Below, one piece after another: positions 1 through 54,034 of a DNA stretch of 54,034 nucleotides. This stretch comes from an uncultured Candidatus Saccharibacteria bacterium. Its GTDB lineage: Bacteria; Patescibacteriota; Saccharimonadia; Saccharimonadales; Saccharimonadaceae. The position numbers were made by a program, and so were the translations under genes. Every line of letters begins with the position of its first letter. Position 1 is the first letter of the stretch. Where the stretch lies: assembly GCA_945872155.1 (NCBI GenBank), contig CAMBYK010000001.1, positions 1 to 54,034 of the forward strand, written 5' to 3'. The notes beneath the pieces were generated by a model. It saw nothing but the letters and a program-made list of their open reading frames with translations. It did not search any database and was not told the origin of the DNA.

Positions 1-51
1 GGTAGCTGCCTTGCGGCGGCCAAGTCCGTAGGTATATTTTGCGGTTGCCAT
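1..51 (-). CDS. rpsI: 30S ribosomal protein S9, N-terminal fragment
   Basis: Only the first 17 codons lie in the window; the gene runs off the left edge. The peptide begins MATAKYTYGLGRRKAAT, the conserved N-terminus of S9. Its ATG overlaps the TAA stop of rplM (TAATG), so the pair is translationally coupled in the usual L13-S9 order. It is the last visible gene of the alpha-type operon. Confidence 0.9.
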   Translation of the reverse strand, partial: MATAKYTYGLGRRKAAT

Positions 52-476
52 TATTTAATCTCCTTTGGGTTTTGAGCGGTGTGAGCGTGTTCTGCGCCAG
101 CAAAAACACGAAGTCTAGCCATGCGCGGAGCGGTCAACTTGTTTTTGGGAAGCATGCCGTGGACGGCAGCCTCGATAGCGATGGCTGGGTTTTTCTCGAT
201 TACTTCTTCGAGCTTGAGGCTCTTGAGGCCACCTGGGTAGCCACTATAGTGATGATACATTTTCTCGACCATTTTGTTGCCAGTGACAATGAGGTCTTTG
301 GCGTTGATGACGACTACGTAATCGCCGTTGTCGGTGTGAGGGGTGTAGGTCACTTTGGACTTGCCCATCAATTTGTCGGCGATGATGACGGCTAATCTGC
401 CAAGAGGCATAGTGGAGGCGTCAATCAGATACCAGTCGCGGGAGATTTCAGCGGTTTTTTGAGAATAGGTTTTCAT
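51..476 (-). CDS. rplM: 50S ribosomal protein L13
   Basis: The 141-aa product has the L13 pattern throughout: WYLIDASTMPLGRLA near the N-terminus, the YTPHTDNGDYVVVINA core and the HYSGYPGGLKS segment. It is an early-assembly 23S rRNA-binding protein. Length is normal for the family. The start overlaps the stop of rplQ by one base and the stop overlaps rpsI, so rplQ-rplM-rpsI form a compact coupled tail of the operon. Confidence 0.97.
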   Translation of the reverse strand: MKTYSQKTAEISRDWYLIDASTMPLGRLAVIIADKLMGKSKVTYTPHTDNGDYVVVINAKDLIVTGNKMVEKMYHHYSGYPGGLKSLKLEEVIEKNPAIAIEAAVHGMLPKNKLTAPRMARLRVFAGAEHAHTAQNPKEIK

Positions 477-883
477 TACTTAGTCTCCTTTTTGGCGTCG
501 GCGGCTTTAGTTTTGACGTCTAGATTGATCTCATCAACAAAGGAGATGGTGGCAGTCTCGGCGTGGTCGCCCTTGCGGAAACCAGTGCGTTCGATGCGCA
601 AATAACCTGAATCGCGCTTGATTTGTGGGGCGATGACGTCGATCAAGAGATCGGCTAGCTCAAGATTGTTGAGGCGAGCGATCAAGAGACGGCGGTTGGC
701 CAAGCCACCACGTTTGGCGATGGTGATGAGTTTCTCGGTGCCGCGGCGCATTTCTTTGGCTTTGGCAAGAGTAGTGTTAATTGATTGGTGTTTGATCAGA
801 GAGCACATCAGCCCACGCATGAGTGCCAGTCTCTGGTCGGTTTCTCGGCCGAATTTGCGGCCTTGATATCCGTGGCGATGCAT
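476..883 (-). CDS. rplQ: 50S ribosomal protein L17
   Basis: The 135-aa protein carries the L17 signature near the N-terminus (GRKFGRETDQRLALMRGL, then TTLAKAKEMRR). L17 sits near the peptide exit tunnel. It follows rpoA by a single base, the classic alpha-operon order, and ends in a lysine-rich tail (KTKAADAKKETK). Its stop overlaps the rplM start. Confidence 0.96.
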   Translation of the reverse strand: MHRHGYQGRKFGRETDQRLALMRGLMCSLIKHQSINTTLAKAKEMRRGTEKLITIAKRGGLANRRLLIARLNNLELADLLIDVIAPQIKRDSGYLRIERTGFRKGDHAETATISFVDEINLDVKTKAADAKKETK

Positions 884-884
884 A

Positions 885-1835
885 TTAAATGTTTAACTCC
901 GTTAGTTTATCTTTGACTTCGCTGAGCGCTTTGCTGCCAAAACCCTTGAGCTCTTTAAGATCGGACTCAGAGAGCATGATGAGATCGCGAATGGTGCGAA
1001 TTTCGTTGTTGACGAGAGCGTTTGCGGTGCGAGCGGAAAGGCCAAGCTCTTCGATATTGAGCATGAGGCCAGATTCCTCTTCTTCGCGGGAAGTGCCTGG
1101 GGCTGGAGCAGTCTCAACTTGAGTGGCACCAGCGAGAGCGGTGTATTGGTTGACAAGAATAGCAGCAGCTTCTTCGAAAGCTTCACGTGGAGTGAGGGTG
1201 CTGTCGGTGTCAATCGACATGGTGAGCTGTTGCAAATTGATATCTTGGCCAACACGAGTGTTTTCTACTTTGTAGCGGACGCGAAGAACTGGTGAAAAGA
1301 CGGCGTCGAGAGCGATCATATCGCTATGGACGCGGTCAGCGCTGGATTTCTCGATAGTGAGATATCCGCGGCCAGTCTCAACGATGAAACGCATTTTGAG
1401 GACAAATTTTGGATCATCGATGTGGCAGATAACCTGATTGGGGTTAGCAATTTCGATGTCGGCTGGGAGTTTGATATCGCCAGCGACAACGCGCGGATCG
1501 CCATCTTTGGCGCTTTGGTCGCTACCTTTGATCTCAAGAGTAAGTTCGACTGGAGCCTCGGAGTGAGATTTGAGACGAATGTTCTTGAGATTAAGCATAA
1601 TGTCTACAACATCTTCACGAATACCAGGAATGGCGGTGAATTCGTGGGTGGTGCCTTCAATGCTAAAAGCAGTGATGGCAGCACCTTTGATGCTAGACAA
1701 AAGCACACGACGCAAAGAGTTACCGAGAGTATTGCCGTAGCCGTAATAGAGAGGCTTGATGACAAATTCGGCGCTGTTTGGACCAAGGTCCTTAACTTCG
1801 GCGAGAGTTGCTTCGTGGATAACTTTAGTTGTCAT
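885..1835 (-). CDS. rpoA: DNA-directed RNA polymerase subunit alpha
   Basis: This 316-aa subunit is close to the usual 310-330 aa. The N-terminal assembly domain (about 1-235) includes YGYGNTLGNSLRRVLLSS, which dimerises and binds beta and beta'. A linker rich in Ala, Pro and Glu follows, then the alpha-CTD (about 250-316) with helix-hairpin-helix features (LKGFGSKALSEVKDKL) for UP elements and activators. It lies between rpsD and rplQ as in the classical alpha operon, so its level is tied to ribosome synthesis. Confidence 0.97.
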   Translation of the reverse strand: MTTKVIHEATLAEVKDLGPNSAEFVIKPLYYGYGNTLGNSLRRVLLSSIKGAAITAFSIEGTTHEFTAIPGIREDVVDIMLNLKNIRLKSHSEAPVELTLEIKGSDQSAKDGDPRVVAGDIKLPADIEIANPNQVICHIDDPKFVLKMRFIVETGRGYLTIEKSSADRVHSDMIALDAVFSPVLRVRYKVENTRVGQDINLQQLTMSIDTDSTLTPREAFEEAAAILVNQYTALAGATQVETAPAPGTSREEEESGLMLNIEELGLSARTANALVNNEIRTIRDLIMLSESDLKELKGFGSKALSEVKDKLTELNI

Positions 1836-1846
1836 ATATTTTCTCC

Positions 1847-2464
1847 TTAGCGTGAGTAATACTCGACGATTAGTTGTTCGTTAATGCCCACCTCAGCTTC
1901 TTCGCGCTTTGGTAGTCCGGTGATTTCAATTTTCATCTTTTTTGCATCTGCCTTGAGCCAGCTAAGAGTAGATTGTGATGAGCTGGCAACAGTTTGTTCA
2001 AGATTTTTGAAATATTCGGATTTTTGAGATTTGCTGCGGACTTCGAGCACATCGCCTGGTTTGAGGCGGATGGAAGGAATGTCGACGCGGCGACCGTTGA
2101 GCAGGAAGTGGCCATGAGAAACCAATTGACGGGCTTGACGACGAGTGGTGGCAAAACCGGCTCGAAAGACGGTATTGTCAGCGCGGCGTTCAAGGAATTG
2201 TAAGAGGTTTTCACCAGCCAGACCTTCGCCTTTGAAGGCTTCCTTCATTAGTTTAGCGAATTGTTTTTCGAGTAAGCCGTATAGGCGGCGAACTTTTTGC
2301 TTTTCGCGAAGCTGGCTAAGATAGAGGCTGCCACCACGAACGCGCATATTGCTGTGTTCGCCTGGGATGCCGGATTTTTTAGCCATGACTTTGTGAGCTT
2401 TTGGAGCGAGGGCATAACCTTCGCGGCGGCTCTGTTTGACAATAGGGGAATTATCGCGTGCCAT
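1847..2464 (-). CDS. rpsD: 30S ribosomal protein S4, zinc-free form
   Basis: The 205-aa S4 has an S4 RNA-binding domain in its second half (ERRADNTVFRAGFATTRRQA, then VSHGHFLLNGRRVDIPS). S4 nucleates 16S rRNA assembly and in many bacteria represses its own operon. The N-terminal cysteine cluster of the zinc-binding form is absent; the first 40 residues contain no Cys. The start overlaps the rpsK stop by one base. Confidence 0.97.
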   Translation of the reverse strand: MARDNSPIVKQSRREGYALAPKAHKVMAKKSGIPGEHSNMRVRGGSLYLSQLREKQKVRRLYGLLEKQFAKLMKEAFKGEGLAGENLLQFLERRADNTVFRAGFATTRRQARQLVSHGHFLLNGRRVDIPSIRLKPGDVLEVRSKSQKSEYFKNLEQTVASSSQSTLSWLKADAKKMKIEITGLPKREEAEVGINEQLIVEYYSR

Positions 2465-2880
2465 TATGGTTTCCTTTCGCCTTTAGGACGGACACCACCG
2501 TGTGCAACTGGAGTGCGGTCGGTGATGCTGTCGATTTTGATACCAAGGCTGGAGACAGCACGGATGGCGCTATCACGACCGAGGCCGATACCTTTGACAA
2601 AAACGTCAACGCTGTTCATACCGTGATCTTTTTTGGCGATACCGGCGGCTTTTTCAGCAGCGATTTGAGCAGCATAAGCAGTGCCTTTCTTGCTACCACG
2701 GAAGCCGTTGGCTCCAGCGGAAGAAGCGGAAAGAACCTGGCCTTTTTTGTCAGAGATGCTGATAATAGTGTTGTTAAAGGTAGCTTGGATGTGGACCTGA
2801 CCAGAGGTGACCACGCGCTTGCCTTTTTTGCCCTTAGTTTTAACTACGGGGGTTTCGATATTTTTTACTTCTTCTGTCAT
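2464..2880 (-). CDS. rpsK: 30S ribosomal protein S11
   Basis: The 138-aa product contains the S11 core (HIQATFNNTIISISD, GTAYAAQIAAEKAA, the GIGLGRDSAIRAV loop and a C-terminal HGGVRPKGERKP). S11 forms part of the 30S platform next to the E site. A Lys-rich N-terminal extension of about 20 residues precedes the core. It sits between rpsM and rpsD in normal order. Confidence 0.97.
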   Translation of the reverse strand: MTEEVKNIETPVVKTKGKKGKRVVTSGQVHIQATFNNTIISISDKKGQVLSASSAGANGFRGSKKGTAYAAQIAAEKAAGIAKKDHGMNSVDVFVKGIGLGRDSAIRAVSSLGIKIDSITDRTPVAHGGVRPKGERKP

Positions 2881-2889
2881 AAATTACCC

Positions 2890-3276
2890 TTAAGTCTTAC
2901 TTGCTGCTTTTGGTTGTGCACCGCCGACCGCGATCGCCTTACCCTTACGAGTACGTGCATTCGTGCGAGTACGTTGGCCGTTTACAGGGAGCTTCGCTTT
3001 GTGGCGAATGCCCTTGTAGGAATTGATATCCTTGATGCGTTTGATATTGTTGGTCACGAGGCGCTTGAGATCACCTTCAACGGCGTATTTGCTAGAAATG
3101 ATGTCGTTGATTTTTTGTTCCTCAGCCTCGGTGAGATCTTTCACCCGAGTGGTAGGCTCTATTTTAGCCTCCGCAAGGATGGCTTTTGAAGTGGTACGAC
3201 CGATGCCGAAAACATAAGTGAGCGCAATCTGCACTTGTTTTTCGGACGGAATCGTGACACTAGCAATTCTTGCCAT
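2890..3276 (-). CDS. rpsM: 30S ribosomal protein S13
   Basis: This 128-aa protein has the S13 features [14 protein letters not shown], the [18 protein letters not shown] loop and the C-terminal [11 protein letters not shown] tail that reaches the P-site tRNA. S13 forms intersubunit bridges from the 30S head. It starts 2 bp from the rpmJ stop, matching the conserved infA-rpmJ-rpsM-rpsK order. Confidence 0.97.
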
Positions 3277-3278
3277 GC

Positions 3279-3395
3279 TTAACCCTGCCTTTGCTTATTC
3301 TTAGGTTTTTTCTTGTTGATGACGCGAAGTACACCTTTGCGGCGGACAATAATGTCATCAGGGGAGATTTTTTTAACACTTGCACGTACTTTCAT
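3279..3395 (-). CDS. rpmJ: 50S ribosomal protein L36, cysteine-free
   Basis: A 38-codon gene found by translating between infA and rpsM. It begins [10 protein letters not shown] and ends NKQRQG, the hallmark ends of L36. The usual zinc ribbon (three Cys and one His) is gone: positions normally Cys read Ser, Asp and Asn, so this is a zinc-independent form. The start has a purine-rich GGAAAGGA about 12 nt upstream, a rather long spacing. Confidence 0.92.
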
Positions 3396-3467
3396 AAGTG
3401 TCAAAATCCTTTCCTTTTATGCGCCCATCTATCTGCTTATAAGTTCAGGTAGATTAGCACTTTAATA

Positions 3468-3692
3468 TTAATCTCTGAGACGGAAGCTGATTCTGCCCTT
3501 TGTAAGATCGTAAGGGGTTAACTCAACCTCGACTCTATCGCCCGGTACTAGGCGGATGTAGTTTTTACGCATTTTTCCGCTCATGTGGGCAATAATAATA
3601 TGACCATTCTCGAGTTCAACCCGAAACTGGGTGTTCGGCAGAGCCTCAACGACTTTACCGGTGAGTTTTATCACTTCCTTTTGACTAGCCAT
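3468..3692 (-). CDS. infA: Translation initiation factor IF-1
   Basis: The 74-aa single OB-fold protein matches IF-1 throughout ([38 protein letters not shown], the C-terminal [10 protein letters not shown]). IF-1 binds the 30S A site during initiation. No Shine-Dalgarno sequence is evident, and the predicted transcript start is only about 7 nt before the ATG, so the mRNA may be almost leaderless. It leads the infA-rpmJ-rpsM-rpsK-rpsD-rpoA-rplQ-rplM-rpsI unit. Confidence 0.97.
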
Positions 3693-3705
3693 AAATTACT
3701 CATCT

Positions 3706-3734
3706 ATTTTATCAGAATTTGAGATTAAAGTAAA
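3706..3734 (-). promoter_or_regulatory. Sigma70-type promoter for infA operon
   Basis: Reading the minus strand, the -35 box TTTACT (3729-3734) and the -10 box TAAAAT (3706-3711) are 17 nt apart, with an extended -10 TGA. Transcription should start near 3699, about 7 nt upstream of the infA ATG. Confidence 0.7.
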
Positions 3735-3749
3735 GGTTTTTATGTGGGA

Positions 3750-4433
3750 TTATTCAGCTAAAATAGCCCGAATAAATTGGCGAGAGAGGTAGGTGCGCTG
3801 GGCTTGAGACCAAGTGCCGGTGCAAGTGATGAGCGAGAGTGATTCGGTGCCCGGAACGGGAGATTGTTCCATTTTAGCCATGTGTTTGTCGGCGTCTCCT
3901 AGCGGAACGGTGAGGTTTTCGACGACTTTGTATTTGAAAATAGTGCCGTCTCCACGCTCGATGGTAATAAGGTCGCTATTGGCAAGTTCTGGCAAACGCT
4001 TAAAAATACCAGAACGGGTTGGGCCGCCGTTGTGTCCATCGATAAGAATAGTGCCACCTTGCCCTGGTTTAGATGAAGCACGATACCAACCGGCGTCAAA
4101 AATGTTGAGTGGGGTACCGAGTTGTTTGGATTTGTCTAGCCCGATTTCTATGATGCGGGCATTTTTGATGCTGAGCTTTTCGATGGATAAATAGCGTGGG
4201 CGGTCTGGAGCGACGGTATATTCTTCGAGCTCTGTAGAAGTAGGCATGGTCTCATCAACTTCGGTTGCGCTATTGTTGACAGTAGGCGTCATGCGCTGGC
4301 TACCTTCTTTGGTGGTGTAATAATGTTTTTCCCAGAGCGCAACACGTAGAAAGAAGCCTAGAATTGCAGCTAGAAGGAGGAATTTGCCAAAAATTAATAG
4401 ATATTTTTTGAAGTTGAATATCTTAAGACTCAT
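3750..4433 (-). CDS. Sortase (class E/F-like cysteine transpeptidase)
   Basis: A 227-aa sortase. Residues about 11-31 are a membrane anchor, followed by a linker and the catalytic barrel. The active-site His is in IDGHNG (His134), the Cys in LITCTG (Cys204), and Arg213 or Arg218 follows it. The GPTRSGIFKRLPEL segment resembles class E/F sortases rather than SrtA. Sortases cut a C-terminal sorting signal and attach the protein to the wall. It abuts secY with no gap, so secretion and anchoring are co-expressed. In many bacteria adk and map lie here instead. No sorting substrate is visible in the window, though the large surface protein at the right edge is incomplete. Confidence 0.9.
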   Translation of the reverse strand: MSLKIFNFKKYLLIFGKFLLLAAILGFFLRVALWEKHYYTTKEGSQRMTPTVNNSATEVDETMPTSTELEEYTVAPDRPRYLSIEKLSIKNARIIEIGLDKSKQLGTPLNIFDAGWYRASSKPGQGGTILIDGHNGGPTRSGIFKRLPELANSDLITIERGDGTIFKYKVVENLTVPLGDADKHMAKMEQSPVPGTESLSLITCTGTWSQAQRTYLSRQFIRAILAE

Positions 4434-5852
4434 TTATTTGTAATCGTCGTAGGTTACCATTAATGCGCGGGAATTGAGCTGACGCAGGTTCTCCAGAGCA
4501 ACGGTGACAACGATTAGAAGACCAGTGCCAGAGAGAGAAAGGCCGATCGGCTTGCCGGTAATGACGATGAAAACATAGTCGGTGATAAAGGGCAGCATGG
4601 CGATGAGACCTAAGGCGAAAGCTCCGAAGAAATTGAGACGGGTGACTACTTTATCGAGATAAGTGGCAGTGGCGAGGCCTGGACGGACTTCCTGGATGAA
4701 CCCACCTTGTTTTTGCAGATTATCGGCGATTTCTTTGGTGTTAAAGATGATAGAGGTATAGAAGTAGGTGAAGACAACTACTAGAACGAAGTAAAGAGCA
4801 GGATAGAGGAACCATTGCAAGTTGATGCCATTAGGGTATTGGGTAGCAAAGTTGGAGGCACTGGGCGCGGTGAATAGTTTGATGAGTGTGCCGGCGAATT
4901 CGTTGGTTGGGCTGAAGCTACGAATGACTTGACCAACTAGTGAAGGAAGCGACAAGAAGGCGGTGGCGAAGATGACAGGAATAACGCCGGCAGCGATCAG
5001 CTTAACTGGTAGAATGGATTTGATGCCACCGTAACTGCTGTTACCGTGGACGCGTTTGGCATAGTTGATAGTGATGATGCGTTGGGCTTCATTGATTTTG
5101 ACCAAGAAGTAAATGACTATTAGTAGCGCAATGCTGAAACCGAGTAGAATAAAGAAAATCGTAGGATTGACTGGCAAATTGAGCCATCCGAAGAGAGAGA
5201 GCGAACCAGCTGAAGTGTCAAAGAGTGCCGCTCCTAGGCTGGCGAGAGTAGTAGGAAGCTGAGAAATAATGGAGGCAAAGATAATCATAGAAATGCCGTT
5301 GCCGATGCCCTGTTCGGTCATAAGCTCGCCAAGCCACATTAGGAGAGTGGAACCAGCGGTCATGGCAGTGGCGGAGAGCACCCAGTCGAAGGTGGAAGGC
5401 TGAACGGTCACAGCGGTGTTTGAAGCTAAGGCTGACTGATAAAGTATAAACATATAAGCAACTGATTGAACAACAGCTAGAGGGATAGAGACAACGCGAG
5501 TCCATTGGTTGATTTTGCGGCGGCCGGATTCGCCGTCTTGGGAAATTTCTTCAAGGCGAGGGATGGCTTTGGTGAGAAGCTGCAAAATAATTGAAGAGGT
5601 AATATATGGTGAAAGCCCGACTAGAATAATAGAAAATGCAGTAAGGCCACCGCCAGAAATTAGGTTGAGAAAACCGCCGAAATCAGATTTGGCGATGAGA
5701 TTCTGAATGGCTTCTTTGAAGGTGGAGGCCTCGCCTAGAGGCACTGGGATGTGGGCCAAAATACGATAGGCGACCAAAATGCCAAGGATAATCAGAATGC
5801 GTTTTTGCATATCACGGTTTTTGAAGGATTTAAAAATAGTCTTAAACTGCAT
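4434..5852 (-). CDS. secY: Protein translocase subunit SecY
   Basis: The 472-aa channel protein has ten predicted membrane helices and SecY hallmarks: HIPVPLGE after TM1, the plug region GGGLTAFSIILVGLSPYITSS, a GESGRRKINQWTR loop and QGGFIQEVRPG. It forms the SecYEG pore with the SecA motor or ribosome. It is slightly longer than E. coli SecY (443 aa). It has its own promoter, located inside the terminator that ends the upstream ribosomal unit, and runs directly into the sortase gene. Confidence 0.97.
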   Translation of the reverse strand: MQFKTIFKSFKNRDMQKRILIILGILVAYRILAHIPVPLGEASTFKEAIQNLIAKSDFGGFLNLISGGGLTAFSIILVGLSPYITSSIILQLLTKAIPRLEEISQDGESGRRKINQWTRVVSIPLAVVQSVAYMFILYQSALASNTAVTVQPSTFDWVLSATAMTAGSTLLMWLGELMTEQGIGNGISMIIFASIISQLPTTLASLGAALFDTSAGSLSLFGWLNLPVNPTIFFILLGFSIALLIVIYFLVKINEAQRIITINYAKRVHGNSSYGGIKSILPVKLIAAGVIPVIFATAFLSLPSLVGQVIRSFSPTNEFAGTLIKLFTAPSASNFATQYPNGINLQWFLYPALYFVLVVVFTYFYTSIIFNTKEIADNLQKQGGFIQEVRPGLATATYLDKVVTRLNFFGAFALGLIAMLPFITDYVFIVITGKPIGLSLSGTGLLIVVTVALENLRQLNSRALMVTYDDYK

Positions 5853-5876
5853 AATTACTCTTTAATTGTTTTATTT

Positions 5877-5905
5877 ATGATAGCACGAAAAAAAAGTCTC
5901 TTCAA
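5877..5905 (-). promoter_or_regulatory. Promoter for secY-sortase
   Basis: Minus-strand boxes TTGAAG (5900-5905) and TATCAT (5877-5882) are 17 nt apart with extended -10 TGC. The -35 box lies within the 3' arm of the rplO terminator, so terminator and promoter overlap. A transcript would start near 5870, followed by AAAGAG before the secY ATG. Confidence 0.65.
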
Positions 5906-5942
5906 GCGTTTTCGATTGATTGAAAAAATAACTTGAAGAGAC
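5887..5942 (-). terminator. Rho-independent terminator after rplO
   Basis: An 11-bp perfect stem (5932-5942 pairing with 5896-5906) with a 25-nt loop is followed on the minus strand by eight T residues (5888-5895). It starts 6 bp after the rplO stop and separates the L3-L15 unit from secY. Confidence 0.8.
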
Positions 5943-5948
5943 GATTTA

Positions 5949-6407
5949 TTAGGCGGCTTTAACGCGGCCCGGAACAGCGACTTTTTGGAAGCTGCCGCCA
6001 GCTTTTTCTAGAGCAGAAATAGCAGTTTTGCTAGCAAATTGAGTCTTGAGGCTGATTTTTGCAGTTAGCTCGCCTCGAGTGATAACCTTGACCTTAACAA
6101 AAGGAGAAGTAATTAAATTAGCTTCGGCTAAGACAAAGTTGTCTACTTCGCCGCTAAGAGTATTGAGGTTTTCAGTGTAAACCACTTCGGCTTTAGGGTG
6201 AAGAGACTTGAATCCTTTGAGCTTTGGAATAGCTTGCATGATGGCGCGTTGGCCACCCATGAAGCCGGCAGGCATTTTGCTATGGCCGGTGCGAGCTTTT
6301 TGACCTTTGGTACCACGACCAGCGGTTTTGCCCTGTCCGGCAGCAATGCCGCGGCCCTTACGGTTAGGGCGAGTATTGGCGTTGACTGAAAGTTTGTGAT
6401 ACTTCAT
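5949..6407 (-). CDS. rplO: 50S ribosomal protein L15
   Basis: The 152-aa protein starts MKYHKLSVNANTRPNRKGRG and has the L15 glycine-rich N-terminal extension (GQGKTAGRGTKGQKAR, then FMGGQRAIMQAIPKLKGF). The ATG at 6407 was chosen over an upstream in-frame ATG (6455) because it overlaps the rpsE stop (TAATG) and matches the family start. L15 is a late-assembly 50S protein. rpmD, normally between rpsE and rplO, is absent. Confidence 0.95.
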   Translation of the reverse strand: MKYHKLSVNANTRPNRKGRGIAAGQGKTAGRGTKGQKARTGHSKMPAGFMGGQRAIMQAIPKLKGFKSLHPKAEVVYTENLNTLSGEVDNFVLAEANLITSPFVKVKVITRGELTAKISLKTQFASKTAISALEKAGGSFQKVAVPGRVKAA

Positions 6408-7045
6408 TATTTGGTCTCCTTTTTGGCTGCTTTGGCAGCTGGTTTGCGGTTCCACTCGGAACGTGGAACTTGTTGGCTAAGACCTTTGATGACGGCATAG
6501 GCAATGTTAACCTTATTAGCTGAACCGAGAGATTTAGAAATAAGGTTTTTAACGCCGGTGAGGCCGATGATTGAGCGGACGACGCCGCCAGCGATAATAC
6601 CAGTACCTGGAGCGGCTGGTTTCATCAAAACGTTGGCGCCGGTGACTTTAGTTTCAACTTCGTGGCAGATAGTTTCACCATCGATAGCGAATTCAATCAT
6701 GTTTTTCTTAGCTTTATTGGTGGCTTTTTGGACGGCAGAAGTGACATCCATGCCTTTAGCTACGCCAATACCAACTTTGTTTTTGTGGTTGCCAATTGCA
6801 ACAAGAGCTTTGAAGCGCATACGGCGGCCACCCTTAACGGTGCGAGAAACACGATCGATATTGATAGCGATTTCGTCGAATTCTTTAGGAGCGACATCAG
6901 CTTTGACGCGATCACGGCGACGGTTACGTCCTTCGATGTTGCGGCCAGCAATGTCTTTGGTTTGCTTGGTGGCAGCAACGGCATCGGTCATCTTGGTGGT
7001 GCCAGATTTGTTAATTACGCGAGGTTGTTTTGCTTGTTCGGTCAT
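6407..7045 (-). CDS. rpsE: 30S ribosomal protein S5
   Basis: The 212-aa S5 is longer than E. coli S5 (167 aa) because of a charged N-terminal extension of about 50 residues and a Lys/Ala tail. The core has INIDRVSRTVKGGRRMRF, the double-stranded RNA-binding fold and APGTGIIAGGVVRSI. S5 acts in mRNA entry and decoding accuracy. A GGAG lies about 8 nt upstream of the chosen ATG. It is directly followed by rplO, without rpmD. Confidence 0.96.
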   Translation of the reverse strand: MTEQAKQPRVINKSGTTKMTDAVAATKQTKDIAGRNIEGRNRRRDRVKADVAPKEFDEIAINIDRVSRTVKGGRRMRFKALVAIGNHKNKVGIGVAKGMDVTSAVQKATNKAKKNMIEFAIDGETICHEVETKVTGANVLMKPAAPGTGIIAGGVVRSIIGLTGVKNLISKSLGSANKVNIAYAVIKGLSQQVPRSEWNRKPAAKAAKKETK

Positions 7046-7047
7046 AA

Positions 7048-7377
7048 TTAGAACTCCAATCCTTCTTTGCGAGCAGCATCGGCTAATGCAGACATACGGC
7101 CAGCATAAAGTTTTGCGCCTCGGTCGAAGACAGCTTTGGTAATTTTAGCTTTTTTGGCTTTTTCGCCAATGATTTTACCGATAGCGGCAGCTTTTTCGGT
7201 TTTGGTGCCGGTAAGTTTGGTGCCAACCGTAGAAGCGTAGGCTAGGGTAATTTGTTTGTCATCGTCAATGAGTTGGGCGATGATGTGGTTGTTGCTGATA
7301 TTCACGCTAAGGCGTGGGCGTTCAGCGGTGCCGTGGATGTTGGCGCGGGTGCGTTTTGCACGGTAAAACTTATTCAT
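7048..7377 (-). CDS. rplR: 50S ribosomal protein L18
   Basis: A 109-aa protein with L18 features: basic N-terminus (RAKRTRANIHGTAERPRLSV), SNNHIIAQLIDD, and a C-terminal half ending FDRGAKLYAGRMSALADAAR. L18 binds 5S rRNA in the central protuberance. It is slightly shorter than usual (about 117 aa). The order rplF-rplR-rpsE is conserved. Confidence 0.95.
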   Translation of the reverse strand: MNKFYRAKRTRANIHGTAERPRLSVNISNNHIIAQLIDDDKQITLAYASTVGTKLTGTKTEKAAAIGKIIGEKAKKAKITKAVFDRGAKLYAGRMSALADAARKEGLEF

Positions 7378-7913
7378 TACTTCTTCCCTGCCTTTCCTGC
7401 TTTGCGGATGATTACTTCATCGGCGTATTTAATACCTTTACCCTTGTATGGTTCAGGTTTCTTGAGGCTGCGGATTTCGGCCGCAACTTGACCGACTTTT
7501 TGCTTATCGATGCCAGAAACGGTGATTTCCATTTTTTCGGTTTTAAGTTCAACACCTGCTGGAGCAGTGTATTTTACTGGATGTGAAAAGCCGAGGGCCA
7601 TTTCAATTTGGTTGCCACCGCCAGAAAGACGGAAGCCAACACCGTTGATTTCAAGTTTCTTTTCGAAACCTTTTGAAACACCTTGAACGGCGTTGTTTAA
7701 TAGTGCTCTTTGTAAACCGTGCCAGGCACGAGTTTTCGGTTCGTCATCCTTGCGGGTGACAAGAGCTTGATTCCCTTCTACAGTAGTAGAGATGTTGGGC
7801 TGGACGGCTACTTGGAGCGTGCCTTTAGGGCCTGCGACGGTGATTTCCGCGTCGCCGACCGTAATTGTCACGCCAGCAGGGATGTCCACTGGTAGTTTTC
7901 CGATACGACTCAT
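7377..7913 (-). CDS. rplF: 50S ribosomal protein L6
   Basis: The 178-aa L6 shows its two duplicated domains: SRIGKLPVDIPAGVTI at the start and the C-terminal signature PEPYKGKGIKYADEVIIRKAGK. L6 lies at the base of the L7/L12 stalk next to the sarcin-ricin loop. An internal promoter precedes it, so rplF-rplR-rpsE-rplO can be transcribed apart from upstream genes. Its stop overlaps the rplR start. Confidence 0.97.
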   Translation of the reverse strand: MSRIGKLPVDIPAGVTITVGDAEITVAGPKGTLQVAVQPNISTTVEGNQALVTRKDDEPKTRAWHGLQRALLNNAVQGVSKGFEKKLEINGVGFRLSGGGNQIEMALGFSHPVKYTAPAGVELKTEKMEITVSGIDKQKVGQVAAEIRSLKKPEPYKGKGIKYADEVIIRKAGKAGKK

Positions 7914-7941
7914 AAGTCTCCTTAGTTATTATTCGGGGTTA

Positions 7942-7970
7942 ATTTTAGCATATTTTGCTTGAAAAGACAA
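7942..7970 (-). promoter_or_regulatory. Internal promoter upstream of rplF
   Basis: In the 59-bp gap between rpsH and rplF, minus-strand TTGTCT (7965-7970) and TAAAAT (7942-7947) are 17 nt apart with extended -10 TGC. A 5-bp hairpin (GCTTG/CAAGC) overlaps the -35 region. Expected start is about 7935, then AAGGAG before the rplF ATG. Confidence 0.65.
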
Positions 7971-7972
7971 GC

Positions 7973-8374
7973 TTACCAAACCTGAACGAGGATTTCGCCA
8001 CCGAGGCGGGCCTTGCGAGCCTCAGCTCCGGTCATGATACCCTTGGAAGTGGAAATCAAGACGATGCCACGGCCAGATTTGACGGTAGGAATATTGTTGG
8101 CGGTAGTGTAAACACGACGGCCTGGTTTGCTGATTTTGGTGATTTCGTTAATACGAGCACTTTGGTCAGCTTGATTGATGATGACGTGGAGGACGCCACG
8201 AGGTTTGCCAGCTTCTAGCTCGAAGTCTTCGATGTAGTTGGCTTTTTTGAGCACTTCTACCACCGCAATTTTGAGCTTAGAGGTAGGAACGCGGATTTCA
8301 GTTTTACCAACCATGATCGCATTACGAATACGAGTGATAAGGTCGGCGATTTGATCTGTAGATTGTAATGACAT
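7973..8374 (-). CDS. rpsH: 30S ribosomal protein S8
   Basis: A 133-aa S8 with DQIADLITRIRNAIMVGK at the N-terminus and the C-terminal signature GRGIVLISTSKGIMTGAEAR followed by GGEILVQVW. S8 binds helix 21 of 16S rRNA and in many bacteria is the translational repressor of the spc operon. It sits between rpsN and the internal promoter before rplF. Confidence 0.97.
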   Translation of the reverse strand: MSLQSTDQIADLITRIRNAIMVGKTEIRVPTSKLKIAVVEVLKKANYIEDFELEAGKPRGVLHVIINQADQSARINEITKISKPGRRVYTTANNIPTVKSGRGIVLISTSKGIMTGAEARKARLGGEILVQVW

Positions 8375-8388
8375 ATTTTCCTTTCTCC

Positions 8389-8658
8389 TTACCAGCTACT
8401 CTTTGTTACGCCAGGGATTTCACCCTTGCTTGCTTTTTCACGGAAGGTAATACGGCTCATACCAAAGCGGCGCATATAACCACGTGGACGACCATCCAAG
8501 AGGTCACGGTTTTTGAGACGAGTTGGGCTGGAGTTGCGAGGCAACTTTTGTAGACCTTCAAGGTCGCCAGCAGCTTTAAGCTCGGCACGTTTAGCTTTGT
8601 ATTTGTCGTACATTTTTTGACGTTTTTGGTCGCGGAGGACAGCTGATTTCTTAGCCAT
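8389..8658 (-). CDS. rpsN: 30S ribosomal protein S14, zinc-free form
   Basis: The 89-aa protein belongs to the longer C-minus S14 type: no cysteine pairs, N-terminal [19 protein letters not shown] and C-terminal [20 protein letters not shown]14 is in the 30S head. The start overlaps the rplE stop by one base. Confidence 0.96.
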
Positions 8659-9227
8659 TATTTGTTCTCCTTCTCAAACGGCAAACCAAATAGTTCTAAC
8701 AACTTGGCGCTCCCTTCTTTTGAGCCATTTTTAATAATAAAGGTGATTTCAAGACCGTGTAGGACAGAGGCGTCTTCAAAAGTAATCTCTGGGAAGACGG
8801 TCTGTTCTTTGAGACCGAGGCTATAGTTGCCTTGACCGTCAAAGGAAGTTTTTGGCACGCCATGGAAATCACGGACGTGTGGCAAAGCGATGCTGATTAA
8901 GCGATCAACGAATTCATACATCTTGTCATTGCGTAGAGTGGTCAAGAAGCCAACTGGTGCACCCATGCCTTTACGAATTTTGAAAGTGGCGATGGATTTT
9001 TTGGCAAGACGAGAGGTGGTAGCTTGGCCGGTGATTTTGGCCAAGGTCAGCTCAACGGTCTCGGTGAAGCGTTTGTCTTCACGTTTTTTGCCTACGCCAG
9101 AAGAAACGATAACTTTTTCTAGTTTTGGAACTTGGTTGATGTTGGCTAGGCCGAGCTCTTTTTGGAGGTTTTTGGCCTCTTTTTGGTAGAGTTCTTTGAG
9201 CCTAGGGATATATTTTTTGTCTGCCAT
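8658..9227 (-). CDS. rplE: 50S ribosomal protein L5
   Basis: The 189-aa L5 contains [18 protein letters not shown], the [23 protein letters not shown] region and [17 protein letters not shown]5 binds 5S rRNA and contacts P-site tRNA. Length is normal. It sits between rplX and rpsN, as in the standard spc order. Confidence 0.97.
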
Positions 9228-9229
9228 AA

Positions 9230-9457
9230 TTATTTACCCTCCTTTTTGAGGTTAGACAAATCGATGCCCAGATGGATAGTTTTTTTGCCGCCTTTAGGGT
9301 TGAATTGAGTGGCACGCATGTGACGTTCGCGAATGCCGATACCTTCAATCATAGCTTTGCCTGCAGTACGATCCATTTTGACGATTTTGCCAGTTTTGCC
9401 TTTGTTGTCTCCGGCGATAATTTTGACAGTGTCACCGGTTTTGAGATTCTGAGCCAT
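9230..9457 (-). CDS. rplX: 50S ribosomal protein L24, short form
   Basis: At 75 aa this L24 keeps the KOW motif (KTGDTVKIIAGDNKGKTGKI) and ends soon after IHLGIDLSNLKKEG. Usual L24 proteins are about 100-105 aa; the missing C-terminal segment is where many carry cysteine motifs. L24 starts 50S assembly near the exit tunnel. The start overlaps the rplN stop. Confidence 0.95.
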   Translation of the reverse strand: MAQNLKTGDTVKIIAGDNKGKTGKIVKMDRTAGKAMIEGIGIRERHMRATQFNPKGGKKTIHLGIDLSNLKKEGK

Positions 9458-9825
9458 TATAGTACCTCCGGTGCTAAGCTGATAATTTTGTTGAAGCCGA
9501 GCTCACGTAGTTCGCGAGGAACTGGGCCAAAGACACGAGTGCCTTTTGGGGTTTTGTCTTCGTTGACTAGAACGGCGGCATTGTCGTCGAAGCGGATGGT
9601 GGAACCATCTGGACGACGAATTTGCTGACGAGTGCGAACGATGACGGCGCGGACGACGGCTTTTTTCTTGACGTTGCCAGTTGGGGAAGCCTCTTTGACG
9701 CTGGCGGTGACGATGTCGCCTACGCGAGCGTAGCGAGCGCGGGTGCCGCCAAGCACGCGGATGACACCGAGTTCTTTGGCGCCGCTATTGTCGGCTACTT
9801 TGAGTCTACTTTCTTGCTGAATCAT
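9457..9825 (-). CDS. rplN: 50S ribosomal protein L14
   Basis: The 122-aa protein is a full-length L14 ([50 protein letters not shown]). L14 lies at the subunit interface and forms bridge B8. It is coupled by one-base overlaps to rpsQ upstream and rplX downstream. Confidence 0.98.
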
Positions 9826-10109
9826 TATTTATCCTCCCCTTTAACTTCGTCTTTGAGTTCGATGGCGCCACGAGAGCGTTCGAGAATTTGGACGAGTTTG
9901 TAAGTTTTGTTGCGGGAGATTGGGCGGCAAGCGATGATTTCAACTTTGTCGCCAACCTTGGCGGTATTTTCTTCGTCGTGAGCAGTATATTTGCGAGTTT
10001 TGGAATACTGCTTGCGATAAAGAGGGTGAGTCTCACGGTTGGTGATGGAGACCGTAATGGTCTTATCACGCTTGTCAGAGGTCACGATACCTTGTAATGT
10101 GTGAGCCAT
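9825..10109 (-). CDS. rpsQ: 30S ribosomal protein S17
   Basis: A 94-aa OB-fold protein with the S17 features [37 protein letters not shown] and [20 protein letters not shown]. It is a primary 16S rRNA binder. A charged tail (DEVKGEDK) ends the protein. The order rpmC-rpsQ-rplN is conserved with one-base overlaps. Confidence 0.97.
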
Positions 10110-10306
10110 TACTTAGCTCCTTTCTCTTGATTAATTTTGGTGAGAACCCTAGCAACTTCCTTTTTGGCTGCCTTGAGGGCGTGAGGATTTTGCAGAGTAC
10201 CTTCGATAAAACTTTTTTGAACATTTTGATAACCAGTGCGGGCCGCCTGTAATTGTTCAGGCAGAGATAGCTGTTTGGCTGGCTGGGTGGTTTTCTTCTC
10301 GGCCAT
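10109..10306 (-). CDS. rpmC: 50S ribosomal protein L29
   Basis: The 65-aa helical protein matches L29 by position between rplP and rpsQ and by its C-terminal half (TLQNPHALKAAKKEVARVLT), although its N-terminus is divergent. L29 borders the exit tunnel and helps bind trigger factor and SRP. Confidence 0.9.
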   Translation of the reverse strand: MAEKKTTQPAKQLSLPEQLQAARTGYQNVQKSFIEGTLQNPHALKAAKKEVARVLTKINQEKGAK

Positions 10307-10308
10307 GG

Positions 10309-10728
10309 TTAGATCTCTCCTTTCTTAACAATTTTGGTGCGAACTGGTAGTTTGTGGCCAGCAAGACGCAAAGCTTCGCGAGCCTGCTCTTCAGTCACAT
10401 CGGCGATTTCGAACATAACGGTGCCAGCTTTGACCTTGGCGACGAAATACTGTGGTTCGCCTTTGCCTGAGCCCATTTTGACATCCAAAGGTTTTTTGGT
10501 GACAGGGGTATGTGGGAAGATGCGAATCCAGATTTTACCACCACGTTTGATATAACGGGTGATGGATTGACGAGCAGCCTCGATTTGGCGGCTGTTGATG
10601 CGCTCATTGTCTAGAGACATGATACCGAATTCACCGAAAGCAACGGTGTTGCAACGAGTAGCGATGCCGTTGTTTTTGCCTTTGCGGACTTTTCTATGTG
10701 CGGTTTTCTTCGGAAGTAAGATAGCCAT
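10309..10728 (-). CDS. rplP: 50S ribosomal protein L16
   Basis: A 139-aa L16 with RQIEAARQSITRYIKRGGK, WIRIFPHTPVTKKPLDVKMG, the GKGEPQYFVAKVKAGTVMFE segment and a basic C-terminus. L16 contacts A-site tRNA near the peptidyl transferase centre. It lies 2 bp from rpmC and 1 bp from rpsC. Confidence 0.97.
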   Translation of the reverse strand: MAILLPKKTAHRKVRKGKNNGIATRCNTVAFGEFGIMSLDNERINSRQIEAARQSITRYIKRGGKIWIRIFPHTPVTKKPLDVKMGSGKGEPQYFVAKVKAGTVMFEIADVTEEQAREALRLAGHKLPVRTKIVKKGEI

Positions 10729-10729
10729 A

Positions 10730-11356
10730 TTATTTCTCTCCCTTATAAATCCAAACTTTTACGCCTACGATGCCAGCAATGGTTGGAGCATGATGGCAGT
10801 GGAAGTCGATATCGGCACGCAAGGTGTGTAGAGGCACGGAGCCTTCGATAAATTTCTCGCGGCGAGACATTTCCGCACCATTGAGGCGGCCGGCAACTTC
10901 AATACGGACACCTTTGGCGCCAGCGTTCATGGAAGATTGACAGGCCATTTTGACGGCGCGACGGAAGTTCATACGCTTGCCGAGTTGGAAGCCAACGTTT
11001 TCGGCAACAAGTTTGGCGGAAAGTTCTGGTTTGCGCACTTCTTCAACGTTGATACGAATTGGTTGAGATGCAAATTTTTCGAGATCTTTCTTGAGTTCGT
11101 TGATGCTAGAACCTTGTTTACCGATCACGGCACCGGCTTTGGCGGTGAGAATGGTGATGGTGGTAAGGTTTGGACTACGTTCAATATTAATTTTTGCGAT
11201 GGTAGGACGAGACTTGAAGCGTTCTTCAATCACCTCGCGGATCTTAACATCTTCGACCAGCCATGTTTTGAAGTCGGTCTTTTTGGTAAACCATTTAGAC
11301 GACCAATCTTTGCTGAGTTGGAGACGGTAAGAAATTGGGTTAACTTTCTGGCCCAT
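10730..11356 (-). CDS. rpsC: 30S ribosomal protein S3
   Basis: The 208-aa S3 has the KH type II domain (TAKAGAVIGKQGSSINELKK) and the C-terminal domain (GAKGVRIEVAGRLNGAEMSR, HTLRADIDFHCHHAPT). S3 helps form the mRNA entry helicase. It is about 25 residues shorter than E. coli S3, lacking the C-terminal tail. The start overlaps the rplV stop. Confidence 0.97.
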   Translation of the reverse strand: MGQKVNPISYRLQLSKDWSSKWFTKKTDFKTWLVEDVKIREVIEERFKSRPTIAKINIERSPNLTTITILTAKAGAVIGKQGSSINELKKDLEKFASQPIRINVEEVRKPELSAKLVAENVGFQLGKRMNFRRAVKMACQSSMNAGAKGVRIEVAGRLNGAEMSRREKFIEGSVPLHTLRADIDFHCHHAPTIAGIVGVKVWIYKGEK

Positions 11357-11763
11357 TACTTTTTCTCCTTTTTGTCAGCCTGCTCTTTTTGAGGCTTGGT
11401 GGCTGGTTTTTTAGCTTTTTCTTCTCCAGCTACTTCTACGAAAATGTTGCTAGAGATCTTTTCGAAAGGCAAAGCGCGACCACGAGAAGCTGGGACATAG
11501 CGACGAATGCGAGTGCCGGCAGTGACTGAAATACGTGCAATGCGGATGGTTTTTGGATCGATTGAAACACCGCTGTTGAGCAAGTTCGCCTTGGCGGATT
11601 CAATGGCTTTAGCAACGGCACGAGCGGCGCGACGAGGGGTGTGCTCGAGAATAACAAGCGCATCGGCTACGTAGCGATCGCGAACTAAGCTGGCAACAAT
11701 GTTAGTTTTGCGTGGTTGGCTGTCAGTGCCTTTGATGTAAGCGTGAGTAAAATGAGTTGTCAT
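11356..11763 (-). CDS. rplV: 50S ribosomal protein L22
   Basis: A 135-aa L22 whose core includes RKTNIVASLVRDRYVADAL, LEHTPRRAARAVAKAIESA and the loop ending GRALPFEK that lines the exit tunnel. The C-terminus is a Lys/Glu-rich extension of about 25 residues. Order rpsS-rplV-rpsC is standard, with one-base overlaps. Confidence 0.96.
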   Translation of the reverse strand: MTTHFTHAYIKGTDSQPRKTNIVASLVRDRYVADALVILEHTPRRAARAVAKAIESAKANLLNSGVSIDPKTIRIARISVTAGTRIRRYVPASRGRALPFEKISSNIFVEVAGEEKAKKPATKPQKEQADKKEKK

Positions 11764-12047
11764 TACTTACCACCTTTCGCTTCGGCAGCTTTTTTGCCAC
11801 CATGACGCCTAAATTTGCGGGTAGGGGCAAACTCGCCGAGTTTGTGTCCGACCATGTTTTCGCTAACGAAAACTGGCACGTGCATTTTACCGTTGTGGAC
11901 AGCGATGGTGCGGCCAACCATTTCTGGAGAAATAGAGGAGGCGCGAGCCCAAGTTTTGACCACAGTACGATCTTCGGCGGAGAGAGTTTTGATTTTCTTT
12001 TCTAGTTTGTAGTCCACGAAAGGACCTTTTTTCAGGCTTCTTCCCAT
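11763..12047 (-). CDS. rpsS: 30S ribosomal protein S19
   Basis: The 94-aa protein is a full S19: [19 protein letters not shown], then [20 protein letters not shown] and [17 protein letters not shown]19 is in the 30S head and forms bridge B1a with S13. Flanked by rplB and rplV. Confidence 0.98.
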
Positions 12048-12049
12048 GA

Positions 12050-12886
12050 CTATCTCCTCTTTCCTTCGTGGCGACTGCGCACGATCATTTTATTAGTTTT
12101 CTTATTACGACGAGTGCGGTAGCCCAAAGCAAGTTGACCCCATGGGGTGCGAGGAGCTTTGCCAGCACCGTGACGGCCACCGTCACCACCACCGTGTGGG
12201 TGATCAGTAGCGTTCATAACGACACCACGGACAGTTGGGCGGATGCCTTTGCGGCGGCGACGTCCGGCTGCACCGATCTTGATATTCTGGTGCTGTTCGT
12301 TGCCGACAACACCGATAGAAGCTTGGCAGGTAGCCAAAACTTTGCGGAATTCGCCAGATGGCATCTTGAGAGTGACATAACCACCTTCTTTAGCCATTAA
12401 CTGAGCGGAAGTACCGGCAGAACGCACCATTTGAGCACCGCGGCCAGGAGTAAGCTCGATGGCGTAGACGAAAGTACCGACTGGGATGAGCTCGAGAGCC
12501 ATGCGGTTGGAAGCTTCGATGGCGATTTCTTCACCGGTTTGGAAGGTTTTGCCTTTGAACATGCTGTTATCAGCAAGAACATAGTAGAATACGCCGTTTT
12601 GGTCGCTAACGCGAGCGATGCGAGCGCTGCGGTTTGGATCGTATTCAATTTCTTGGACAGTGAGAGTGAGGTTTTTAGGCAAGTTGTGAGTCAAGATGCG
12701 ATAATGGCGTTTAACACCACCACCACGATGACGCACAGTGATGCGACCTTGGTTGTTTTTGCCAGCGGTTTGCTTTTTGGCCGCGAGTAAAGATTTGAGC
12801 GGTTTACGAGTGGTAATCTGGTCAAAATCTTGAGTAGTTTTCTGACGCTGAGCTGGAGTAGTTGGGCGATAAGCTTTAATACTCAT
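12050..12886 (-). CDS. rplB: 50S ribosomal protein L2
   Basis: The 278-aa L2 has the OB and SH3 folds, [20 protein letters not shown] near the N-terminus and the catalytic-site loop [15 protein letters not shown] with its conserved His, near the peptidyl transferase centre. The C-terminus is basic ([16 protein letters not shown]). Length is normal. Confidence 0.98.
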
Positions 12887-13188
12887 TATTTGTCTCCTTT
12901 CTCTTCGAAGATCTTGATTTTATCGCCATCTTTCACTTTCAGAGTAACGTAGGCAATTTTCTTGTCTTGGCGGTAAGTAGTGCCAGGATAAGCGTGTTTG
13001 CCGCGTGAGAAACGAGTGGCTTTGCCTTTGCGGGTCAGCACGCGTACGTCGTTTACGGTCACCTTGTATTGTTCGGCGATGGCGTCAGCGATGGCTTGTT
13101 TGCTGGCAGATGTTGGAACCGTGAAGATGTAAGTGTTTTTAGTTTGTGCAGTGTAGGCCTTTTCAGTGGCACGAGGAATTAACAACAT
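12886..13188 (-). CDS. rplW: 50S ribosomal protein L23
   Basis: A 100-aa L23 (LLIPRATEKAYTAQTKNTYI, ADAIAEQYKVTVNDVRVL, RQDKKIAYVTLKVKDGD). L23 is the main docking site for trigger factor and SRP at the tunnel exit. It overlaps rplB and rplD by one base each. Confidence 0.95.
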   Translation of the reverse strand: MLLIPRATEKAYTAQTKNTYIFTVPTSASKQAIADAIAEQYKVTVNDVRVLTRKGKATRFSRGKHAYPGTTYRQDKKIAYVTLKVKDGDKIKIFEEKGDK

Positions 13189-13793
13189 TATTTGTCCTCC
13201 TTACCAAGCAACCAATTTTCGGTGGCTTCAAGAGCTTTGGCGTTGAAGATGATTGCATCGGCGTTAAGAATGTCGAAGACGTTGAGATAGGAAGCACGGA
13301 CCAATTTGACGTTAGCGAGATTATTGGTGGAGCGCAAAGCTTCTGGAGTTTTGTTGCTTACAACAACCAAGACGTTTTTGTCGTTGAGGTCTTGTTTGGC
13401 TAGCTGAGTAGCAGTGTCTTTAACTTTGTTGGTGAATTTGAGTTCGGCAACAATAACGGCTTTTTCAGCGTTTTTAAGGCTGAGGGCTTGCATGACGGCT
13501 TGGCGTTTGGCGGTTTTGCTAACTTTTTTGGTGAAGTTTTCAAGACCAGTGCGACCAAAGGCGACACCACCATGACGCCAAATAGGGTTGCGGGTAGAAC
13601 CGAAACGAGCACGACCAGTACCCTTTTGTTTCCAAGGTTTTTTGCCACCACCGCGGACTTCGCCACGCTTCAAAGTTTTAGCGTGAGAACTGCGAGAGTT
13701 GGCGAGGTAGGAATCGTAGGCGACTTTGAGAAGTTCGTGATTTTTGACTTCTAGGCCAAAGATTTCAGAGTTTAGTTTTACAGTATCGGCCAT
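13188..13793 (-). CDS. rplD: 50S ribosomal protein L4
   Basis: The 201-aa L4 shows RSSHAKTLKRGEVRGGGKKP, the GTGRARFGSTRNPIWRHGG tunnel loop and a Rossmann-like C-terminal half. L4 lines the exit tunnel and in E. coli represses the S10 operon. It lies 1 bp from rplC. Confidence 0.97.
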   Translation of the reverse strand: MADTVKLNSEIFGLEVKNHELLKVAYDSYLANSRSSHAKTLKRGEVRGGGKKPWKQKGTGRARFGSTRNPIWRHGGVAFGRTGLENFTKKVSKTAKRQAVMQALSLKNAEKAVIVAELKFTNKVKDTATQLAKQDLNDKNVLVVVSNKTPEALRSTNNLANVKLVRASYLNVFDILNADAIIFNAKALEATENWLLGKEDK

Positions 13794-13794
13794 A

Positions 13795-14412
13795 TTACTC
13801 CTTTCCTTCCACAGTGATTAAACCTTTGTTTGGGCCAGGCACGGCGCCTTTGAGGCCAAGTAGGTTGTTTTCTTTATCGATGAAAGCGACAACGAGGTTT
13901 TTGACCGTAACGGTGTCATGGCCCATGCGTCCTGGCATTTTCTTGCCTTTCCAGACTTTTTGTGGATACATAGAGCCGATAGAACCAACGCGGCGGATAT
14001 TGCCTTTGAAACCGTGGGTATTGCGGGATTCGTTAAAATTCCAGCGCTTAACGGTACCGGCGAAACCCTTACCTTTAGAGGTGCCAGTGACGGCAACTTT
14101 ATCGCCAAGGTTGAAACTTTCGACGGTGATGACATCGCCGAGTTTGACTTCAGGAGCATTCTCTAGACGGAACTCCTTGAGAGTTTTAGGATTAATATTT
14201 TCTCCAGCCTTTTTGAGGTGGCCAGAAACCGACTTGCTCAGATTCTTACCCTGACCATAACCTAACTGCACAGCGTTATAACCGTCGGTTTCGACAGTTT
14301 TAATCTGAGTCACTGTGGCAGGTCCAGCTTGAAGGATTGTGACTGGGGTCACAACGCCGTCTGCACTGATAATCTGGGTCATACCAATTTTGGTGCCGAG
14401 GATGACTTGCAT
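13795..14412 (-). CDS. rplC: 50S ribosomal protein L3
   Basis: A 205-aa L3 starting MQVILGTKIGMTQI. The ATG at 14412 was preferred to one at 14436 because GGAAAGGAAG lies just upstream and L3 homologues begin here. It holds TSKGKGFAGTVKRWNF and the catalytic-centre loop (GSIGSMYPQKVWKGKKMPG). It is the first gene of the ribosomal operon here; rpsJ, which normally precedes it, is about 37 kb away. Confidence 0.97.
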   Translation of the reverse strand: MQVILGTKIGMTQIISADGVVTPVTILQAGPATVTQIKTVETDGYNAVQLGYGQGKNLSKSVSGHLKKAGENINPKTLKEFRLENAPEVKLGDVITVESFNLGDKVAVTGTSKGKGFAGTVKRWNFNESRNTHGFKGNIRRVGSIGSMYPQKVWKGKKMPGRMGHDTVTVKNLVVAFIDKENNLLGLKGAVPGPNKGLITVEGKE

Positions 14413-14444
14413 CTGCTTCCTTTCCCTTATAGACATATTTAAAG

Positions 14445-14490
14445 CTAGACTTATGGGTGGTTCCTACAGGGGCCTGTCCCGAGCGTCTAG
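14445..14490 (-). promoter_or_regulatory. Leader hairpin upstream of rplC
   Basis: In the roughly 108-nt untranslated leader of the ribosomal operon, a perfect 6-bp repeat CTAGAC/GTCTAG (14485-14490 and 14445-14450) encloses a GC-rich inner hairpin (ACAG/CTGT, 14466-14477). Position and form suit a site for ribosomal-protein feedback, such as L4 or L3, but the binder is unknown. Confidence 0.45.
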
Positions 14491-14526
14491 TGTATATGCA
14501 TGTCAATTATTAAAATATACTCTTTA

Positions 14527-14555
14527 ATTATACCGCACTTTGGTGAAAAAAGCAA
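14527..14555 (-). promoter_or_regulatory. Main promoter of the rplC operon
   Basis: Minus-strand -35 TTGCTT (14550-14555) and a perfect -10 TATAAT (14527-14532) are separated by 17 nt. The start should be near 14520, giving a leader of about 108 nt with the hairpin listed separately. Confidence 0.8.
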
Positions 14556-14718
14556 GAGTTTGGGCTATTTTTTAGAATGTATTTTGGCGCAGGCTTTTCT
14601 TGATAATAAAAGGCAATTCTGAGGTGGAGGCTGGGAAAGATGACATGGCAAAGATGAAGGCTGCCTAGAGCATTAAGCGAACAAGCGAAATATAACGGTG
14701 GCGAATGGACATATACAA
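14556..14718. other. Intergenic stretch with no recognised element
   Basis: This is the rest of the 306-bp gap between rplC and the LCP gene. I see no terminator for the LCP gene, no tRNA-like fold and no ORF longer than about 20 codons with a ribosome binding site. Confidence 0.5.
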
Positions 14719-15963
14719 TTACCTGCCGAGACGGATTTGGTTGATTTTTTTACGGGCGGATTCGATGGAATGTTGGTCCGGTTCGATTATAGTGACGGGG
14801 CGGTTTTGGTAGTACGGGCTTTGAATATTGAAGATATGAGTGCCGTTTAAGCGATATTTCTGGACCTGCCAATTGGGGACTTGATCAAGTTCGAAACGGA
14901 TAAAATCGGTGAGATATTGCTTGGGAAGGTTGGTTCTGACGATATTGCTAAAGTTGGCGAGGAGCTGCTCGTATTTGGAGAGAAGGGTGTTCTTGTCGGA
15001 AAGTTTACGAATGATGGCTTCCATAATAACGGCCTGGTTTTCGACGCGGTGAAGGTCGCCGTTGCTGTAGTTTTTGCGTTCGCGAGCGAAGGCGAGAGCA
15101 CAAGTGCCGTTGATATGATTTTGCCCGGCATGAAAATAGCATTTAGGCATTACAGAAGAGCGAAAGTTGGTGTCGGAATAGATGGTGATGCCGCCTAGCG
15201 TGTCGACTAGGGTGGTAATGGAGTTGAAATCGACGCGCAGGTAATAGTCGAGTTTGATTTGCATGAAATCAGAGACGGTAAGCATGGTGTTTTCGATGTT
15301 GGCGCCCATGAAAGCACCACTGTGGGTGAGTTTGTCCTTTTGTTTGGTGTTGTGAAAAGCAACGTAATAATCACGGGGGATGCCGGTGATGAGGACTTTG
15401 TGAGTTTGAGGGTTGACGGAGAGAACCATGTTGACGTCACTGAGCAGTTCGCTAGCGTCGATGCCACCGATGAAGATATTGAAGGGGTCTTTGGAGAGAT
15501 TAAGCGGTTCAGTGAGGCTGGTGGTCTGATTTAGGTTTGTGGTCTGGTTTTTGCCTGTGTTTTGGGTTAGGTTTGTGGTGGTGATTTTATCGAGAAAGGC
15601 ATTGATATGGCTTAGATAGTAAAGGGCGGTGAAACTGGCGGTGATGAGGAGAATTTGGATGATGAGAGCGATGAAAATGGGGAGAGGCTTAATTGGACGA
15701 GAGGTTTTAGGGGTTTGGGCGGTTTCTAAGGTGTTTTTGAAGGCTTTTAGAGTGCGGCGCCGAGAAAAAGCTGGAAGAAAAAGGCAGTGCGCGAGAATAG
15801 CGATGGAAGCAATGAGGAGTGTCAAGAGGGCCAGGCTGATTGGAAGGAGATAATGGAGAGGGAGAAGGTTGAGAGTAAATAAATTTACGAGAAAAATTGC
15901 GGCAACTAATGATGAAGAAACAAAAGAAAGTATCGAAACAACAATTATAACTAATTTGCGCAT
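14719..15963 (-). CDS. LytR-CpsA-Psr (LCP) family glycopolymer ligase
   Basis: A 414-aa membrane protein. Three hydrophobic segments (about 4-27, 33-60 and 95-118) precede an Asn/Thr-rich linker with repeated NQTT-like units and an LCP catalytic domain from about residue 155 (FNIFIGGIDAS, VNMVLSVNPQTHKVLITGIP, RDYYVAF, later CALAFARERKN). LCP enzymes move undecaprenyl-linked polymers onto peptidoglycan. It lies next to wzy in the polysaccharide locus, consistent with wall attachment of that polymer. No Shine-Dalgarno is seen; the -10 lies six nt before the ATG, so its mRNA is probably leaderless. Confidence 0.88.
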   Translation of the reverse strand: MRKLVIIVVSILSFVSSSLVAAIFLVNLFTLNLLPLHYLLPISLALLTLLIASIAILAHCLFLPAFSRRRTLKAFKNTLETAQTPKTSRPIKPLPIFIALIIQILLITASFTALYYLSHINAFLDKITTTNLTQNTGKNQTTNLNQTTSLTEPLNLSKDPFNIFIGGIDASELLSDVNMVLSVNPQTHKVLITGIPRDYYVAFHNTKQKDKLTHSGAFMGANIENTMLTVSDFMQIKLDYYLRVDFNSITTLVDTLGGITIYSDTNFRSSVMPKCYFHAGQNHINGTCALAFARERKNYSNGDLHRVENQAVIMEAIIRKLSDKNTLLSKYEQLLANFSNIVRTNLPKQYLTDFIRFELDQVPNWQVQKYRLNGTHIFNIQSPYYQNRPVTIIEPDQHSIESARKKINQIRLGR

Positions 15964-15969
15964 GGATCA

Positions 15970-15975
15970 ATTTTA
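15970..15975 (-). promoter_or_regulatory. Extended -10 promoter placing the start at the LCP ATG
   Basis: Minus-strand TGA-TAAAAT forms an extended -10 with no good -35 box. Exactly six nt separate it from the ATG at 15963, so transcription would begin at or next to the A of the start codon. Confidence 0.5.
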
Positions 15976-16011
15976 TCATATGAGCTGAAAACGCCACTGA
16001 ATACAAAAACT

Positions 16012-17301
16012 TCATTTTGGTGTTTTTGCCTTGATAGTCTTCTCTCCCGACATGCCTCTAAAATCTGAGTTAGCGATGATTTGAGGGAGAGTGAAGAAGA
16101 AAATCATGAAAAAGGAGTCGGCGTAGCCTATCGAAAATCTAGTTGTTGTTTCAAACAGCGAAAAGACCCAAAATGATACGAGCGAAGCCAGAATTATACT
16201 TTTTATATTATTTTCTAGGTTAGAACTTTTGACTTTGTTCCAAATAATCCACATTAATCCAATTAGCCAGAAAAGACCAATGATACCATGAGTTGCTAAT
16301 TTTTCTACATAAATGGAGTGGAAGTACTCGAGGTCGTTATTATGAGTGATATGGTTTAATTTAATCGATAGGTATCTACCTGCCCCGAATAATAAAACAT
16401 TTTCCGTTGCAATCGCGATGCCGTTATGCCAAGCTTCAAACCTGCCGGAACCACTCTCAAGATTGTCAACCCGAACAAATAAGTCGCTGATTTTGTTCCC
16501 CACGGCTTTGTTTGTTAGAATCAAACTACATGCAGATCCTAAGCACAAAACTACAAAAATTACCTCTATAATTCGTTTTGCGGATATACTGATCTTTTTC
16601 TTGTTGCTTTTTTTGCGTTGCAAGTATCTCGTTAAATAAAAGATGCTTAGACCCAGAATTGAATTCCTAGACATGGACAAAAATAAATTGCAAATAAAAA
16701 TAGCCTGCAATATTTTATATTTTTTATTGTTGTTCTGAGTCATTAATAGTGAGTTCAGGAAGATCATCACAAACATGAATAGCCCAAATTGGTTGCGGTT
16801 AGGAAAGAAGGAACTAAAATTAACATTATAAGAATTTGTGATGGCGGACAAATTTATGATTAACTTATAATTCAAAGCAACATTAACAATAATACTAATT
16901 ATCCCAATGATTAGAACTTTATAGATAAACGCCGTGGTCTCTTTTTCGCTGGCTTTAAATTTAGGGGCAAGTATGACGAATAGGGCTACGTTAGATATTA
17001 ACGACATACAAAATAGATACTCATTATTGTCTATTGCTTGGTATTTGAAAAAGCTAAATAAGATAGCGAGTATTGCATTGAATATGCAAATTACAATTAT
17101 TAGTGCCTCTTTTTTTGTGATTTTCTTGATTTTTCCCCTACAAACCCAAAACATAGATAGAGTTTGCAGAATATAGACTCCAGCATACATCAAAGTGTAT
17201 ATACCTGAAGAAATTCTAAACAATCCCATTGAAGCTATTGGCAATAGATTCAATACAAAACAGAAAAAAACGATATTTAATACACTCCTAGGCTTCTTCA
17301 T
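16012..17301 (-). CDS. Wzy-like polysaccharide polymerase / O-antigen ligase-type membrane protein
   Basis: A 429-aa protein with about 11-12 hydrophobic segments and a larger loop near residues 275-330 (GSGRFEAWHNGIAIATENVL, GAGRYLS, then HNDLEYFHSIYVEKLATHG). The GxGR...W motif followed by a H-N/H-S loop is typical of O-antigen polymerases and ligases. It would join lipid-linked repeat units outside the membrane. It overlaps wzx by 14 bp. Codons are strongly A/T-rich compared with the ribosomal genes. Polymerase and ligase cannot be separated by sequence alone; with Wzx beside it, polymerase is preferred. Confidence 0.75.
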   Translation of the reverse strand: MKKPRSVLNIVFFCFVLNLLPIASMGLFRISSGIYTLMYAGVYILQTLSMFWVCRGKIKKITKKEALIIVICIFNAILAILFSFFKYQAIDNNEYLFCMSLISNVALFVILAPKFKASEKETTAFIYKVLIIGIISIIVNVALNYKLIINLSAITNSYNVNFSSFFPNRNQFGLFMFVMIFLNSLLMTQNNNKKYKILQAIFICNLFLSMSRNSILGLSIFYLTRYLQRKKSNKKKISISAKRIIEVIFVVLCLGSACSLILTNKAVGNKISDLFVRVDNLESGSGRFEAWHNGIAIATENVLLFGAGRYLSIKLNHITHNNDLEYFHSIYVEKLATHGIIGLFWLIGLMWIIWNKVKSSNLENNIKSIILASLVSFWVFSLFETTTRFSIGYADSFFMIFFFTLPQIIANSDFRGMSGEKTIKAKTPK

Positions 17302-18505
17302 TGTTTATCTCGCGTTGCTTAATTTGGGATAAAAGCTTACAGAAGAGCACAAGCAAAATAATTTTAGATAACATATTAGCAAGGGCGAATCCTAGCAAAC
17401 CTAATGTATTGCTCATTAACACGGAAAATAATATAAATGCTACGATATATATAATGTGTGTTTTGAGCAATTTATCGCTTTTGACAAATTTCAATAGAAT
17501 AGCTTTAACAATATAAGATACAAATGATAGGCCCACTCCAATGGAGATAGGAATAATAATTGCGATGGAATTTGACAGGTATTGTCGATACAAGATGGCT
17601 ACGGCAAAATATGTGAGCGGGAAAGAGATTAAAGATACTAATAATGCTGTTGGGACACAGTATTTTAAAGTTTTCGTAATGATATTGTTGTTCTTTTTCT
17701 TGTCCTCTATTTTTATCCAAGATAATAGAACTCCGTGTAGTGGATTTGTGATAAGCGATATAATTTTAGACATAGCAGTAGTAGCAAAATAAACATTGAC
17801 AGAGAACGCGCCTAGAATAGGATAGATCAAAATCTTATCAAAATAAGTCATTAAATTGATTAAAAACTCAACGGTGCTGTAGTCTCTAAAGGATCTCAGG
17901 ATTTTGCGATCAATTTTCGTTTTAGTGACACTGGAGGCGGAGTGTGTTATGTCCGACTTTAGTAGGCCGAATAAAAATGCGCCGGTTTCGCCTAACATGA
18001 ACGGTAGCCAAATGAGGCTTGTCTGCTTGAATATTAAGAGCCCTAAAATCATGCCTAGTACAAAAATAATAGTTTGCGCTATAACGAATTTAAATTGTTT
18101 ATGCATCCTAAAGTATGCGCTAATATATAGCCTCGTATTTGCTAAAAGTATAATGATGGATAATAAGACAGAATCTATAATTCCGTATCCTAAGAATAAA
18201 ACCGAGCATAGAGAAATCACAAAAATAATAGTCAGCAAATAACGTAAAATTAAATTATACTGTTTTGCTTCTTTTTTGTGTTCGAAAATTTGTCGTACTA
18301 TTCCAAGTTCTCCGCCTAGAGAATTGGACAATATCGAAAAAATGGAGACGAAAATAATAAATTTAGCAAAATCAACTTCATTTAAAATTTTGCCCATGGA
18401 CGGCATAAGGATAATCTGTTGCGAAAAAATATAAATTGCAAAAGATGCGGTATTGAGGAATACGTCAGTCAAAAATTGTTTATGTCTCTTGATGTGTTTT
18501 ATCAT
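17288..18505 (-). CDS. Wzx-like polysaccharide flippase (MOP superfamily)
   Basis: A 405-aa protein with about 12 membrane segments and the MOP/Wzx look: an N-terminal amphipathic start (MIKHIKRHKQFLTDVFLN), a charged loop after TM1 and the SFRDYSTVEFLINLMTYFDK segment before the second half. It would flip undecaprenyl-diphosphate-linked units across the membrane for Wzy. Its start overlaps the glycosyltransferase stop (ATGA). It is shorter than many Wzx proteins (about 420-480 aa). Codon use is A/T-rich. Confidence 0.75.
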   Translation of the reverse strand: MIKHIKRHKQFLTDVFLNTASFAIYIFSQQIILMPSMGKILNEVDFAKFIIFVSIFSILSNSLGGELGIVRQIFEHKKEAKQYNLILRYLLTIIFVISLCSVLFLGYGIIDSVLLSIIILLANTRLYISAYFRMHKQFKFVIAQTIIFVLGMILGLLIFKQTSLIWLPFMLGETGAFLFGLLKSDITHSASSVTKTKIDRKILRSFRDYSTVEFLINLMTYFDKILIYPILGAFSVNVYFATTAMSKIISLITNPLHGVLLSWIKIEDKKKNNNIITKTLKYCVPTALLVSLISFPLTYFAVAILYRQYLSNSIAIIIPISIGVGLSFVSYIVKAILLKFVKSDKLLKTHIIYIVAFILFSVLMSNTLGLLGFALANMLSKIILLVLFCKLLSQIKQREINNEEA

Positions 18506-19701
18506 TTTTTGTTTTCTCCATAGATAATATCCAGTATTGCGGGATAAGTCTTGGCTCGATCAAATTTTTCTTCTGCGAGGCGTCGATTGTTATTGCCTAG
18601 ATGCCATCTTAATTTTGCGTCTTTCGCTAAGCGTTCGATGGCTTCTGCAATTCCTTTTATGTCGCCGTTTTTGCAGTTTAGACCAGCATTATAGCGCTTA
18701 ATTAATTCCCTATATTCCGAGCATTCCTGAGTGTTGATCACTGGCAGACCCGCTGCAGCATAGTCTCCTACCTTATTAATAATGCTTGCGGCAGCACCAT
18801 GCATTATTGGATTTACTGCAATGTCGCACGAACAAAGTTCTCCAACCATTTCTGAGTAGTCCAACTTACCTTTGAACTCGCAATTGATTGATTTGTTTTT
18901 TGCATAGGCTTCAAGCTCCTTGCGTAGTGGTCCGTCGCCCATGACAATGAACTTTATGTTTTTATTGTCCAAAAATTCTAGCGCATCAATAATAGATTTG
19001 AGGTCGTAGGAATGTCCTAATGTGCCAATGTACGCTATTTTGATCTGGTTTTTTACTTTTGGGTTTTTGTTTTTACTATATGCATCGAACTGTTTGAGTT
19101 CTGTCCCCAGAAAAATACTGTTTATCTTGTGTGTTTTCTTGTTCACAGAAAGAGCTCTTTTGGCGTATGTTTCGGAGACGGCGATAATTTCATCTGCTGA
19201 CGAATAAATATAGTCCGCTTTTCTCCTGAACGGAGCGTAGAAAAAATTACCTATAAATGGGGGATTGAACACCATTTGAAAAGCTTCCGGCCATAAATCT
19301 TGGACATCAATAATGAATCTTATATGGTTTTTGCGCGCATATTTAGCGGCTTCGTATGCGAAGTCTAATGATGGTACTGCGCAATATATGATGTCTGGTT
19401 TGTCTGTTTTATTGTTTAGGTGTTTTTTGAGGTTTTTTGATAGCATATAGTGACTGTAGAATCTTTCCGGGCAAACGTTTTTAGAATATCCAGGTTCGTC
19501 AAGTAATGTTACTTTGTATTCAAGGTTCTTGGCGTTGTTCTGTTTTATATGCCTTTTCTGTTTTATGGAATGACGAAAAGAAGTGGTGATAAGTTCGACA
19601 TCATGACGCGCATGATCTATTGTGCTTAACAAATAAATAAAGCGACTATTCCCCTTCTCCCATGGGAATGATACAAAATTGGCTATCATTAGAATTTTCA
19701 T
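18502..19701 (-). CDS. Glycosyltransferase family 4 protein (WbuB-like)
   Basis: A 399-aa GT-B enzyme. The N-terminal domain begins MKILMIANFVSFPWEKGNSR, and DVQDLWPEAFQMVFNPP at about residue 135 is typical of WbuB-type amino-sugar transferases. The C-terminal domain carries IKIAYIGTLGHSYDLKSIID, MGDGPLRKELEAYA and the donor-site region KVGDYAAAGLPVINTQECSE. It probably adds the second sugar to the lipid-linked unit on the cytoplasmic face. It is the only standalone glycosyltransferase in the locus, which suggests a short repeat unit. ATGA overlaps link it to both neighbours. Confidence 0.85.
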   Translation of the reverse strand: MKILMIANFVSFPWEKGNSRFIYLLSTIDHARHDVELITTSFRHSIKQKRHIKQNNAKNLEYKVTLLDEPGYSKNVCPERFYSHYMLSKNLKKHLNNKTDKPDIIYCAVPSLDFAYEAAKYARKNHIRFIIDVQDLWPEAFQMVFNPPFIGNFFYAPFRRKADYIYSSADEIIAVSETYAKRALSVNKKTHKINSIFLGTELKQFDAYSKNKNPKVKNQIKIAYIGTLGHSYDLKSIIDALEFLDNKNIKFIVMGDGPLRKELEAYAKNKSINCEFKGKLDYSEMVGELCSCDIAVNPIMHGAAASIINKVGDYAAAGLPVINTQECSEYRELIKRYNAGLNCKNGDIKGIAEAIERLAKDAKLRWHLGNNNRRLAEEKFDRAKTYPAILDIIYGENKK

Positions 19702-20684
19702 CCCCTCCTCCTGTAGGCAGGGAAAAAAGCCTCGTCACTGGGAGTTTTCGCAAGAGAACAAAGTTTATCGTATACATCGACATTCCAGACTTTTTTCCCG
19801 ATATAAAATTCCAATTTGGTGTTTTTTGCGAATTTTGATTTAAACAAGAACAGTGAATTGTCAAGATGGTTGTCTGTGCCGCCACCATAGTGTATAAAAT
19901 TAAAGCTTTGTTCTTTAGCCCATAATACAGTGCCATATTTTAAAATATAAGCCGGTGATAGATGTAGAAATTGTTTTTTCGTTCCAGACAAATGAGCATG
20001 TATATTTTTGTCGGTTACAAAATACAGGCCTGCGGCTATGATTTCCTCTTCGTATAGTGCTTGAACTATAATGATTTTTTCTAGATAATTATCAATTATA
20101 TTGTCAAAATATTCATTTTCGAAAAAATAAAATGAGTCGGCTTTTTTTCTGGCCATATTGTCATAATAAATTTCAATGAATTTTTCCATATCGTTTCGAT
20201 TTGGTTTATCAATGAGTTTAAAAGACACGCCATTTTTTAAAACTTGTTTTATGGTTTTTCTACAACTTTTGGAAAATTCACTGTGAATTGGGTCTTCGTA
20301 GTCTTTGATGTTGGTCGCCAAAGTATACCTATCGAATGAAGTATTATATATTTTTTTGAACGGCAAGTGATTTTTATAAATAGGGTGGAATCTAACAAAT
20401 TCTGAAACTATATTATTTTTTAGGCAATATTTCTGAAATAATTGTTCATAATCTTCTAGTAATTGCTCTTCATTTATAGATTTTTTTATGAAAGGCCCAC
20501 CGTACCCGTATGGGGTTATTAAATCATAGTATGTTTTTTCGTCGACTTTGATTGGTATTTTTCTTTTGATGAACTGATTGACTATGGTGCCATTTGCGGT
20601 TTCGCATTTAAAAACTACAGCCTCGCCGTCTTCTATTTTTTCGTAAAGTTTGCCGTAATTTTCATCAAAATAAATATCGTCCAT
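19698..20684 (-). CDS. FemAB/GNAT-fold aminoacyl- or acyltransferase in polysaccharide locus
   Basis: A 328-aa protein with a Fem-like GNAT fold: an N-terminal half with DLITPYGYGGPF, then SKSCRKTIKQVLKNGVSFKL, and the C-terminal VTDKNIHAHLSGTKKQF, SPAYILKYGTVLWAKEQSF and FNFIHYGGGTDN segments found in FemAB-like proteins. Fem enzymes transfer amino acids from aminoacyl-tRNA onto peptidoglycan precursors; relatives in exopolysaccharide loci are thought to modify sugars. Here it sits between GT4 and the sugar-phosphate transferase, so the glycan is the likely target. The acyl donor is unknown. Confidence 0.75.
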   Translation of the reverse strand: MDDIYFDENYGKLYEKIEDGEAVVFKCETANGTIVNQFIKRKIPIKVDEKTYYDLITPYGYGGPFIKKSINEEQLLEDYEQLFQKYCLKNNIVSEFVRFHPIYKNHLPFKKIYNTSFDRYTLATNIKDYEDPIHSEFSKSCRKTIKQVLKNGVSFKLIDKPNRNDMEKFIEIYYDNMARKKADSFYFFENEYFDNIIDNYLEKIIIVQALYEEEIIAAGLYFVTDKNIHAHLSGTKKQFLHLSPAYILKYGTVLWAKEQSFNFIHYGGGTDNHLDNSLFLFKSKFAKNTKLEFYIGKKVWNVDVYDKLCSLAKTPSDEAFFPAYRRRG

Positions 20685-20690
20685 AGCACA

Positions 20691-21764
20691 CTATGCGGTC
20701 CTGCGCATTATAATTTTTTCTTCATTATGAGCAAAGCTGACAAAATTGAATTTTTTATAAAAGCTTATCGCCCTAGAATTTTCTTTTTTGACTAGCAGCT
20801 CAATGTTCATAGCCTTATTGTCTTCAATGAAGGAGCTTAGCAACTCGGAGCCAATTTTTTGGCCTTTATAGCCTTCTCTGACAACGAGATAATTGATATG
20901 CATGGTTTTATTAGCTATTTTATATCCCCAAACCAACCCTCGCACGGTAGACTTGTCTATGTTCGCATATACATTTGCGGTGCCGTTTTCAAGATACTTT
21001 TTCATGTCAATGAGCGCTTTTTTTGTGTCTTGGTCATTGCTTATTAGTTCATTTAGACAGCTATATATGTTGCTTTTGTGTTTTTCAAAGGTTGAGGAAT
21101 TGATTTTTTTAATGTGGTTTTTGAGCCTTCTTCTTTCTTCATCAAGATTTTTAAAATTTGACTGAGTAGATGGCAATACTAATAAATCTTTTTTCATTAA
21201 TATATTCTTTGCGGTTTCGAAAATTATTTTTAAGTCTGCTCTAAATGAGAGATTTTCGACGTATTTGATATCATGTTTGAATCTCTTATTCCAATTTGAT
21301 AAATTCCTACCGTTAACTTGTGCAAATCCGGTTAATCCAGGTCTAATGCTATGCCTAAGACGTTCTTTTTCGGTGTAGTATGGTAGATATTTTACGAGCA
21401 GTGGTCTTGGGCCAACGAAGCTCATTTTGCCAAATAATATACAAAAAAGTTCTGGTAATTCATCAAGAGAAGTGCTACGGAGGAATTTGCCAAATTTTGG
21501 CAACCTTTCGCTGTCCGGCAATAGTTCTCCGCTTTCATCCTTGGCGTTGGTCATAGTACGAAACTTATACATGTTGAAGATCTTTTCGTTTTTGCCTGGA
21601 CGTGGTTGCTTGAAAATAATGGGCCAGCCCATAAAAATTAAGACCAAAATTGACAAGACTAAAAGAAGCGGAGACAAAATTACAATAGCTGTAAGTGACA
21701 AAGCGATATCTAAAATTCGCTTGCCGTATTTTCTGTAAAATCTATGTTTCTGATTTTTCTTCAT
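20691..21764 (-). CDS. Undecaprenyl-phosphate sugar-1-phosphate transferase fused to GNAT acetyltransferase
   Basis: A 357-aa two-domain protein. Residues 1-190 are a PglC-type phosphoglycosyl transferase: membrane helix about 22-46, KIFNMYKFRTMT (61-72), the catalytic pair in STSLDELPEL (Asp101-Glu102), GPRPLL and RPGLTGFAQVNGR. A charged linker (about 190-260) leads to a GNAT domain (about 270-357) with acetyl-CoA motif VREGYKGQKIGSELL and the VKKENSRAISFYKKFNF motif B. The start at 21764 was chosen for its ATGA overlap with the aminotransferase and GGAG 7 nt upstream. The GNAT half may acetylate the UDP-4-amino sugar used by the transferase half, a role filled by PglD in Campylobacter; that is inference. 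Confidence 0.85.
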   Translation of the reverse strand: MKKNQKHRFYRKYGKRILDIALSLTAIVILSPLLLVLSILVLIFMGWPIIFKQPRPGKNEKIFNMYKFRTMTNAKDESGELLPDSERLPKFGKFLRSTSLDELPELFCILFGKMSFVGPRPLLVKYLPYYTEKERLRHSIRPGLTGFAQVNGRNLSNWNKRFKHDIKYVENLSFRADLKIIFETAKNILMKKDLLVLPSTQSNFKNLDEERRRLKNHIKKINSSTFEKHKSNIYSCLNELISNDQDTKKALIDMKKYLENGTANVYANIDKSTVRGLVWGYKIANKTMHINYLVVREGYKGQKIGSELLSSFIEDNKAMNIELLVKKENSRAISFYKKFNFVSFAHNEEKIIMRRTA

Positions 21765-22984
21765 GCCCGAGCTCCATGAAAGCAACTTTTTATGATTTCT
21801 ATAACAGTGTCTTGGGTTTGTTTTGCCATTTTGATATCGGAAGGAAGACAGAGGCCTCTCTCGAAAATATCTTCACTAACGCTGAATTGACCTGTCGTCG
21901 TGATAAATGCATTGTCTGAAAAAATAGGTTGCAAATGCATTGGCTTCCAGATCGGCCTACCTTCTATATTATAGCTAGCTAGAACTTCTAAAATTTCGGT
22001 GGGGCAAGTCTTGTTAGTTTCGCTCTGGTAGGTTGCGGAAGTTGCCGTTCTAGTCTGTTGGCACATAGCATTTGGGTCTATCATGAGGCAACTAAGCCAG
22101 TAGTTAGGTTGGCTATTTTCGATATTTAGCGGATTCATAGAAACTGGTAGTTCTTTCAATCCGCTTTTGTAATTCTCATAAATCGTTTTTTTATCGCTAA
22201 TATGCTCATCCAAATGTGGAATTTGACCACGAATAACACCAGCGATAACATTGCTCATGCGATAATTGTATCCGAGCTCCTCGTGCTGATACCATGGGGC
22301 TTCTTCGCGTGATTGTGTTGACCATTTTTTAGCTTTTACAATAGCCTCCATATCATCAGAAAGAAGCATACCACCAGAAGAGCCAGTGATAATTTTGTTG
22401 CCATTAAAAGAAATGCATCCGTACTTGCCGAACGTACCGGTTTGCTGATTTTTATAAGTCGCGCCTAGGCTCTCGGCGGCATCCTCAACCAAAATAGCGT
22501 TATGTTCGTTGCAAATTTGTTTAATTTCATCAATCTTGCCTGGTGTGCCATAGAGATGAGCCATTACAACGACTTTCGTGTCGGGATAAATTTGAAACGC
22601 CCTTCGAAGCGCCACTGGGTCCATATTCCAGGTATCGTATTCGGAGTCGATAAATACCGGAATTCCGCCTTCGTAGACGACAGGATTAACAGTGGCAGAA
22701 AAAGTCAAGTCTGAACAAAAGACCTTATTGCCAGGCTTAACTCCTGCTAGTTTAACGGCTAGGTGCAGTGCGGAAGTGCCAGATGAAAGGCCGATAGCAT
22801 ACTGGCTACCAGTTTTTTGACATATAGATTTTTCGATTACGTCGATATTCTCCCCAATAGTGCTCATCCAGTTTGTATTGTAGGCCTCCTGAACATATTT
22901 CATTTCTTCTCCGCTATGCATAGTAGGTGTGCTTAGCCAAATTTTGTCTTTGAAAGGTTTAATTTTTCGTTGCATATTATTCAT
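21761..22984 (-). CDS. PLP-dependent UDP-4-keto-sugar aminotransferase (DegT/DnrJ/EryC1; PglE-like)
   Basis: A 407-aa member of the DegT family. The PLP lysine lies in SFNGNKIITGSSGG (Lys197), the Asp contacting the pyridine nitrogen in VEDAAESLGA (Asp168), and GLSSGTSALHLAV (about 65-77) binds phosphate. It should transfer an amino group from glutamate to C4 of the keto-sugar made by the dehydratase. The start at 22984 has AGGGG 5 nt upstream and overlaps the dehydratase stop. Dehydratase-aminotransferase-acetyltransferase-phosphotransferase is the bacillosamine order; UDP-4-amino-FucNAc or related sugars remain possible. Confidence 0.87.
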   Translation of the reverse strand: MNNMQRKIKPFKDKIWLSTPTMHSGEEMKYVQEAYNTNWMSTIGENIDVIEKSICQKTGSQYAIGLSSGTSALHLAVKLAGVKPGNKVFCSDLTFSATVNPVVYEGGIPVFIDSEYDTWNMDPVALRRAFQIYPDTKVVVMAHLYGTPGKIDEIKQICNEHNAILVEDAAESLGATYKNQQTGTFGKYGCISFNGNKIITGSSGGMLLSDDMEAIVKAKKWSTQSREEAPWYQHEELGYNYRMSNVIAGVIRGQIPHLDEHISDKKTIYENYKSGLKELPVSMNPLNIENSQPNYWLSCLMIDPNAMCQQTRTATSATYQSETNKTCPTEILEVLASYNIEGRPIWKPMHLQPIFSDNAFITTTGQFSVSEDIFERGLCLPSDIKMAKQTQDTVIEIIKSCFHGARA

Positions 22985-24851
22985 TTTCGCCCCTGTTGCT
23001 CATTTTGTATGTTGGTACCAGTTGCGCAACTTGTTTTTTGATGTTTCGCTCATTTTTATTAGCAATGGATATCAAGTTTTCTAAGCTGTTTAAAAATGTG
23101 TTAGGTATTTTAAGCGGTTGCCCTATACGAATTAATTTGTTCGGCGTTTCTTTCAACCCTTCCTCGTCCATCAATATCTCTTCATATAATTTCTCCCCCG
23201 GTCTTAGTCCAGTAATTTTGATTTGAATGTCTTTCCCTGGTTCAAGGCCTTTATATCTGATAAGTTTCTTGGCTAGGTCATAAATTTTGACTGGTTCGCC
23301 CATGTCTAATACAAATATCTCCCCGCCCTCGGCAAAAATGCTAGCGGTAAGCACTAGACCAACAGCTTCTGGTATAGTCATGAAGTATCTGCGAACTTCT
23401 TTATGTGTGACAGTAACTGCCCCCCCATTTTCGATTTGTTTTAAGAATAGAGGGATGACAGACCCATTAGACCCCAAGACATTGCCAAATCGAACGGCGA
23501 CATATTCTGTGTCTTCAGTGAGTTTGTCATATGCTTGAATAATCATTTCACAGATACGTTTGGTGGCCCCCATTATATTAGTGGGTCTAACGGCTTTATC
23601 GGTAGAAATTAAGACAAATTTTTTAGTCTTGTATTTTTTGGCCAACTTGCAGACATTTAGTGTGCCTAGGCAATTGTTTTTTACGGCTTCGTTGGGGCTA
23701 ACCTCCATTAGCGGAACGTGCTTATGGGCGGCTGCGTGGAAAATTTGGTCTGGATGAAACTCCAGGAATACTTTTTCGACTCTATCATAGTCTCTGACTG
23801 AGCCTATGATGGTACAGAGATTTAAATCTGGATATTTTGAAAGTAGCTCTTGCTGTATATCGTATGCGTTGTTTTCGTAGATGTCAAAAATAATCAATCT
23901 GTTTGGTTCGCATTTGGCGATTTTAAGACACAATTCTGAGCCAATGGAACCACCACCGCCAGTTACTAAGATAGACTGATCTTTTAGATTATTTCTAATT
24001 TCTTCTGAATCTACAATGACTTGATCTCTGCCCAAAAAGTCTTCATAAGACAGCGGGCGAATGTTAGTAGCAAGCTTAGCCGTTTTTTGATTCATAGAGA
24101 GATAAATAGAAGGTAAAATTTTAATTTCACATTTTGTTTTTTGACATTCTTTAACGATGGAGGAGATAGTATTTTTGGAAGCAGACGGGATAGCTATGAT
24201 AACCTCGTCTGCATGATGTTTTTCGGCGGCTTCTTTAATTTTGCTGCGATTGCCATACACGGGGATCCCTCTTATACGCGATCCTTTCCTGTTTTTGTCG
24301 TCGTCTATGATGCAGACGATCTTTAAGTCAAAATCTGTTTGGTTTCTAGATATTTCGTCTACCAGTAGCCTGCCGGCGTCTCCTCCGCCGATGATTATGG
24401 CTCTTTTCGTTTTGAATATGTTTTTTATATTAAAACGAACAGACTCGATAATTCTATTTAAATATCGTGTGCCGCTAATTATTAATATTGTAGATGCTAC
24501 ATGCACAACAAAATAGCTGGTTGGCATATGGATATTGAAGAATATTTTGTATGAGTATATTAAAATTTCGCTTAAAGAACAGGCCGCTATTATATGGAGT
24601 AATTCGAGAATTGAGGCATATTTCCAGACGAAGGTATAGAGATCGAAGATGGAAAACAACAAGACGAAAATTGATATGTCCACCATGAGCCAACGCCAGG
24701 CGTTAATTAGGAAAATTTCGGGAACAACATGAAAGTCAAAACGAAGATATAGCGCAAAAAAGGATATTAAAGATAATAATGCGACGTCAGAAACCATCAG
24801 CGCGATAATTTGCGTCGCCTTTGATTTTAATATATGAGCAATTTTTTTCAT
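22977..24851 (-). CDS. Membrane-bound UDP-GlcNAc 4,6-dehydratase (PglF/FlaA1/CapD family)
   Basis: A 624-aa protein with four N-terminal membrane helices (within 1-130), a CoA-binding-like Rossmann domain (GGGDAG at 155-160) and a C-terminal extended SDR domain (TGGGGSIGSE at 297-306). The active site reads STDKAVRPTNIMGATK (416-431): Asp418-Lys419 for dehydration and Met in place of Tyr in the MxxxK motif, as in PglF-type 4,6-dehydratases. It would convert UDP-GlcNAc to the 4-keto-6-deoxy sugar, the first step of the pathway. It is the first gene of the locus and heads a run of overlapping genes. Confidence 0.9.
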   Translation of the reverse strand: MKKIAHILKSKATQIIALMVSDVALLSLISFFALYLRFDFHVVPEIFLINAWRWLMVDISIFVLLFSIFDLYTFVWKYASILELLHIIAACSLSEILIYSYKIFFNIHMPTSYFVVHVASTILIISGTRYLNRIIESVRFNIKNIFKTKRAIIIGGGDAGRLLVDEISRNQTDFDLKIVCIIDDDKNRKGSRIRGIPVYGNRSKIKEAAEKHHADEVIIAIPSASKNTISSIVKECQKTKCEIKILPSIYLSMNQKTAKLATNIRPLSYEDFLGRDQVIVDSEEIRNNLKDQSILVTGGGGSIGSELCLKIAKCEPNRLIIFDIYENNAYDIQQELLSKYPDLNLCTIIGSVRDYDRVEKVFLEFHPDQIFHAAAHKHVPLMEVSPNEAVKNNCLGTLNVCKLAKKYKTKKFVLISTDKAVRPTNIMGATKRICEMIIQAYDKLTEDTEYVAVRFGNVLGSNGSVIPLFLKQIENGGAVTVTHKEVRRYFMTIPEAVGLVLTASIFAEGGEIFVLDMGEPVKIYDLAKKLIRYKGLEPGKDIQIKITGLRPGEKLYEEILMDEEGLKETPNKLIRIGQPLKIPNTFLNSLENLISIANKNERNIKKQVAQLVPTYKMSNRGENE

Positions 24852-24956
24852 ATTAATCTATATACTTATAGAGCCAACCCAATGCCCCGTAGGGGTTTGG
24901 ATCCTTCATAATGAAATTGATTTAACGCCTTCAAAATTAATTTTTGTATCTTATAT

Positions 24957-24985
24957 AGATTACTAATTTTTCTCCATAAAGTCAA
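24957..24985 (-). promoter_or_regulatory. Promoter for the polysaccharide locus
   Basis: Minus-strand TTGACT (24980-24985) and TAATCT (24957-24962) are 17 nt apart. The start would be near 24950, giving a leader of about 100 nt that contains a small hairpin (CCCC-TAC-GGGG near 24885-24896). The leader has no obvious Shine-Dalgarno before the dehydratase ATG. Confidence 0.5.
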
Positions 24986-25040
24986 CCTTAAGCATAATAT
25001 AACAGATACGACAACAAAGAATATCATTATTTTGCGCAAA

Positions 25041-25070
25041 CAAAATACCACCCCGAGAGGTGGTATTTTG
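25041..25070 (-). terminator. Rho-independent terminator after rpoC
   Basis: A perfect 12-bp stem (25041-25052 with 25059-25070) with a 6-nt loop starts 7 bp after the rpoC stop. The minus-strand 3' arm ends in TATTTTGTTTG. It insulates rpoBC from the polysaccharide locus. Confidence 0.85.
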
Positions 25071-25077
25071 ATAAAGA

Positions 25078-28000
25078 CTAGGCTGTGAGGTCTGACTCTT
25101 CTTCTGCAGAAGGTCCGGCAGGAGTGTTGATGCCGGTGCCTACAGGGATCTTGCGACCGATAATCACATTCTCTTTGAGACCATGAAGATGATCGACGCG
25201 GCCAGAGATGGCTGAGTTGATCAAAACGCGAGTGGTATCTTGGAAGGATGCAGCAGAAAGGAAGCTGTCTGACCAGATAGAGACCTTAGTGATACCAAGC
25301 AAGAGGTTGGTGAAGACAGCTGGAGTTTTGCCGGCAGCTTGCAACTCTTTGTTCTCGGAGAGCACGGCAGTGGCCGAGACGATGTCACCAGAGACGAAGG
25401 AAGAGTCGCCTGGTTCGTCGATCATGACACGGCTAAACATTTGGCGCACGATGACTTCAAGGTGTTTAGCGGAGATTTCATGGCCCTGCGCAGCATAAAC
25501 AGCGAGGACATCATTCATGATATAGCGTTCAGTGGCTTCAGTTCCCTTATATTTGAGCAAGTCCTGCAAGTTCAAAGAGCCGGTAGTGAGTCGATCGCCA
25601 GCCAAGACACTGTCGTTGGATTTGACGATTAGCTCGGCGTCATTCGGGATTTCAACACGAACTGGAGCGCCGGCATTGGCGGTAATCACGATTGCACCTT
25701 CTACTAATTGAGCGTTGCCGTCAACGGTAGAAATAAGTGGTTGTTCGCCTTTGCCTTTATCGGCGATAATGTCGCCGGTTTTGACAGAGGCGCCATCTTT
25801 GATTTTGGCTTTGCGACCGTCGAGCTCAAAGCGAGTGGTTTCACCAGAAATTGGAGTAATTTGCACGATGAAACGGTTGCCATCTTCCCATTGTTCGATT
25901 ACGCCAGCAATTGGAGCAACGAAAGCTTGACCCTTTGGAGAACGGGCTTCGAGAAGCTCTTCTACACGAGGGAGGCCGCGGGCGATAGCGCCAGAGCCGG
26001 CCACACCGGAACCGTGTTTGGTATCAAGTGTAAGCTGAGTGCCCGGCTCACCAAGTGATTGTGCAGCGATGACGCCAACTGGCTGGTGAGCCTCGACGAG
26101 GTCGCGGGTGGACATATCCACGCCATAAGCCTTGCGGGGGACGCCCTCAACGGCGGTAGTGGTAAGGATGGACTGAATCTTGACCGACTCGATTTTGTCG
26201 TCATTCTCGATTTCGGCAGCGAGTTCTTTAGTGATTAGCTCGTCTGCGCCTAGGTAGCCAGGGATGGCTTCAGCGGTGTAGCGACCAGCGATCCAGGCAG
26301 AAAAGGCCACGCCAGCTTCGGCGGTTTCAGATTTGTAAACTGTGAAACCAGGATCGAAAGCTTCTTCTTCTGTAGTGAAAACGTCTTGAGCGACGTCGAC
26401 GAGACGACGAGTGAGATAGCCAGAGTCGGCAGTACGAAGCGCGGTTGAGACTTGACCTTGACGAGCACCACGAGTAGCGATAAAGGATTCGAGTGTGTTT
26501 AGGCCCTTCTTGTAGCTAGATTTGACAGGAAGCTCGATTTCGGTGTTGTTGATATCCACCATGATACCGATTTCGGCAGAAGCAAGTTTGATGTTGGACA
26601 CGCTACCACGAGCACCGGAGTTAACCATTACTGCGATATCAGTATCCATTTCGGAAAGCTGGTTCTTGAGGAAGTCGGAAATCTTTTTGTCGATTTCGCG
26701 CCAGTTGGCCACAGTGAGGCTGTAGCGCTCTTGCTCGGTGATAAGTCCTTGGTCGAATTGCTCTTGGATGAGGGCGGTCTTGCTATCACCTTCGGCGATA
26801 AAGTTGGCAATTTCTGGGTAAGTTGGATAATCATTCTTGGCGGTAGAAATTGAGGCGATAGTCTCGTATTCAAAGGCTAAGTCTTTGATTGCATCGGCGG
26901 TTTTGACGGTGACGTCAGCGCCGTAGATATCAAAGATGTTAGCCATGACTTTCTTGAGCTGTTTGCTGGTCTGGATGGAGTTATCGAATGGATAATCTGC
27001 CGGCAAAACTTCGTTGAAGATTACGCGACCGAGAGTGGTGTTGCGAATTTCTTTTTTAGCAAAGACACGAATTGGGGTTTGAAGGTGGATCAAACCTTGT
27101 TCGTAAGCCATTTCGGCTTCATAGATGGAGCTGAAGGCCTGAACTTTTTCGCTGTCGGTGCCAGGTTTGTTGTAAGTGAGATAATAGATACCTAGGACAA
27201 CGTCCTGGTAGATAGCGAGGACTGGCGCGCCATCGGCCGGTTTGAGCAAGTTCTGATCAGCGGCCATGAGATCGCGGGCTTCAGCTTGAGCTTCGTTGGA
27301 AAGCGGAAGGTGGACGGCCATTTGGTCGCCATCGTAGTCGGCGTTGAAGCCAGAAGCTACTAATGGATGAAGTTGAATGGCTTTGCCGTCGATTAGCTTT
27401 GGCTGGAAAGCCTGGATAGACAAGCGGTGAAGAGATGGAGCGCGGTTTAAGAGCACGTATTTATCTTTGATGCATTCGTCAAGAGCATCCCATACGATGG
27501 CTTCGCCGGCTTCCACCATACGAGTAGCGGCACGGATGTTTGAAGCGTGTTCGCCAGCCATCAACCAGCTAACTACAAAGGGCTTGAAGAGTTCGAGCGC
27601 CATTTGTTTTGGCAGACCGCACTCATGAAGCTTGAGATGTGGACCGACCACAATTACGGAGCGACCAGAATAATCGACGCGCTTACCGAGCAAGTTTTGG
27701 CGGAAACGGCCTTGTTTACCTTTGAGGAGATCAGAAAGGCTTTTGAGTTTACGACGGCCGTTTTGGGAGTTGGCAGTGCGGCCACCGCGAGCGGCGGAGT
27801 TGTCGATGAGGGCGTCCACAGCTTCTTGAAGCATGCGCATTTCATTGCGACGAATTACTTCTGGTGCGTTGAGACTGACTAATTTTTTCAGACGGTTGTT
27901 GCGGTTGATGACACGGCGATACAGGTCATTGAGGTCAGAGGTGGCAAAACGGCCACCAGGAAGCGAAATCATTGGGCGTAGATCTGGTGGAATGACTGGG

Positions 28001-28893
28001 AGTACGGTTAGAACGAGGTCTGATGGTTTAATGCCGGCAGCTTCCATGCCCTCAACGAGCTTGAGACGCTTCATGAGCTTCTTCTCTTTTTGACCCTTAG
28101 CGACAGAAATTTCTTCGCGCAAGGTTTCAATCATTTCTTGAACGTTGATTTCGTCGAGCAAAGTTTTGATGGCAGTAGCGCCCATGTCCACAGTGATCAA
28201 CTCTTCGTATTCTTCAGGAAGATTACGATAATCAACTTCGCTGATGATGGCACCTTTTTTCAGGGTTTCGAGAATGTTTTTGCGTTCGATATAGTCAGCT
28301 TCGAGCTCCTCTAACTCTTTAGTTTGGCCTTCAGCAAGGTGTTTGACATCAGCGTTTTCTGCGCCAGCTTCTTTTTCATAGCGTAGCTTGATAGCTTGCT
28401 TGGCGGCAGCAGTTTGAGCCTCAAGATCGGTGAGAGTTTTTTCGATTTCTTCAGTTTTAGCGTCGGTGACGAGGTAAGAAGCGAAATAAACAACTTTTTC
28501 GATATTCTTGACAGTAGCATTGAGCAAAAGGCTGAGGGCGCTAGGAGTGCCACGCATAAACCAGATGTGCGCAACTGGCGCGGCAAGAGTGATGTGGCCC
28601 ATGCGCTCGCGGCGAGAAATGGATTTGGTGACCAAATTTCCCTCTTTGTCGACAGCGGCCTCACGGGAACGAACGCCCTTGAGCTTGCTATCGTGGGGAT
28701 TGATATCTTTGACTGGGCCAAAGATGCGTTCGCAGAACAAACCATCACGCTCAGGTTTTTGAGTGCGATAGTTGATAGTTTCAGGTTTTGTGACTTCGCC
28801 GTAGCTCCAGTCCAAAACATCTTCGGCGCTGGCCACTGATAGGCGAATAGCGTCAAAATCGCTGGCGCTGATAAAATTATCCATCCAGGCCAT
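25078..28893 (-). CDS. rpoC: DNA-directed RNA polymerase subunit beta', zinc-site-less
   Basis: The 1271-aa subunit contains the catalytic NADYDGDQMAVHLPLS motif near residue 520 and the C-terminal VGVIAAQSLGEPGTQLT bridge/trigger region. The start at 28893 (MAWMDNF) was chosen for GAGGAG about 8 nt upstream and its position 1 bp from the rpoB stop. The N-terminal zinc-binding segment that normally has four Cys between ERIFGP and RRERMGH instead reads GPVKDINPHDSKLKG and on, without Cys. The second zinc site, normally GVCRKCYG, reads GVPRKAYG, and its partner Cys is Thr. Both sites are lost. Confidence 0.98.
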   Translation of the reverse strand: MAWMDNFISASDFDAIRLSVASAEDVLDWSYGEVTKPETINYRTQKPERDGLFCERIFGPVKDINPHDSKLKGVRSREAAVDKEGNLVTKSISRRERMGHITLAAPVAHIWFMRGTPSALSLLLNATVKNIEKVVYFASYLVTDAKTEEIEKTLTDLEAQTAAAKQAIKLRYEKEAGAENADVKHLAEGQTKELEELEADYIERKNILETLKKGAIISEVDYRNLPEEYEELITVDMGATAIKTLLDEINVQEMIETLREEISVAKGQKEKKLMKRLKLVEGMEAAGIKPSDLVLTVLPVIPPDLRPMISLPGGRFATSDLNDLYRRVINRNNRLKKLVSLNAPEVIRRNEMRMLQEAVDALIDNSAARGGRTANSQNGRRKLKSLSDLLKGKQGRFRQNLLGKRVDYSGRSVIVVGPHLKLHECGLPKQMALELFKPFVVSWLMAGEHASNIRAATRMVEAGEAIVWDALDECIKDKYVLLNRAPSLHRLSIQAFQPKLIDGKAIQLHPLVASGFNADYDGDQMAVHLPLSNEAQAEARDLMAADQNLLKPADGAPVLAIYQDVVLGIYYLTYNKPGTDSEKVQAFSSIYEAEMAYEQGLIHLQTPIRVFAKKEIRNTTLGRVIFNEVLPADYPFDNSIQTSKQLKKVMANIFDIYGADVTVKTADAIKDLAFEYETIASISTAKNDYPTYPEIANFIAEGDSKTALIQEQFDQGLITEQERYSLTVANWREIDKKISDFLKNQLSEMDTDIAVMVNSGARGSVSNIKLASAEIGIMVDINNTEIELPVKSSYKKGLNTLESFIATRGARQGQVSTALRTADSGYLTRRLVDVAQDVFTTEEEAFDPGFTVYKSETAEAGVAFSAWIAGRYTAEAIPGYLGADELITKELAAEIENDDKIESVKIQSILTTTAVEGVPRKAYGVDMSTRDLVEAHQPVGVIAAQSLGEPGTQLTLDTKHGSGVAGSGAIARGLPRVEELLEARSPKGQAFVAPIAGVIEQWEDGNRFIVQITPISGETTRFELDGRKAKIKDGASVKTGDIIADKGKGEQPLISTVDGNAQLVEGAIVITANAGAPVRVEIPNDAELIVKSNDSVLAGDRLTTGSLNLQDLLKYKGTEATERYIMNDVLAVYAAQGHEISAKHLEVIVRQMFSRVMIDEPGDSSFVSGDIVSATAVLSENKELQAAGKTPAVFTNLLLGITKVSIWSDSFLSAASFQDTTRVLINSAISGRVDHLHGLKENVIIGRKIPVGTGINTPAGPSAEEESDLTA

Positions 28894-28894
28894 G

Positions 28895-31800
28895 TTAGAA
28901 CTCCTCTCCGAGATCGACGGTTCCATCGTCGTCTCCTTCTGTTATTTGTATGCCCTCTTCTTCGAGCATTTGTTCAGTTTCTTCGTTGTCGTCGAAAGCA
29001 ATGTCATCTTCGGTGTTGAAGCCACGAGCGGCATAGATAGCTTGGTCATCTTGAGCTTTTTCAATAGCACGTGAAGTTTGTTCGATGACGGCGCTGGCGT
29101 CTTCAGACTGGCCATTATCTAAGAGATCGACTTTGAGGCCGAGACCTTGCAATTCTTTGACCAATACATTAAAGCCTTCTGGCAGTTTTGGCCCTTCAAT
29201 TGGCTCGCGTTTGATAATAGATTCGTAAGCTTTGGCACGACCATAGACGTCATCAGACTTGATAGTGAGCATCTCTTGCAAAGTGGTAGCTGCGCCATAA
29301 GCTTCGAGGGCCCAGACTTCCATTTCTCCAAAGCGCTGACCACCATTTTGGGCTTTACCGCCGAGTGGTTGCTGAGTGACCATGGTGTATGGACCGGTGG
29401 AACGAGCGTGGATTTTGTCGTCCACCATGTGGTGAAGTTTGAGCATGTGCATTACGCCTACAGAGGTGCGACCTTCAAACGGTTCACCGGTGAGACCATC
29501 AAAGAGCTGGACGCGACCATCACGATCGAAACCGGCCTTCTCGAGCTCATCGGAGATGACTTCATCAGGTACGCCGTTGAAGGATGGGGTGGCGACTTTA
29601 TAGCCAAGTGCGCGAGCTGTCATGCCAAGATGGGTCTCAAAGAGCTGACCAAGGTTCATACGGGAAGGCACGCCCATTGGGGAAAGAATTACGTCAACTG
29701 GAGTGCCATCGGCCATAAATGGCATGTCTTCGACTGGAAGAACGCGGGAAATTACACCCTTGTTGCCGTGACGGCCAGCCATTTTGTCTCCTACGCCGAT
29801 TTTGCGCATTTCTGCAACGTAGATTTTGATTTGCATCAATACACCAGCTTTGAGCTCGTGGCCTTGTTCGCGAGTGAAAACGCGGACACTCACGACTTTG
29901 CCGGTAGAATTACCATCCATGCGAACAGAAGTGTCGCGGACGTCTTTGGCTTTTTCACCGAAAATAGCGCGCAGGAGACGTTCTTCAGAACTAAGTTCCT
30001 GCTCGCCTTTTGGCGTGATTTTACCAACAAGGATGTCGCCGGCGGTGACTTCTGAACCAACAGCGACGATGCCGTCTTCGCCAAGATGACGAAGGGCGTG
30101 TTCAGAAACATTAGGGATATCACGAGTGACTTGTTCTGGACCAAGTTTGGTTTCGCGGACTTCGACGTCGAAATCTTTGATGTTGATAGAGGTCAGAGTG
30201 TCATCTTCTACTAGGCGTGAAGAAATTACGATGGCGTCATCCATGTTGTAGCCACGCCATGGCATGAAGGCTACGAGCAAATCTTTACCGAGGGCAAGTT
30301 CGCCATCGGTGATAGAAGCGCCTTCGATAAGAACGTCGCCTTTTTTGACTTTTTGGCCACGGGCAACTTTGGCGCGCTGGTTGTAGCAACGGTCTTCATT
30401 GGTTTTTTCGAAGTGAACTAACTTATATTCTTTGTCGCCATCTTTATAGCTGACAATGATAGATTCGCCATCGGCTTTTTTGACTTCACCAGCGGCTTCG
30501 GCCAAGATGAGCTGGGAGGTGTTTTTGGCAACTTCTGCCTCGATGCCGGTACCAACGATTGGGGCGTCGGTATTAAGCAGAGGAACGGCCTGTTTCTGCA
30601 TGGCGCAGGCCATGAGCGAGCGGTCTACACGGTTTTTCTCTACGAAAGGAATCAAGCTGGCGGAAACACCGAGAATTTCTTTGTGAACAGCATCAATGTG
30701 GGTGACTAGCTTTGATTCGACCTGGCTAGGAGTGCCGTGGACACGGGCAGAAACCCAATCTTCAGCAAGTTTGCCATTTTTATCAATTTTGACAGAGGCA
30801 TCGGCAATAATCATGTTGTTTTCGGCGGCGGCATCGACATAAACCACTTCGTCGGTGACTTTGCCGTTTTTGACGACTAGATATGGAGCTTCAATAAAGC
30901 CGTATTCGTTGATTCGGGCATAAGTAGCGAGGTTGAGCACGAGACCGACGTTGGCGCCTTCTGGAGTTTCGACGGTACAGATGCGACCATAGTGAGTTGG
31001 ATGAGCATCACGCACGTCAAAACCAGCACGTTCGCGAGTGAGACCGCCAGGACCCATGGAGCTGAGGCGGCGTTTGTGAGCGAGCTCAGAAAATGGATTG
31101 GTTTCATCCATCAGCTGAGAAAGCTGAGAACTGGAGAAGAATTCTTTGACGGCGGCAACAACTGGGCGTGAGTTGAGCAGCTGTGAAGGAGTGACGTCTT
31201 CAACATTGGCCATAGACATACGGTCTAAAATGTTGCGTTGCAAACGGAGCATACCAAGGCGGAATTGGCGTTGGACCAATTCGCCGACGAGTTTGACGCG
31301 ACGATTGGAAAGAGAATCCACATCGTCCGGGGCTCCTTGAGTGTTGTTGAGGCGAATAATTTCGCTGATGATGGCAATGAGGTCTTCCATCTGCAAAGTG
31401 CGGTGCTCGCTGTCATTCGGAGTATCAAAACCGAGGCGACGATTGATCTTGAAACGGCCAACACGGGAATAATCATAACGCTTGTAGTCGAAGAAAGTGC
31501 GTTCAATCATGGATTTAGCGTTTTCGACAGTAGCTAGATCGCCTGGGCGAAGACGGCGATAAACCTCGATGAGGGCTTCAGATTGGCCACGAGTAAGGTC
31601 TTTGTCCAAGGTGGCGTCGATGTATTTGACTTCGCCGTTATCGATGGCGTCAAATTTAGCTTTGATGTCGGAGTTTTTCGCAAGACCTAAAGCACGCAAG
31701 AAAGTGGTGACTGGGACTTTGCGACGACGATCGATTTTGACGTTGATGGAACCGTTAGTGGCGGTTTCAAATTCGAGCCAAGCGCCACGGCCTGGAATGA

Positions 31801-32278
31801 CTTTGGCACCGTAATAACGACGACCATTGACGGTCTCTGCGGTAAAGAAGATACCAGCAGAGCGGATGAGCTGAGAAACAATTACGCGTTCAGTGCCGTT
31901 AATAACAAAGGTGGCACGGTCGGTCATCCATGGATAATCGCCAAAGAAAATATCTTGTTCTTTGATTTCACCAGTGACTTTGTTGGTGAGCTCTACAGTG
32001 ACGTGCAGCGGCGCATCATAAGTAGAAAGGTTAAGTTTGGCTTCGCGTTCGGTCTCGGTAGGAGCTTTGAAATAATAATCTTTGAATCTCAAAGCTAATT
32101 TTTGGCCAGTGTAATCTTCAATAGGGTTTAATTCGTTGAAGACTTCACGAAGTCCAGATTTGATAAAATCCTCCCAGCTATCTTTCTGATGCGAAATCAG
32201 ATCTGGCATGGGGAGTGCTTGGTCGCCTTCGGTGAAAAACACGCGGCTACCACTTTTGACAGTGTTTTTAGTACTCAC
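28895..32278 (-). CDS. rpoB: DNA-directed RNA polymerase subunit beta
   Basis: The 1127-aa subunit has the beta features: SQLIRSAGIFFT, the rifampicin-region DETNPFSELAHKRRLSSMGP, GLTRERAGFDVRDAHPTHYG, MPWRGYNMDDAIVISS, and the C-terminal GGKAQNGGQRFGEMEVWALE. The start is a GTG at 32278, with AGAGG five nt upstream; an open frame to 32467 would add 63 residues unlike any beta N-terminus. It has its own promoter and a structured leader. The rplJ-rplL genes that usually precede rpoB are not here. Confidence 0.97.
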   Translation of the reverse strand: MSTKNTVKSGSRVFFTEGDQALPMPDLISHQKDSWEDFIKSGLREVFNELNPIEDYTGQKLALRFKDYYFKAPTETEREAKLNLSTYDAPLHVTVELTNKVTGEIKEQDIFFGDYPWMTDRATFVINGTERVIVSQLIRSAGIFFTAETVNGRRYYGAKVIPGRGAWLEFETATNGSINVKIDRRRKVPVTTFLRALGLAKNSDIKAKFDAIDNGEVKYIDATLDKDLTRGQSEALIEVYRRLRPGDLATVENAKSMIERTFFDYKRYDYSRVGRFKINRRLGFDTPNDSEHRTLQMEDLIAIISEIIRLNNTQGAPDDVDSLSNRRVKLVGELVQRQFRLGMLRLQRNILDRMSMANVEDVTPSQLLNSRPVVAAVKEFFSSSQLSQLMDETNPFSELAHKRRLSSMGPGGLTRERAGFDVRDAHPTHYGRICTVETPEGANVGLVLNLATYARINEYGFIEAPYLVVKNGKVTDEVVYVDAAAENNMIIADASVKIDKNGKLAEDWVSARVHGTPSQVESKLVTHIDAVHKEILGVSASLIPFVEKNRVDRSLMACAMQKQAVPLLNTDAPIVGTGIEAEVAKNTSQLILAEAAGEVKKADGESIIVSYKDGDKEYKLVHFEKTNEDRCYNQRAKVARGQKVKKGDVLIEGASITDGELALGKDLLVAFMPWRGYNMDDAIVISSRLVEDDTLTSINIKDFDVEVRETKLGPEQVTRDIPNVSEHALRHLGEDGIVAVGSEVTAGDILVGKITPKGEQELSSEERLLRAIFGEKAKDVRDTSVRMDGNSTGKVVSVRVFTREQGHELKAGVLMQIKIYVAEMRKIGVGDKMAGRHGNKGVISRVLPVEDMPFMADGTPVDVILSPMGVPSRMNLGQLFETHLGMTARALGYKVATPSFNGVPDEVISDELEKAGFDRDGRVQLFDGLTGEPFEGRTSVGVMHMLKLHHMVDDKIHARSTGPYTMVTQQPLGGKAQNGGQRFGEMEVWALEAYGAATTLQEMLTIKSDDVYGRAKAYESIIKREPIEGPKLPEGFNVLVKELQGLGLKVDLLDNGQSEDASAVIEQTSRAIEKAQDDQAIYAARGFNTEDDIAFDDNEETEQMLEEEGIQITEGDDDGTVDLGEEF

Positions 32279-32300
32279 TTTTACCTCTTTATTAGATTTT

Positions 32301-32325
32301 GTAATCTTTAGCGCCCGAAGATTAC
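32301..32325 (-). promoter_or_regulatory. Hairpin in the rpoB leader just before its Shine-Dalgarno
   Basis: A perfect 8-bp stem (GTAATCTT at 32301-32308 with AAGATTAC at 32318-32325) closes a 9-nt GC-rich loop. It lies 20-45 nt upstream of the rpoB GTG, where it could tune translation. There is no T-run, so it is not a terminator. Confidence 0.5.
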
Positions 32326-32397
32326 TGCTCGTGTCGCTACCCACAAATCGCCAATTTGGAGTACACCAAAAACACGGCACACTACTTCTTGGTAATG

Positions 32398-32426
32398 ATT
32401 TTAGCGCAAAATAGTGAAAAAAACAA
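32398..32426 (-). promoter_or_regulatory. Promoter for rpoB-rpoC
   Basis: Minus-strand TTGTTT (32421-32426) and TAAAAT (32398-32403) are 17 nt apart. The start would be near 32391, giving a leader of about 113 nt. It lies downstream of the terminator that closes the candidate small RNA. Confidence 0.65.
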
Positions 32427-32455
32427 GAGAAATTAGATGCAAAAATGTATAAAAA

Positions 32456-32551
32456 CCAAAAAACCACCGCTTAGGGTGGGTTTCTAGACATAGATAAGCT
32501 CTCAACTTTTATGTAAGCCGACTCGCAGTTAGCTTAGTTCTTGTCGAACTA
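32456..32551 (-). ncRNA. Candidate structured small RNA upstream of rpoB
   Basis: A stretch of about 95 nt lies between a near-consensus promoter and an intrinsic terminator in the 443-bp gap between khpA and rpoB. On the minus strand it folds into: AGTTC/GAACT with a 5-nt loop (32536-32550); TAAGC/GCTTA with an inner ACU/AGU pairing (about 32513-32535); a weaker CATA/TATG stem (about 32485-32512); and the terminator hairpin. No ORF is present. It may be an independent sRNA or an attenuated 5' leader of rpoB. It matches no family I recognise. Confidence 0.55.
32458..32480 (-). terminator. Terminator/attenuator of the pre-rpoB RNA
   Basis: CCACC (32464-32468) pairs with GGTGG (32475-32479) around a 6-nt loop, and the minus strand continues with TTTTTT-GG-TTTTT. 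It would stop the RNA started at the upstream promoter before rpoB. Confidence 0.65.
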
Positions 32552-32557
32552 CTTATG

Positions 32558-32586
32558 ATTATAGTGGGTACATGAGGACTCGTCAA
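32558..32586 (-). promoter_or_regulatory. Strong promoter of the pre-rpoB RNA
   Basis: Minus-strand TTGACG (32581-32586) and a perfect TATAAT (32558-32563) are 17 nt apart, one of the best matches in the window. The start would be near 32551. Confidence 0.8.
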
Positions 32587-32600
32587 GAGTTTTTTATAGA

Positions 32601-32627
32601 AAATTCGCCACTTTTGGTGGCGAATTT
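32601..32627 (-). terminator. Terminator downstream of khpA
   Basis: An 11-bp stem (AAATTCGCCAC, 32601-32611, with 32617-32627) with a 5-nt loop lies about 95 bp after the khpA stop. The following minus-strand tail is T-rich but interrupted, so efficiency is uncertain. Confidence 0.6.
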
Positions 32628-32721
32628 CTTGAATTTTTTGGGACCAAACAGTAAGGTTGGGAATAGTCGAATATCGGGATTGTCAGGATTGGTGGTTTAA
32701 AACACCAAGATCGATAATTAA

Positions 32722-33123
32722 TTAGATGTCGAGGTCGTCAAGATCGGCGAGTTCGGCACGAGTTTTTTCGGCCAGGTCGCTGGTTTCGACTGGTTCTTCA
32801 GCTTCTTCAATTTCTTCTGGCTCTGTGGCTTCAGTAGCTGAGGCAGACTTTGCAGCAGGGGCCGAAGCGCCTTCTTCGTCACTGTTGACGATTTTGAAGT
32901 TGTAGCGGGCATCATTTTTAGTGCCAAGAGCACGCAAAAGAGTGCGGATAGATTGAGCGGTGGCACCACGGCGGCCGATAACGCGGCCAACATCTTCTGG
33001 ATCTACGGTAAGGCTCAGCAAAACGCCTTTTTCGTCGATTTTGCGTTCGATTTCTACTTTGTCTGGGTTGCCGACGAGAGTTTTGACGATGTATTCTACA
33101 AATTGTTGGTCAATGGTTGCCAT
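32722..33123 (-). CDS. khpA: KH-domain RNA-binding protein KhpA
   Basis: A 133-aa protein. Residues 1-80 form a single KH domain with the GXXG loop as GRRG (50-53) in GRVIGRRGATAQSIRTLL, as in KhpA, which with KhpB affects cell elongation and RNA stability in Gram-positive bacteria. The remaining 50 residues are an acidic Glu/Ala-rich tail that standard KhpA (about 75-80 aa) lacks. It follows rpsP as in many genomes, but here each gene has its own promoter and terminator. Confidence 0.9.
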   Translation of the reverse strand: MATIDQQFVEYIVKTLVGNPDKVEIERKIDEKGVLLSLTVDPEDVGRVIGRRGATAQSIRTLLRALGTKNDARYNFKIVNSDEEGASAPAAKSASATEATEPEEIEEAEEPVETSDLAEKTRAELADLDDLDI

Positions 33124-33160
33124 AAGGATTTTCTCCAGTTTAGTTTGGTGTTGTGTATTT

Positions 33161-33189
33161 AGTATAGCAGGGCCAAAGTGTCAAAACAA
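33161..33189 (-). promoter_or_regulatory. Promoter for khpA
   Basis: Minus-strand TTGTTT (33184-33189) and TATACT (33161-33166) are 17 nt apart, with extended -10 TGC. It sits just beyond the rpsP terminator. Confidence 0.65.
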
Positions 33190-33190
33190 G

Positions 33191-33218
33191 CCAAAACTCC
33201 CCTTTTCGGGGAGTTTGG
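33191..33218 (-). terminator. Terminator after rpsP
   Basis: A 9-bp stem (AAACTCCCC, 33194-33202, with GGGGAGTTT, 33208-33216) and 5-nt loop, about 30 bp after the rpsP stop. The minus-strand tail is TTTTGG-CTTGTTTTG, overlapping the khpA -35. Confidence 0.75.
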
Positions 33219-33247
33219 AATAGCTGCACGAAACTTTGAGTTTAGCT

Positions 33248-33607
33248 TTATGCCGCTTGTTCTTCGGTGGCTTCTTCGGCAGGAGCCTCTTCTTTTGGTT
33301 GGTTCTTGCGAAGTTTGTCAGCGTGTTTGGCCTTGGCGGTTTTGACTGGGATGTCTTTGACCCATTTTGGCAGTTTGACGCCGTTGGCTTTTAAGATGAA
33401 GACTACGCGAGTGGATGGCTGAGCGCCGTTTTTCAAGTAGGTTTCAATTTTTTCTTTGTCCAAAACTGTGGCTTTGGTGTGTGGGTTGTAGTGGCCGACC
33501 TCGGCTACAACACGACCCGAAAGAGGGTGGCGCTGCGCTTCTTGGACGACTATCCGGTACGTAGGGTAGTGCGCCCGGCCATTACGTTGCATGCGAATCG
33601 CTAGCAT
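33248..33607 (-). CDS. rpsP: 30S ribosomal protein S16
   Basis: A 119-aa S16 (MLAIRMQRNGRAHYPTYRIV, the RHPLSGRVVAEVGHYNPHT segment, then LKNGAQPSTRV). The core ends near residue 85; the remaining Lys- then Glu/Ala-rich tail is longer than in most S16 proteins (about 80-90 aa). S16 is a 30S assembly protein. It has its own promoter and terminator. Confidence 0.96.
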   Translation of the reverse strand: MLAIRMQRNGRAHYPTYRIVVQEAQRHPLSGRVVAEVGHYNPHTKATVLDKEKIETYLKNGAQPSTRVVFILKANGVKLPKWVKDIPVKTAKAKHADKLRKNQPKEEAPAEEATEEQAA

Positions 33608-33635
33608 AATTCTCCTTTAATAATTTACTCGGATT

Positions 33636-33664
33636 ATTTTAGCGTATTTGTTTGAAAAAGTAAA
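33636..33664 (-). promoter_or_regulatory. Promoter for rpsP
   Basis: Minus-strand TTTACT (33659-33664) and TAAAAT (33636-33641) are 17 nt apart, the same box pair as the infA promoter. AAGGAGAATT precedes the rpsP ATG. The -35 follows directly on the upstream terminator. Confidence 0.65.
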
Positions 33665-33665
33665 G

Positions 33666-33683
33666 ACCACCCCGAAGGGTGGT
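33666..33683 (-). terminator. Terminator after the orphan gene at 33686-34204
   Basis: ACCACCC (33666-33672) pairs with GGGTGGT (33677-33683) around a UUCG-type tetraloop on the minus strand, followed by CTTTACTTTTTC. It begins 2 bp after the stop codon. Confidence 0.8.
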
Positions 33684-33685
33684 GT

Positions 33686-34204
33686 TTATTTTGGTCTGAA
33701 GAAGCCGGTGTCGGCGCGCCGATGCAGAACTTCTAGCCCGTGAGGCGAGATGGGGTTTTTCTTGAAGATTTTCAAGAAAAATTCATAATTTTCCCTCCTC
33801 TTTTCATCGTTAAAAATTACTACCGGAATATTAGTGCCCGGTTCAACGACTGGTTTGCCATCAAAGCCGGCTTTTGGCGTATAACCGTCGAAAGTAAGCA
33901 GGTCCAACAACGCTTGGATGTCGTTGACAGGCCTTAGTCCTTCCGCCTCAAGTAAAGTGTTGAGATTTTTTACAATCTCCGTGCAGCGCTTTCTGCAAGC
34001 ACCTTCGGCATACGACAATTTTGACTTATCAGAGTTAAAACTCTTGGTGAAATATGTCATTATGCTGTTTAGCCGGATTTCCGGCGGCAGAGTTAATTCG
34101 CGCAGGGTTTTGCGCACTCGAGAATAAGAGCCGCAGGCGGATAATAACTCCTTATAAAGATCTTGTAAAGTTGGCTCTGTAGGTGTAATTTTTTTCCTAG
34201 GCAT
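33686..34204 (-). CDS. Hypothetical protein, co-regulated orphan A
   Basis: A 172-aa soluble protein I do not recognise. It starts MPRKKITPTEPTLQDLYKEL, is helical and charged in its first two thirds (SYAEGACRKRCTEIVKNLNT), and has a segment with many Pro, Gly and Asp (about 105-130) and a basic C-terminus (HRRADTGFFRPK). There is no signal peptide or membrane helix. A strong ribosome binding site AAGGGGGTGG lies 4 nt before the ATG. The leader (about 42 nt) can form a small hairpin. Its promoter is nearly the same as that of the orphan at 36384-37181. Confidence 0.75.
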   Translation of the reverse strand: MPRKKITPTEPTLQDLYKELLSACGSYSRVRKTLRELTLPPEIRLNSIMTYFTKSFNSDKSKLSYAEGACRKRCTEIVKNLNTLLEAEGLRPVNDIQALLDLLTFDGYTPKAGFDGKPVVEPGTNIPVVIFNDEKRRENYEFFLKIFKKNPISPHGLEVLHRRADTGFFRPK

Positions 34205-34252
34205 GAGACCACCCCCTTGTGAATGTACCTAGTTGCAATAACTTACATCTAG

Positions 34253-34281
34253 ATTATATCACAGAAACCTAAAAAAGTCAA
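34253..34281 (-). promoter_or_regulatory. Promoter of orphan A, twin of the one at 37294-37322
   Basis: Minus-strand TTGACT (34276-34281) and TATAAT (34253-34258), 17 nt apart, with TGTGA before the -10 and TAGAT after it. The surrounding 39 bp (34247-34285) match 37288-37326 at 31 positions. Confidence 0.8.
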
Positions 34282-34367
34282 TCTGGCAGGCTGGGCCAGG
34301 ATTTTGGCGTATTGCTGGCTGATAAATCCCCTAAGTAAAAATCTGTTATTGGCTCTATTAGAGCGCT

Positions 34368-35093
34368 TTAGTGAGCTTTTTTGTAGAACTTGATGCCTTC
34401 TTTGGCGGCAGAGGTTTGAGCTTCTTGTTTGGAGTGGCCCGTGCCAGAACCGCGGAGGTGCGGACCAACGTAAACGCCGACCGAGAAAAGCTTGTCGTGA
34501 TCGGGACCTTCTTCTTTGATAACGCGGTAAACCGGGGTGGTGTTGTCGAATTTTTGAGCTAATTCTTGCAGGTGCGATTTAGGATCGCGCCAAGACTCGT
34601 CTTCGAGAATTTGGTCGATTTTGCTCAAAATATGCTGGTTGATAAATTCTTTGGCGGTTTCGTAGCCTTGATCAAGATAAATTGCACCAATTAGCGCCTC
34701 AAAGCAGTCAGCCAAAATGACATCGTGAGCACGGTCGGAACCTTGTTTTTCGCCGCGAGACATCCGCACTAGAGGCTCGTAACCGAGTTTTTTGCCGGCG
34801 TCGCCGATAGATTCAGTGCGAACAAGGGCGGCGCGCCAAGAGGTCATGATGCCTTCTGATTCTTGATAGTTACGGTATAAAAAGTCAGAAGAAACCATTT
34901 CTAGGATGGCGTCGCCAAGAAACTCTAGGCGCTCGTTGTGCTCGCGAGTGGTTTTGCGATGTTCGTTGACGTAGCTGCGGTGAGTGAGCGCGGTGATTAA
35001 AAGTTCGATGTCGTGGAAAGCGAAGCCGAGCTTGGTGAGCGCAAACTCGCGGTAAGGCTCTGCTATGTGGTTTGGGGTGACAAAATCGTTCAT
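34368..35093 (-). CDS. rnc: Ribonuclease III
   Basis: The 241-aa enzyme has the RNase III catalytic domain with signature HNERLEFLGDAIL (52-64) and the second acidic cluster DVILADCFEALIGAIYLDQG, followed by a double-stranded RNA-binding domain (about 170-240: DPKSHLQELAQKFDNTTPVY, ending GHSKQEAQTSAAKEGIKFY). It cuts double-stranded RNA in rRNA maturation and mRNA decay. Its start overlaps the Nudix gene stop (ATGA). It is the last gene of the rpmF-nusB-nudix-rnc operon; only a weak GCTCT/AGAGC hairpin (34352-34364) follows. Confidence 0.96.
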   Translation of the reverse strand: MNDFVTPNHIAEPYREFALTKLGFAFHDIELLITALTHRSYVNEHRKTTREHNERLEFLGDAILEMVSSDFLYRNYQESEGIMTSWRAALVRTESIGDAGKKLGYEPLVRMSRGEKQGSDRAHDVILADCFEALIGAIYLDQGYETAKEFINQHILSKIDQILEDESWRDPKSHLQELAQKFDNTTPVYRVIKEEGPDHDKLFSVGVYVGPHLRGSGTGHSKQEAQTSAAKEGIKFYKKAH

Positions 35094-35656
35094 GAAATTT
35101 CTCCTGTGCGTAATTTTTTCTTGGCGATTAGCATGAGCTTCTCGATGTCTTCATATTCGATGGCTTCTAGTGCATCAGCAAAGCTAAACCATTTGATGCC
35201 GTTCATCCATTTTTCTTTGGTGGGGGTTTCGGAGTTGTCGAGCGAGCGGACGAGATAAATTTGGGTAGTCATCAAGACTAATTTGTCGAGCCGACGATAC
35301 TTGAAGTTGATTTTGCCGAGCCAGCAAAGCACGGAAATATGCATGAGGCCGGCCTCTTCGCCAATTTCGCGGATGGCGGTCTGCTTGGCAGTCTCGCCTG
35401 GCTCGATGTGGCCTTTTGGAATGGTCCAACGGTTTTTGGAATCTTGGATTAGGAGAATTTCGATGTCGCTTTGGTCCGCGGTGGGACGAAAAACGATACC
35501 ACCAGCGGTTGGCTCACGGACGATTTCTTGGATGGTAGTTTTTTTGCGAAAGACTTTGGCCTTGATTTTGTCGATGGCCGACTCGTTGGACTGATTAGCT
35601 GGCAGAGCTTCCGGAATCTTCCGGGCTTGCTTGGGGTTTGGTTTCTTGTTCTGCAT
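35090..35656 (-). CDS. Nudix hydrolase
   Basis: A 188-aa protein with a complete Nudix box at residues 82-104 (GHIEPGETAKQTAIREIGEE and following AGL), which binds the metal and cleaves nucleoside diphosphates linked to other groups. About 45 charged residues precede the domain. The exact substrate (oxidised nucleotides, capped RNA, Ap4A) cannot be told. The start at 35656 has AAGGG four nt upstream and overlaps the end of nusB by 62 bp in another frame; no better downstream ATG is available. Confidence 0.88.
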   Translation of the reverse strand: MQNKKPNPKQARKIPEALPANQSNESAIDKIKAKVFRKKTTIQEIVREPTAGGIVFRPTADQSDIEILLIQDSKNRWTIPKGHIEPGETAKQTAIREIGEEAGLMHISVLCWLGKINFKYRRLDKLVLMTTQIYLVRSLDNSETPTKEKWMNGIKWFSFADALEAIEYEDIEKLMLIAKKKLRTGEIS

Positions 35657-36107
35657 GGTTCCCTTCTGAATTAGCGTCCAAACCTAACTGACGGAAGGCG
35701 GTACCAAGTACTCCATTGACGAATTTGGACGAATTTTCTGAACCAAAAGCTTTGGCGAGCTCAACGGCTTCATTGATGGCAACTTTGGGCGGGACGCTCT
35801 CGCTGCAGCGGGAAAGTTCATAGAGTCCAATACGCAACACATTGCGGTCAATGGCAGCGATACTATCAATAGGCCACTCTGGCGCAAGGGGGCGCAGAGC
35901 TTCGTCTAGTTCTTTGGTGTGATTAGCGACGCCTTGAGTGAGTCGATAAACAAACTCAGTGTCGCCAAGAGCCTTGGAATAAGGCTCGATGTTTTTAGCA
36001 ATAATCGGGTCAATTTCAGCGGTAGCATCACCCGCACGCTCACGAAATTCAAATTCGTAGAGGCTTTGCAGGGCGATGATTCTACCTAAGTGACGATTAC
36101 TTGCCAT
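35595..36107 (-). CDS. nusB: Transcription antitermination factor NusB
   Basis: A 170-aa all-helical protein with NusB features: SNRHLGRIIALQSLYEFEFR at the start, then LRPLAPEWPIDSIAAIDRNV and VPPKVAINEAVELAKAFG, and GVLGTAFRQLG near the end. NusB binds boxA with S10 to antiterminate rRNA transcription. Start 36107 was preferred to 36212 because homologues begin here; it overlaps the end of rpmF by 11 bp. The C-terminal 25 residues are a Ser/Glu-rich tail that overlaps the Nudix gene. Confidence 0.93.
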   Translation of the reverse strand: MASNRHLGRIIALQSLYEFEFRERAGDATAEIDPIIAKNIEPYSKALGDTEFVYRLTQGVANHTKELDEALRPLAPEWPIDSIAAIDRNVLRIGLYELSRCSESVPPKVAINEAVELAKAFGSENSSKFVNGVLGTAFRQLGLDANSEGNHAEQETKPQASPEDSGSSAS

Positions 36108-36288
36108 TCTTTTTCGCTTGTTTTTTGGCTGGTTTGACAGTTTTAACTTTGAGACGTGGGGTTTGTTTGGCGGTCTCAAAAGCTTTGACAGGTGAAAACT
36201 TGTTGACAGCACGGGCCAATTTCAAGCGGAGATGGCTGCGGCGCAAGCCGGTCTTACGAGGGCTGCTTTGTTTTTTAGGTTCAGGCAT
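36097..36288 (-). CDS. rpmF: 50S ribosomal protein L32, zinc-free
   Basis: A 63-aa basic protein beginning MPEPKKQSSPRKTGLRRSHL, matching the L32 N-terminus (PxPK...S..R...RRSH). There is no cysteine, so the usual zinc ribbon is missing, and the C-terminus is a Lys-rich tail. AAAGGAGC lies upstream. It leads the operon with nusB, nudix and rnc; rpmF near rnc is common in bacteria. Confidence 0.85.
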   Translation of the reverse strand: MPEPKKQSSPRKTGLRRSHLRLKLARAVNKFSPVKAFETAKQTPRLKVKTVKPAKKQAKKNGK

Positions 36289-36319
36289 TAAATGCTCCTT
36301 TTAATGAAATGTTTTTTAT

Positions 36320-36348
36320 ATCTTACCACTAATTCAATCAATTGACAA
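36320..36348 (-). promoter_or_regulatory. Promoter for rpmF-nusB-nudix-rnc
   Basis: Minus-strand TTGTCA (36343-36348) and TAAGAT (36320-36325) are 17 nt apart. The leader is about 25 nt and carries AAAGGAGC. Confidence 0.65.
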
Positions 36349-36352
36349 GAAA

Positions 36353-36377
36353 AAAGCCGGAATTATCATCCGGCTTT
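36353..36377 (-). terminator. Terminator after the orphan gene at 36384-37181
   Basis: AAAGCCGG (36353-36360) pairs with CCGGCTTT (36370-36377) and the minus strand continues TTTTTTCTTG. It begins 6 bp after the stop codon. Confidence 0.85.
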
Positions 36378-36383
36378 CGGGGG

Positions 36384-37181
36384 TTATTCATCGTCTTTTA
36401 GAGCTCCGGACGTGAGAGCGTCGAGAGCTGGACGAATGGGCGAGAAGTTGACAGACAAATGCATGGCACGCTCGGCCATGCGCAGACAGGCGGCGCGGTC
36501 TGTTCGCAAGGCCTCCTTAATCGATGGGTCTACCTTGGCGAGCAGTGGAGTCTCCTCCTTGAAGCAATCCTCAAAAATGCGCTCGCCAAAATTATCTTGA
36601 TCGATATTTTCCTGTTGGACGAACGTCAAAGAGCGCCGGTTGTAATTACCTAGTGGCTTCTTTATAACCAGACCAAGATAGTCGGCGATTGGTGCTAAAA
36701 AGACGAGGTCTTTTTTAACTTCGCTCCAGCCAATTAACAGACTATGCAAGAACAAAAATTGCTTTTTGGCATGTTCTGGGCTGAAGAATACTTTAGTGCT
36801 ATCTAAAGTCCACTGATTATGGATTCTATCCAGAGCGTCCAGTGCGACTTCGTTGGACTCGGCTAGAGACAGTTTACGGCAGGTTTCCATAACTTCTTTG
36901 ACCGCTTGGATGTCGCGGTCTTTGAGTTCGGCCCCAAAAAAGACAAATTCAACAAAGCTCTCTGGTAAAGAGTCGCGATATCCCAGGCGCTTGAGTCCGT
37001 AGTTGATGCCATCAATTGCCGCACGAATAGAGTTGCCGGCGTTGATGATTCTTTCAAACTCAGCGAAATCTTCACGTACGAAGAGCGCATGCTTGGCGTA
37101 GTGTGAGAGTTCTGGGTGCCATTGTTGGAGACACCTTTCAGCAATAATTTTGTAAATTTTTCCTAGTTCCCGTATGAACAT
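36384..37181 (-). CDS. Hypothetical protein, co-regulated orphan B
   Basis: A 265-aa, mostly helical, soluble protein that I do not recognise. Start 37181 (MFIRELGKIYKIIAERCLQQ) was chosen over 37232 because GGAAG lies 6 nt upstream. Visible features are a HPELSHYAKHALFVREDFAE segment, a FVEFVFFGAELKDRDIQAVK segment and an N-terminal half with many aromatic residues. There is no signal peptide or membrane helix. The leader of about 106 nt has hairpins (AGGTT/AACCT at 37268-37281; GCACC/GGTGC at 37226-37265). It shares a nearly identical promoter with the orphan at 33686-34204, so the two are probably expressed together. Confidence 0.75.
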   Translation of the reverse strand: MFIRELGKIYKIIAERCLQQWHPELSHYAKHALFVREDFAEFERIINAGNSIRAAIDGINYGLKRLGYRDSLPESFVEFVFFGAELKDRDIQAVKEVMETCRKLSLAESNEVALDALDRIHNQWTLDSTKVFFSPEHAKKQFLFLHSLLIGWSEVKKDLVFLAPIADYLGLVIKKPLGNYNRRSLTFVQQENIDQDNFGERIFEDCFKEETPLLAKVDPSIKEALRTDRAACLRMAERAMHLSVNFSPIRPALDALTSGALKDDE

Positions 37182-37293
37182 TCTGCACTTCCTTTCTTTT
37201 GGAATTTCTGAGCAATAAGATATGAGCACCAAAATCTCGGCTGAATAACCAAAAATTAAAGGTGCAAAGGTTTTTGAACCTATAGATATCTAA

Positions 37294-37322
37294 ATTATAT
37301 CACATAAATTAGTAGAAGTCAA
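37294..37322 (-). promoter_or_regulatory. Promoter of orphan B, twin of the one at 34253-34281
   Basis: Minus-strand TTGACT (37317-37322) and TATAAT (37294-37299), 17 nt apart, within CAGATTGACTT ... TGTGATATAATTTAGAT. Compare the entry at 34253-34281. Confidence 0.8.
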
Positions 37323-37376
37323 TCTGAACGCCAAGGTCCAGTGCTGAGTGATGTGAAGATGTTGGGTTCTCAACGA

Positions 37377-39794
37377 TTAAGGGACGATGTTGATAAGTTT
37401 GGCCTTGGCCGGAATGATGATTTTTTTAGGTGTGCCACTAAGATATTTTTGGACATTCGGGTCGGCGAGCGCCAGGGCTTCGAGCTTGGCGTGGTCTTCC
37501 AGGTCTTTTGTAGAAACTTGCAGTTTGGCGCGAAGCTTGCCGCAAACTTGCACGACAAATTCGACGGTTTCGGTTTGAATTTTAGCTTCGTCCCAAGCAG
37601 GCCAGGAATCGTTGGCGCCTAGATGTTCGAGCATCTCGGAGGCGAGATGCGGAGCAAAAGGCTTGAGCAGCTGAGCGAGGGCAGTGAGGTCGTCGTGGCT
37701 GGGGGTCGACTTATATAAGGCGTTAACGTAAGACATCAAGGCAGCCACGGCAGTGTTGAAACTCTGGCGATGCAGATCTTCGGTGACTTTTTTAATGGTT
37801 TGATGGCGGATGACCACATCTGCTGAAGTTTTGGCTGTCTCTATAGGTGCCGTTTTGGCAGAAAACCCTGATGGGCCCGCGCTGGCATCGTGCGCAGAAA
37901 AGCACAGAGTCCAGCAGCGATTGAGGAAACGGTAAACGCCACCGATGGCTTTGGTGTCCCAAGCAGCATCTTCGTCGTATGGGCCGATGAAAAGCTCGTA
38001 AGTGCGGAGAGTGTCGGCGCCGTAGCCTTGGTTGATGACTTCGAGCGGATCGATGACATTGCCCTTTGATTTGGACATTTTTTTGCCATCTGGAGCGTTG
38101 ATGTAACCATTGTAGAGGAGTTTTTTGACTGGTTCGCGGAAAGGCAGATAGCCTTGGTCGGCAAAGAATTTACACCAAAAACGTACGTATAACAGATGTG
38201 CCACGGCATGATCACCGCCTACATAGACATCTAGCGGCTCCCAATACTTGACGGCTTCTGGGTCCCAGGCGTGTTCGCTATCGTGCGGGCTGACATAGCG
38301 CCAAAGATACCAAGAGGAACAGGCGTAGCCGTCGAGCGTATCAGTTTCGCGAGTCATTTCTTCGCCGTCGATAGTGACTTTGAGCCAATCTTTGGCCTTA
38401 GCAAGAGCGGAGCGACCAGATTGATCAGGCTGATAATCGGTGATTTCTGGCAACAAGACCGGAAGTTGGTCTTCCGGAATGGGGTGAGGATTGCCGTTTT
38501 TGTCGTAAGCGATTGGAATCGGGCAGCCCCAGTAGCGCTGGCGCGAAATTAGCCAGTCGCGAATGCGATAATTAACCTTGGCCTGGCCGATATTTTGCTG
38601 AGACAGCCAATCCATAATTTGTTCACGAGCGTCAGAGCTGGCGACGCCGTCAAAGCGGTCTGAATTAATCAGCGGGCCTTCACCACTGTAGCAAAGCTCA
38701 TCTGAATCGACGGGTTTTTGAATTACTTGTTTGATGGGGAGATCGAATTTTTGGGCAAATTCAAAATCACGCTGGTCGTGAGCCGGCACGGCCATGATGG
38801 CGCCTTCGCCATAACCCATGAGGACGTAGTCGGCGATCCAGATCGGCATCTCTTCGCCAGTGGCTGGGTTGATAGCGAAGCTGCCAGTGAAGACGCCGGT
38901 TTTTTCTTGATTTTCTTGACGTTCGATTTCTGATTTTTTGATAGCCTGAGCGCAGTAAGCCTGCACGGCGGTTGCAGTTTGAGAGTTGGTTAGCTCTGGG
39001 ATAAGCGGATGCTCGGGAGCTAAGACAAGGAAAGTCGAGCCAAAGAGCGTATCCGGGCGAGTGGTGAAAACTTTGATTTTGTGGTTTTCTTTGGTAGTAA
39101 ATTCGATCTCGGCGCCAGTGCTTTTGCCAATCCAATTTTTTTGCATGGTTTTGATCTTATCTGGCCAATCCAGGTTATCGATATCAGAGAGGAGCTCCTC
39201 GGCGTAGGCGGTAATCTTGAAAAACCATTGCTTCATCTGTTTTTTCTCAACTTCATTACCACAACGCCAGCAGTGGCCGTTTTCTACCTGCTCGTTGGCA
39301 AGGACGGTCTGATCGTGCGGACACCACCATTGGTAGCTTTCTTTCTGATAGGCTAAGCCGGCCTTGTAAAGTTGCAAGAAGCACCACTGTGTCCAGCGAT
39401 AATACTCTGGATCGGAGGTACTGATTTCGCGCGACCAATCGATGGCGAAGCCGAGTTTTTCGGCCTGTTTGCGGAAATTGGCGATATTGGTGGCTGTGGC
39501 GGATTGCGGAGAAATACCGGTTTTGATGGCGTAATTTTCGGCGGGAAGGCCAAAAGTGTCGTAGCCAAAAGGCCGCAGTACGTTTACTCCCTGCTGGGCG
39601 TAAAATCTAGCCAAGGCGTCAACGATGGAAAAATTACGGACATGGCCGACGTGAAGACCGGCGCCGGAAGGATACGGGAACATTTCGGTCAGGTACATTT
39701 TGGGCTGGTCTTTGATCTCAGCCTTAAAGGGTTGGGTTTTAGCCCAAATATCTTGCCATTTTTGTTCGATTTTGAGGGGGTTGTATCTTTCCAT
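37377..39794 (-). CDS. leuS: Leucine--tRNA ligase
   Basis: The 805-aa class I synthetase has the HIGH motif as HVGH (48-51), the zinc-containing insertion with CPHDQTVLANEQVENGHCWR (Cys pairs kept, unlike other zinc sites in this window), the CP1 editing domain (about 220-410), KMSKS at 572-576 and an anticodon-binding C-terminal domain. It charges tRNA-Leu. Length is slightly short compared with E. coli (860 aa). AAAAGG precedes the ATG. Its promoter interlocks with that of the divergent gene at 39924. Confidence 0.97.
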   Translation of the reverse strand: MERYNPLKIEQKWQDIWAKTQPFKAEIKDQPKMYLTEMFPYPSGAGLHVGHVRNFSIVDALARFYAQQGVNVLRPFGYDTFGLPAENYAIKTGISPQSATATNIANFRKQAEKLGFAIDWSREISTSDPEYYRWTQWCFLQLYKAGLAYQKESYQWWCPHDQTVLANEQVENGHCWRCGNEVEKKQMKQWFFKITAYAEELLSDIDNLDWPDKIKTMQKNWIGKSTGAEIEFTTKENHKIKVFTTRPDTLFGSTFLVLAPEHPLIPELTNSQTATAVQAYCAQAIKKSEIERQENQEKTGVFTGSFAINPATGEEMPIWIADYVLMGYGEGAIMAVPAHDQRDFEFAQKFDLPIKQVIQKPVDSDELCYSGEGPLINSDRFDGVASSDAREQIMDWLSQQNIGQAKVNYRIRDWLISRQRYWGCPIPIAYDKNGNPHPIPEDQLPVLLPEITDYQPDQSGRSALAKAKDWLKVTIDGEEMTRETDTLDGYACSSWYLWRYVSPHDSEHAWDPEAVKYWEPLDVYVGGDHAVAHLLYVRFWCKFFADQGYLPFREPVKKLLYNGYINAPDGKKMSKSKGNVIDPLEVINQGYGADTLRTYELFIGPYDEDAAWDTKAIGGVYRFLNRCWTLCFSAHDASAGPSGFSAKTAPIETAKTSADVVIRHQTIKKVTEDLHRQSFNTAVAALMSYVNALYKSTPSHDDLTALAQLLKPFAPHLASEMLEHLGANDSWPAWDEAKIQTETVEFVVQVCGKLRAKLQVSTKDLEDHAKLEALALADPNVQKYLSGTPKKIIIPAKAKLINIVP

Positions 39795-39817
39795 ATTTTG
39801 CCTTTTATAGATTGTTT

Positions 39818-39846
39818 ATTATACCTTTTGTTGCATTTTTTTGCAA
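39818..39846 (-). promoter_or_regulatory. Promoter for leuS
   Basis: Minus-strand TTGCAA (39841-39846) and TATAAT (39818-39823) are 17 nt apart. It overlaps the divergent plus-strand promoter at 39831-39859, so the two should compete for polymerase. Confidence 0.75.
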
Positions 39847-39859
39847 AGTGTGCTATAAT
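39831..39859 (+). promoter_or_regulatory. Promoter for the plus-strand gene at 39924
   Basis: TTGCAT (39831-39836) and TATAAT (39854-39859), 17 nt apart, with extended -10 TGC. The start would be near 39866, after the ATGs at 39861-39867, which supports the internal start at 39924. Confidence 0.75.
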
Positions 39860-39923
39860 AATGAATGCTGTTGAACAAGTTATTGTACGTTTAAAAAAAG
39901 AAGAAAAAGGAGGTGTGATCCAG

Positions 39924-40307
39924 ATGTCACACAAGAAAAAGGAAGTTCTGGAAGTCGAAATAATCAGCTATTGCTACCGCAAAGCTGTACCGGAAGAGTA
40001 TTTGGAGGCTCCTGCCCACGGCCATATACCAATTGATGTGGTCCATACTGGCGACGGGAGATATAAGCGTGAAAAACAAGAGCCAAAAATAATTTTGGAG
40101 ATGCGGGAAATAAGAAAACCGGAACATGTGTTCCGCGCTGATATCAGACCGCAAGTTGCCGCCCAGATGAATGGCAAAGACCTGAGTGAAGCGATAGCGG
40201 TGAAGATTTGCGAACACCTCAAGAATTTGGGTGAGTTCACGGTAATAAAACTGCCGAATGAATGCCGATGGATTATCGAATCATTAGACCTAAGTCTGGT
40301 GATATAG
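39924..40307 (+). CDS. Hypothetical protein with an extended Shine-Dalgarno
   Basis: A 127-aa protein of unknown function. It starts MSHKKKEVLEVEIISYCYRK and has a mix of short beta-like segments (PKIILEMREIRK) and a helical part (GKDLSEAIAVKICEHLKNLG), with no signal or membrane helix. The start was fixed by AAAGGAGGTGTGATC, nearly the full complement of the usual 16S rRNA 3' end, 8-13 nt upstream. The open frame extends far upstream but lies antisense to leuS and before the promoter, so it is not coding. A terminator follows the stop. Confidence 0.75.
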   Translation: MSHKKKEVLEVEIISYCYRKAVPEEYLEAPAHGHIPIDVVHTGDGRYKREKQEPKIILEMREIRKPEHVFRADIRPQVAAQMNGKDLSEAIAVKICEHLKNLGEFTVIKLPNECRWIIESLDLSLVI

Positions 40308-40328
40308 TCAAAAAAACAACAGCGCGCT

Positions 40329-40351
40329 GGGAGCCATTGGCTCCCTTTTTT
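40329..40351 (+). terminator. Terminator after the plus-strand hypothetical gene
   Basis: GGGAGCC (40329-40335) pairs with GGCTCCC (40339-40345) around a 3-nt loop, followed by TTTTTT. It begins 21 bp after the stop. Confidence 0.9.
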
Positions 40352-40352
40352 C

Positions 40353-40381
40353 TTGCCGAAAATCCTTCTAACAGGTATGAT
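40353..40381 (+). promoter_or_regulatory. Promoter giving a leaderless SpoU methyltransferase mRNA
   Basis: TTGCCG (40353-40358) and TATGAT (40376-40381) are 17 nt apart. Six nt separate the -10 from the ATG at 40388, so the start of transcription should coincide with the start codon. Confidence 0.6.
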
Positions 40382-40387
40382 GTGAAG

Positions 40388-40900
40388 ATGGAATTAGTGC
40401 TTGGACTATACAATATCCGTTCTATCCTGAATGTGGGGGCGATTTTGCGCACGGCGGAAGGCTTGGGAGTAGCAGCGGTCTGGACGGGCGGGATTACGCC
40501 GACGCCGGATGACGAGAGGGTGTTGCCACACTTAAGAGAGAAATTGAACAATCAGATACATAAAACTGCGTTGGGGGCGGAAAAAATGCTACCCATCAAG
40601 CGGGCGGAGGATTTCCTGGAATTAGCGGAAGAGCACCGCACAAAAGGCTTTTGTATCGCGGGGCTAGAAAATAACCTGGAAGATAAGAGGCTGATTAGTT
40701 TGGCGAGCTCAAATTTGCGCACTAAATGTGGCGATAAAATCTTTTTGATTTTGGGCGAAGAGGTGGAAGGAATCAACGCGGAGCTTCTGGAGCGCTGCGA
40801 CGTGTTGCTGGAAATTCCCATGAAGGGACAGAAAGAATCTTTTAACGTCTCGGTGGCTTGTGGAATGGCGCTGTGGGAGTTAATCGGGAAAACTATTTAA
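40388..40900 (+). CDS. SpoU/TrmH-family RNA 2'-O-methyltransferase
   Basis: A 170-aa SPOUT enzyme. Motif 1 is NIRSILNVGAILRTAEGLGV near the N-terminus; motifs 2 and 3 at the C-terminus are FLILGEEVEGINAELLERCD and IPMKGQKESFNVSVACGMAL, which form the trefoil knot that binds S-adenosylmethionine. It methylates a ribose 2'-OH in tRNA or rRNA; the target cannot be told. The frame is open from 40262, but a terminator and promoter lie inside that stretch, so MELVLGLYN at 40388 is the likely start. It converges on dnaE with an 8-bp overlap. Confidence 0.9.
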   Translation: MELVLGLYNIRSILNVGAILRTAEGLGVAAVWTGGITPTPDDERVLPHLREKLNNQIHKTALGAEKMLPIKRAEDFLELAEEHRTKGFCIAGLENNLEDKRLISLASSNLRTKCGDKIFLILGEEVEGINAELLERCDVLLEIPMKGQKESFNVSVACGMALWELIGKTI

Positions 40901-43900
40901 CTTTGACACAGTCTGCGCCGAGGAGATCGGAAAGCGGATCAAGCAGGTTGGGATTGAGTTCCACGCGAAAAGGCAGACGAAGTGGTTTTTTCTCCGCGCC
41001 ATCATCTAGAACTAAGACAATATCCTGCAGGCCGGGATGTTTATCACAGATATGCTTGACTTCGCTCAGTAGCTCGGTGTTTTCGGGGTCTTTGATGAGG
41101 ATGAAAAGTTTTTTGTTACGATCGACCGGCTCTGGGGGCGGGGTATAGGGCACGCTGGCGACCGGAGCGCTGTCGGCGGTGAATTTCTTTGAAACGCGCT
41201 GGGCGGAAGAGCGGCGAGTAGGTGCGGCGACTGGAGAAGCTAGTCTGGAGCCGGTAGATTGATAATTTTCTAACACCTGATCGGAGATAATATCGACTGT
41301 ATCAGCAATAATTTTGATTTCAGAGGTGATATTGCCATTTTTGTCTTTGGCGTTGACGCGGCCAGTCACTTTAATAACGTTATCGAGCACTAATTTTGCA
41401 CCAACTTGTTCATAGAGACTAGGGAAAATGATGATTTCCTGCTCGGAGGTTTTACTGGCGATTTTAACAAAGGCCATCTTGGTGTTGGATTTTGTGACAA
41501 TGGTGCGGACGTCGTTAATGATGCCACCGATAATTAGGAGTTTGTTGTCGTTTTCGGCGGTAATGAGGCTGTAGCTATGCGTCTGCTCATCGAAGAAAGT
41601 GTCGTATTTGTCGAGAGGGTGGGCGGAAAGGTAGAGGCCCATTAGATCGCGCTCCCACAAAAGTTGCTCTTTTTCAGGGTATTTGGTGGGGGCAGGAGTG
41701 ATTGGTGGCTCGGGCACGGCACCAGCAGAGCCAAAGGCGCCGAAGAGGTCGGTTTGACCAGAAGCGGTGTCTTTTTGTACTTTGGCGCCGTAGGCTTGGA
41801 TGTTTTCGAGATTGTAGAGTAAGTCAGAGCGGTCGCCAAAACTATCGAATGCGCCACATTTGATAGCAGATTCCCAAGATTTTTTGTTAAATTTGGAAGA
41901 ATCCACGCGTTTGGCAAAGTCGCAGACTGAGGTGAAGGGGCCGTTTTTGTCGCGCTCCGGAATGACAATCTCTTCAACTAGGGATTTACCCATGTTTTTG
42001 AGAGCGGCGAGACCAAAACGAATGGTATTTTGACCACCGACAATAGCGAAATCAGCATAGGATTCATTAATGTCAGGGCCGAGGACTTTAAGCCCCATAT
42101 GCTTGCACTCAGTCATTTCAATGGCGAGACGATCGGTCCAGCGCATATCAGAAGTCATCAGGGCGGCCATAAAAGCGTCTGGGTAGTTAGCTTTGAGATA
42201 GGCGGTCCAATAAGCAATCAAGGCATAGCAAGCGGCATGTGACTTGTTGAAACAATAATTAGCAAAATCTAGCAACTGATTCCAGAAGGTTTCGGCCTGC
42301 TCGCGCGTAGCACCACCGACTTTTTGAGCGCCTTCGATAAACTCAGGTTTTACCTTGTTCATGAGGTCAATTTTTTTCTTACCGACCGCTTTGCGCAGAG
42401 TGTCCGCTTGACCGCCAGTAAAGCCGCACCATTCTTTGGAAATCTGCATGAACTGTTCCTGATAAATCAGAATGCCATAGGTGCTTTTGAGCGAATTTTC
42501 TAGCCCAGGATGCAAATAGGTGATAGGTTCTTTGCCGTGCTTGCGACGAATAAAACTGTCGATAAACTGCATCGGGCCGGGGCGATAGAGCGCCACCATG
42601 GCGATAATATCTTCAAAGCTGGAGGCCTTGAGTTCTTTGAGATAGCGCTTCATGCCGGCAGATTCAAGCTGAAAAACACCGGTGGTCTCAGCGCGCTGCA
42701 ACAATTTAAAGGCTTTTTCGTCGTCTAGTGGTAGTTTGGCAAGGTCAATATCGCGATGATAGACTTTGCGAATCATGCGCATGGCATTATTGATGACAGA
42801 GAGGTTGGATAGCCCGAGAAAGTCCATTTTAAGTAAGCCGAGCTCCTCAACTTCGTTCATGGGAAATTGGGTGGCGATGGGGCCCTTGGCAGAAACTTCT
42901 AGCGGAAGATATTTTACTAAATCATCCGGCGCAATCACTACACCACAGGCGTGCACGCCGTGGTTTCTGATAGTGCCTTCTAGCCGTGCAGCGAAATCAA
43001 TCACTTCTTTAGCCGTGGGGTTGGTCTCGTATTCGCGTTTGAGATCGGGGACGTCTTTGATAGCGTCTTTTAGCTTGACGTGACGGCCCATCACAGGGTC
43101 TGGGACTAATTTGGCCAGACGATCCGCCTCAGCATAAGGCACTTCCAGGACGCGCGCCACATCGCGAATGGCGTTTTTGGCCATCATTTTACCAAAAGTG
43201 ACGATATTCGAAACTCTAGCATCGCCATATTTTTGAGTACAGTATTCAATTACTTCGTCGCGGCGGGTATCTTGAATATCGGTGTCAATATCAGGCATGG
43301 AGATACGGTCGGGATTTAGGAAGCGTTCGAAAAGCAAGTTGTATTTAAGCGGGTCAAGCTCGGTGATACGTAGCGCATAGGCAAGCAGCGAGCCGGCGGC
43401 CGAGCCACGACCTGGGCCAAAGACGATGCGTTGTGATTTGCCCCAGTTGATAAAGTCCTGCACAATTAAGAAGTAGCCGTTATAGCCCATTTTGTCCACT
43501 ACGGACAGTTCGTAGTCTATACGCTCGAGGACTGGTTCCGGCAGAAGCTTGCGACAATCCTCCACGCCCATTTGCTGGACTTGCTCATCTGGATTATCGG
43601 TATATCTAGTGACGAGACCGCGGAAAACTAGTTTATCTAGGTAAGTTTTTTCGGTTTCTTGCTCTGGAACGGGAAATTTTGGAATCAAAATGCGGCCAAG
43701 ATCGAGCTTGACGTTGCAACGGTCGGCAATTTGTTTGGTGTTGGTGACGGCTTCTGGGCAAGTCTTACCCCAGCGGGCAATAATTTCATTCGGATCGACC
43801 ACGTGAAGCTGAAAATTCTTCAGCGACATACGATTTTGATCGGAAAGATTGGACCCGGTGCCGATACAAAGTAAAACCTCATGAGCCTCTTGATCGGCAT

Positions 43901-44567
43901 GGCAGAGATAGTGGCCGTCACAAGAAACTACTAATGGCAAACCGGTCTCTTTAGAAAAATTTATCAGAGCATTATTGATTTTGGCTTGTTCGTCCCATGG
44001 GGCAGGAGCATCAGGATGGCCATGATCTTGCATCTCCAAATAGAAGCGATCTTGATAGACTTTGCTGTACCAATCAATCAACTTGCGGGCGCCGTCTAGG
44101 TCGCCAGCCCTAATTTTCATGGAGATTTCTGAGCCAGCACAGCCGGAAAGACAGATAATGCCTTCGTTGTATTTTTCCATGATTTCGTGATCGATGCGGG
44201 GGCGGTAATAGCGACCGTGGATTTCGGCCTCACTCATCAGGCGACAAAGGTTTTCAAAACCTTGCCCATTCATAGCGAGCAAAGTAATGTGAAAACGCTC
44301 CTTGTCGTGAGCTGGGTCGCGATCACTCATTTTGCGAGCAGCTACATAAGCTTCTAACCCAAGAATAGGCTTAACGCCGGCGCCCTGGGCAGTTTTGTAG
44401 AGGTCGATCAGACCGCTCATAGTGCCGTGGTCGGTGACCGCTACGGCTTCCATGCCATAATCTTTGACAGCGCTAACCAGCTCATTAATTTTAGTGAGCC
44501 CATCGAGCAAAGAATAGTGAGTGTGATTGTGCAAATGCACGAAATCACGCGGAGAAAGCTCGGCCAT
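40893..44567 (-). CDS. dnaE: DNA polymerase III subunit alpha
   Basis: A 1224-aa replicative polymerase. The N-terminal PHP domain starts FVHLHNHTHYSLLDG (metal-binding His11 and His13). The palm carries the acidic motif PDIDTD (425-430), and FGPGRGSAAGSLLAYAL lies just before it. A tandem helix-hairpin-helix, an OB domain (GGIINDVRTIVTKSNTKMAF) and a C-terminal region follow. The intact PHP motif fits possible intrinsic proofreading, as in DnaE enzymes without a DnaQ partner; that is inference. The start overlaps the small membrane protein stop (TAATG). Confidence 0.97.
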   Translation of the reverse strand: MAELSPRDFVHLHNHTHYSLLDGLTKINELVSAVKDYGMEAVAVTDHGTMSGLIDLYKTAQGAGVKPILGLEAYVAARKMSDRDPAHDKERFHITLLAMNGQGFENLCRLMSEAEIHGRYYRPRIDHEIMEKYNEGIICLSGCAGSEISMKIRAGDLDGARKLIDWYSKVYQDRFYLEMQDHGHPDAPAPWDEQAKINNALINFSKETGLPLVVSCDGHYLCHADQEAHEVLLCIGTGSNLSDQNRMSLKNFQLHVVDPNEIIARWGKTCPEAVTNTKQIADRCNVKLDLGRILIPKFPVPEQETEKTYLDKLVFRGLVTRYTDNPDEQVQQMGVEDCRKLLPEPVLERIDYELSVVDKMGYNGYFLIVQDFINWGKSQRIVFGPGRGSAAGSLLAYALRITELDPLKYNLLFERFLNPDRISMPDIDTDIQDTRRDEVIEYCTQKYGDARVSNIVTFGKMMAKNAIRDVARVLEVPYAEADRLAKLVPDPVMGRHVKLKDAIKDVPDLKREYETNPTAKEVIDFAARLEGTIRNHGVHACGVVIAPDDLVKYLPLEVSAKGPIATQFPMNEVEELGLLKMDFLGLSNLSVINNAMRMIRKVYHRDIDLAKLPLDDEKAFKLLQRAETTGVFQLESAGMKRYLKELKASSFEDIIAMVALYRPGPMQFIDSFIRRKHGKEPITYLHPGLENSLKSTYGILIYQEQFMQISKEWCGFTGGQADTLRKAVGKKKIDLMNKVKPEFIEGAQKVGGATREQAETFWNQLLDFANYCFNKSHAACYALIAYWTAYLKANYPDAFMAALMTSDMRWTDRLAIEMTECKHMGLKVLGPDINESYADFAIVGGQNTIRFGLAALKNMGKSLVEEIVIPERDKNGPFTSVCDFAKRVDSSKFNKKSWESAIKCGAFDSFGDRSDLLYNLENIQAYGAKVQKDTASGQTDLFGAFGSAGAVPEPPITPAPTKYPEKEQLLWERDLMGLYLSAHPLDKYDTFFDEQTHSYSLITAENDNKLLIIGGIINDVRTIVTKSNTKMAFVKIASKTSEQEIIIFPSLYEQVGAKLVLDNVIKVTGRVNAKDKNGNITSEIKIIADTVDIISDQVLENYQSTGSRLASPVAAPTRRSSAQRVSKKFTADSAPVASVPYTPPPEPVDRNKKLFILIKDPENTELLSEVKHICDKHPGLQDIVLVLDDGAEKKPLRLPFRVELNPNLLDPLSDLLGADCVKVK

Positions 44568-44830
44568 TATTTATTTTTGGTGGTCTTCTTAGGTTGATTG
44601 CCGAGATATTTGCTGGCGAAATTTTTTACTACGCCACCTACGGTGGTGAAATCTTTGACATTATCAATAATATCATCGGTTTTATTGGCGATGCTTTGGC
44701 CGGTGATGAGAATTTTTTTGGCTTCTTTGGTAACACCGATTAGTTTGACTACTAAAATAATGCCGACAATCAAGAAGACTAACAGGGTAAAAGACAGGAT
44801 ACTAACAATAATCCATTCTGCTGTATTCAT
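44567..44830 (-). CDS. Small membrane protein, DUF948-like
   Basis: An 87-aa protein with one N-terminal membrane helix (about 6-30), a helical segment resembling DUF948/YtxG proteins (GQSIANKTDDIIDNVKDFTT) and a basic tail (QPKKTTKNK). AAGGAGG precedes the start. It lies between galU and dnaE and is coupled to dnaE. Its function is unknown; the family link is tentative. Confidence 0.75.
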   Translation of the reverse strand: MNTAEWIIVSILSFTLLVFLIVGIILVVKLIGVTKEAKKILITGQSIANKTDDIIDNVKDFTTVGGVVKNFASKYLGNQPKKTTKNK

Positions 44831-44850
44831 AAAACCTCCTTAAATTAATG

Positions 44851-45723
44851 TTACTGGACAAAGTTGCGAATGTCGTCGGCAAAGCTCTCGTTGGCTAAAG
44901 TGTAGCGTAGGTGTGCGAGGAAATAGTTCTTTGGATCGCCGGTGGTCATCCATTCGCCCCGAGTCTTTTCGACATAAACTGGGCCGGTGGCAACTAATTT
45001 AGTGATAGCATCGACGGTCCAGAGCTCGTCGTCGAGACCGGTGTTTTTAGGGTCAAGATAAGCGAAAACTTCAGGGGTCAACAAGTAGCGACCATAAGAG
45101 GTAAGATTGGACGGAGCATCTTCGATGGCTGGTTTTTCGACGATATTTTGCAGAGTCATGGCATTTTCATCGGCAAGGCGGATAATACCATATTTATTGA
45201 GCTGGTCGCGAGGCATTTCCTGAGAAATAATGATCGCCTTGGCATCTGGATGAGCCTGATAAGATTCAACCAAAGTTTTGACATCCGAACTACCAAAAAC
45301 GACGTCGTCGGAATAAATGGCGATAAAGGCCTCGTCGTCGCGCAAAAATGGGCGAGCGGAGGCGATAGGCGATCCGTTGCCGTAAGGGAAAGCCGGGTCT
45401 TGTTCGATGACGGTAATCTTAGGAAAGTCTAAGACGTGCTGCACCGGGGCATAGCGGTCTTCTTTGCCCTGAGAGGTGAGCTGTTTGCGAATGCGGTTGA
45501 CGGAATTATTGAAATAATCTTCGTAAATTGGTTTGCCCTCTGGAGTGGCAACGATGATAATCTCTTTAATGCCGGCCTCGACACATTCTTCAACCACTAG
45601 CTGCATAATCGGGCGGTTGCCCATTGGCAACATGGCCTTAGGAATGGTTTTGGTGATTGGTAGATAGCGGCTAGCAAAACCAGCATCAGTAATGACTGCC
45701 TTAGTAGGGGTTTTATAACTCAT
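44851..45723 (-). CDS. galU: UTP--glucose-1-phosphate uridylyltransferase (GalU-type)
   Basis: A 290-aa nucleotidyltransferase with GalU landmarks: PITKTIPKAMLPMGNRPIMQ, VVEECVEAGIKEIIIVATPE, FIAIYSDDVVFG and YGRYLLTPEVFAYLD. It would make UDP-glucose for envelope glycans. The nucleotide loop that usually reads GxGTR is GFASR here (about residues 15-19), so substrate choice may differ. RBS AGAGGAG and an extended -10 precede it. Confidence 0.9.
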   Translation of the reverse strand: MSYKTPTKAVITDAGFASRYLPITKTIPKAMLPMGNRPIMQLVVEECVEAGIKEIIIVATPEGKPIYEDYFNNSVNRIRKQLTSQGKEDRYAPVQHVLDFPKITVIEQDPAFPYGNGSPIASARPFLRDDEAFIAIYSDDVVFGSSDVKTLVESYQAHPDAKAIIISQEMPRDQLNKYGIIRLADENAMTLQNIVEKPAIEDAPSNLTSYGRYLLTPEVFAYLDPKNTGLDDELWTVDAITKLVATGPVYVEKTRGEWMTTGDPKNYFLAHLRYTLANESFADDIRNFVQ

Positions 45724-45742
45724 ATTTTCTCCTCTTTTGATG

Positions 45743-45748
45743 ATTATA
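45743..45748 (-). promoter_or_regulatory. Extended -10 promoter for galU
   Basis: Minus-strand TGC-TATAAT lies about 20 nt upstream of the galU ATG, with AGAGGAG between them. No convincing -35 box. Confidence 0.5.
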
Positions 45749-45755
45749 GCATACC

Positions 45756-46298
45756 TTAGGCGCGTAGTAGGCGGGTAGTATAGACGAAATTACAGAATGC
45801 GAAACAGGCTAGATAGCCACTGAAAAATTCATAGAAGGCGTCGGTGCCGAGATAACCGGAATTAAAAATAGCAAAAGCAAAGATAGTGCTAACAATGCCG
45901 CAGCTCACCCAGATGAATTTGTTGGTTTTATCTTTGATTGAGGTGAAGCCGATGAAAATTTCTAGAACAGCGCGAATGAGCACATAGATAGAAATCACAG
46001 CGAGATGCAGCACTGCTGGCTGGGTGGCAGTAAAGAACAACACTAGTGCAGCAAGAATGCTGAGCCCAGCGACAAAGATGTTTAAAGCGACACCTTTTTT
46101 GCCATGACGACGGTGAGCGATGTTGAGAGTTTCGACTACGCCGAGCGATAAGATTACAGTAGCAGCAACAGTAACCAAAGCAAAGAAATCTTTGCTACCA
46201 AAAATGCGCAAGAACCCAACAAAGCCCAGCGAAACAATGGTCTGCCAGAGGTAAACACCCCAATGGCTCTCGATGTATTGTTTGACTTTTTTAGACAT
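45756..46298 (-). CDS. Integral membrane protein, unknown function
   Basis: A 180-aa hydrophobic protein with about six membrane segments, starting MSKKVKQYIESHWGVYLWQT. The general layout (short loops, duplicated hairpins, RAVLEIFIGFTSIKDKTNKF) resembles DUF308/HdeD-type proteins, but I cannot assign it. AGGAGG precedes the ATG and it has its own -10 box. Confidence 0.75.
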   Translation of the reverse strand: MSKKVKQYIESHWGVYLWQTIVSLGFVGFLRIFGSKDFFALVTVAATVILSLGVVETLNIAHRRHGKKGVALNIFVAGLSILAALVLFFTATQPAVLHLAVISIYVLIRAVLEIFIGFTSIKDKTNKFIWVSCGIVSTIFAFAIFNSGYLGTDAFYEFFSGYLACFAFCNFVYTTRLLRA

Positions 46299-46324
46299 AA
46301 AACCTCCTGTAAATAGTTATGTTT

Positions 46325-46330
46325 ATTATA
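46325..46330 (-). promoter_or_regulatory. Extended -10 promoter for the membrane protein gene
   Basis: Minus-strand TGC-TATAAT sits in the gap after the FemAB stop; the -35 region is poor. The leader is about 20 nt and includes AGGAGG. Confidence 0.5.
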
Positions 46331-46336
46331 GCACAA

Positions 46337-47371
46337 TTAGACGTGGCGAAGTTTTTTGCGGACGGTTTCGATGATTTTGGTTTTTTGATAAGCGAGAGGT
46401 TGCAGAATTAGGTCATGAGCGGGGAGATACTTGAGCTCCTGCACGCCAAAACCGCGCTTAAAGACCGAAACTCCGTAGAAGCGGTGCTTAGTGTCATTTT
46501 CATCTACAATCCCCCAGAAGTTATAGCGTTTGATTCCGCGCTCGCGGGCGTCGCGCATAGCTTGAAGATGCAAAAGCGGCGCGCCAGAGAGTTTTGTGCC
46601 GAGTTCGCTAGAAACACCGTAGTGATAAGAAGCTTCGTTGCCGTAAAAAATCATGAAGTTCTGGGCGAGAATTTCTCCCTGATGTTTGGCGGTGTAGAGG
46701 ACGGCTTGACCATGCGGAGCAAAAGCAGCAAATTGTTTGGTGAGAAAATCTTCTGAAAAAGCGAAAAAATCATGCCGTTTGGCAGTTTGGAGCTGAATTT
46801 GATAAAAAGTATGGATGTCTTTGGGGTCGGTAGAAGTTTCGATAGTGATGTTGTTTTTAGCGGCCTTGCGTAGAGCGCGACGCAGGCGTTGACGCATGCC
46901 AACTAGGATTTCGTCTTCGGTTTTGGTGAGATCTAGTATCCCGGCAAATTCTACAGAGAGATACATAGGGGCTTTTTTAAGTCCGAGCTTGGCAAATTGC
47001 TGTAAGGCCTGCTGTGAAAGCTCGAGCTGCGGGCGCACACGCACAAAAACGCAATGATGTTCAGTGCCGAGTTGCTTGATGTCGGCAAAAACGGCTTTGA
47101 CCAAAGGCTGGTCTTGCCAGTCCAAAATTGGCCCGCCGGCAATGGCTAGATGACGACCGCGTTTGGCGTTTTCTACTACGCCAGCATAGGCGGCGACGAT
47201 TTTGCCGTCTTGTTTGAAAAGCCGACGCACTACTTGATTGCCACGCGAAAGGTGAAAGTCGTAAAATTGCCAGGATTGCAAAAAGTTAGCTTCTGGATGG
47301 CTGGTGACAAATTTGTCCCACTCGGCAGCGCTAGTGGCAGTGATAATTTCTGTTTTTTTGGCTTTGTTCAT
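46337..47371 (-). CDS. FemAB-family peptidoglycan bridge-forming aminoacyltransferase
   Basis: A 344-aa protein with the duplicated GNAT fold of FemX/FemAB. It has WDKFVTSHPEANFLQSWQFY near the start, ENAKRGRHLAIAGGPILDWQ, RQRLRRALRKAAKNNITIET and a C-terminal GVSSELGTKLSGAPLLHLQA followed by KRYNFWGIVDEN. Such enzymes add amino acids from aminoacyl-tRNA to the lipid II stem peptide. It overlaps the preceding fusion gene (ATGA) and is clearly a paralogue of that gene's C-terminal half. Confidence 0.9.
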   Translation of the reverse strand: MNKAKKTEIITATSAAEWDKFVTSHPEANFLQSWQFYDFHLSRGNQVVRRLFKQDGKIVAAYAGVVENAKRGRHLAIAGGPILDWQDQPLVKAVFADIKQLGTEHHCVFVRVRPQLELSQQALQQFAKLGLKKAPMYLSVEFAGILDLTKTEDEILVGMRQRLRRALRKAAKNNITIETSTDPKDIHTFYQIQLQTAKRHDFFAFSEDFLTKQFAAFAPHGQAVLYTAKHQGEILAQNFMIFYGNEASYHYGVSSELGTKLSGAPLLHLQAMRDARERGIKRYNFWGIVDENDTKHRFYGVSVFKRGFGVQELKYLPAHDLILQPLAYQKTKIIETVRKKLRHV

Positions 47372-49449
47372 GCGAGATGTCTCCTTTTTTTGCGAATAGT
47401 TTCAATCAGCCAGTTAGGTAAATAGCGAAACTTTTTTAATACGATATCGTGAGCTGGCACAAATTCTACCACCGCTCCGCCGAAACCAGTTTTGAAGGTG
47501 GTGACTTTAGCATAACGATGTCCGGGCTGACCTTTGGGAGCGATACCCCAAAGATTAAAACGCTTGATTCCCTGTTTTTTAAGGTCGCGCATGGCCTGCC
47601 AAAGAATAGCATAGGCTCCTGGGAATTGACGGTTTAGGCTGGTAGAGGCCGCTTCGAAATACTCGGCCTCTTGTCCATCGATCAAGATGAGTCCCATAGC
47701 GATTACTTTTTGGTCTTTTTTAGCAACATAAATACGAGCATTTTTACCGAAGGCGATACGCTCAGCTGAGAGTTCTTCCGTAGCGGGCGGGACAAAGCCT
47801 TGACGCCTGGCGGTGTCAAGCTGTAGCTTGTGTAATTCCTGAAATAACTCTGGCGTATTGCCACTTTCGACCGTGACGCCCAGCTTGGCGGCGCGGCGCA
47901 CTTCGTATCTAGTCTGGCGACGCATATTGGCGAGTAGCTGCTCTTCGGACTGAGAGAGATCAATAATCACGGTGTTTTGGGCGTGTAGATGCATGGGGGC
48001 TTTTTGGGCTAGCCGTCCCAAAAGCTGAAGATTTTCTGGCGTATCGAGAAGTTGAGGGCGGAGGCGAACAAAAACACAGCGGTGCGCCTGAGCGGTGGCG
48101 ATAATTTGTTTGAAAACCGCACGAACTTGAGCGGACTTGCGCCAGTCTAATAATGGTCCGCCTGGAACCTCAAGATAGCGGCCACGTTTAGCATTTTTGA
48201 CAATCATCATTGCCCAGGCGCCAGGAGCGGAATAAGTGATAGTCTGATGTCCAATCAACTCGTTGGTCTTGGCCCAGGTAGGAGACTGCAGAAAATTAGC
48301 TTCCGGGTAGGCTGCGCAAATTTGCGGCCAGTTTGTAGCGGGGGCGAGGTCTTTTTGGTGTTTTGCAATGATCTTGTAAGCTTGTTTGAGTTGTTTTTCA
48401 GAGTAAAAAATCGGAAGATTGATGATTTTTTTCGTCAATGCGACAGCCACTGGGCACTCGTCCTCGGGGAAATGGGTCTTGGTGTAGTAGCGCACGGGCG
48501 AAATTGGCACTTCGTACCAAATTTCGTTGAAATGATAACCTGCTTTCTCTAGCTCAGCCAAAACGAGATCGCGATTTTCGACCAAGAAATGTTGTCTCAA
48601 AGGAGAGTGTCCGCCAGCCGGTAAGGCTTCGAGCTGCTTCAGGGCTAATTTGGCCTGCCAGTGGGTGAGGCGGGTGCCCGAGTCGAGCTTGGCGTCGGCT
48701 GAACGCTTGATCCAACCTAATTTGAACAATGCCCCCAACCAAAAATGTTGGAGTTTGAGTCTGAATAGAGCGCGGGCAAAAGTTCCGAAAAACGGATAGA
48801 AACGATCGCGCAAACGATCAGCAAAAGTAGGCAAATTAGTGGGCTGCTTAAGAGCGGGGAGGCTAGAATCTCGCAAAATCAAGGCACCGCCACAGACAGT
48901 ATCGATGGCTTTGCCTTTGCCAAAAGATAGAATAGTAGCCTGGCCAACCGTGCCAGCCTCGCGACCATCGGCATAAAAAATGCCAGCAGAATGAGCTAAG
49001 TCTTCAATAATCACTAACTTGTGTTTCTTGGCAAGCTTTTCTAGGCCGGCAATATCGGCGGGGAGGCCCAACGAGTTCTGAATGATGATAGCCCTAAGGT
49101 CTGGGTGGTTTTTGAGGACGGTTTGTAGTTCCTTGACGCCAAAGTGTAAGTCCTGCTCTCTGATATCGGCAAAAATTGGAACCTGCCCGGCGGCTTTGAC
49201 GCCCTCTAAAACAGCATGGCAGGTGAAGCCGTTGACTAAGACCTTGCTATTTTTGGGTAATAAAGTTTTCAAGGCCACCGATAGAGCCGAGCGCCCAGTG
49301 TGATAAAGAGCCACGTGCTTTAACTCGGCCTGGTAGCGGCTGGCGAAGTGTTCGCGAAGCTCTTGGGAATCTTTGCCCGTACCAACGGCAAAGGTATGGC
49401 GCCAAACATCGCGGCCACGGAAATTAGCAGCAAGACCTAGAAAATACAT
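47368..49449 (-). CDS. DegT-type PLP aminotransferase fused to FemAB aminoacyltransferase
   Basis: A 693-aa two-part protein. Residues about 1-370 are a DegT/DnrJ-type PLP fold: YHTGRSALSVALKTLLP, NGFTCHAVLEGVKAAGQVPI, the PLP-ring Asp in VIIEDLAHSAG (Asp150) and the Schiff-base Lys in ILSFGKGKAIDTVCGGAL (Lys178 or Lys180). Residues about 375-693 are a FemAB domain (AYPEANFLQSPTWAK, VPGGPLLDWRKS, RRQTRYEVRRAAKLGVTVES, KRFNLWGIAPKGQ). There is no stop or frame break between them. One idea is that the first part makes or modifies an amino donor for the second, but no such pathway is known to me. It is coupled on both sides within the envelope operon. Confidence 0.88.
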   Translation of the reverse strand: MYFLGLAANFRGRDVWRHTFAVGTGKDSQELREHFASRYQAELKHVALYHTGRSALSVALKTLLPKNSKVLVNGFTCHAVLEGVKAAGQVPIFADIREQDLHFGVKELQTVLKNHPDLRAIIIQNSLGLPADIAGLEKLAKKHKLVIIEDLAHSAGIFYADGREAGTVGQATILSFGKGKAIDTVCGGALILRDSSLPALKQPTNLPTFADRLRDRFYPFFGTFARALFRLKLQHFWLGALFKLGWIKRSADAKLDSGTRLTHWQAKLALKQLEALPAGGHSPLRQHFLVENRDLVLAELEKAGYHFNEIWYEVPISPVRYYTKTHFPEDECPVAVALTKKIINLPIFYSEKQLKQAYKIIAKHQKDLAPATNWPQICAAYPEANFLQSPTWAKTNELIGHQTITYSAPGAWAMMIVKNAKRGRYLEVPGGPLLDWRKSAQVRAVFKQIIATAQAHRCVFVRLRPQLLDTPENLQLLGRLAQKAPMHLHAQNTVIIDLSQSEEQLLANMRRQTRYEVRRAAKLGVTVESGNTPELFQELHKLQLDTARRQGFVPPATEELSAERIAFGKNARIYVAKKDQKVIAMGLILIDGQEAEYFEAASTSLNRQFPGAYAILWQAMRDLKKQGIKRFNLWGIAPKGQPGHRYAKVTTFKTGFGGAVVEFVPAHDIVLKKFRYLPNWLIETIRKKRRHLA

Positions 49450-50126
49450 TATTTTTGCTCCTTCAAAACTGCGACAATAGCAGAAGCAAGACCTTCCGGA
49501 TCACAGATATAAGGGGCATGAGTCCAGTTCTTGAAGGTTTTAAGACGACTGTTTTTGAGTCTCTGATGCATGATTTTGCCCTGACGAAGTGGCGTGACTT
49601 GGTCTTCTTCTCCCCACAAAATAGAGGTAGGCGTAGTAATCTTAGTCAAATCCAGCTCCTTGTCAGAGTCGAGCATATTGGTGAGAGTTTTTTTCATGTT
49701 TTCCGGAGCGTGAGAGTAATCACTGGCGCCGATAAGCTTATGGATGACCTTACGAAGCAGGGGAAATTTTTTGAGTGGCGCAAGCATCTTAGCGGCGAAG
49801 CGCAAAATATCGCGACGACGAGATTTCTCATAAACGCCGGCAGCAGAAAGTAAAATCAGGCGGGAGAGCTTGTCCGGCCGCTGGCTTAAGAGATTGAGCA
49901 AGATGCGTCCGCCGTTGCTGTGTCCAAGCGCAATTGCTCCGTCAGGGATGTTTTGGCCAGCCCAGGCTACATATTCTGAAATAGTCCAGACCTTGCGCGA
50001 AGGCGCGGTGAGCCCGGGCACGCGCAACATTTCTACCTCTATGCCAGCCTGCTTCAAAAGAGCGACAGTCTTATCCCAGTGAGAAATTTGGTAAGTCCAG
50101 CCGTGGATAATATACAATTTTGGCAT
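49449..50126 (-). CDS. Alpha/beta hydrolase
   Basis: A 225-aa alpha/beta-hydrolase fold. It has an HGW oxyanion motif near residue 9, nucleophile elbow GHSNGG (Ser70), a likely acid in ILWGEEDQVTPL and the base His in NWTHAPYICDPE. The lid region (KSRRRDILRFAAKMLAPLKK) is basic. The ATG at 50126 overlaps the Mur ligase stop (TGATG). The substrate is unknown; the neighbours suggest a cell-envelope ester or amide. Confidence 0.85.
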   Translation of the reverse strand: MPKLYIIHGWTYQISHWDKTVALLKQAGIEVEMLRVPGLTAPSRKVWTISEYVAWAGQNIPDGAIALGHSNGGRILLNLLSQRPDKLSRLILLSAAGVYEKSRRRDILRFAAKMLAPLKKFPLLRKVIHKLIGASDYSHAPENMKKTLTNMLDSDKELDLTKITTPTSILWGEEDQVTPLRQGKIMHQRLKNSRLKTFKNWTHAPYICDPEGLASAIVAVLKEQK

Positions 50127-51415
50127 CAATAGAGCCCTCTTTTTTCGCGACGGCGCACAGCGGCGGGCTCGCGACGTGGCAATTTGTCTGCATCCTCAGG
50201 GTTTTTTAAGAGTTTTTCGATAATCCACTCGAGGTATTGACTGCCCTTGAATAAAAGAATTTCTACACCAGTGCTACGCTTTTCGATAAACTCTAGGGCT
50301 TCCCTAGGATCTTCGGTGGTAAAAACTGGGATATTTTGTTCTTTAAGTAGTGGTGCAGTATATTTTTTGGTGCGACGGCCGAGCAAAATCACTTGCTCCG
50401 GCTTAACCTTGGCGATCTCAGCAGCCAGAGCGATATGCTCTTCGCTTTCTATGCTGCCCTGCTCTACCATGTCACCAATAATCAGCCACTTATGGCTGGC
50501 CCTAATTGAGCGAAACATCTCTAAAATAGCTCTTAGGCTAATCAGATGCGCGTTGTAGCTACTGTCGATAATCTTGAGCCCTTTTCTGCCCTCGAAGAAA
50601 GAGTTGCGGCCTGGCGGCAGCGGCATATAAGAAAAATCCGAGTTGGGCTGCATATTGAGATATTCACAAAGATGGATCAGCATGGAGAGCTGAATGCTGA
50701 GGTCGCGCGAAAAAGGCGCCGCAAACACAAAAGTATTTTTGGCAAAGGTGAACTCTGTGCTACTGGGGCGAACTTGATACCGCCTGAGCTCAGACTTCGA
50801 ACATTTGACAGTCTCAGCTCTGATAGCATGTTTGGCAGTGATTTTTTCAATAGCTTTGACCATCAGAGGCGAATCGCTGTCGATAAAAATGCGTTTGGTA
50901 GTATATTGTGGCAACATAGCAAATTCATGGCAAATAGCCTTGTCGATATTTTCAAAATCGCCCGAGGTAATTTGTGATTCGAACTGCACGGCGTGCGAGC
51001 GGCCAAGCGAGATCCATAGCGTCACCTCCGGCTTGAGCCAGCTAGCCAAAAATTCGGCCTCATGGGGGCGTTCGCCATCAATCTCCACCACGTAAAAGCG
51101 CTCGTGATGGCGGAAAAAGATTGCCCGAATGGGAGCCGCCAGCAGCAGATAAAACCATCTGGCGCGCGAGCCAGTGACGCCGCGTAGCCCCAAAATATCG
51201 AAGGCAATGCCAAAAGCAGAATTAGCATCATGGGAATAATGAGCCTTTTTGTCTAGCTGTTGCTCTAAAAGGTGTAGCATTGTAGTCTTGCCTACCGATC
51301 CGGTGATGGCGATAATCCGTGGTTGCCATTTTTGCAAAGAAAAATTAGCAAAAAATCTAAAGTAGCCAGCGGCGATAAAATAGAAGCGTTTTTTGAAACG
51401 CGCAAAATTTGTCAT
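50126..51415 (-). CDS. Mur ligase family protein (MurF-like)
   Basis: A 429-aa ATP-dependent ligase. The P-loop is ITGSVGKTT (37-45), the central domain has YVVEIDGERPHEAEFLASWL, and the C-terminal domain has PPGRNSFFEGRKGLKIIDSS followed by YNAH and KWLIIGDMVEQG, all typical of MurF. MurF adds D-Ala-D-Ala to the UDP-MurNAc tripeptide; here, with FemAB and hydrolase genes, it may be the housekeeping MurF or a variant. The start at 51415 was preferred to 51508 because the -10 box lies six nt before it, implying a leaderless mRNA; no Shine-Dalgarno is seen. Confidence 0.82.
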   Translation of the reverse strand: MTNFARFKKRFYFIAAGYFRFFANFSLQKWQPRIIAITGSVGKTTMLHLLEQQLDKKAHYSHDANSAFGIAFDILGLRGVTGSRARWFYLLLAAPIRAIFFRHHERFYVVEIDGERPHEAEFLASWLKPEVTLWISLGRSHAVQFESQITSGDFENIDKAICHEFAMLPQYTTKRIFIDSDSPLMVKAIEKITAKHAIRAETVKCSKSELRRYQVRPSSTEFTFAKNTFVFAAPFSRDLSIQLSMLIHLCEYLNMQPNSDFSYMPLPPGRNSFFEGRKGLKIIDSSYNAHLISLRAILEMFRSIRASHKWLIIGDMVEQGSIESEEHIALAAEIAKVKPEQVILLGRRTKKYTAPLLKEQNIPVFTTEDPREALEFIEKRSTGVEILLFKGSQYLEWIIEKLLKNPEDADKLPRREPAAVRRREKRGLY

Positions 51416-51421
51416 ATAGAT

Positions 51422-51427
51422 ATTATA
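51422..51427 (-). promoter_or_regulatory. Extended -10 promoter placing the start at the Mur ligase ATG
   Basis: Minus-strand TGC-TATAAT ends six nt before the ATG at 51415. No good -35 box. It is the only promoter seen for the four-gene envelope operon (51415 down to 46337). Confidence 0.55.
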
Positions 51428-51470
51428 GCAAACAAGCGGAAGGTTTTCGAAAAGTTCCACGCTAAGGCAC

Positions 51471-51500
51471 AAAAATCCCCCAGATAGGCTGAGGGATTTT
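51471..51500 (-). terminator. Terminator after rpsJ
   Basis: A 12-bp stem with one G-U pair (51489-51500 with 51472-51483) and a 5-nt loop begins 13 bp after the rpsJ stop; the minus-strand 3' arm ends in ATTTTTG. Confidence 0.8.
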
Positions 51501-51513
51501 GCGCTCAAATAGA

Positions 51514-51840
51514 TTACATTTTGATTTCGGCATCAACGCCAGCAGGAAGAGCAAGATTCTGCAGAGAATCAATGGTCTTAGGTGTGGCATTGGTGATGTC
51601 GATCAAGCGCTTGTGAACTTTCATCTCAAAAGCTTCGCCACCAGTCTTGTAGACGTGTGGAGATTTCACTACGGTGAAAGTGCTGCGCTTGGTAGGCAGA
51701 GGCACTGGGCCGCTGATGCTGGCGCCGGTGCGGATGGCGGTGTCGACGATTTGCTTGGCACTCTGATCTATAACACGGTGATCATAGGCCTTGAGGCGGA
51801 TACGAATTTTGAGACCTTCTGGTTTTTTGGCTTCGGTCAT
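51514..51840 (-). CDS. rpsJ: 30S ribosomal protein S10, separated from its operon
   Basis: A 108-aa S10 with [20 protein letters not shown], the [20 protein letters not shown] loop and [17 protein letters not shown]10 is in the 30S head and partners NusB in antitermination. It is normally the first gene of the S10 operon, directly before rplC, or follows tuf. Here it is monocistronic, with its own promoter, leader hairpin and terminator, about 37 kb from rplC. Confidence 0.97.
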
Positions 51841-51852
51841 TTTTTCCTTTCA

Positions 51853-51893
51853 ACTCCATAACCTCAGATAGACAATCGATGAGTTTTTGGAGC
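51853..51893 (-). promoter_or_regulatory. Leader hairpin of rpsJ
   Basis: In the roughly 75-nt leader, CTCCA (51888-51892 on the minus strand) pairs with TGGAG (51854-51858), and AACTCA pairs with TGAG(G)TT inside it. It ends about 13 nt before the start codon, next to GAAAGGAAA, so it could affect S10 translation. Confidence 0.45.
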
Positions 51894-51921
51894 TTGATGA
51901 TTATTGTTGATGATTGTTTTA

Positions 51922-51950
51922 TCATAGCGTAAAAGATATGGATTGTCAAG
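51922..51950 (-). promoter_or_regulatory. Promoter for rpsJ
   Basis: Minus-strand consensus TTGACA (51945-51950) and TATGAT (51922-51927), 17 nt apart. The start would be near 51915. Confidence 0.8.
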
Positions 51951-52005
51951 GCGACGAATTACTTTGCGTTGCAATCAAAACCTCTTCTTAAAATTATTAT
52001 ACTTC

Positions 52006-52195
52006 TCTCACTCTCCAACCCTCTGGCCTCCCTTAGCAGGACTTGTTCATTGCTATTTTTACAACATACGTCTGGAATAATCAGTTTTAGTCGCTACGCT
52101 TGCTGATTATTCACAGGTAAGTTGTAAAAATAGCATTCACAAATCTGGTCTAAATCTCATTATGCTAAGTGAGGCCAGAGGGTTGAAGAGTAAGA
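52006..52195. repeat. Large nested palindrome (190 bp) downstream of the FISUMP gene
   Basis: Three nested inverted repeats share one axis. The outer arms are 52006-52038 and 52163-52195 (33 bp, 3-4 mismatches, with 15 perfect pairs CAACCCTCTGGCCTC). The middle arms are TGCTATTTTTACAAC 52051-52065 with 52121-52135 (15 bp perfect). The inner arms are GAATAATCAG 52075-52084 with 52103-52112 (10 bp perfect). Unpaired segments lie between them. No coding region is apparent. It fills most of the 440-bp gap between rpsJ and the surface protein gene. It may be a mobile palindromic element, a recombination site or a long hairpin RNA. Confidence 0.85.
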
Positions 52196-52280
52196 ATAGA
52201 TAATCTCCGTATATGTCTGCCAGCATAACTCCTTCCTGCTCAAAGAGTTCAAGGCAACGGGATGCTAATGGATGGGAACG

Positions 52281-54034
52281 CTAGCGAGCTACACAGCGAG
52301 CAGACAATCCGTAGCCCTTGCCGTTGTTGTACTGGGGGTTGATGCTGCCGCTATTGAAGAACAAATAGTAAGCGCTGTTGCTGCTGAGGACAGTACCAGA
52401 CCATAGCCAGCCGTAATTGCCGCGGCTGTACCAGCTGCCACTGTAGTAGTAGACGCCGGCACGGATAAAATTGAGAGGGGGTTTAATCATTTTACTAGCA
52501 CTAATAGCGCTACTAGTGTTAATAGCTAAACCATACTTAGTATTAAGCAAGTTATAGTATGAGCTATTACCTGTATTTCTTGGCAATGTCCATCCTTTGG
52601 GGCAGATGGAGTCTGCGGCTTCTCCAGAATTGGCAGAGATTAGGCTAGCTCCGTTAGCATCTCTAGCTCCAGCCGTAACCATTGGCCAATCATAGTAGTT
52701 GCCAGCAGATTCTAGTGGAGTGCCAGTAGATGCATGTGTAGCGTCTCCTGCTATGGTGCCAGTAGCGTTGAGGTTTTGTTCTTTATAGTATTCGTATCCC
52801 GGTGCTGGTTTTAGCCAGTGCGGGCCATCACTACCATTTTCCGCCCAGCTTTGCCCAGCGGTCGATGGGCCTGCTGGAGCGGTGAAGGTACGGCCAGCAG
52901 TTAGGTCTGTATCTGCATCTGTCAGGACTTGGTTTGCAGTGGGTGAGAAAGCTAGGTTCTGCGTCATCCAGCAGTTGCCGTCTGCAAGTTTTCTCACCAC
53001 GTAGGTTTTGTTGTCTCTGGTATCAGTAAGAGTGGTTTCTGGGACTTTGTTTTTGTCGGTAGTTCTAGTAGTAGAAGTAGTAGAGACTATGTTAGAGTAA
53101 TCGGCATTATGAGTTGCTCCGTTTATATAGGCGTTTGGGGTAGGAGTGGCAGCACAAATGGCTGGAGTCATTTCCTGCATTTTAGTGATACTCCAGAGGT
53201 CTTTGGGTTGTTCTTTGGCTACACAGCGAGCAGAAAATCCATCGCCCTTGTAGAAGTTCTGGAGGTAGATGATGCCGCTGTTGAAGACCAAACCGTAAGC
53301 GTCGTCGCTGCTGAAGACAGTGCTAGACCACAGTAAACCGTAGTTGCCACGGTTGCTCCAGCTGCCATTATAGCTGTAGTAGCCGGCACGGATAAAATTA
53401 AGGGGAGATTTAATCATTCTAGCATGGCCAGCAGAACTGCCCGGTAAATTGTATTTAGTAACTATTAAGTTATAGTATGAGCTGCTACCTGTGTTTCTTG
53501 GCAGAGTCCAGCCTTTAGGACAAATAGAATCTGCGGCTTCACCGGAACTGGCAGAGATTAGGCTAGCTCCACTGGTATCTCTAGCTCCTGCAGTAACCAT
53601 CGGCCAGTCGTAGTGGTTGCCAGCAGATTCTAGTGGAGTGCCGGTAGAAGAAGGTATAGCATCTTCTTCTATAGTGCCGTCTGGATTGAGGTTTTGTTCT
53701 TTGTAGTATTCATAGCCTGGTTCTGGTTTCAGCCAGTGGGGACCGCCACTACCGTTATACGCCCAGGTTTGTCCAGTAGTAGATGGGCCTGGCGCAGTAA
53801 AGGTTCTACCGCCGTTCATATCAGTATCAGCACTTGTTAATACTTGTCCTGCATTTGGTGAGAAAGCTAGATTCTGCACCATCCAACAATTGCCGTCTGC
53901 AAGTTTCCGGACGACATAGGTTTTGTTGTCTCTGGTGTCGGTAAGGGTAGCTTCTGGGACCTTGTTTTTGTCTGTAGTGTGGAAGGTGGTGGTTTCGGAG
54001 ACTATATTAGAGTAAGTAGAATCTGGGGTTGCTC
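52281..54034 (-). CDS. Surface protein with tandem FISUMP (Fib_succ_major) domains, 5' end outside window
   Basis: The reading frame is open to the right edge, so the N-terminus is missing; about 583 codons are visible. Two tandem repeats of about 265 aa each have the FISUMP pattern: LTDTRDNKTYVVRKLADGNC then WM.QNLAFSP, SGEAADSICPKGWTLPRNTG, and a C-terminal LWS.TV..S..AY...FNSG ending SARCVA. A linker with MQEMTPAICAATPTPN separates them. A 61-aa middle segment differs at only 5 sites between repeats, while the last 58 residues differ at 21 sites plus one indel. The protein ends directly after the second repeat without a sorting signal. A surface adhesin or ligand-binding role is likely but unproven. 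Confidence 0.85.
   Translation of the reverse strand, partial: ATPDSTYSNIVSETTTFHTTDKNKVPEATLTDTRDNKTYVVRKLADGNCWMVQNLAFSPNAGQVLTSADTDMNGGRTFTAPGPSTTGQTWAYNGSGGPHWLKPEPGYEYYKEQNLNPDGTIEEDAIPSSTGTPLESAGNHYDWPMVTAGARDTSGASLISASSGEAADSICPKGWTLPRNTGSSSYYNLIVTKYNLPGSSAGHARMIKSPLNFIRAGYYSYNGSWSNRGNYGLLWSSTVFSSDDAYGLVFNSGIIYLQNFYKGDGFSARCVAKEQPKDLWSITKMQEMTPAICAATPTPNAYINGATHNADYSNIVSTTSTTRTTDKNKVPETTLTDTRDNKTYVVRKLADGNCWMTQNLAFSPTANQVLTDADTDLTAGRTFTAPAGPSTAGQSWAENGSDGPHWLKPAPGYEYYKEQNLNATGTIAGDATHASTGTPLESAGNYYDWPMVTAGARDANGASLISANSGEAADSICPKGWTLPRNTGNSSYYNLLNTKYGLAINTSSAISASKMIKPPLNFIRAGVYYYSGSWYSRGNYGWLWSGTVLSSNSAYYLFFNSGSINPQYNNGKGYGLSARCVAR

Follow-up and report, generated by a model that had tools for sequence, protein, structure and literature searches.

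A dispersed non-coding nested palindrome restricted to one genus of Saccharibacteria, with site-specific paired arms in most genomes

The window analysed here, a stretch of 54,034 nucleotides from an uncultured Saccharibacteria bacterium, contains a nested palindrome at positions 52006-52195, and its location next to a surface-protein gene raises the question of what kind of element it is. An earlier note had suggested a DGR-linked structure, a mobile palindrome or a recombination site for surface-gene cassettes. On one side of the palindrome lies a FISUMP (Fib_succ_major) surface-protein ORF on the minus strand (52281..54032; PF09603, E = 1.4e-14), which is open at the contig end and whose stop codon (TAG, 52281-52283) is separated from the palindrome by the 85 bp previously described. 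On the other side, the palindrome faces the 5' end, not a 3' end, of the gene for ribosomal protein S10 (rpsJ, 51514..51840, minus strand), which was assigned as an ORF with a protein-family match and whose product is nearest to Saccharibacteria proteins, many of them from ruminant guts. A promoter-like TTGACA-17-TATGAT sequence (51921..51949, minus strand; consensus match only) is located between the element and rpsJ. None of the six frames of 51901-52300 contained a stop-free stretch of 60 codons or more.

RNA folding of 52006-52195 yielded -92.5 kcal/mol against a shuffle mean of -40.2 (sd 3.5, n=200), which corresponds to z = -14.8 with 0/200 shuffles equally stable and verified the nesting of three tiers. 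The coordinates of all parts refer to the plus strand, the strand of the conserved motif being taken as plus. The outer arms measure 33 nt, as had been claimed, and are 91% complementary (52006-52038 / 52163-52195); the left arm, ACTCTCCAACCCTCTGGCCTCCCTTAGCA, marks the GGACTT side and is alike in all copies of the window's own genome except for single bases, and the right arm on the FISUMP side pairs with it as an inverted repeat. Next to the left arm lies the conserved GGACTTGT (52039..52046), the partner of a one-sided motif, whose GGACTT is near-invariant in an alignment (A1) of 43 cores. The middle tier also exists, with a size of 24 nt instead of the reported 15 (52051-52074 / 52112-52135, 88%); its left half belongs to a helix that covaries in relatives and its right half is defined by complementarity to the left. 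The inner 10-bp stem, GAATAATCAG / CTGATTATTC (52075-52084 / 52103-52112), was read from the sequence and recurs in the RNA fold. It is part of the inner hairpin (52075..52112), where relatives carry terminator-like A-run / T-run arms that were lost in the window copy. The conserved one-sided motif ACAAATCTGGTCTAAATCTCATTATGC (52139..52165) consists of invariant alignment columns and lies mostly in unpaired bulges. The asymmetry of the bulges is reproduced in the predicted RNA structure, where the right side has 11 and 5 unpaired bases opposite none or few on the left.

A DNA search of the window's own genome (G000; 606 kb, 43 contigs, 96% complete) detected the element twice in full and five times as a half that stops at a contig end. 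The second full copy is found on contig C36, has 98% identity and likewise lies behind a FISUMP gene. All GGACTT-side junctions (7/7) end at the same base, ...GGTTGGAGAGT, followed by unrelated DNA, and both motif-side junctions (2/2) end at the mirror position. These common termini delimit a repeated unit of 182 bp (52010..52191, plus strand) with MITE-like ends, which form an imperfect inverted repeat. The copies in G000 thus reproduce this unit, arms included, up to exact termini, in the manner of a miniature inverted-repeat element.

The family extends beyond this genome. The motif AATCTGGTCTAAATCTCATT is present with two mismatches or fewer in 63/174 genus genomes, and the covariance-model search proposed in the earlier note, here with a model built from 43 long cores of relatives, gave matches in 71/174. 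When the model was applied to 392 genomes drawn evenly from the order and representing 156 genera, the 41 matched genomes all belonged to the same genus as the window's genome. The element is restricted to one genus, non-coding and dispersed. No exact match to the 17-nt motif was obtained in viral contigs and no blastn match in phages. In open PMC titles and abstract starts, no description of such an element was found among Saccharibacteria palindromes, template-switch hairpins, terminators, convergent-gene palindromes, Saccharibacteria DGR variable regions or DGR cassette arrays.

What the members have in common is a conserved core, in which GGACTT... is paired with ...AATCTGGTCTAAATCTCATTATGC, a covarying middle stem and a terminator-like inner hairpin. 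In the core alignment, 95.3% of 1848 cells are paired and double changes occur in 30/43 pairs. The number of double-change cells was 177 versus 43.9 +/- 5.1 in shuffles, with 0/500 shuffles as good; relatedness of the sequences inflates such counts, and slid controls, which preserve relatedness, reached at most 36. This strong covariation of the stems supports the proposed selection for structure, or its active upkeep. The palindrome is thus present in multiple copies with strong covariation, and not the single copy without covariation that the earlier note had named as the contrary outcome. At four loci (L014, L213, L216 and L218), only the right half (motif and right arm, or core and right arm) is repeated in tandem, as if re-copied.

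The orientation of flanking genes was assigned for 110 copies by longest open frames, a crude approach with errors to be expected, which placed 49 copies between two gene ends, 42 between an end and a start and 12 between two starts and left 7 for which at least one side had no clear frame. Core identity amounts to 0.74 within a genome (129 pairs, leaving out three genomes with shared arms), 0.63 for the same locus across genomes (78 pairs) and 0.50 for all others (5749 pairs). Cores are most alike inside one genome, at many loci, mostly gene ends. Element loci often recur across diverged genomes, which is compatible with long residence or with hot spots. Two sites are polymorphic in the trio G056/G190/G195, whose flanks are 94-96% alike. 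At one of them, the element of G195 corresponds to a plain terminator hairpin in G056; here the end of the G195 gene is far more diverged than the flank, as read from the alignment, and the polymorphism may therefore have arrived with an imported allele. At the other site, G056 has the element, and in its stead G190 and G195 have another G+C-rich structure, similar in size. This structured insert at the element's place (L270 and L271) measures ~195 bp, and L270 yielded no Rfam match. A second hairpin family, also with gene-end arms, occupies the convergent-gene slot of L036 at L182, L192, L195, L202 and L205, some of its members sharing an inner TAAAAATTACAAC stem and a AATGCTTC-like boundary, and further hairpin types were seen in that slot at L185 and L187.

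The outer arms behave differently from the core. Most genomes contain copies with a common core and differing arms, which are near-perfectly paired over ~25 bp; four G192 cores, for example, are 0.97-0.98 alike and each has unrelated arms. A perfect arm run of at least 15 was detected in 72/95 copies and of at least 20 in 54/95, the longest being 38, compared to a run of at least 15 in 1/2000 control trials that combined arms from different copies. Identity within arm pairs is ~90-95% for ~20 positions, decreases to ~40% by +28 and reaches background further out. The arms fit a loose profile, GCTNNNAAAAANNNTTTTT, with A in 84% at +9 and T in 55-70% at +15 to +19. Arms are instead common to copies in four genomes, namely G000, G108, G111 and, for a subset of copies, G128. 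This G128 subset (L341-L344) is a sub-family characterised by the motif AATCT..ATGCTTCG and by common long arms beside unrelated genes, a second MITE-like set that is not FISUMP-linked. At L009, L010, L180 and L200, the last codons of convergent genes are mutually inverted inside the arms (e.g. both NTNK*, or SAE*).

Comparison in register of 19 same-locus arm pairs, which share loci and are not independent, revealed 185 double versus 51 single differences by hand count. Three very close same-locus pairs showed 0 double and 5 single arm differences. As close pairs contain single changes only and wider pairs mostly double changes, single mismatches appear to come first and both arms to change together over longer times. 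This in-step change could stem from selection, from template switching or from separate insertions at one place. According to PMC8794818, perfect stems are created and repaired by template switching; the hairpins described there would resemble the arms of the element in that stems are perfected by arm-to-arm copying with multi-base double changes. There the process is presented as a mutation mechanism on RNA genes, here it would concern arms in a dispersed element. Two other origins of the arms were considered and discarded. An inverted duplication of the native flank at every copy was dropped, as the arms at the two polymorphic sites, inspected by eye, match the relatives' flank on neither side, save for a few bases. 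The stem of a pre-existing plain terminator, suggested by the terminator-like arms of L047, was rejected because the element-free terminators that were inspected lack the A-run/T-run arrangement seen in the arms.

Conserved A-run/T-run hairpin arms are a usual mark of bidirectional terminators. The family fits this feature of an A-run/T-run hairpin at gene 3' ends, with five A-U pairs of the terminator-like centre kept in 37-42/43 cores. The inner arms and the gene-end position together point to bidirectional termination as the best-supported role. In the window copy the T-run is gone and the terminator-like centre lost, and a consensus scan for a G+C stem followed by a T-run returned 0 terminator sites in 51400-52500. 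The element resembles bidirectional intrinsic terminators between convergent genes in its gene-end position, in the A-run/T-run hairpin of the family and in an empty site occupied by a plain terminator; it differs from them in its length (~190 bp, not ~40), its nested tiers, its conserved unpaired motif and, for the window copy, the missing U-tract.

The covariation could also be explained by a structured RNA, either a 3'-UTR or a small RNA, that is transcribed from the motif strand and whose asymmetric loop would bind protein or RNA and whose stems would be selected for RNA pairing. The invariance of the unpaired motif agrees with this explanation, as do the core wobbles, which favour the motif strand over the other strand (165 G-T/T-G vs 30 A-C/C-A, or 51 vs 29 without fixed wobble positions) and hint at the motif strand as RNA. 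However, the outer arms have the opposite bias (46 vs 75), so that G-U wobble gives no indication that the arms are selected as RNA, and numerous double changes lack G-U intermediates. At the gathering score, Rfam yielded a tRNA as the sole match in nine related loci and none in window positions 51300-53000, where two miRNA hairpins were matched below threshold. A structured RNA is considered unlikely. Mobility leads to a further alternative. Bacterial MITEs and REP/BIME palindromes are short, non-coding, multi-copy and palindromic, as is the element, and in G000 its copies also have exact termini in common. It could be an ordinary MITE that belongs to an autonomous transposon located outside the assembly, with the arms as terminal inverted repeats, and the fixed termini at 7 sites in G000 and the four G128 copies that have arms in common and lie at unrelated genes would agree with such an origin. 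Yet the ends are mostly unshared in the genus, near-identical cores carrying differing arms in most genomes, which fixed terminal inverted repeats would not do; no target-site duplication was visible by eye at the 2 full G000 copies, and the Y1 (HUH) transposase PF01797, which would mark a REP/RAYT or IS200-IS605 system, is rare (8/174 genus genomes) and was not found in G000. An ordinary MITE is accordingly rated quite improbable. Of the proposed mobile palindrome, repetition in G000 and relatives stood the analysis, and neither a target-site duplication nor a mobiliser was found. Repetitive hairpin-forming elements of sponge mitochondria (PMC2800124) are likewise dispersed, intergenic, recurrently invading and variable between related taxa; the present element differs in being bacterial and in its conserved one-sided motif, terminator-like centre and site-specific near-perfect arms.

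The proximity to a FISUMP gene remains to be accounted for. A FISUMP-like ORF was detected within flanks of up to 1.5 kb at 15/110 copies (in G000, G104, G108, G111 and G153), so that the expected nearness to FISUMP genes holds for a minority, with none at 95/110. Where present, FISUMP lies on the motif side (15/15) and unrelated genes on the other; weaker FISUMP-like ORFs at 2/20 later loci (L347, L349) are additional to this count. Behind the G108 element come ~220-bp FISUMP domains in tandem or inverted series, and the G111 element also borders FISUMP cassettes. Both genomes encode DGRs with RT, TR and FISUMP VR, at L363 (G108:C29) and L366 (G111:C17), and VR-TR mismatches fall on template adenines in 24/27 and 14/14 cases, respectively; in G108 cassette alignments above 80% identity, 232/326 mismatches are at DGR template adenines. 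The element thus adjoins DGR-derived FISUMP cassettes in some genomes. The tandem and inverted cassette arrays of G108 (L285 5023-6332, L286 7515-8988, L287 7173-7842, L289 101-1394 and L290 3-1298) have constant edges and variable middles and look like a store of variable regions made by DGRs. The 85-bp position behind a FISUMP gene, these bordering cassettes and their adenine mismatches would all speak for a DGR target hairpin that follows the variable region of the FISUMP gene. Against it, reverse transcriptase (PF00078) was detected in 98/174 genus genomes and not in G000, and it is not associated with the motif (37/63 motif-positive vs 61/111 motif-negative genomes, p = 0.64); most copies are away from FISUMP genes. 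Long nested palindromes of another kind were observed behind the VR stop codons at L363 and L366, and the covariance model found no match in six G108/G111 RT loci. With different hairpins at the DGR VR genes and no model match there, the element does not appear to be the DGR target hairpin. The DGR target hairpin/cruciform (PMC3240598) is alike in being structured DNA near a variable gene; it is much smaller than the element, and in BPP-1 it is situated within 24 bp downstream of VR, compared to 85 bp here. A DGR target hairpin is rated extremely improbable, and a general DGR link, as read in the earlier note, is not supported. A single-strand recombination site for cassettes of surface genes, attC-like or otherwise, would fit variable arms that are recognised by structure, and also the one-sided arrangement of FISUMP and unrelated genes. 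The R-box pair of integron attC sites is GTTRRRY / RYYYAAC. Neither box occurs on either strand of 52006-52195, so that an integron attC site is not supported, and no cassette is present at most copies; recombination sites of this kind are rated very unlikely. No moving junction was observed at FISUMP cassettes beside the element.

We consider that there is about an even chance that the palindrome belongs to a genus-restricted family of dispersed terminator-like hairpins, present here as a MITE-like unit, and that its arms stay matched through template switching or through selection. The inner A-run/T-run hairpin of the family would terminate transcription both ways and insulate neighbouring genes. 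Copies would spread or be homogenised through recombination or a transposition enzyme, and locus-specific arms would be kept complementary by fold-back template switching in replication, by hairpin selection or by both. Termination, mobility and the arm mechanism are inferred with certainty falling in that order. Several points count against this explanation. The window copy lacks a terminator-like site and faces the 5' end of rpsJ, and neither a target-site duplication at the two full G000 copies nor a mobiliser was found. Imported alleles could account for the polymorphic site, identical cores could also result from gene conversion without transposition, and the recurrence of loci is compatible with long residence. 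The positional base profile of the arms is not predicted by plain template switching, and the wobble balance of the core hints at RNA of the motif strand. A bolder version, tentative and rather doubtful, describes a mobile hairpin defined by its short core and structure, which would gain or rewrite its ~25-bp terminal arms by fold-back copying at each new site. One core would hence carry unrelated near-perfect ends within a genome, and in some lineages the hairpin would reside beside arrays of DGR-made surface-protein cassettes.

Dispersed hairpins are common, and a conserved core between site-specific yet near-perfectly paired arms is unusual. With about a hundred copies, with pairs at the same locus and with sites in filled and other states, one genus offers a natural test of hairpin upkeep by selection versus template switching. 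The host genus, one of tiny parasitic bacteria, belongs to the genome-reduced Saccharibacteria, and the element bears on how transcripts end between their tightly packed genes. The tandem DGR-derived FISUMP cassettes beside elements in a relative suggest a cassette reservoir for surface variation.

Follow-up and report, generated by a model that had tools for sequence, protein, structure and literature searches.

Two FISUMP tracts in a Saccharibacteria genome as probable remote variable regions of a diversity-generating retroelement

The two FISUMP domains of a tandem-domain protein from a Candidatus Saccharibacteria genome each end in a tract of clustered residue changes, and both tracts are, with good confidence, variable regions (VRs) of a diversity-generating retroelement (DGR) that serves several dispersed FISUMP genes in trans and whose cassette is missing from the draft assembly. 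The stretch of DNA analysed, here called the window, is the entire contig C1 of 54,034 bp; the source assembly is a 606 kb draft in 43 contigs, 96% complete. Relatives recovered by protein search are mostly Candidatus Saccharibacteria, many of them from animal guts. Membership of the gene in the FISUMP (Fib_succ_major) family is indicated by scores above the curated cut-offs of two profiles, 85.2 bits for TIGR02145 (cut-off 41.65) and 48.5 for PF09603 (cut-off 33.9). The features of the gene are as follows.

52281..54032, minus strand: gene with two tandem FISUMP domains, a 583-aa open frame, 5′ end truncated by the contig end at 54034
53218..53387, minus strand: VR1, putative internal variable region closing the first FISUMP domain, with 83% identity to the template inferred from all copies
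53218..53240, minus strand: conserved end of VR1, candidate initiation-of-homing site, GGATTTTCTGCTCGCTGTGTAGC, near-identical across copies
52281..52460, minus strand: VR2, putative terminal variable region reaching the stop codon, 89% identical to the inferred template
52288..52310, minus strand: conserved end of VR2, candidate initiation-of-homing site, GGATTGTCTGCTCGCTGTGTAGC, 1 base different from the VR1 end
52284..53030, minus strand: second FISUMP domain as modelled (AlphaFold2 pLDDT 86, pTM 0.87)

In the proposed mechanism, a template repeat rich in AAC and AAT codons, located next to the genes for a DGR reverse transcriptase and an Avd-like accessory protein, would be transcribed, and the reverse transcriptase would copy the template RNA, erring at adenines. 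The cDNA would then replace the homologous stretch of a FISUMP gene, and residues of the lectin-like domain would be scrambled with third bases and framework left fixed.

Pattern of variation in the tracts

The tract of the first repeat (C1a, 53218-53387) and that of the second (C1b, 52281-52460) were compared in a codon alignment. The 21 residue differences and one codon indel counted between them in the first-pass annotation were obtained again on recounting, as was the behavior of the third bases: both copies have a final C in 14 of the 21 changed codons and a final T in 2. The contrast drawn there with a preceding segment differing at only 5 of 61 residues was overstated: the segment exists, but it is the least-diverged 61-column window upstream. 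The full set of 176 aligned upstream codons has 36 residue differences and 55 silent ones. Taking p-values as indicative only, since alignment columns are not independent, codons change no faster in the tract than upstream (p = 0.37), and the ratio of nonsynonymous to silent changes is 20:7 in the tract versus 36:55 upstream (p = 0.002). The real contrast between the two copies is thus in the kind of change, the rate being no higher in the tract.

A DNA search of the same genome recovered seven tracts: contigs C1 and C17 have two each, C32 and C36 a single one, and the end of C3 part of another; weaker FISUMP genes are present on C4 and C24. FISUMP copies lie at or near the ends of six contigs (C1, C3, C17, C24, C32, and C36). 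Inspection by eye of the translated neighbors suggests housekeeping genes: rpsJ (C1), ndk (C17), an aminopeptidase (C32), and parA/parB (C36). The six full tracts have a common fixed framework within which NNC and NNT codons vary, and some copies differ in length by one codon. Over all 15 pairs of copies, silent changes per codon fall from 0.231 upstream to 0.086 in the tract, while nonsynonymous ones climb from 0.220 to 0.364. Of the nonsynonymous codons, 49% also change the third base upstream and 22% do so in the tract. The copies show what is expected of a DGR variable region, nonsynonymous variation limited to a short stretch at the domain end with third bases and framework conserved. The pair C1b and C17a is particularly clear. 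In 36 upstream codons the two copies differ by 2 residues and 1 silent codon, and in the 62 codons of the tract by 25 residues and 3 silent codons (p = 1e-4 against upstream). A 23-base conserved end is found in all copies of the tract and is a candidate initiation-of-homing site.

Against the inferred template, C1a shows 18 mismatches at template adenines and 13 elsewhere, and C1b shows 17 and 3. The other terminal copies carry 5 (C17b), 7 (C36), and 8 (C32) non-adenine differences and the other internal copy, C17a, carries 11, those of the internal copies lying partly in the linker after the tract; because the inferred template is a consensus of the genome's own copies, these counts are relative only. 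The terminal tracts look recently rewritten and the internal ones seem to carry more ordinary drift. A terminal VR that is rewritten more often than the internal VR would fit the non-adenine counts.

A palindromic, MITE-like element of ∼190 bp lies immediately downstream of the FISUMP gene (window 51995-52200). A 98% copy lies at C36:377-565, and partial copies open contigs C4, C20, and C29 and recur on C6 and C7; the element likewise seems to break the assembly.

Templates and remote targets in the genus

A DGR-type reverse transcriptase was detected in 97 of 174 draft genomes of the genus, often two to four per genome of less than 1 Mb; in the other 77 the genus profile found none. In the cassettes of these relatives, the reverse transcriptase is accompanied by a target gene, a template repeat, and an accessory gene of ∼290 codons. 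Across 35 cassettes, 693 of 757 mismatches between template and target fall at a template adenine, and the one target examined in detail, that of the G034 cassette, is a FISUMP gene. FISUMP domains occur in 169 of the 174 genomes, often 15–20 or more per genome of less than 1 Mb, and many of the genomes that bear them lack a detected reverse transcriptase.

The position of the variable codons links these templates to the window. The six full copies of the window genome were aligned with templates found independently in the same genus. Among codons at which the genome's own copies encode at least three residues, 18 of 21 are AAY in most of the relatives' templates, compared with 2 of 38 other codons (p = 3e-10); the variable positions coincide with template adenines. 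Since the relatives' templates were found through adenine bias against the targets of other genomes, this test is independent of the template inferred by hand. Part of the agreement could arise through structure alone, with the variable positions of the lectin fold coinciding in part with template adenines.

Targets remote from their template are visible in two relatives. In G110, a template on its contig C24 has one target in cis and a second on C19, which is 86% identical to the template; adenine is the site of 19 of its 23 mismatches. G141 carries two templates, one on each of two contigs, and both have targets near the end of a further contig, C10. No reverse transcriptase was present in the stretches examined around the remote targets of either genome. 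This arrangement is, by analogy, the layout proposed for the window. The proposal of the first-pass annotation, that both tracts are DGR variable regions possibly served in trans, is supported by the match of the varying codons to the adenine codons of relatives' templates, by the position of those templates next to DGR reverse transcriptases, and by the remote targets of G110 and G141.

Two lines of evidence were discarded. Tract matches accompany a reverse transcriptase in 51 of 53 other genomes, but the association no longer serves as main evidence, since the templates themselves account for many of the DNA matches. Genomes without the enzyme were rejected as negative controls for the codon pattern because three of them, G172, G138, and G004, display it too. 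In G172, which has no detected reverse transcriptase, silent changes per codon amount to 0.006 in the tract versus 0.204 upstream; judged by its codons, the tract signature of this genome is cleaner than that of the window genome.

Several arrangements in the genus were recorded in passing. In all 35 cassettes the template is antisense to the reverse transcriptase (loci L133-L152 and L212-L231), at positions ranging from 39 bases inside the 3′ end of the enzyme gene to 184 bases past it. At the end of the G141 contig C10, four VRs, two per template, are packed within 1.4 kb (L235:4971-6354). In G024 (L046:1054-2523), an Asn-rich, template-like FISUMP stretch directly precedes a divergent reverse transcriptase and is read in the same open frame. 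In G022 (L237:6828-8339) and G115 (L239:153-1189), adenine-biased repeat pairs lie away from any reverse transcriptase, although each genome has one elsewhere. Among the G172 copies (L262, L263, and L265), that at L263 is almost purely AAY and resembles an unmutated target.

The missing cassette and competing explanations

The search for a template repeat, a DGR reverse transcriptase, and Avd that had been suggested as a check found none of them in the draft assembly. PF00078 and the genus profile detected no DGR reverse transcriptase in the 43 contigs, no accessory gene was found there, and the inferred template, used as a DNA query against its own genome at E ≤ 10, returned only the seven coding copies. 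A complete cassette of reverse transcriptase, template, accessory gene, and target is thus absent from the assembly, and an exact search for the 20-base tract end in viral contigs was likewise negative. This absence from a 96% complete assembly counts against the DGR reading, as do the 11–13 non-adenine differences of the internal tracts and the one-codon length differences among some copies. The missing template and enzyme do not refute it, since in this draft genome contigs repeatedly terminate in these very repeats. The cassette was most likely left unbinned or lost in assembly, by analogy with relatives, with real loss or supply from a mobile element as less likely alternatives. Loss in assembly is the simplest reading because cassettes sit alone on small contigs elsewhere in the genus: isolated cassettes occupy contigs of 3,649, 4,112, and 4,855 bp in G118 and G112, and 40 of 147 reverse transcriptases of the genus lie <3 kb from a contig start. 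We infer that the genome has, or recently had, a cassette that is missing from the draft.

If the loss were real, the tracts would be relics, diversified by a DGR that later disappeared from the lineage, with the diversity inherited and perhaps reshuffled among FISUMP paralogues. The lack of any cassette part in the assembly, the 77 genomes of the genus in which the profile finds no enzyme, and the ordinary drift in the internal copies agree with such a history. It nevertheless appears unlikely. The terminal copy in the window differs from the inferred template at only three non-adenine positions, third positions are half as diverged in the tract as upstream, and the tendency of cassettes to break assemblies offers another cause for their absence. 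The near lack of silent tract change in G172, where no enzyme was detected, is also not what a long-lost DGR would leave.

Explanations that dispense with the retroelement fare much worse. If the lineage has no DGR and selection simply favored change at the binding face of a lectin fold, this would agree with the near-universal presence of FISUMP genes in the genus, many of them in genomes without a detected reverse transcriptase, and C-rich third positions are common upstream in the gene as well. Under such ordinary evolution, silent change should stay level rather than fall in the tract; moreover, the codons that vary are those that read AAY in the templates of relatives, and C1b and C17a are nearly identical upstream yet strongly different in the tract, which makes this account very improbable. 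Equally hard to credit is gene conversion among paralogous FISUMP cassettes as the sole source of the mosaic. Tandem and dispersed copies are available for it, C1b and C17a have upstream sequence in common, and C32 and C36 have the 3′ part of the tract in common. Conversion shifts existing variants, however, and alone creates no single-codon NNY variation at AAY positions; most variants also have no donor in the genome, where the search with the inferred template found seven copies only. It may act in addition to a trans-acting DGR, which remains the preferred reading. A broader and rather doubtful proposal is that some lineages of the genus, including that of the window, keep and use large families of DGR-made FISUMP VRs without a reverse transcriptase of their own, through supply in trans by mobile elements or through recombination among dispersed and tandem copies.

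Predicted fold and relation to known systems

The second FISUMP domain was modelled with AlphaFold2 from 36 sequences. A Foldseek search with the model gave no significant match. In structural alignments the top matches were C-type-lectin-like domains with Z up to 6.5; values below 8 are supportive only. Legionella Lcl is among these matches, with Z 6.5 and 2.4 Å over 96 residues, as is the phage DGR protein Mtd, with Z 5.3–5.5 and 4.1–4.4 Å over 127–131 residues. The model thus points to a lectin-fold target domain, although Foldseek on its own was not significant. Several variable residues alternate along predicted strands (193/195/197, 222/224/226, and 229/231), as expected if they line one exposed face. 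A role as a variable surface binder is suggested by the predicted fold and by the membrane-segment-like N terminus of one relative.

FISUMP is already known as a DGR target in the human microbiome, where the C-terminal Fib_succ_major domain is likewise the diversified part (PMC4159848). The window differs from that system in that both of its tandem domains have a tract, copies are dispersed, and no cassette adjoins them. Remote variable proteins are known from cyanobacterial DGRs (PMC7517822), including Trichodesmium (PMC8867640), and there too paralogous lectin-fold targets lie distant from the reverse transcriptase and are recognised by template homology. Template and enzyme have been identified in the cyanobacterial genomes themselves, whereas the draft of the window genome lacks both; in addition, one of the window tracts is internal rather than 3′-terminal. 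A large survey found Patescibacteria/CPR, the superphylum of the window genome, to be enriched in DGRs with lectin-fold targets, mostly without a recognisable domain, and states that remote targets are undetectable by it (PMC8144416); the window, in contrast, belongs to host-associated Saccharibacteria with FISUMP targets. The tracts are therefore best regarded as remote VRs of a known type of system; the genus to which they belong has a large FISUMP and DGR repertoire. The internal VR, the many FISUMP copies in tiny genomes, and the uniformly antisense template combined with an Avd fusion may be unusual.

Even with the mutator unassembled, remote DGR targets are recognisable from their own sequences and from the templates of relatives, which is the very case said to escape the survey (PMC8144416). 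In this genus of very small gut bacteria, DGR reverse transcriptases occur in more than half of the genomes, and FISUMP genes, frequently in large numbers, in nearly all. It offers a good system for studying the role of targeted hypermutation of surface binders in a reduced, probably host-dependent bacterium.

The DGR of Bordetella phage BPP-1 (Mtd, Avd; structures 1yu1-4, 4dwl, and 8ub7) also has a lectin-like target, and its Avd is a four-helix bundle resembling that of the relatives' accessory protein. The cassettes of the relatives differ from it in their antisense template just 3′ of the reverse transcriptase, inverted patterns being known as a class (PMC6642488), and in the fusion of the Avd-like bundle to an extra N-terminal part. 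A sequence profile of the accessory protein gave nothing convincing against solved structures. Its C-terminal four-helix bundle aligns structurally with Avd and DGR ribonucleoprotein structures (Z 13–14, 1.9–2.0 Å over 106–110 residues) and with 2gsc (Z 16.0). In the protein encoded upstream of the reverse transcriptase at L069:5479-6357 and in its relatives, this bundle is fused to an N-terminal α/β part for which no family match was found, and some members also contain a helix-turn-helix.
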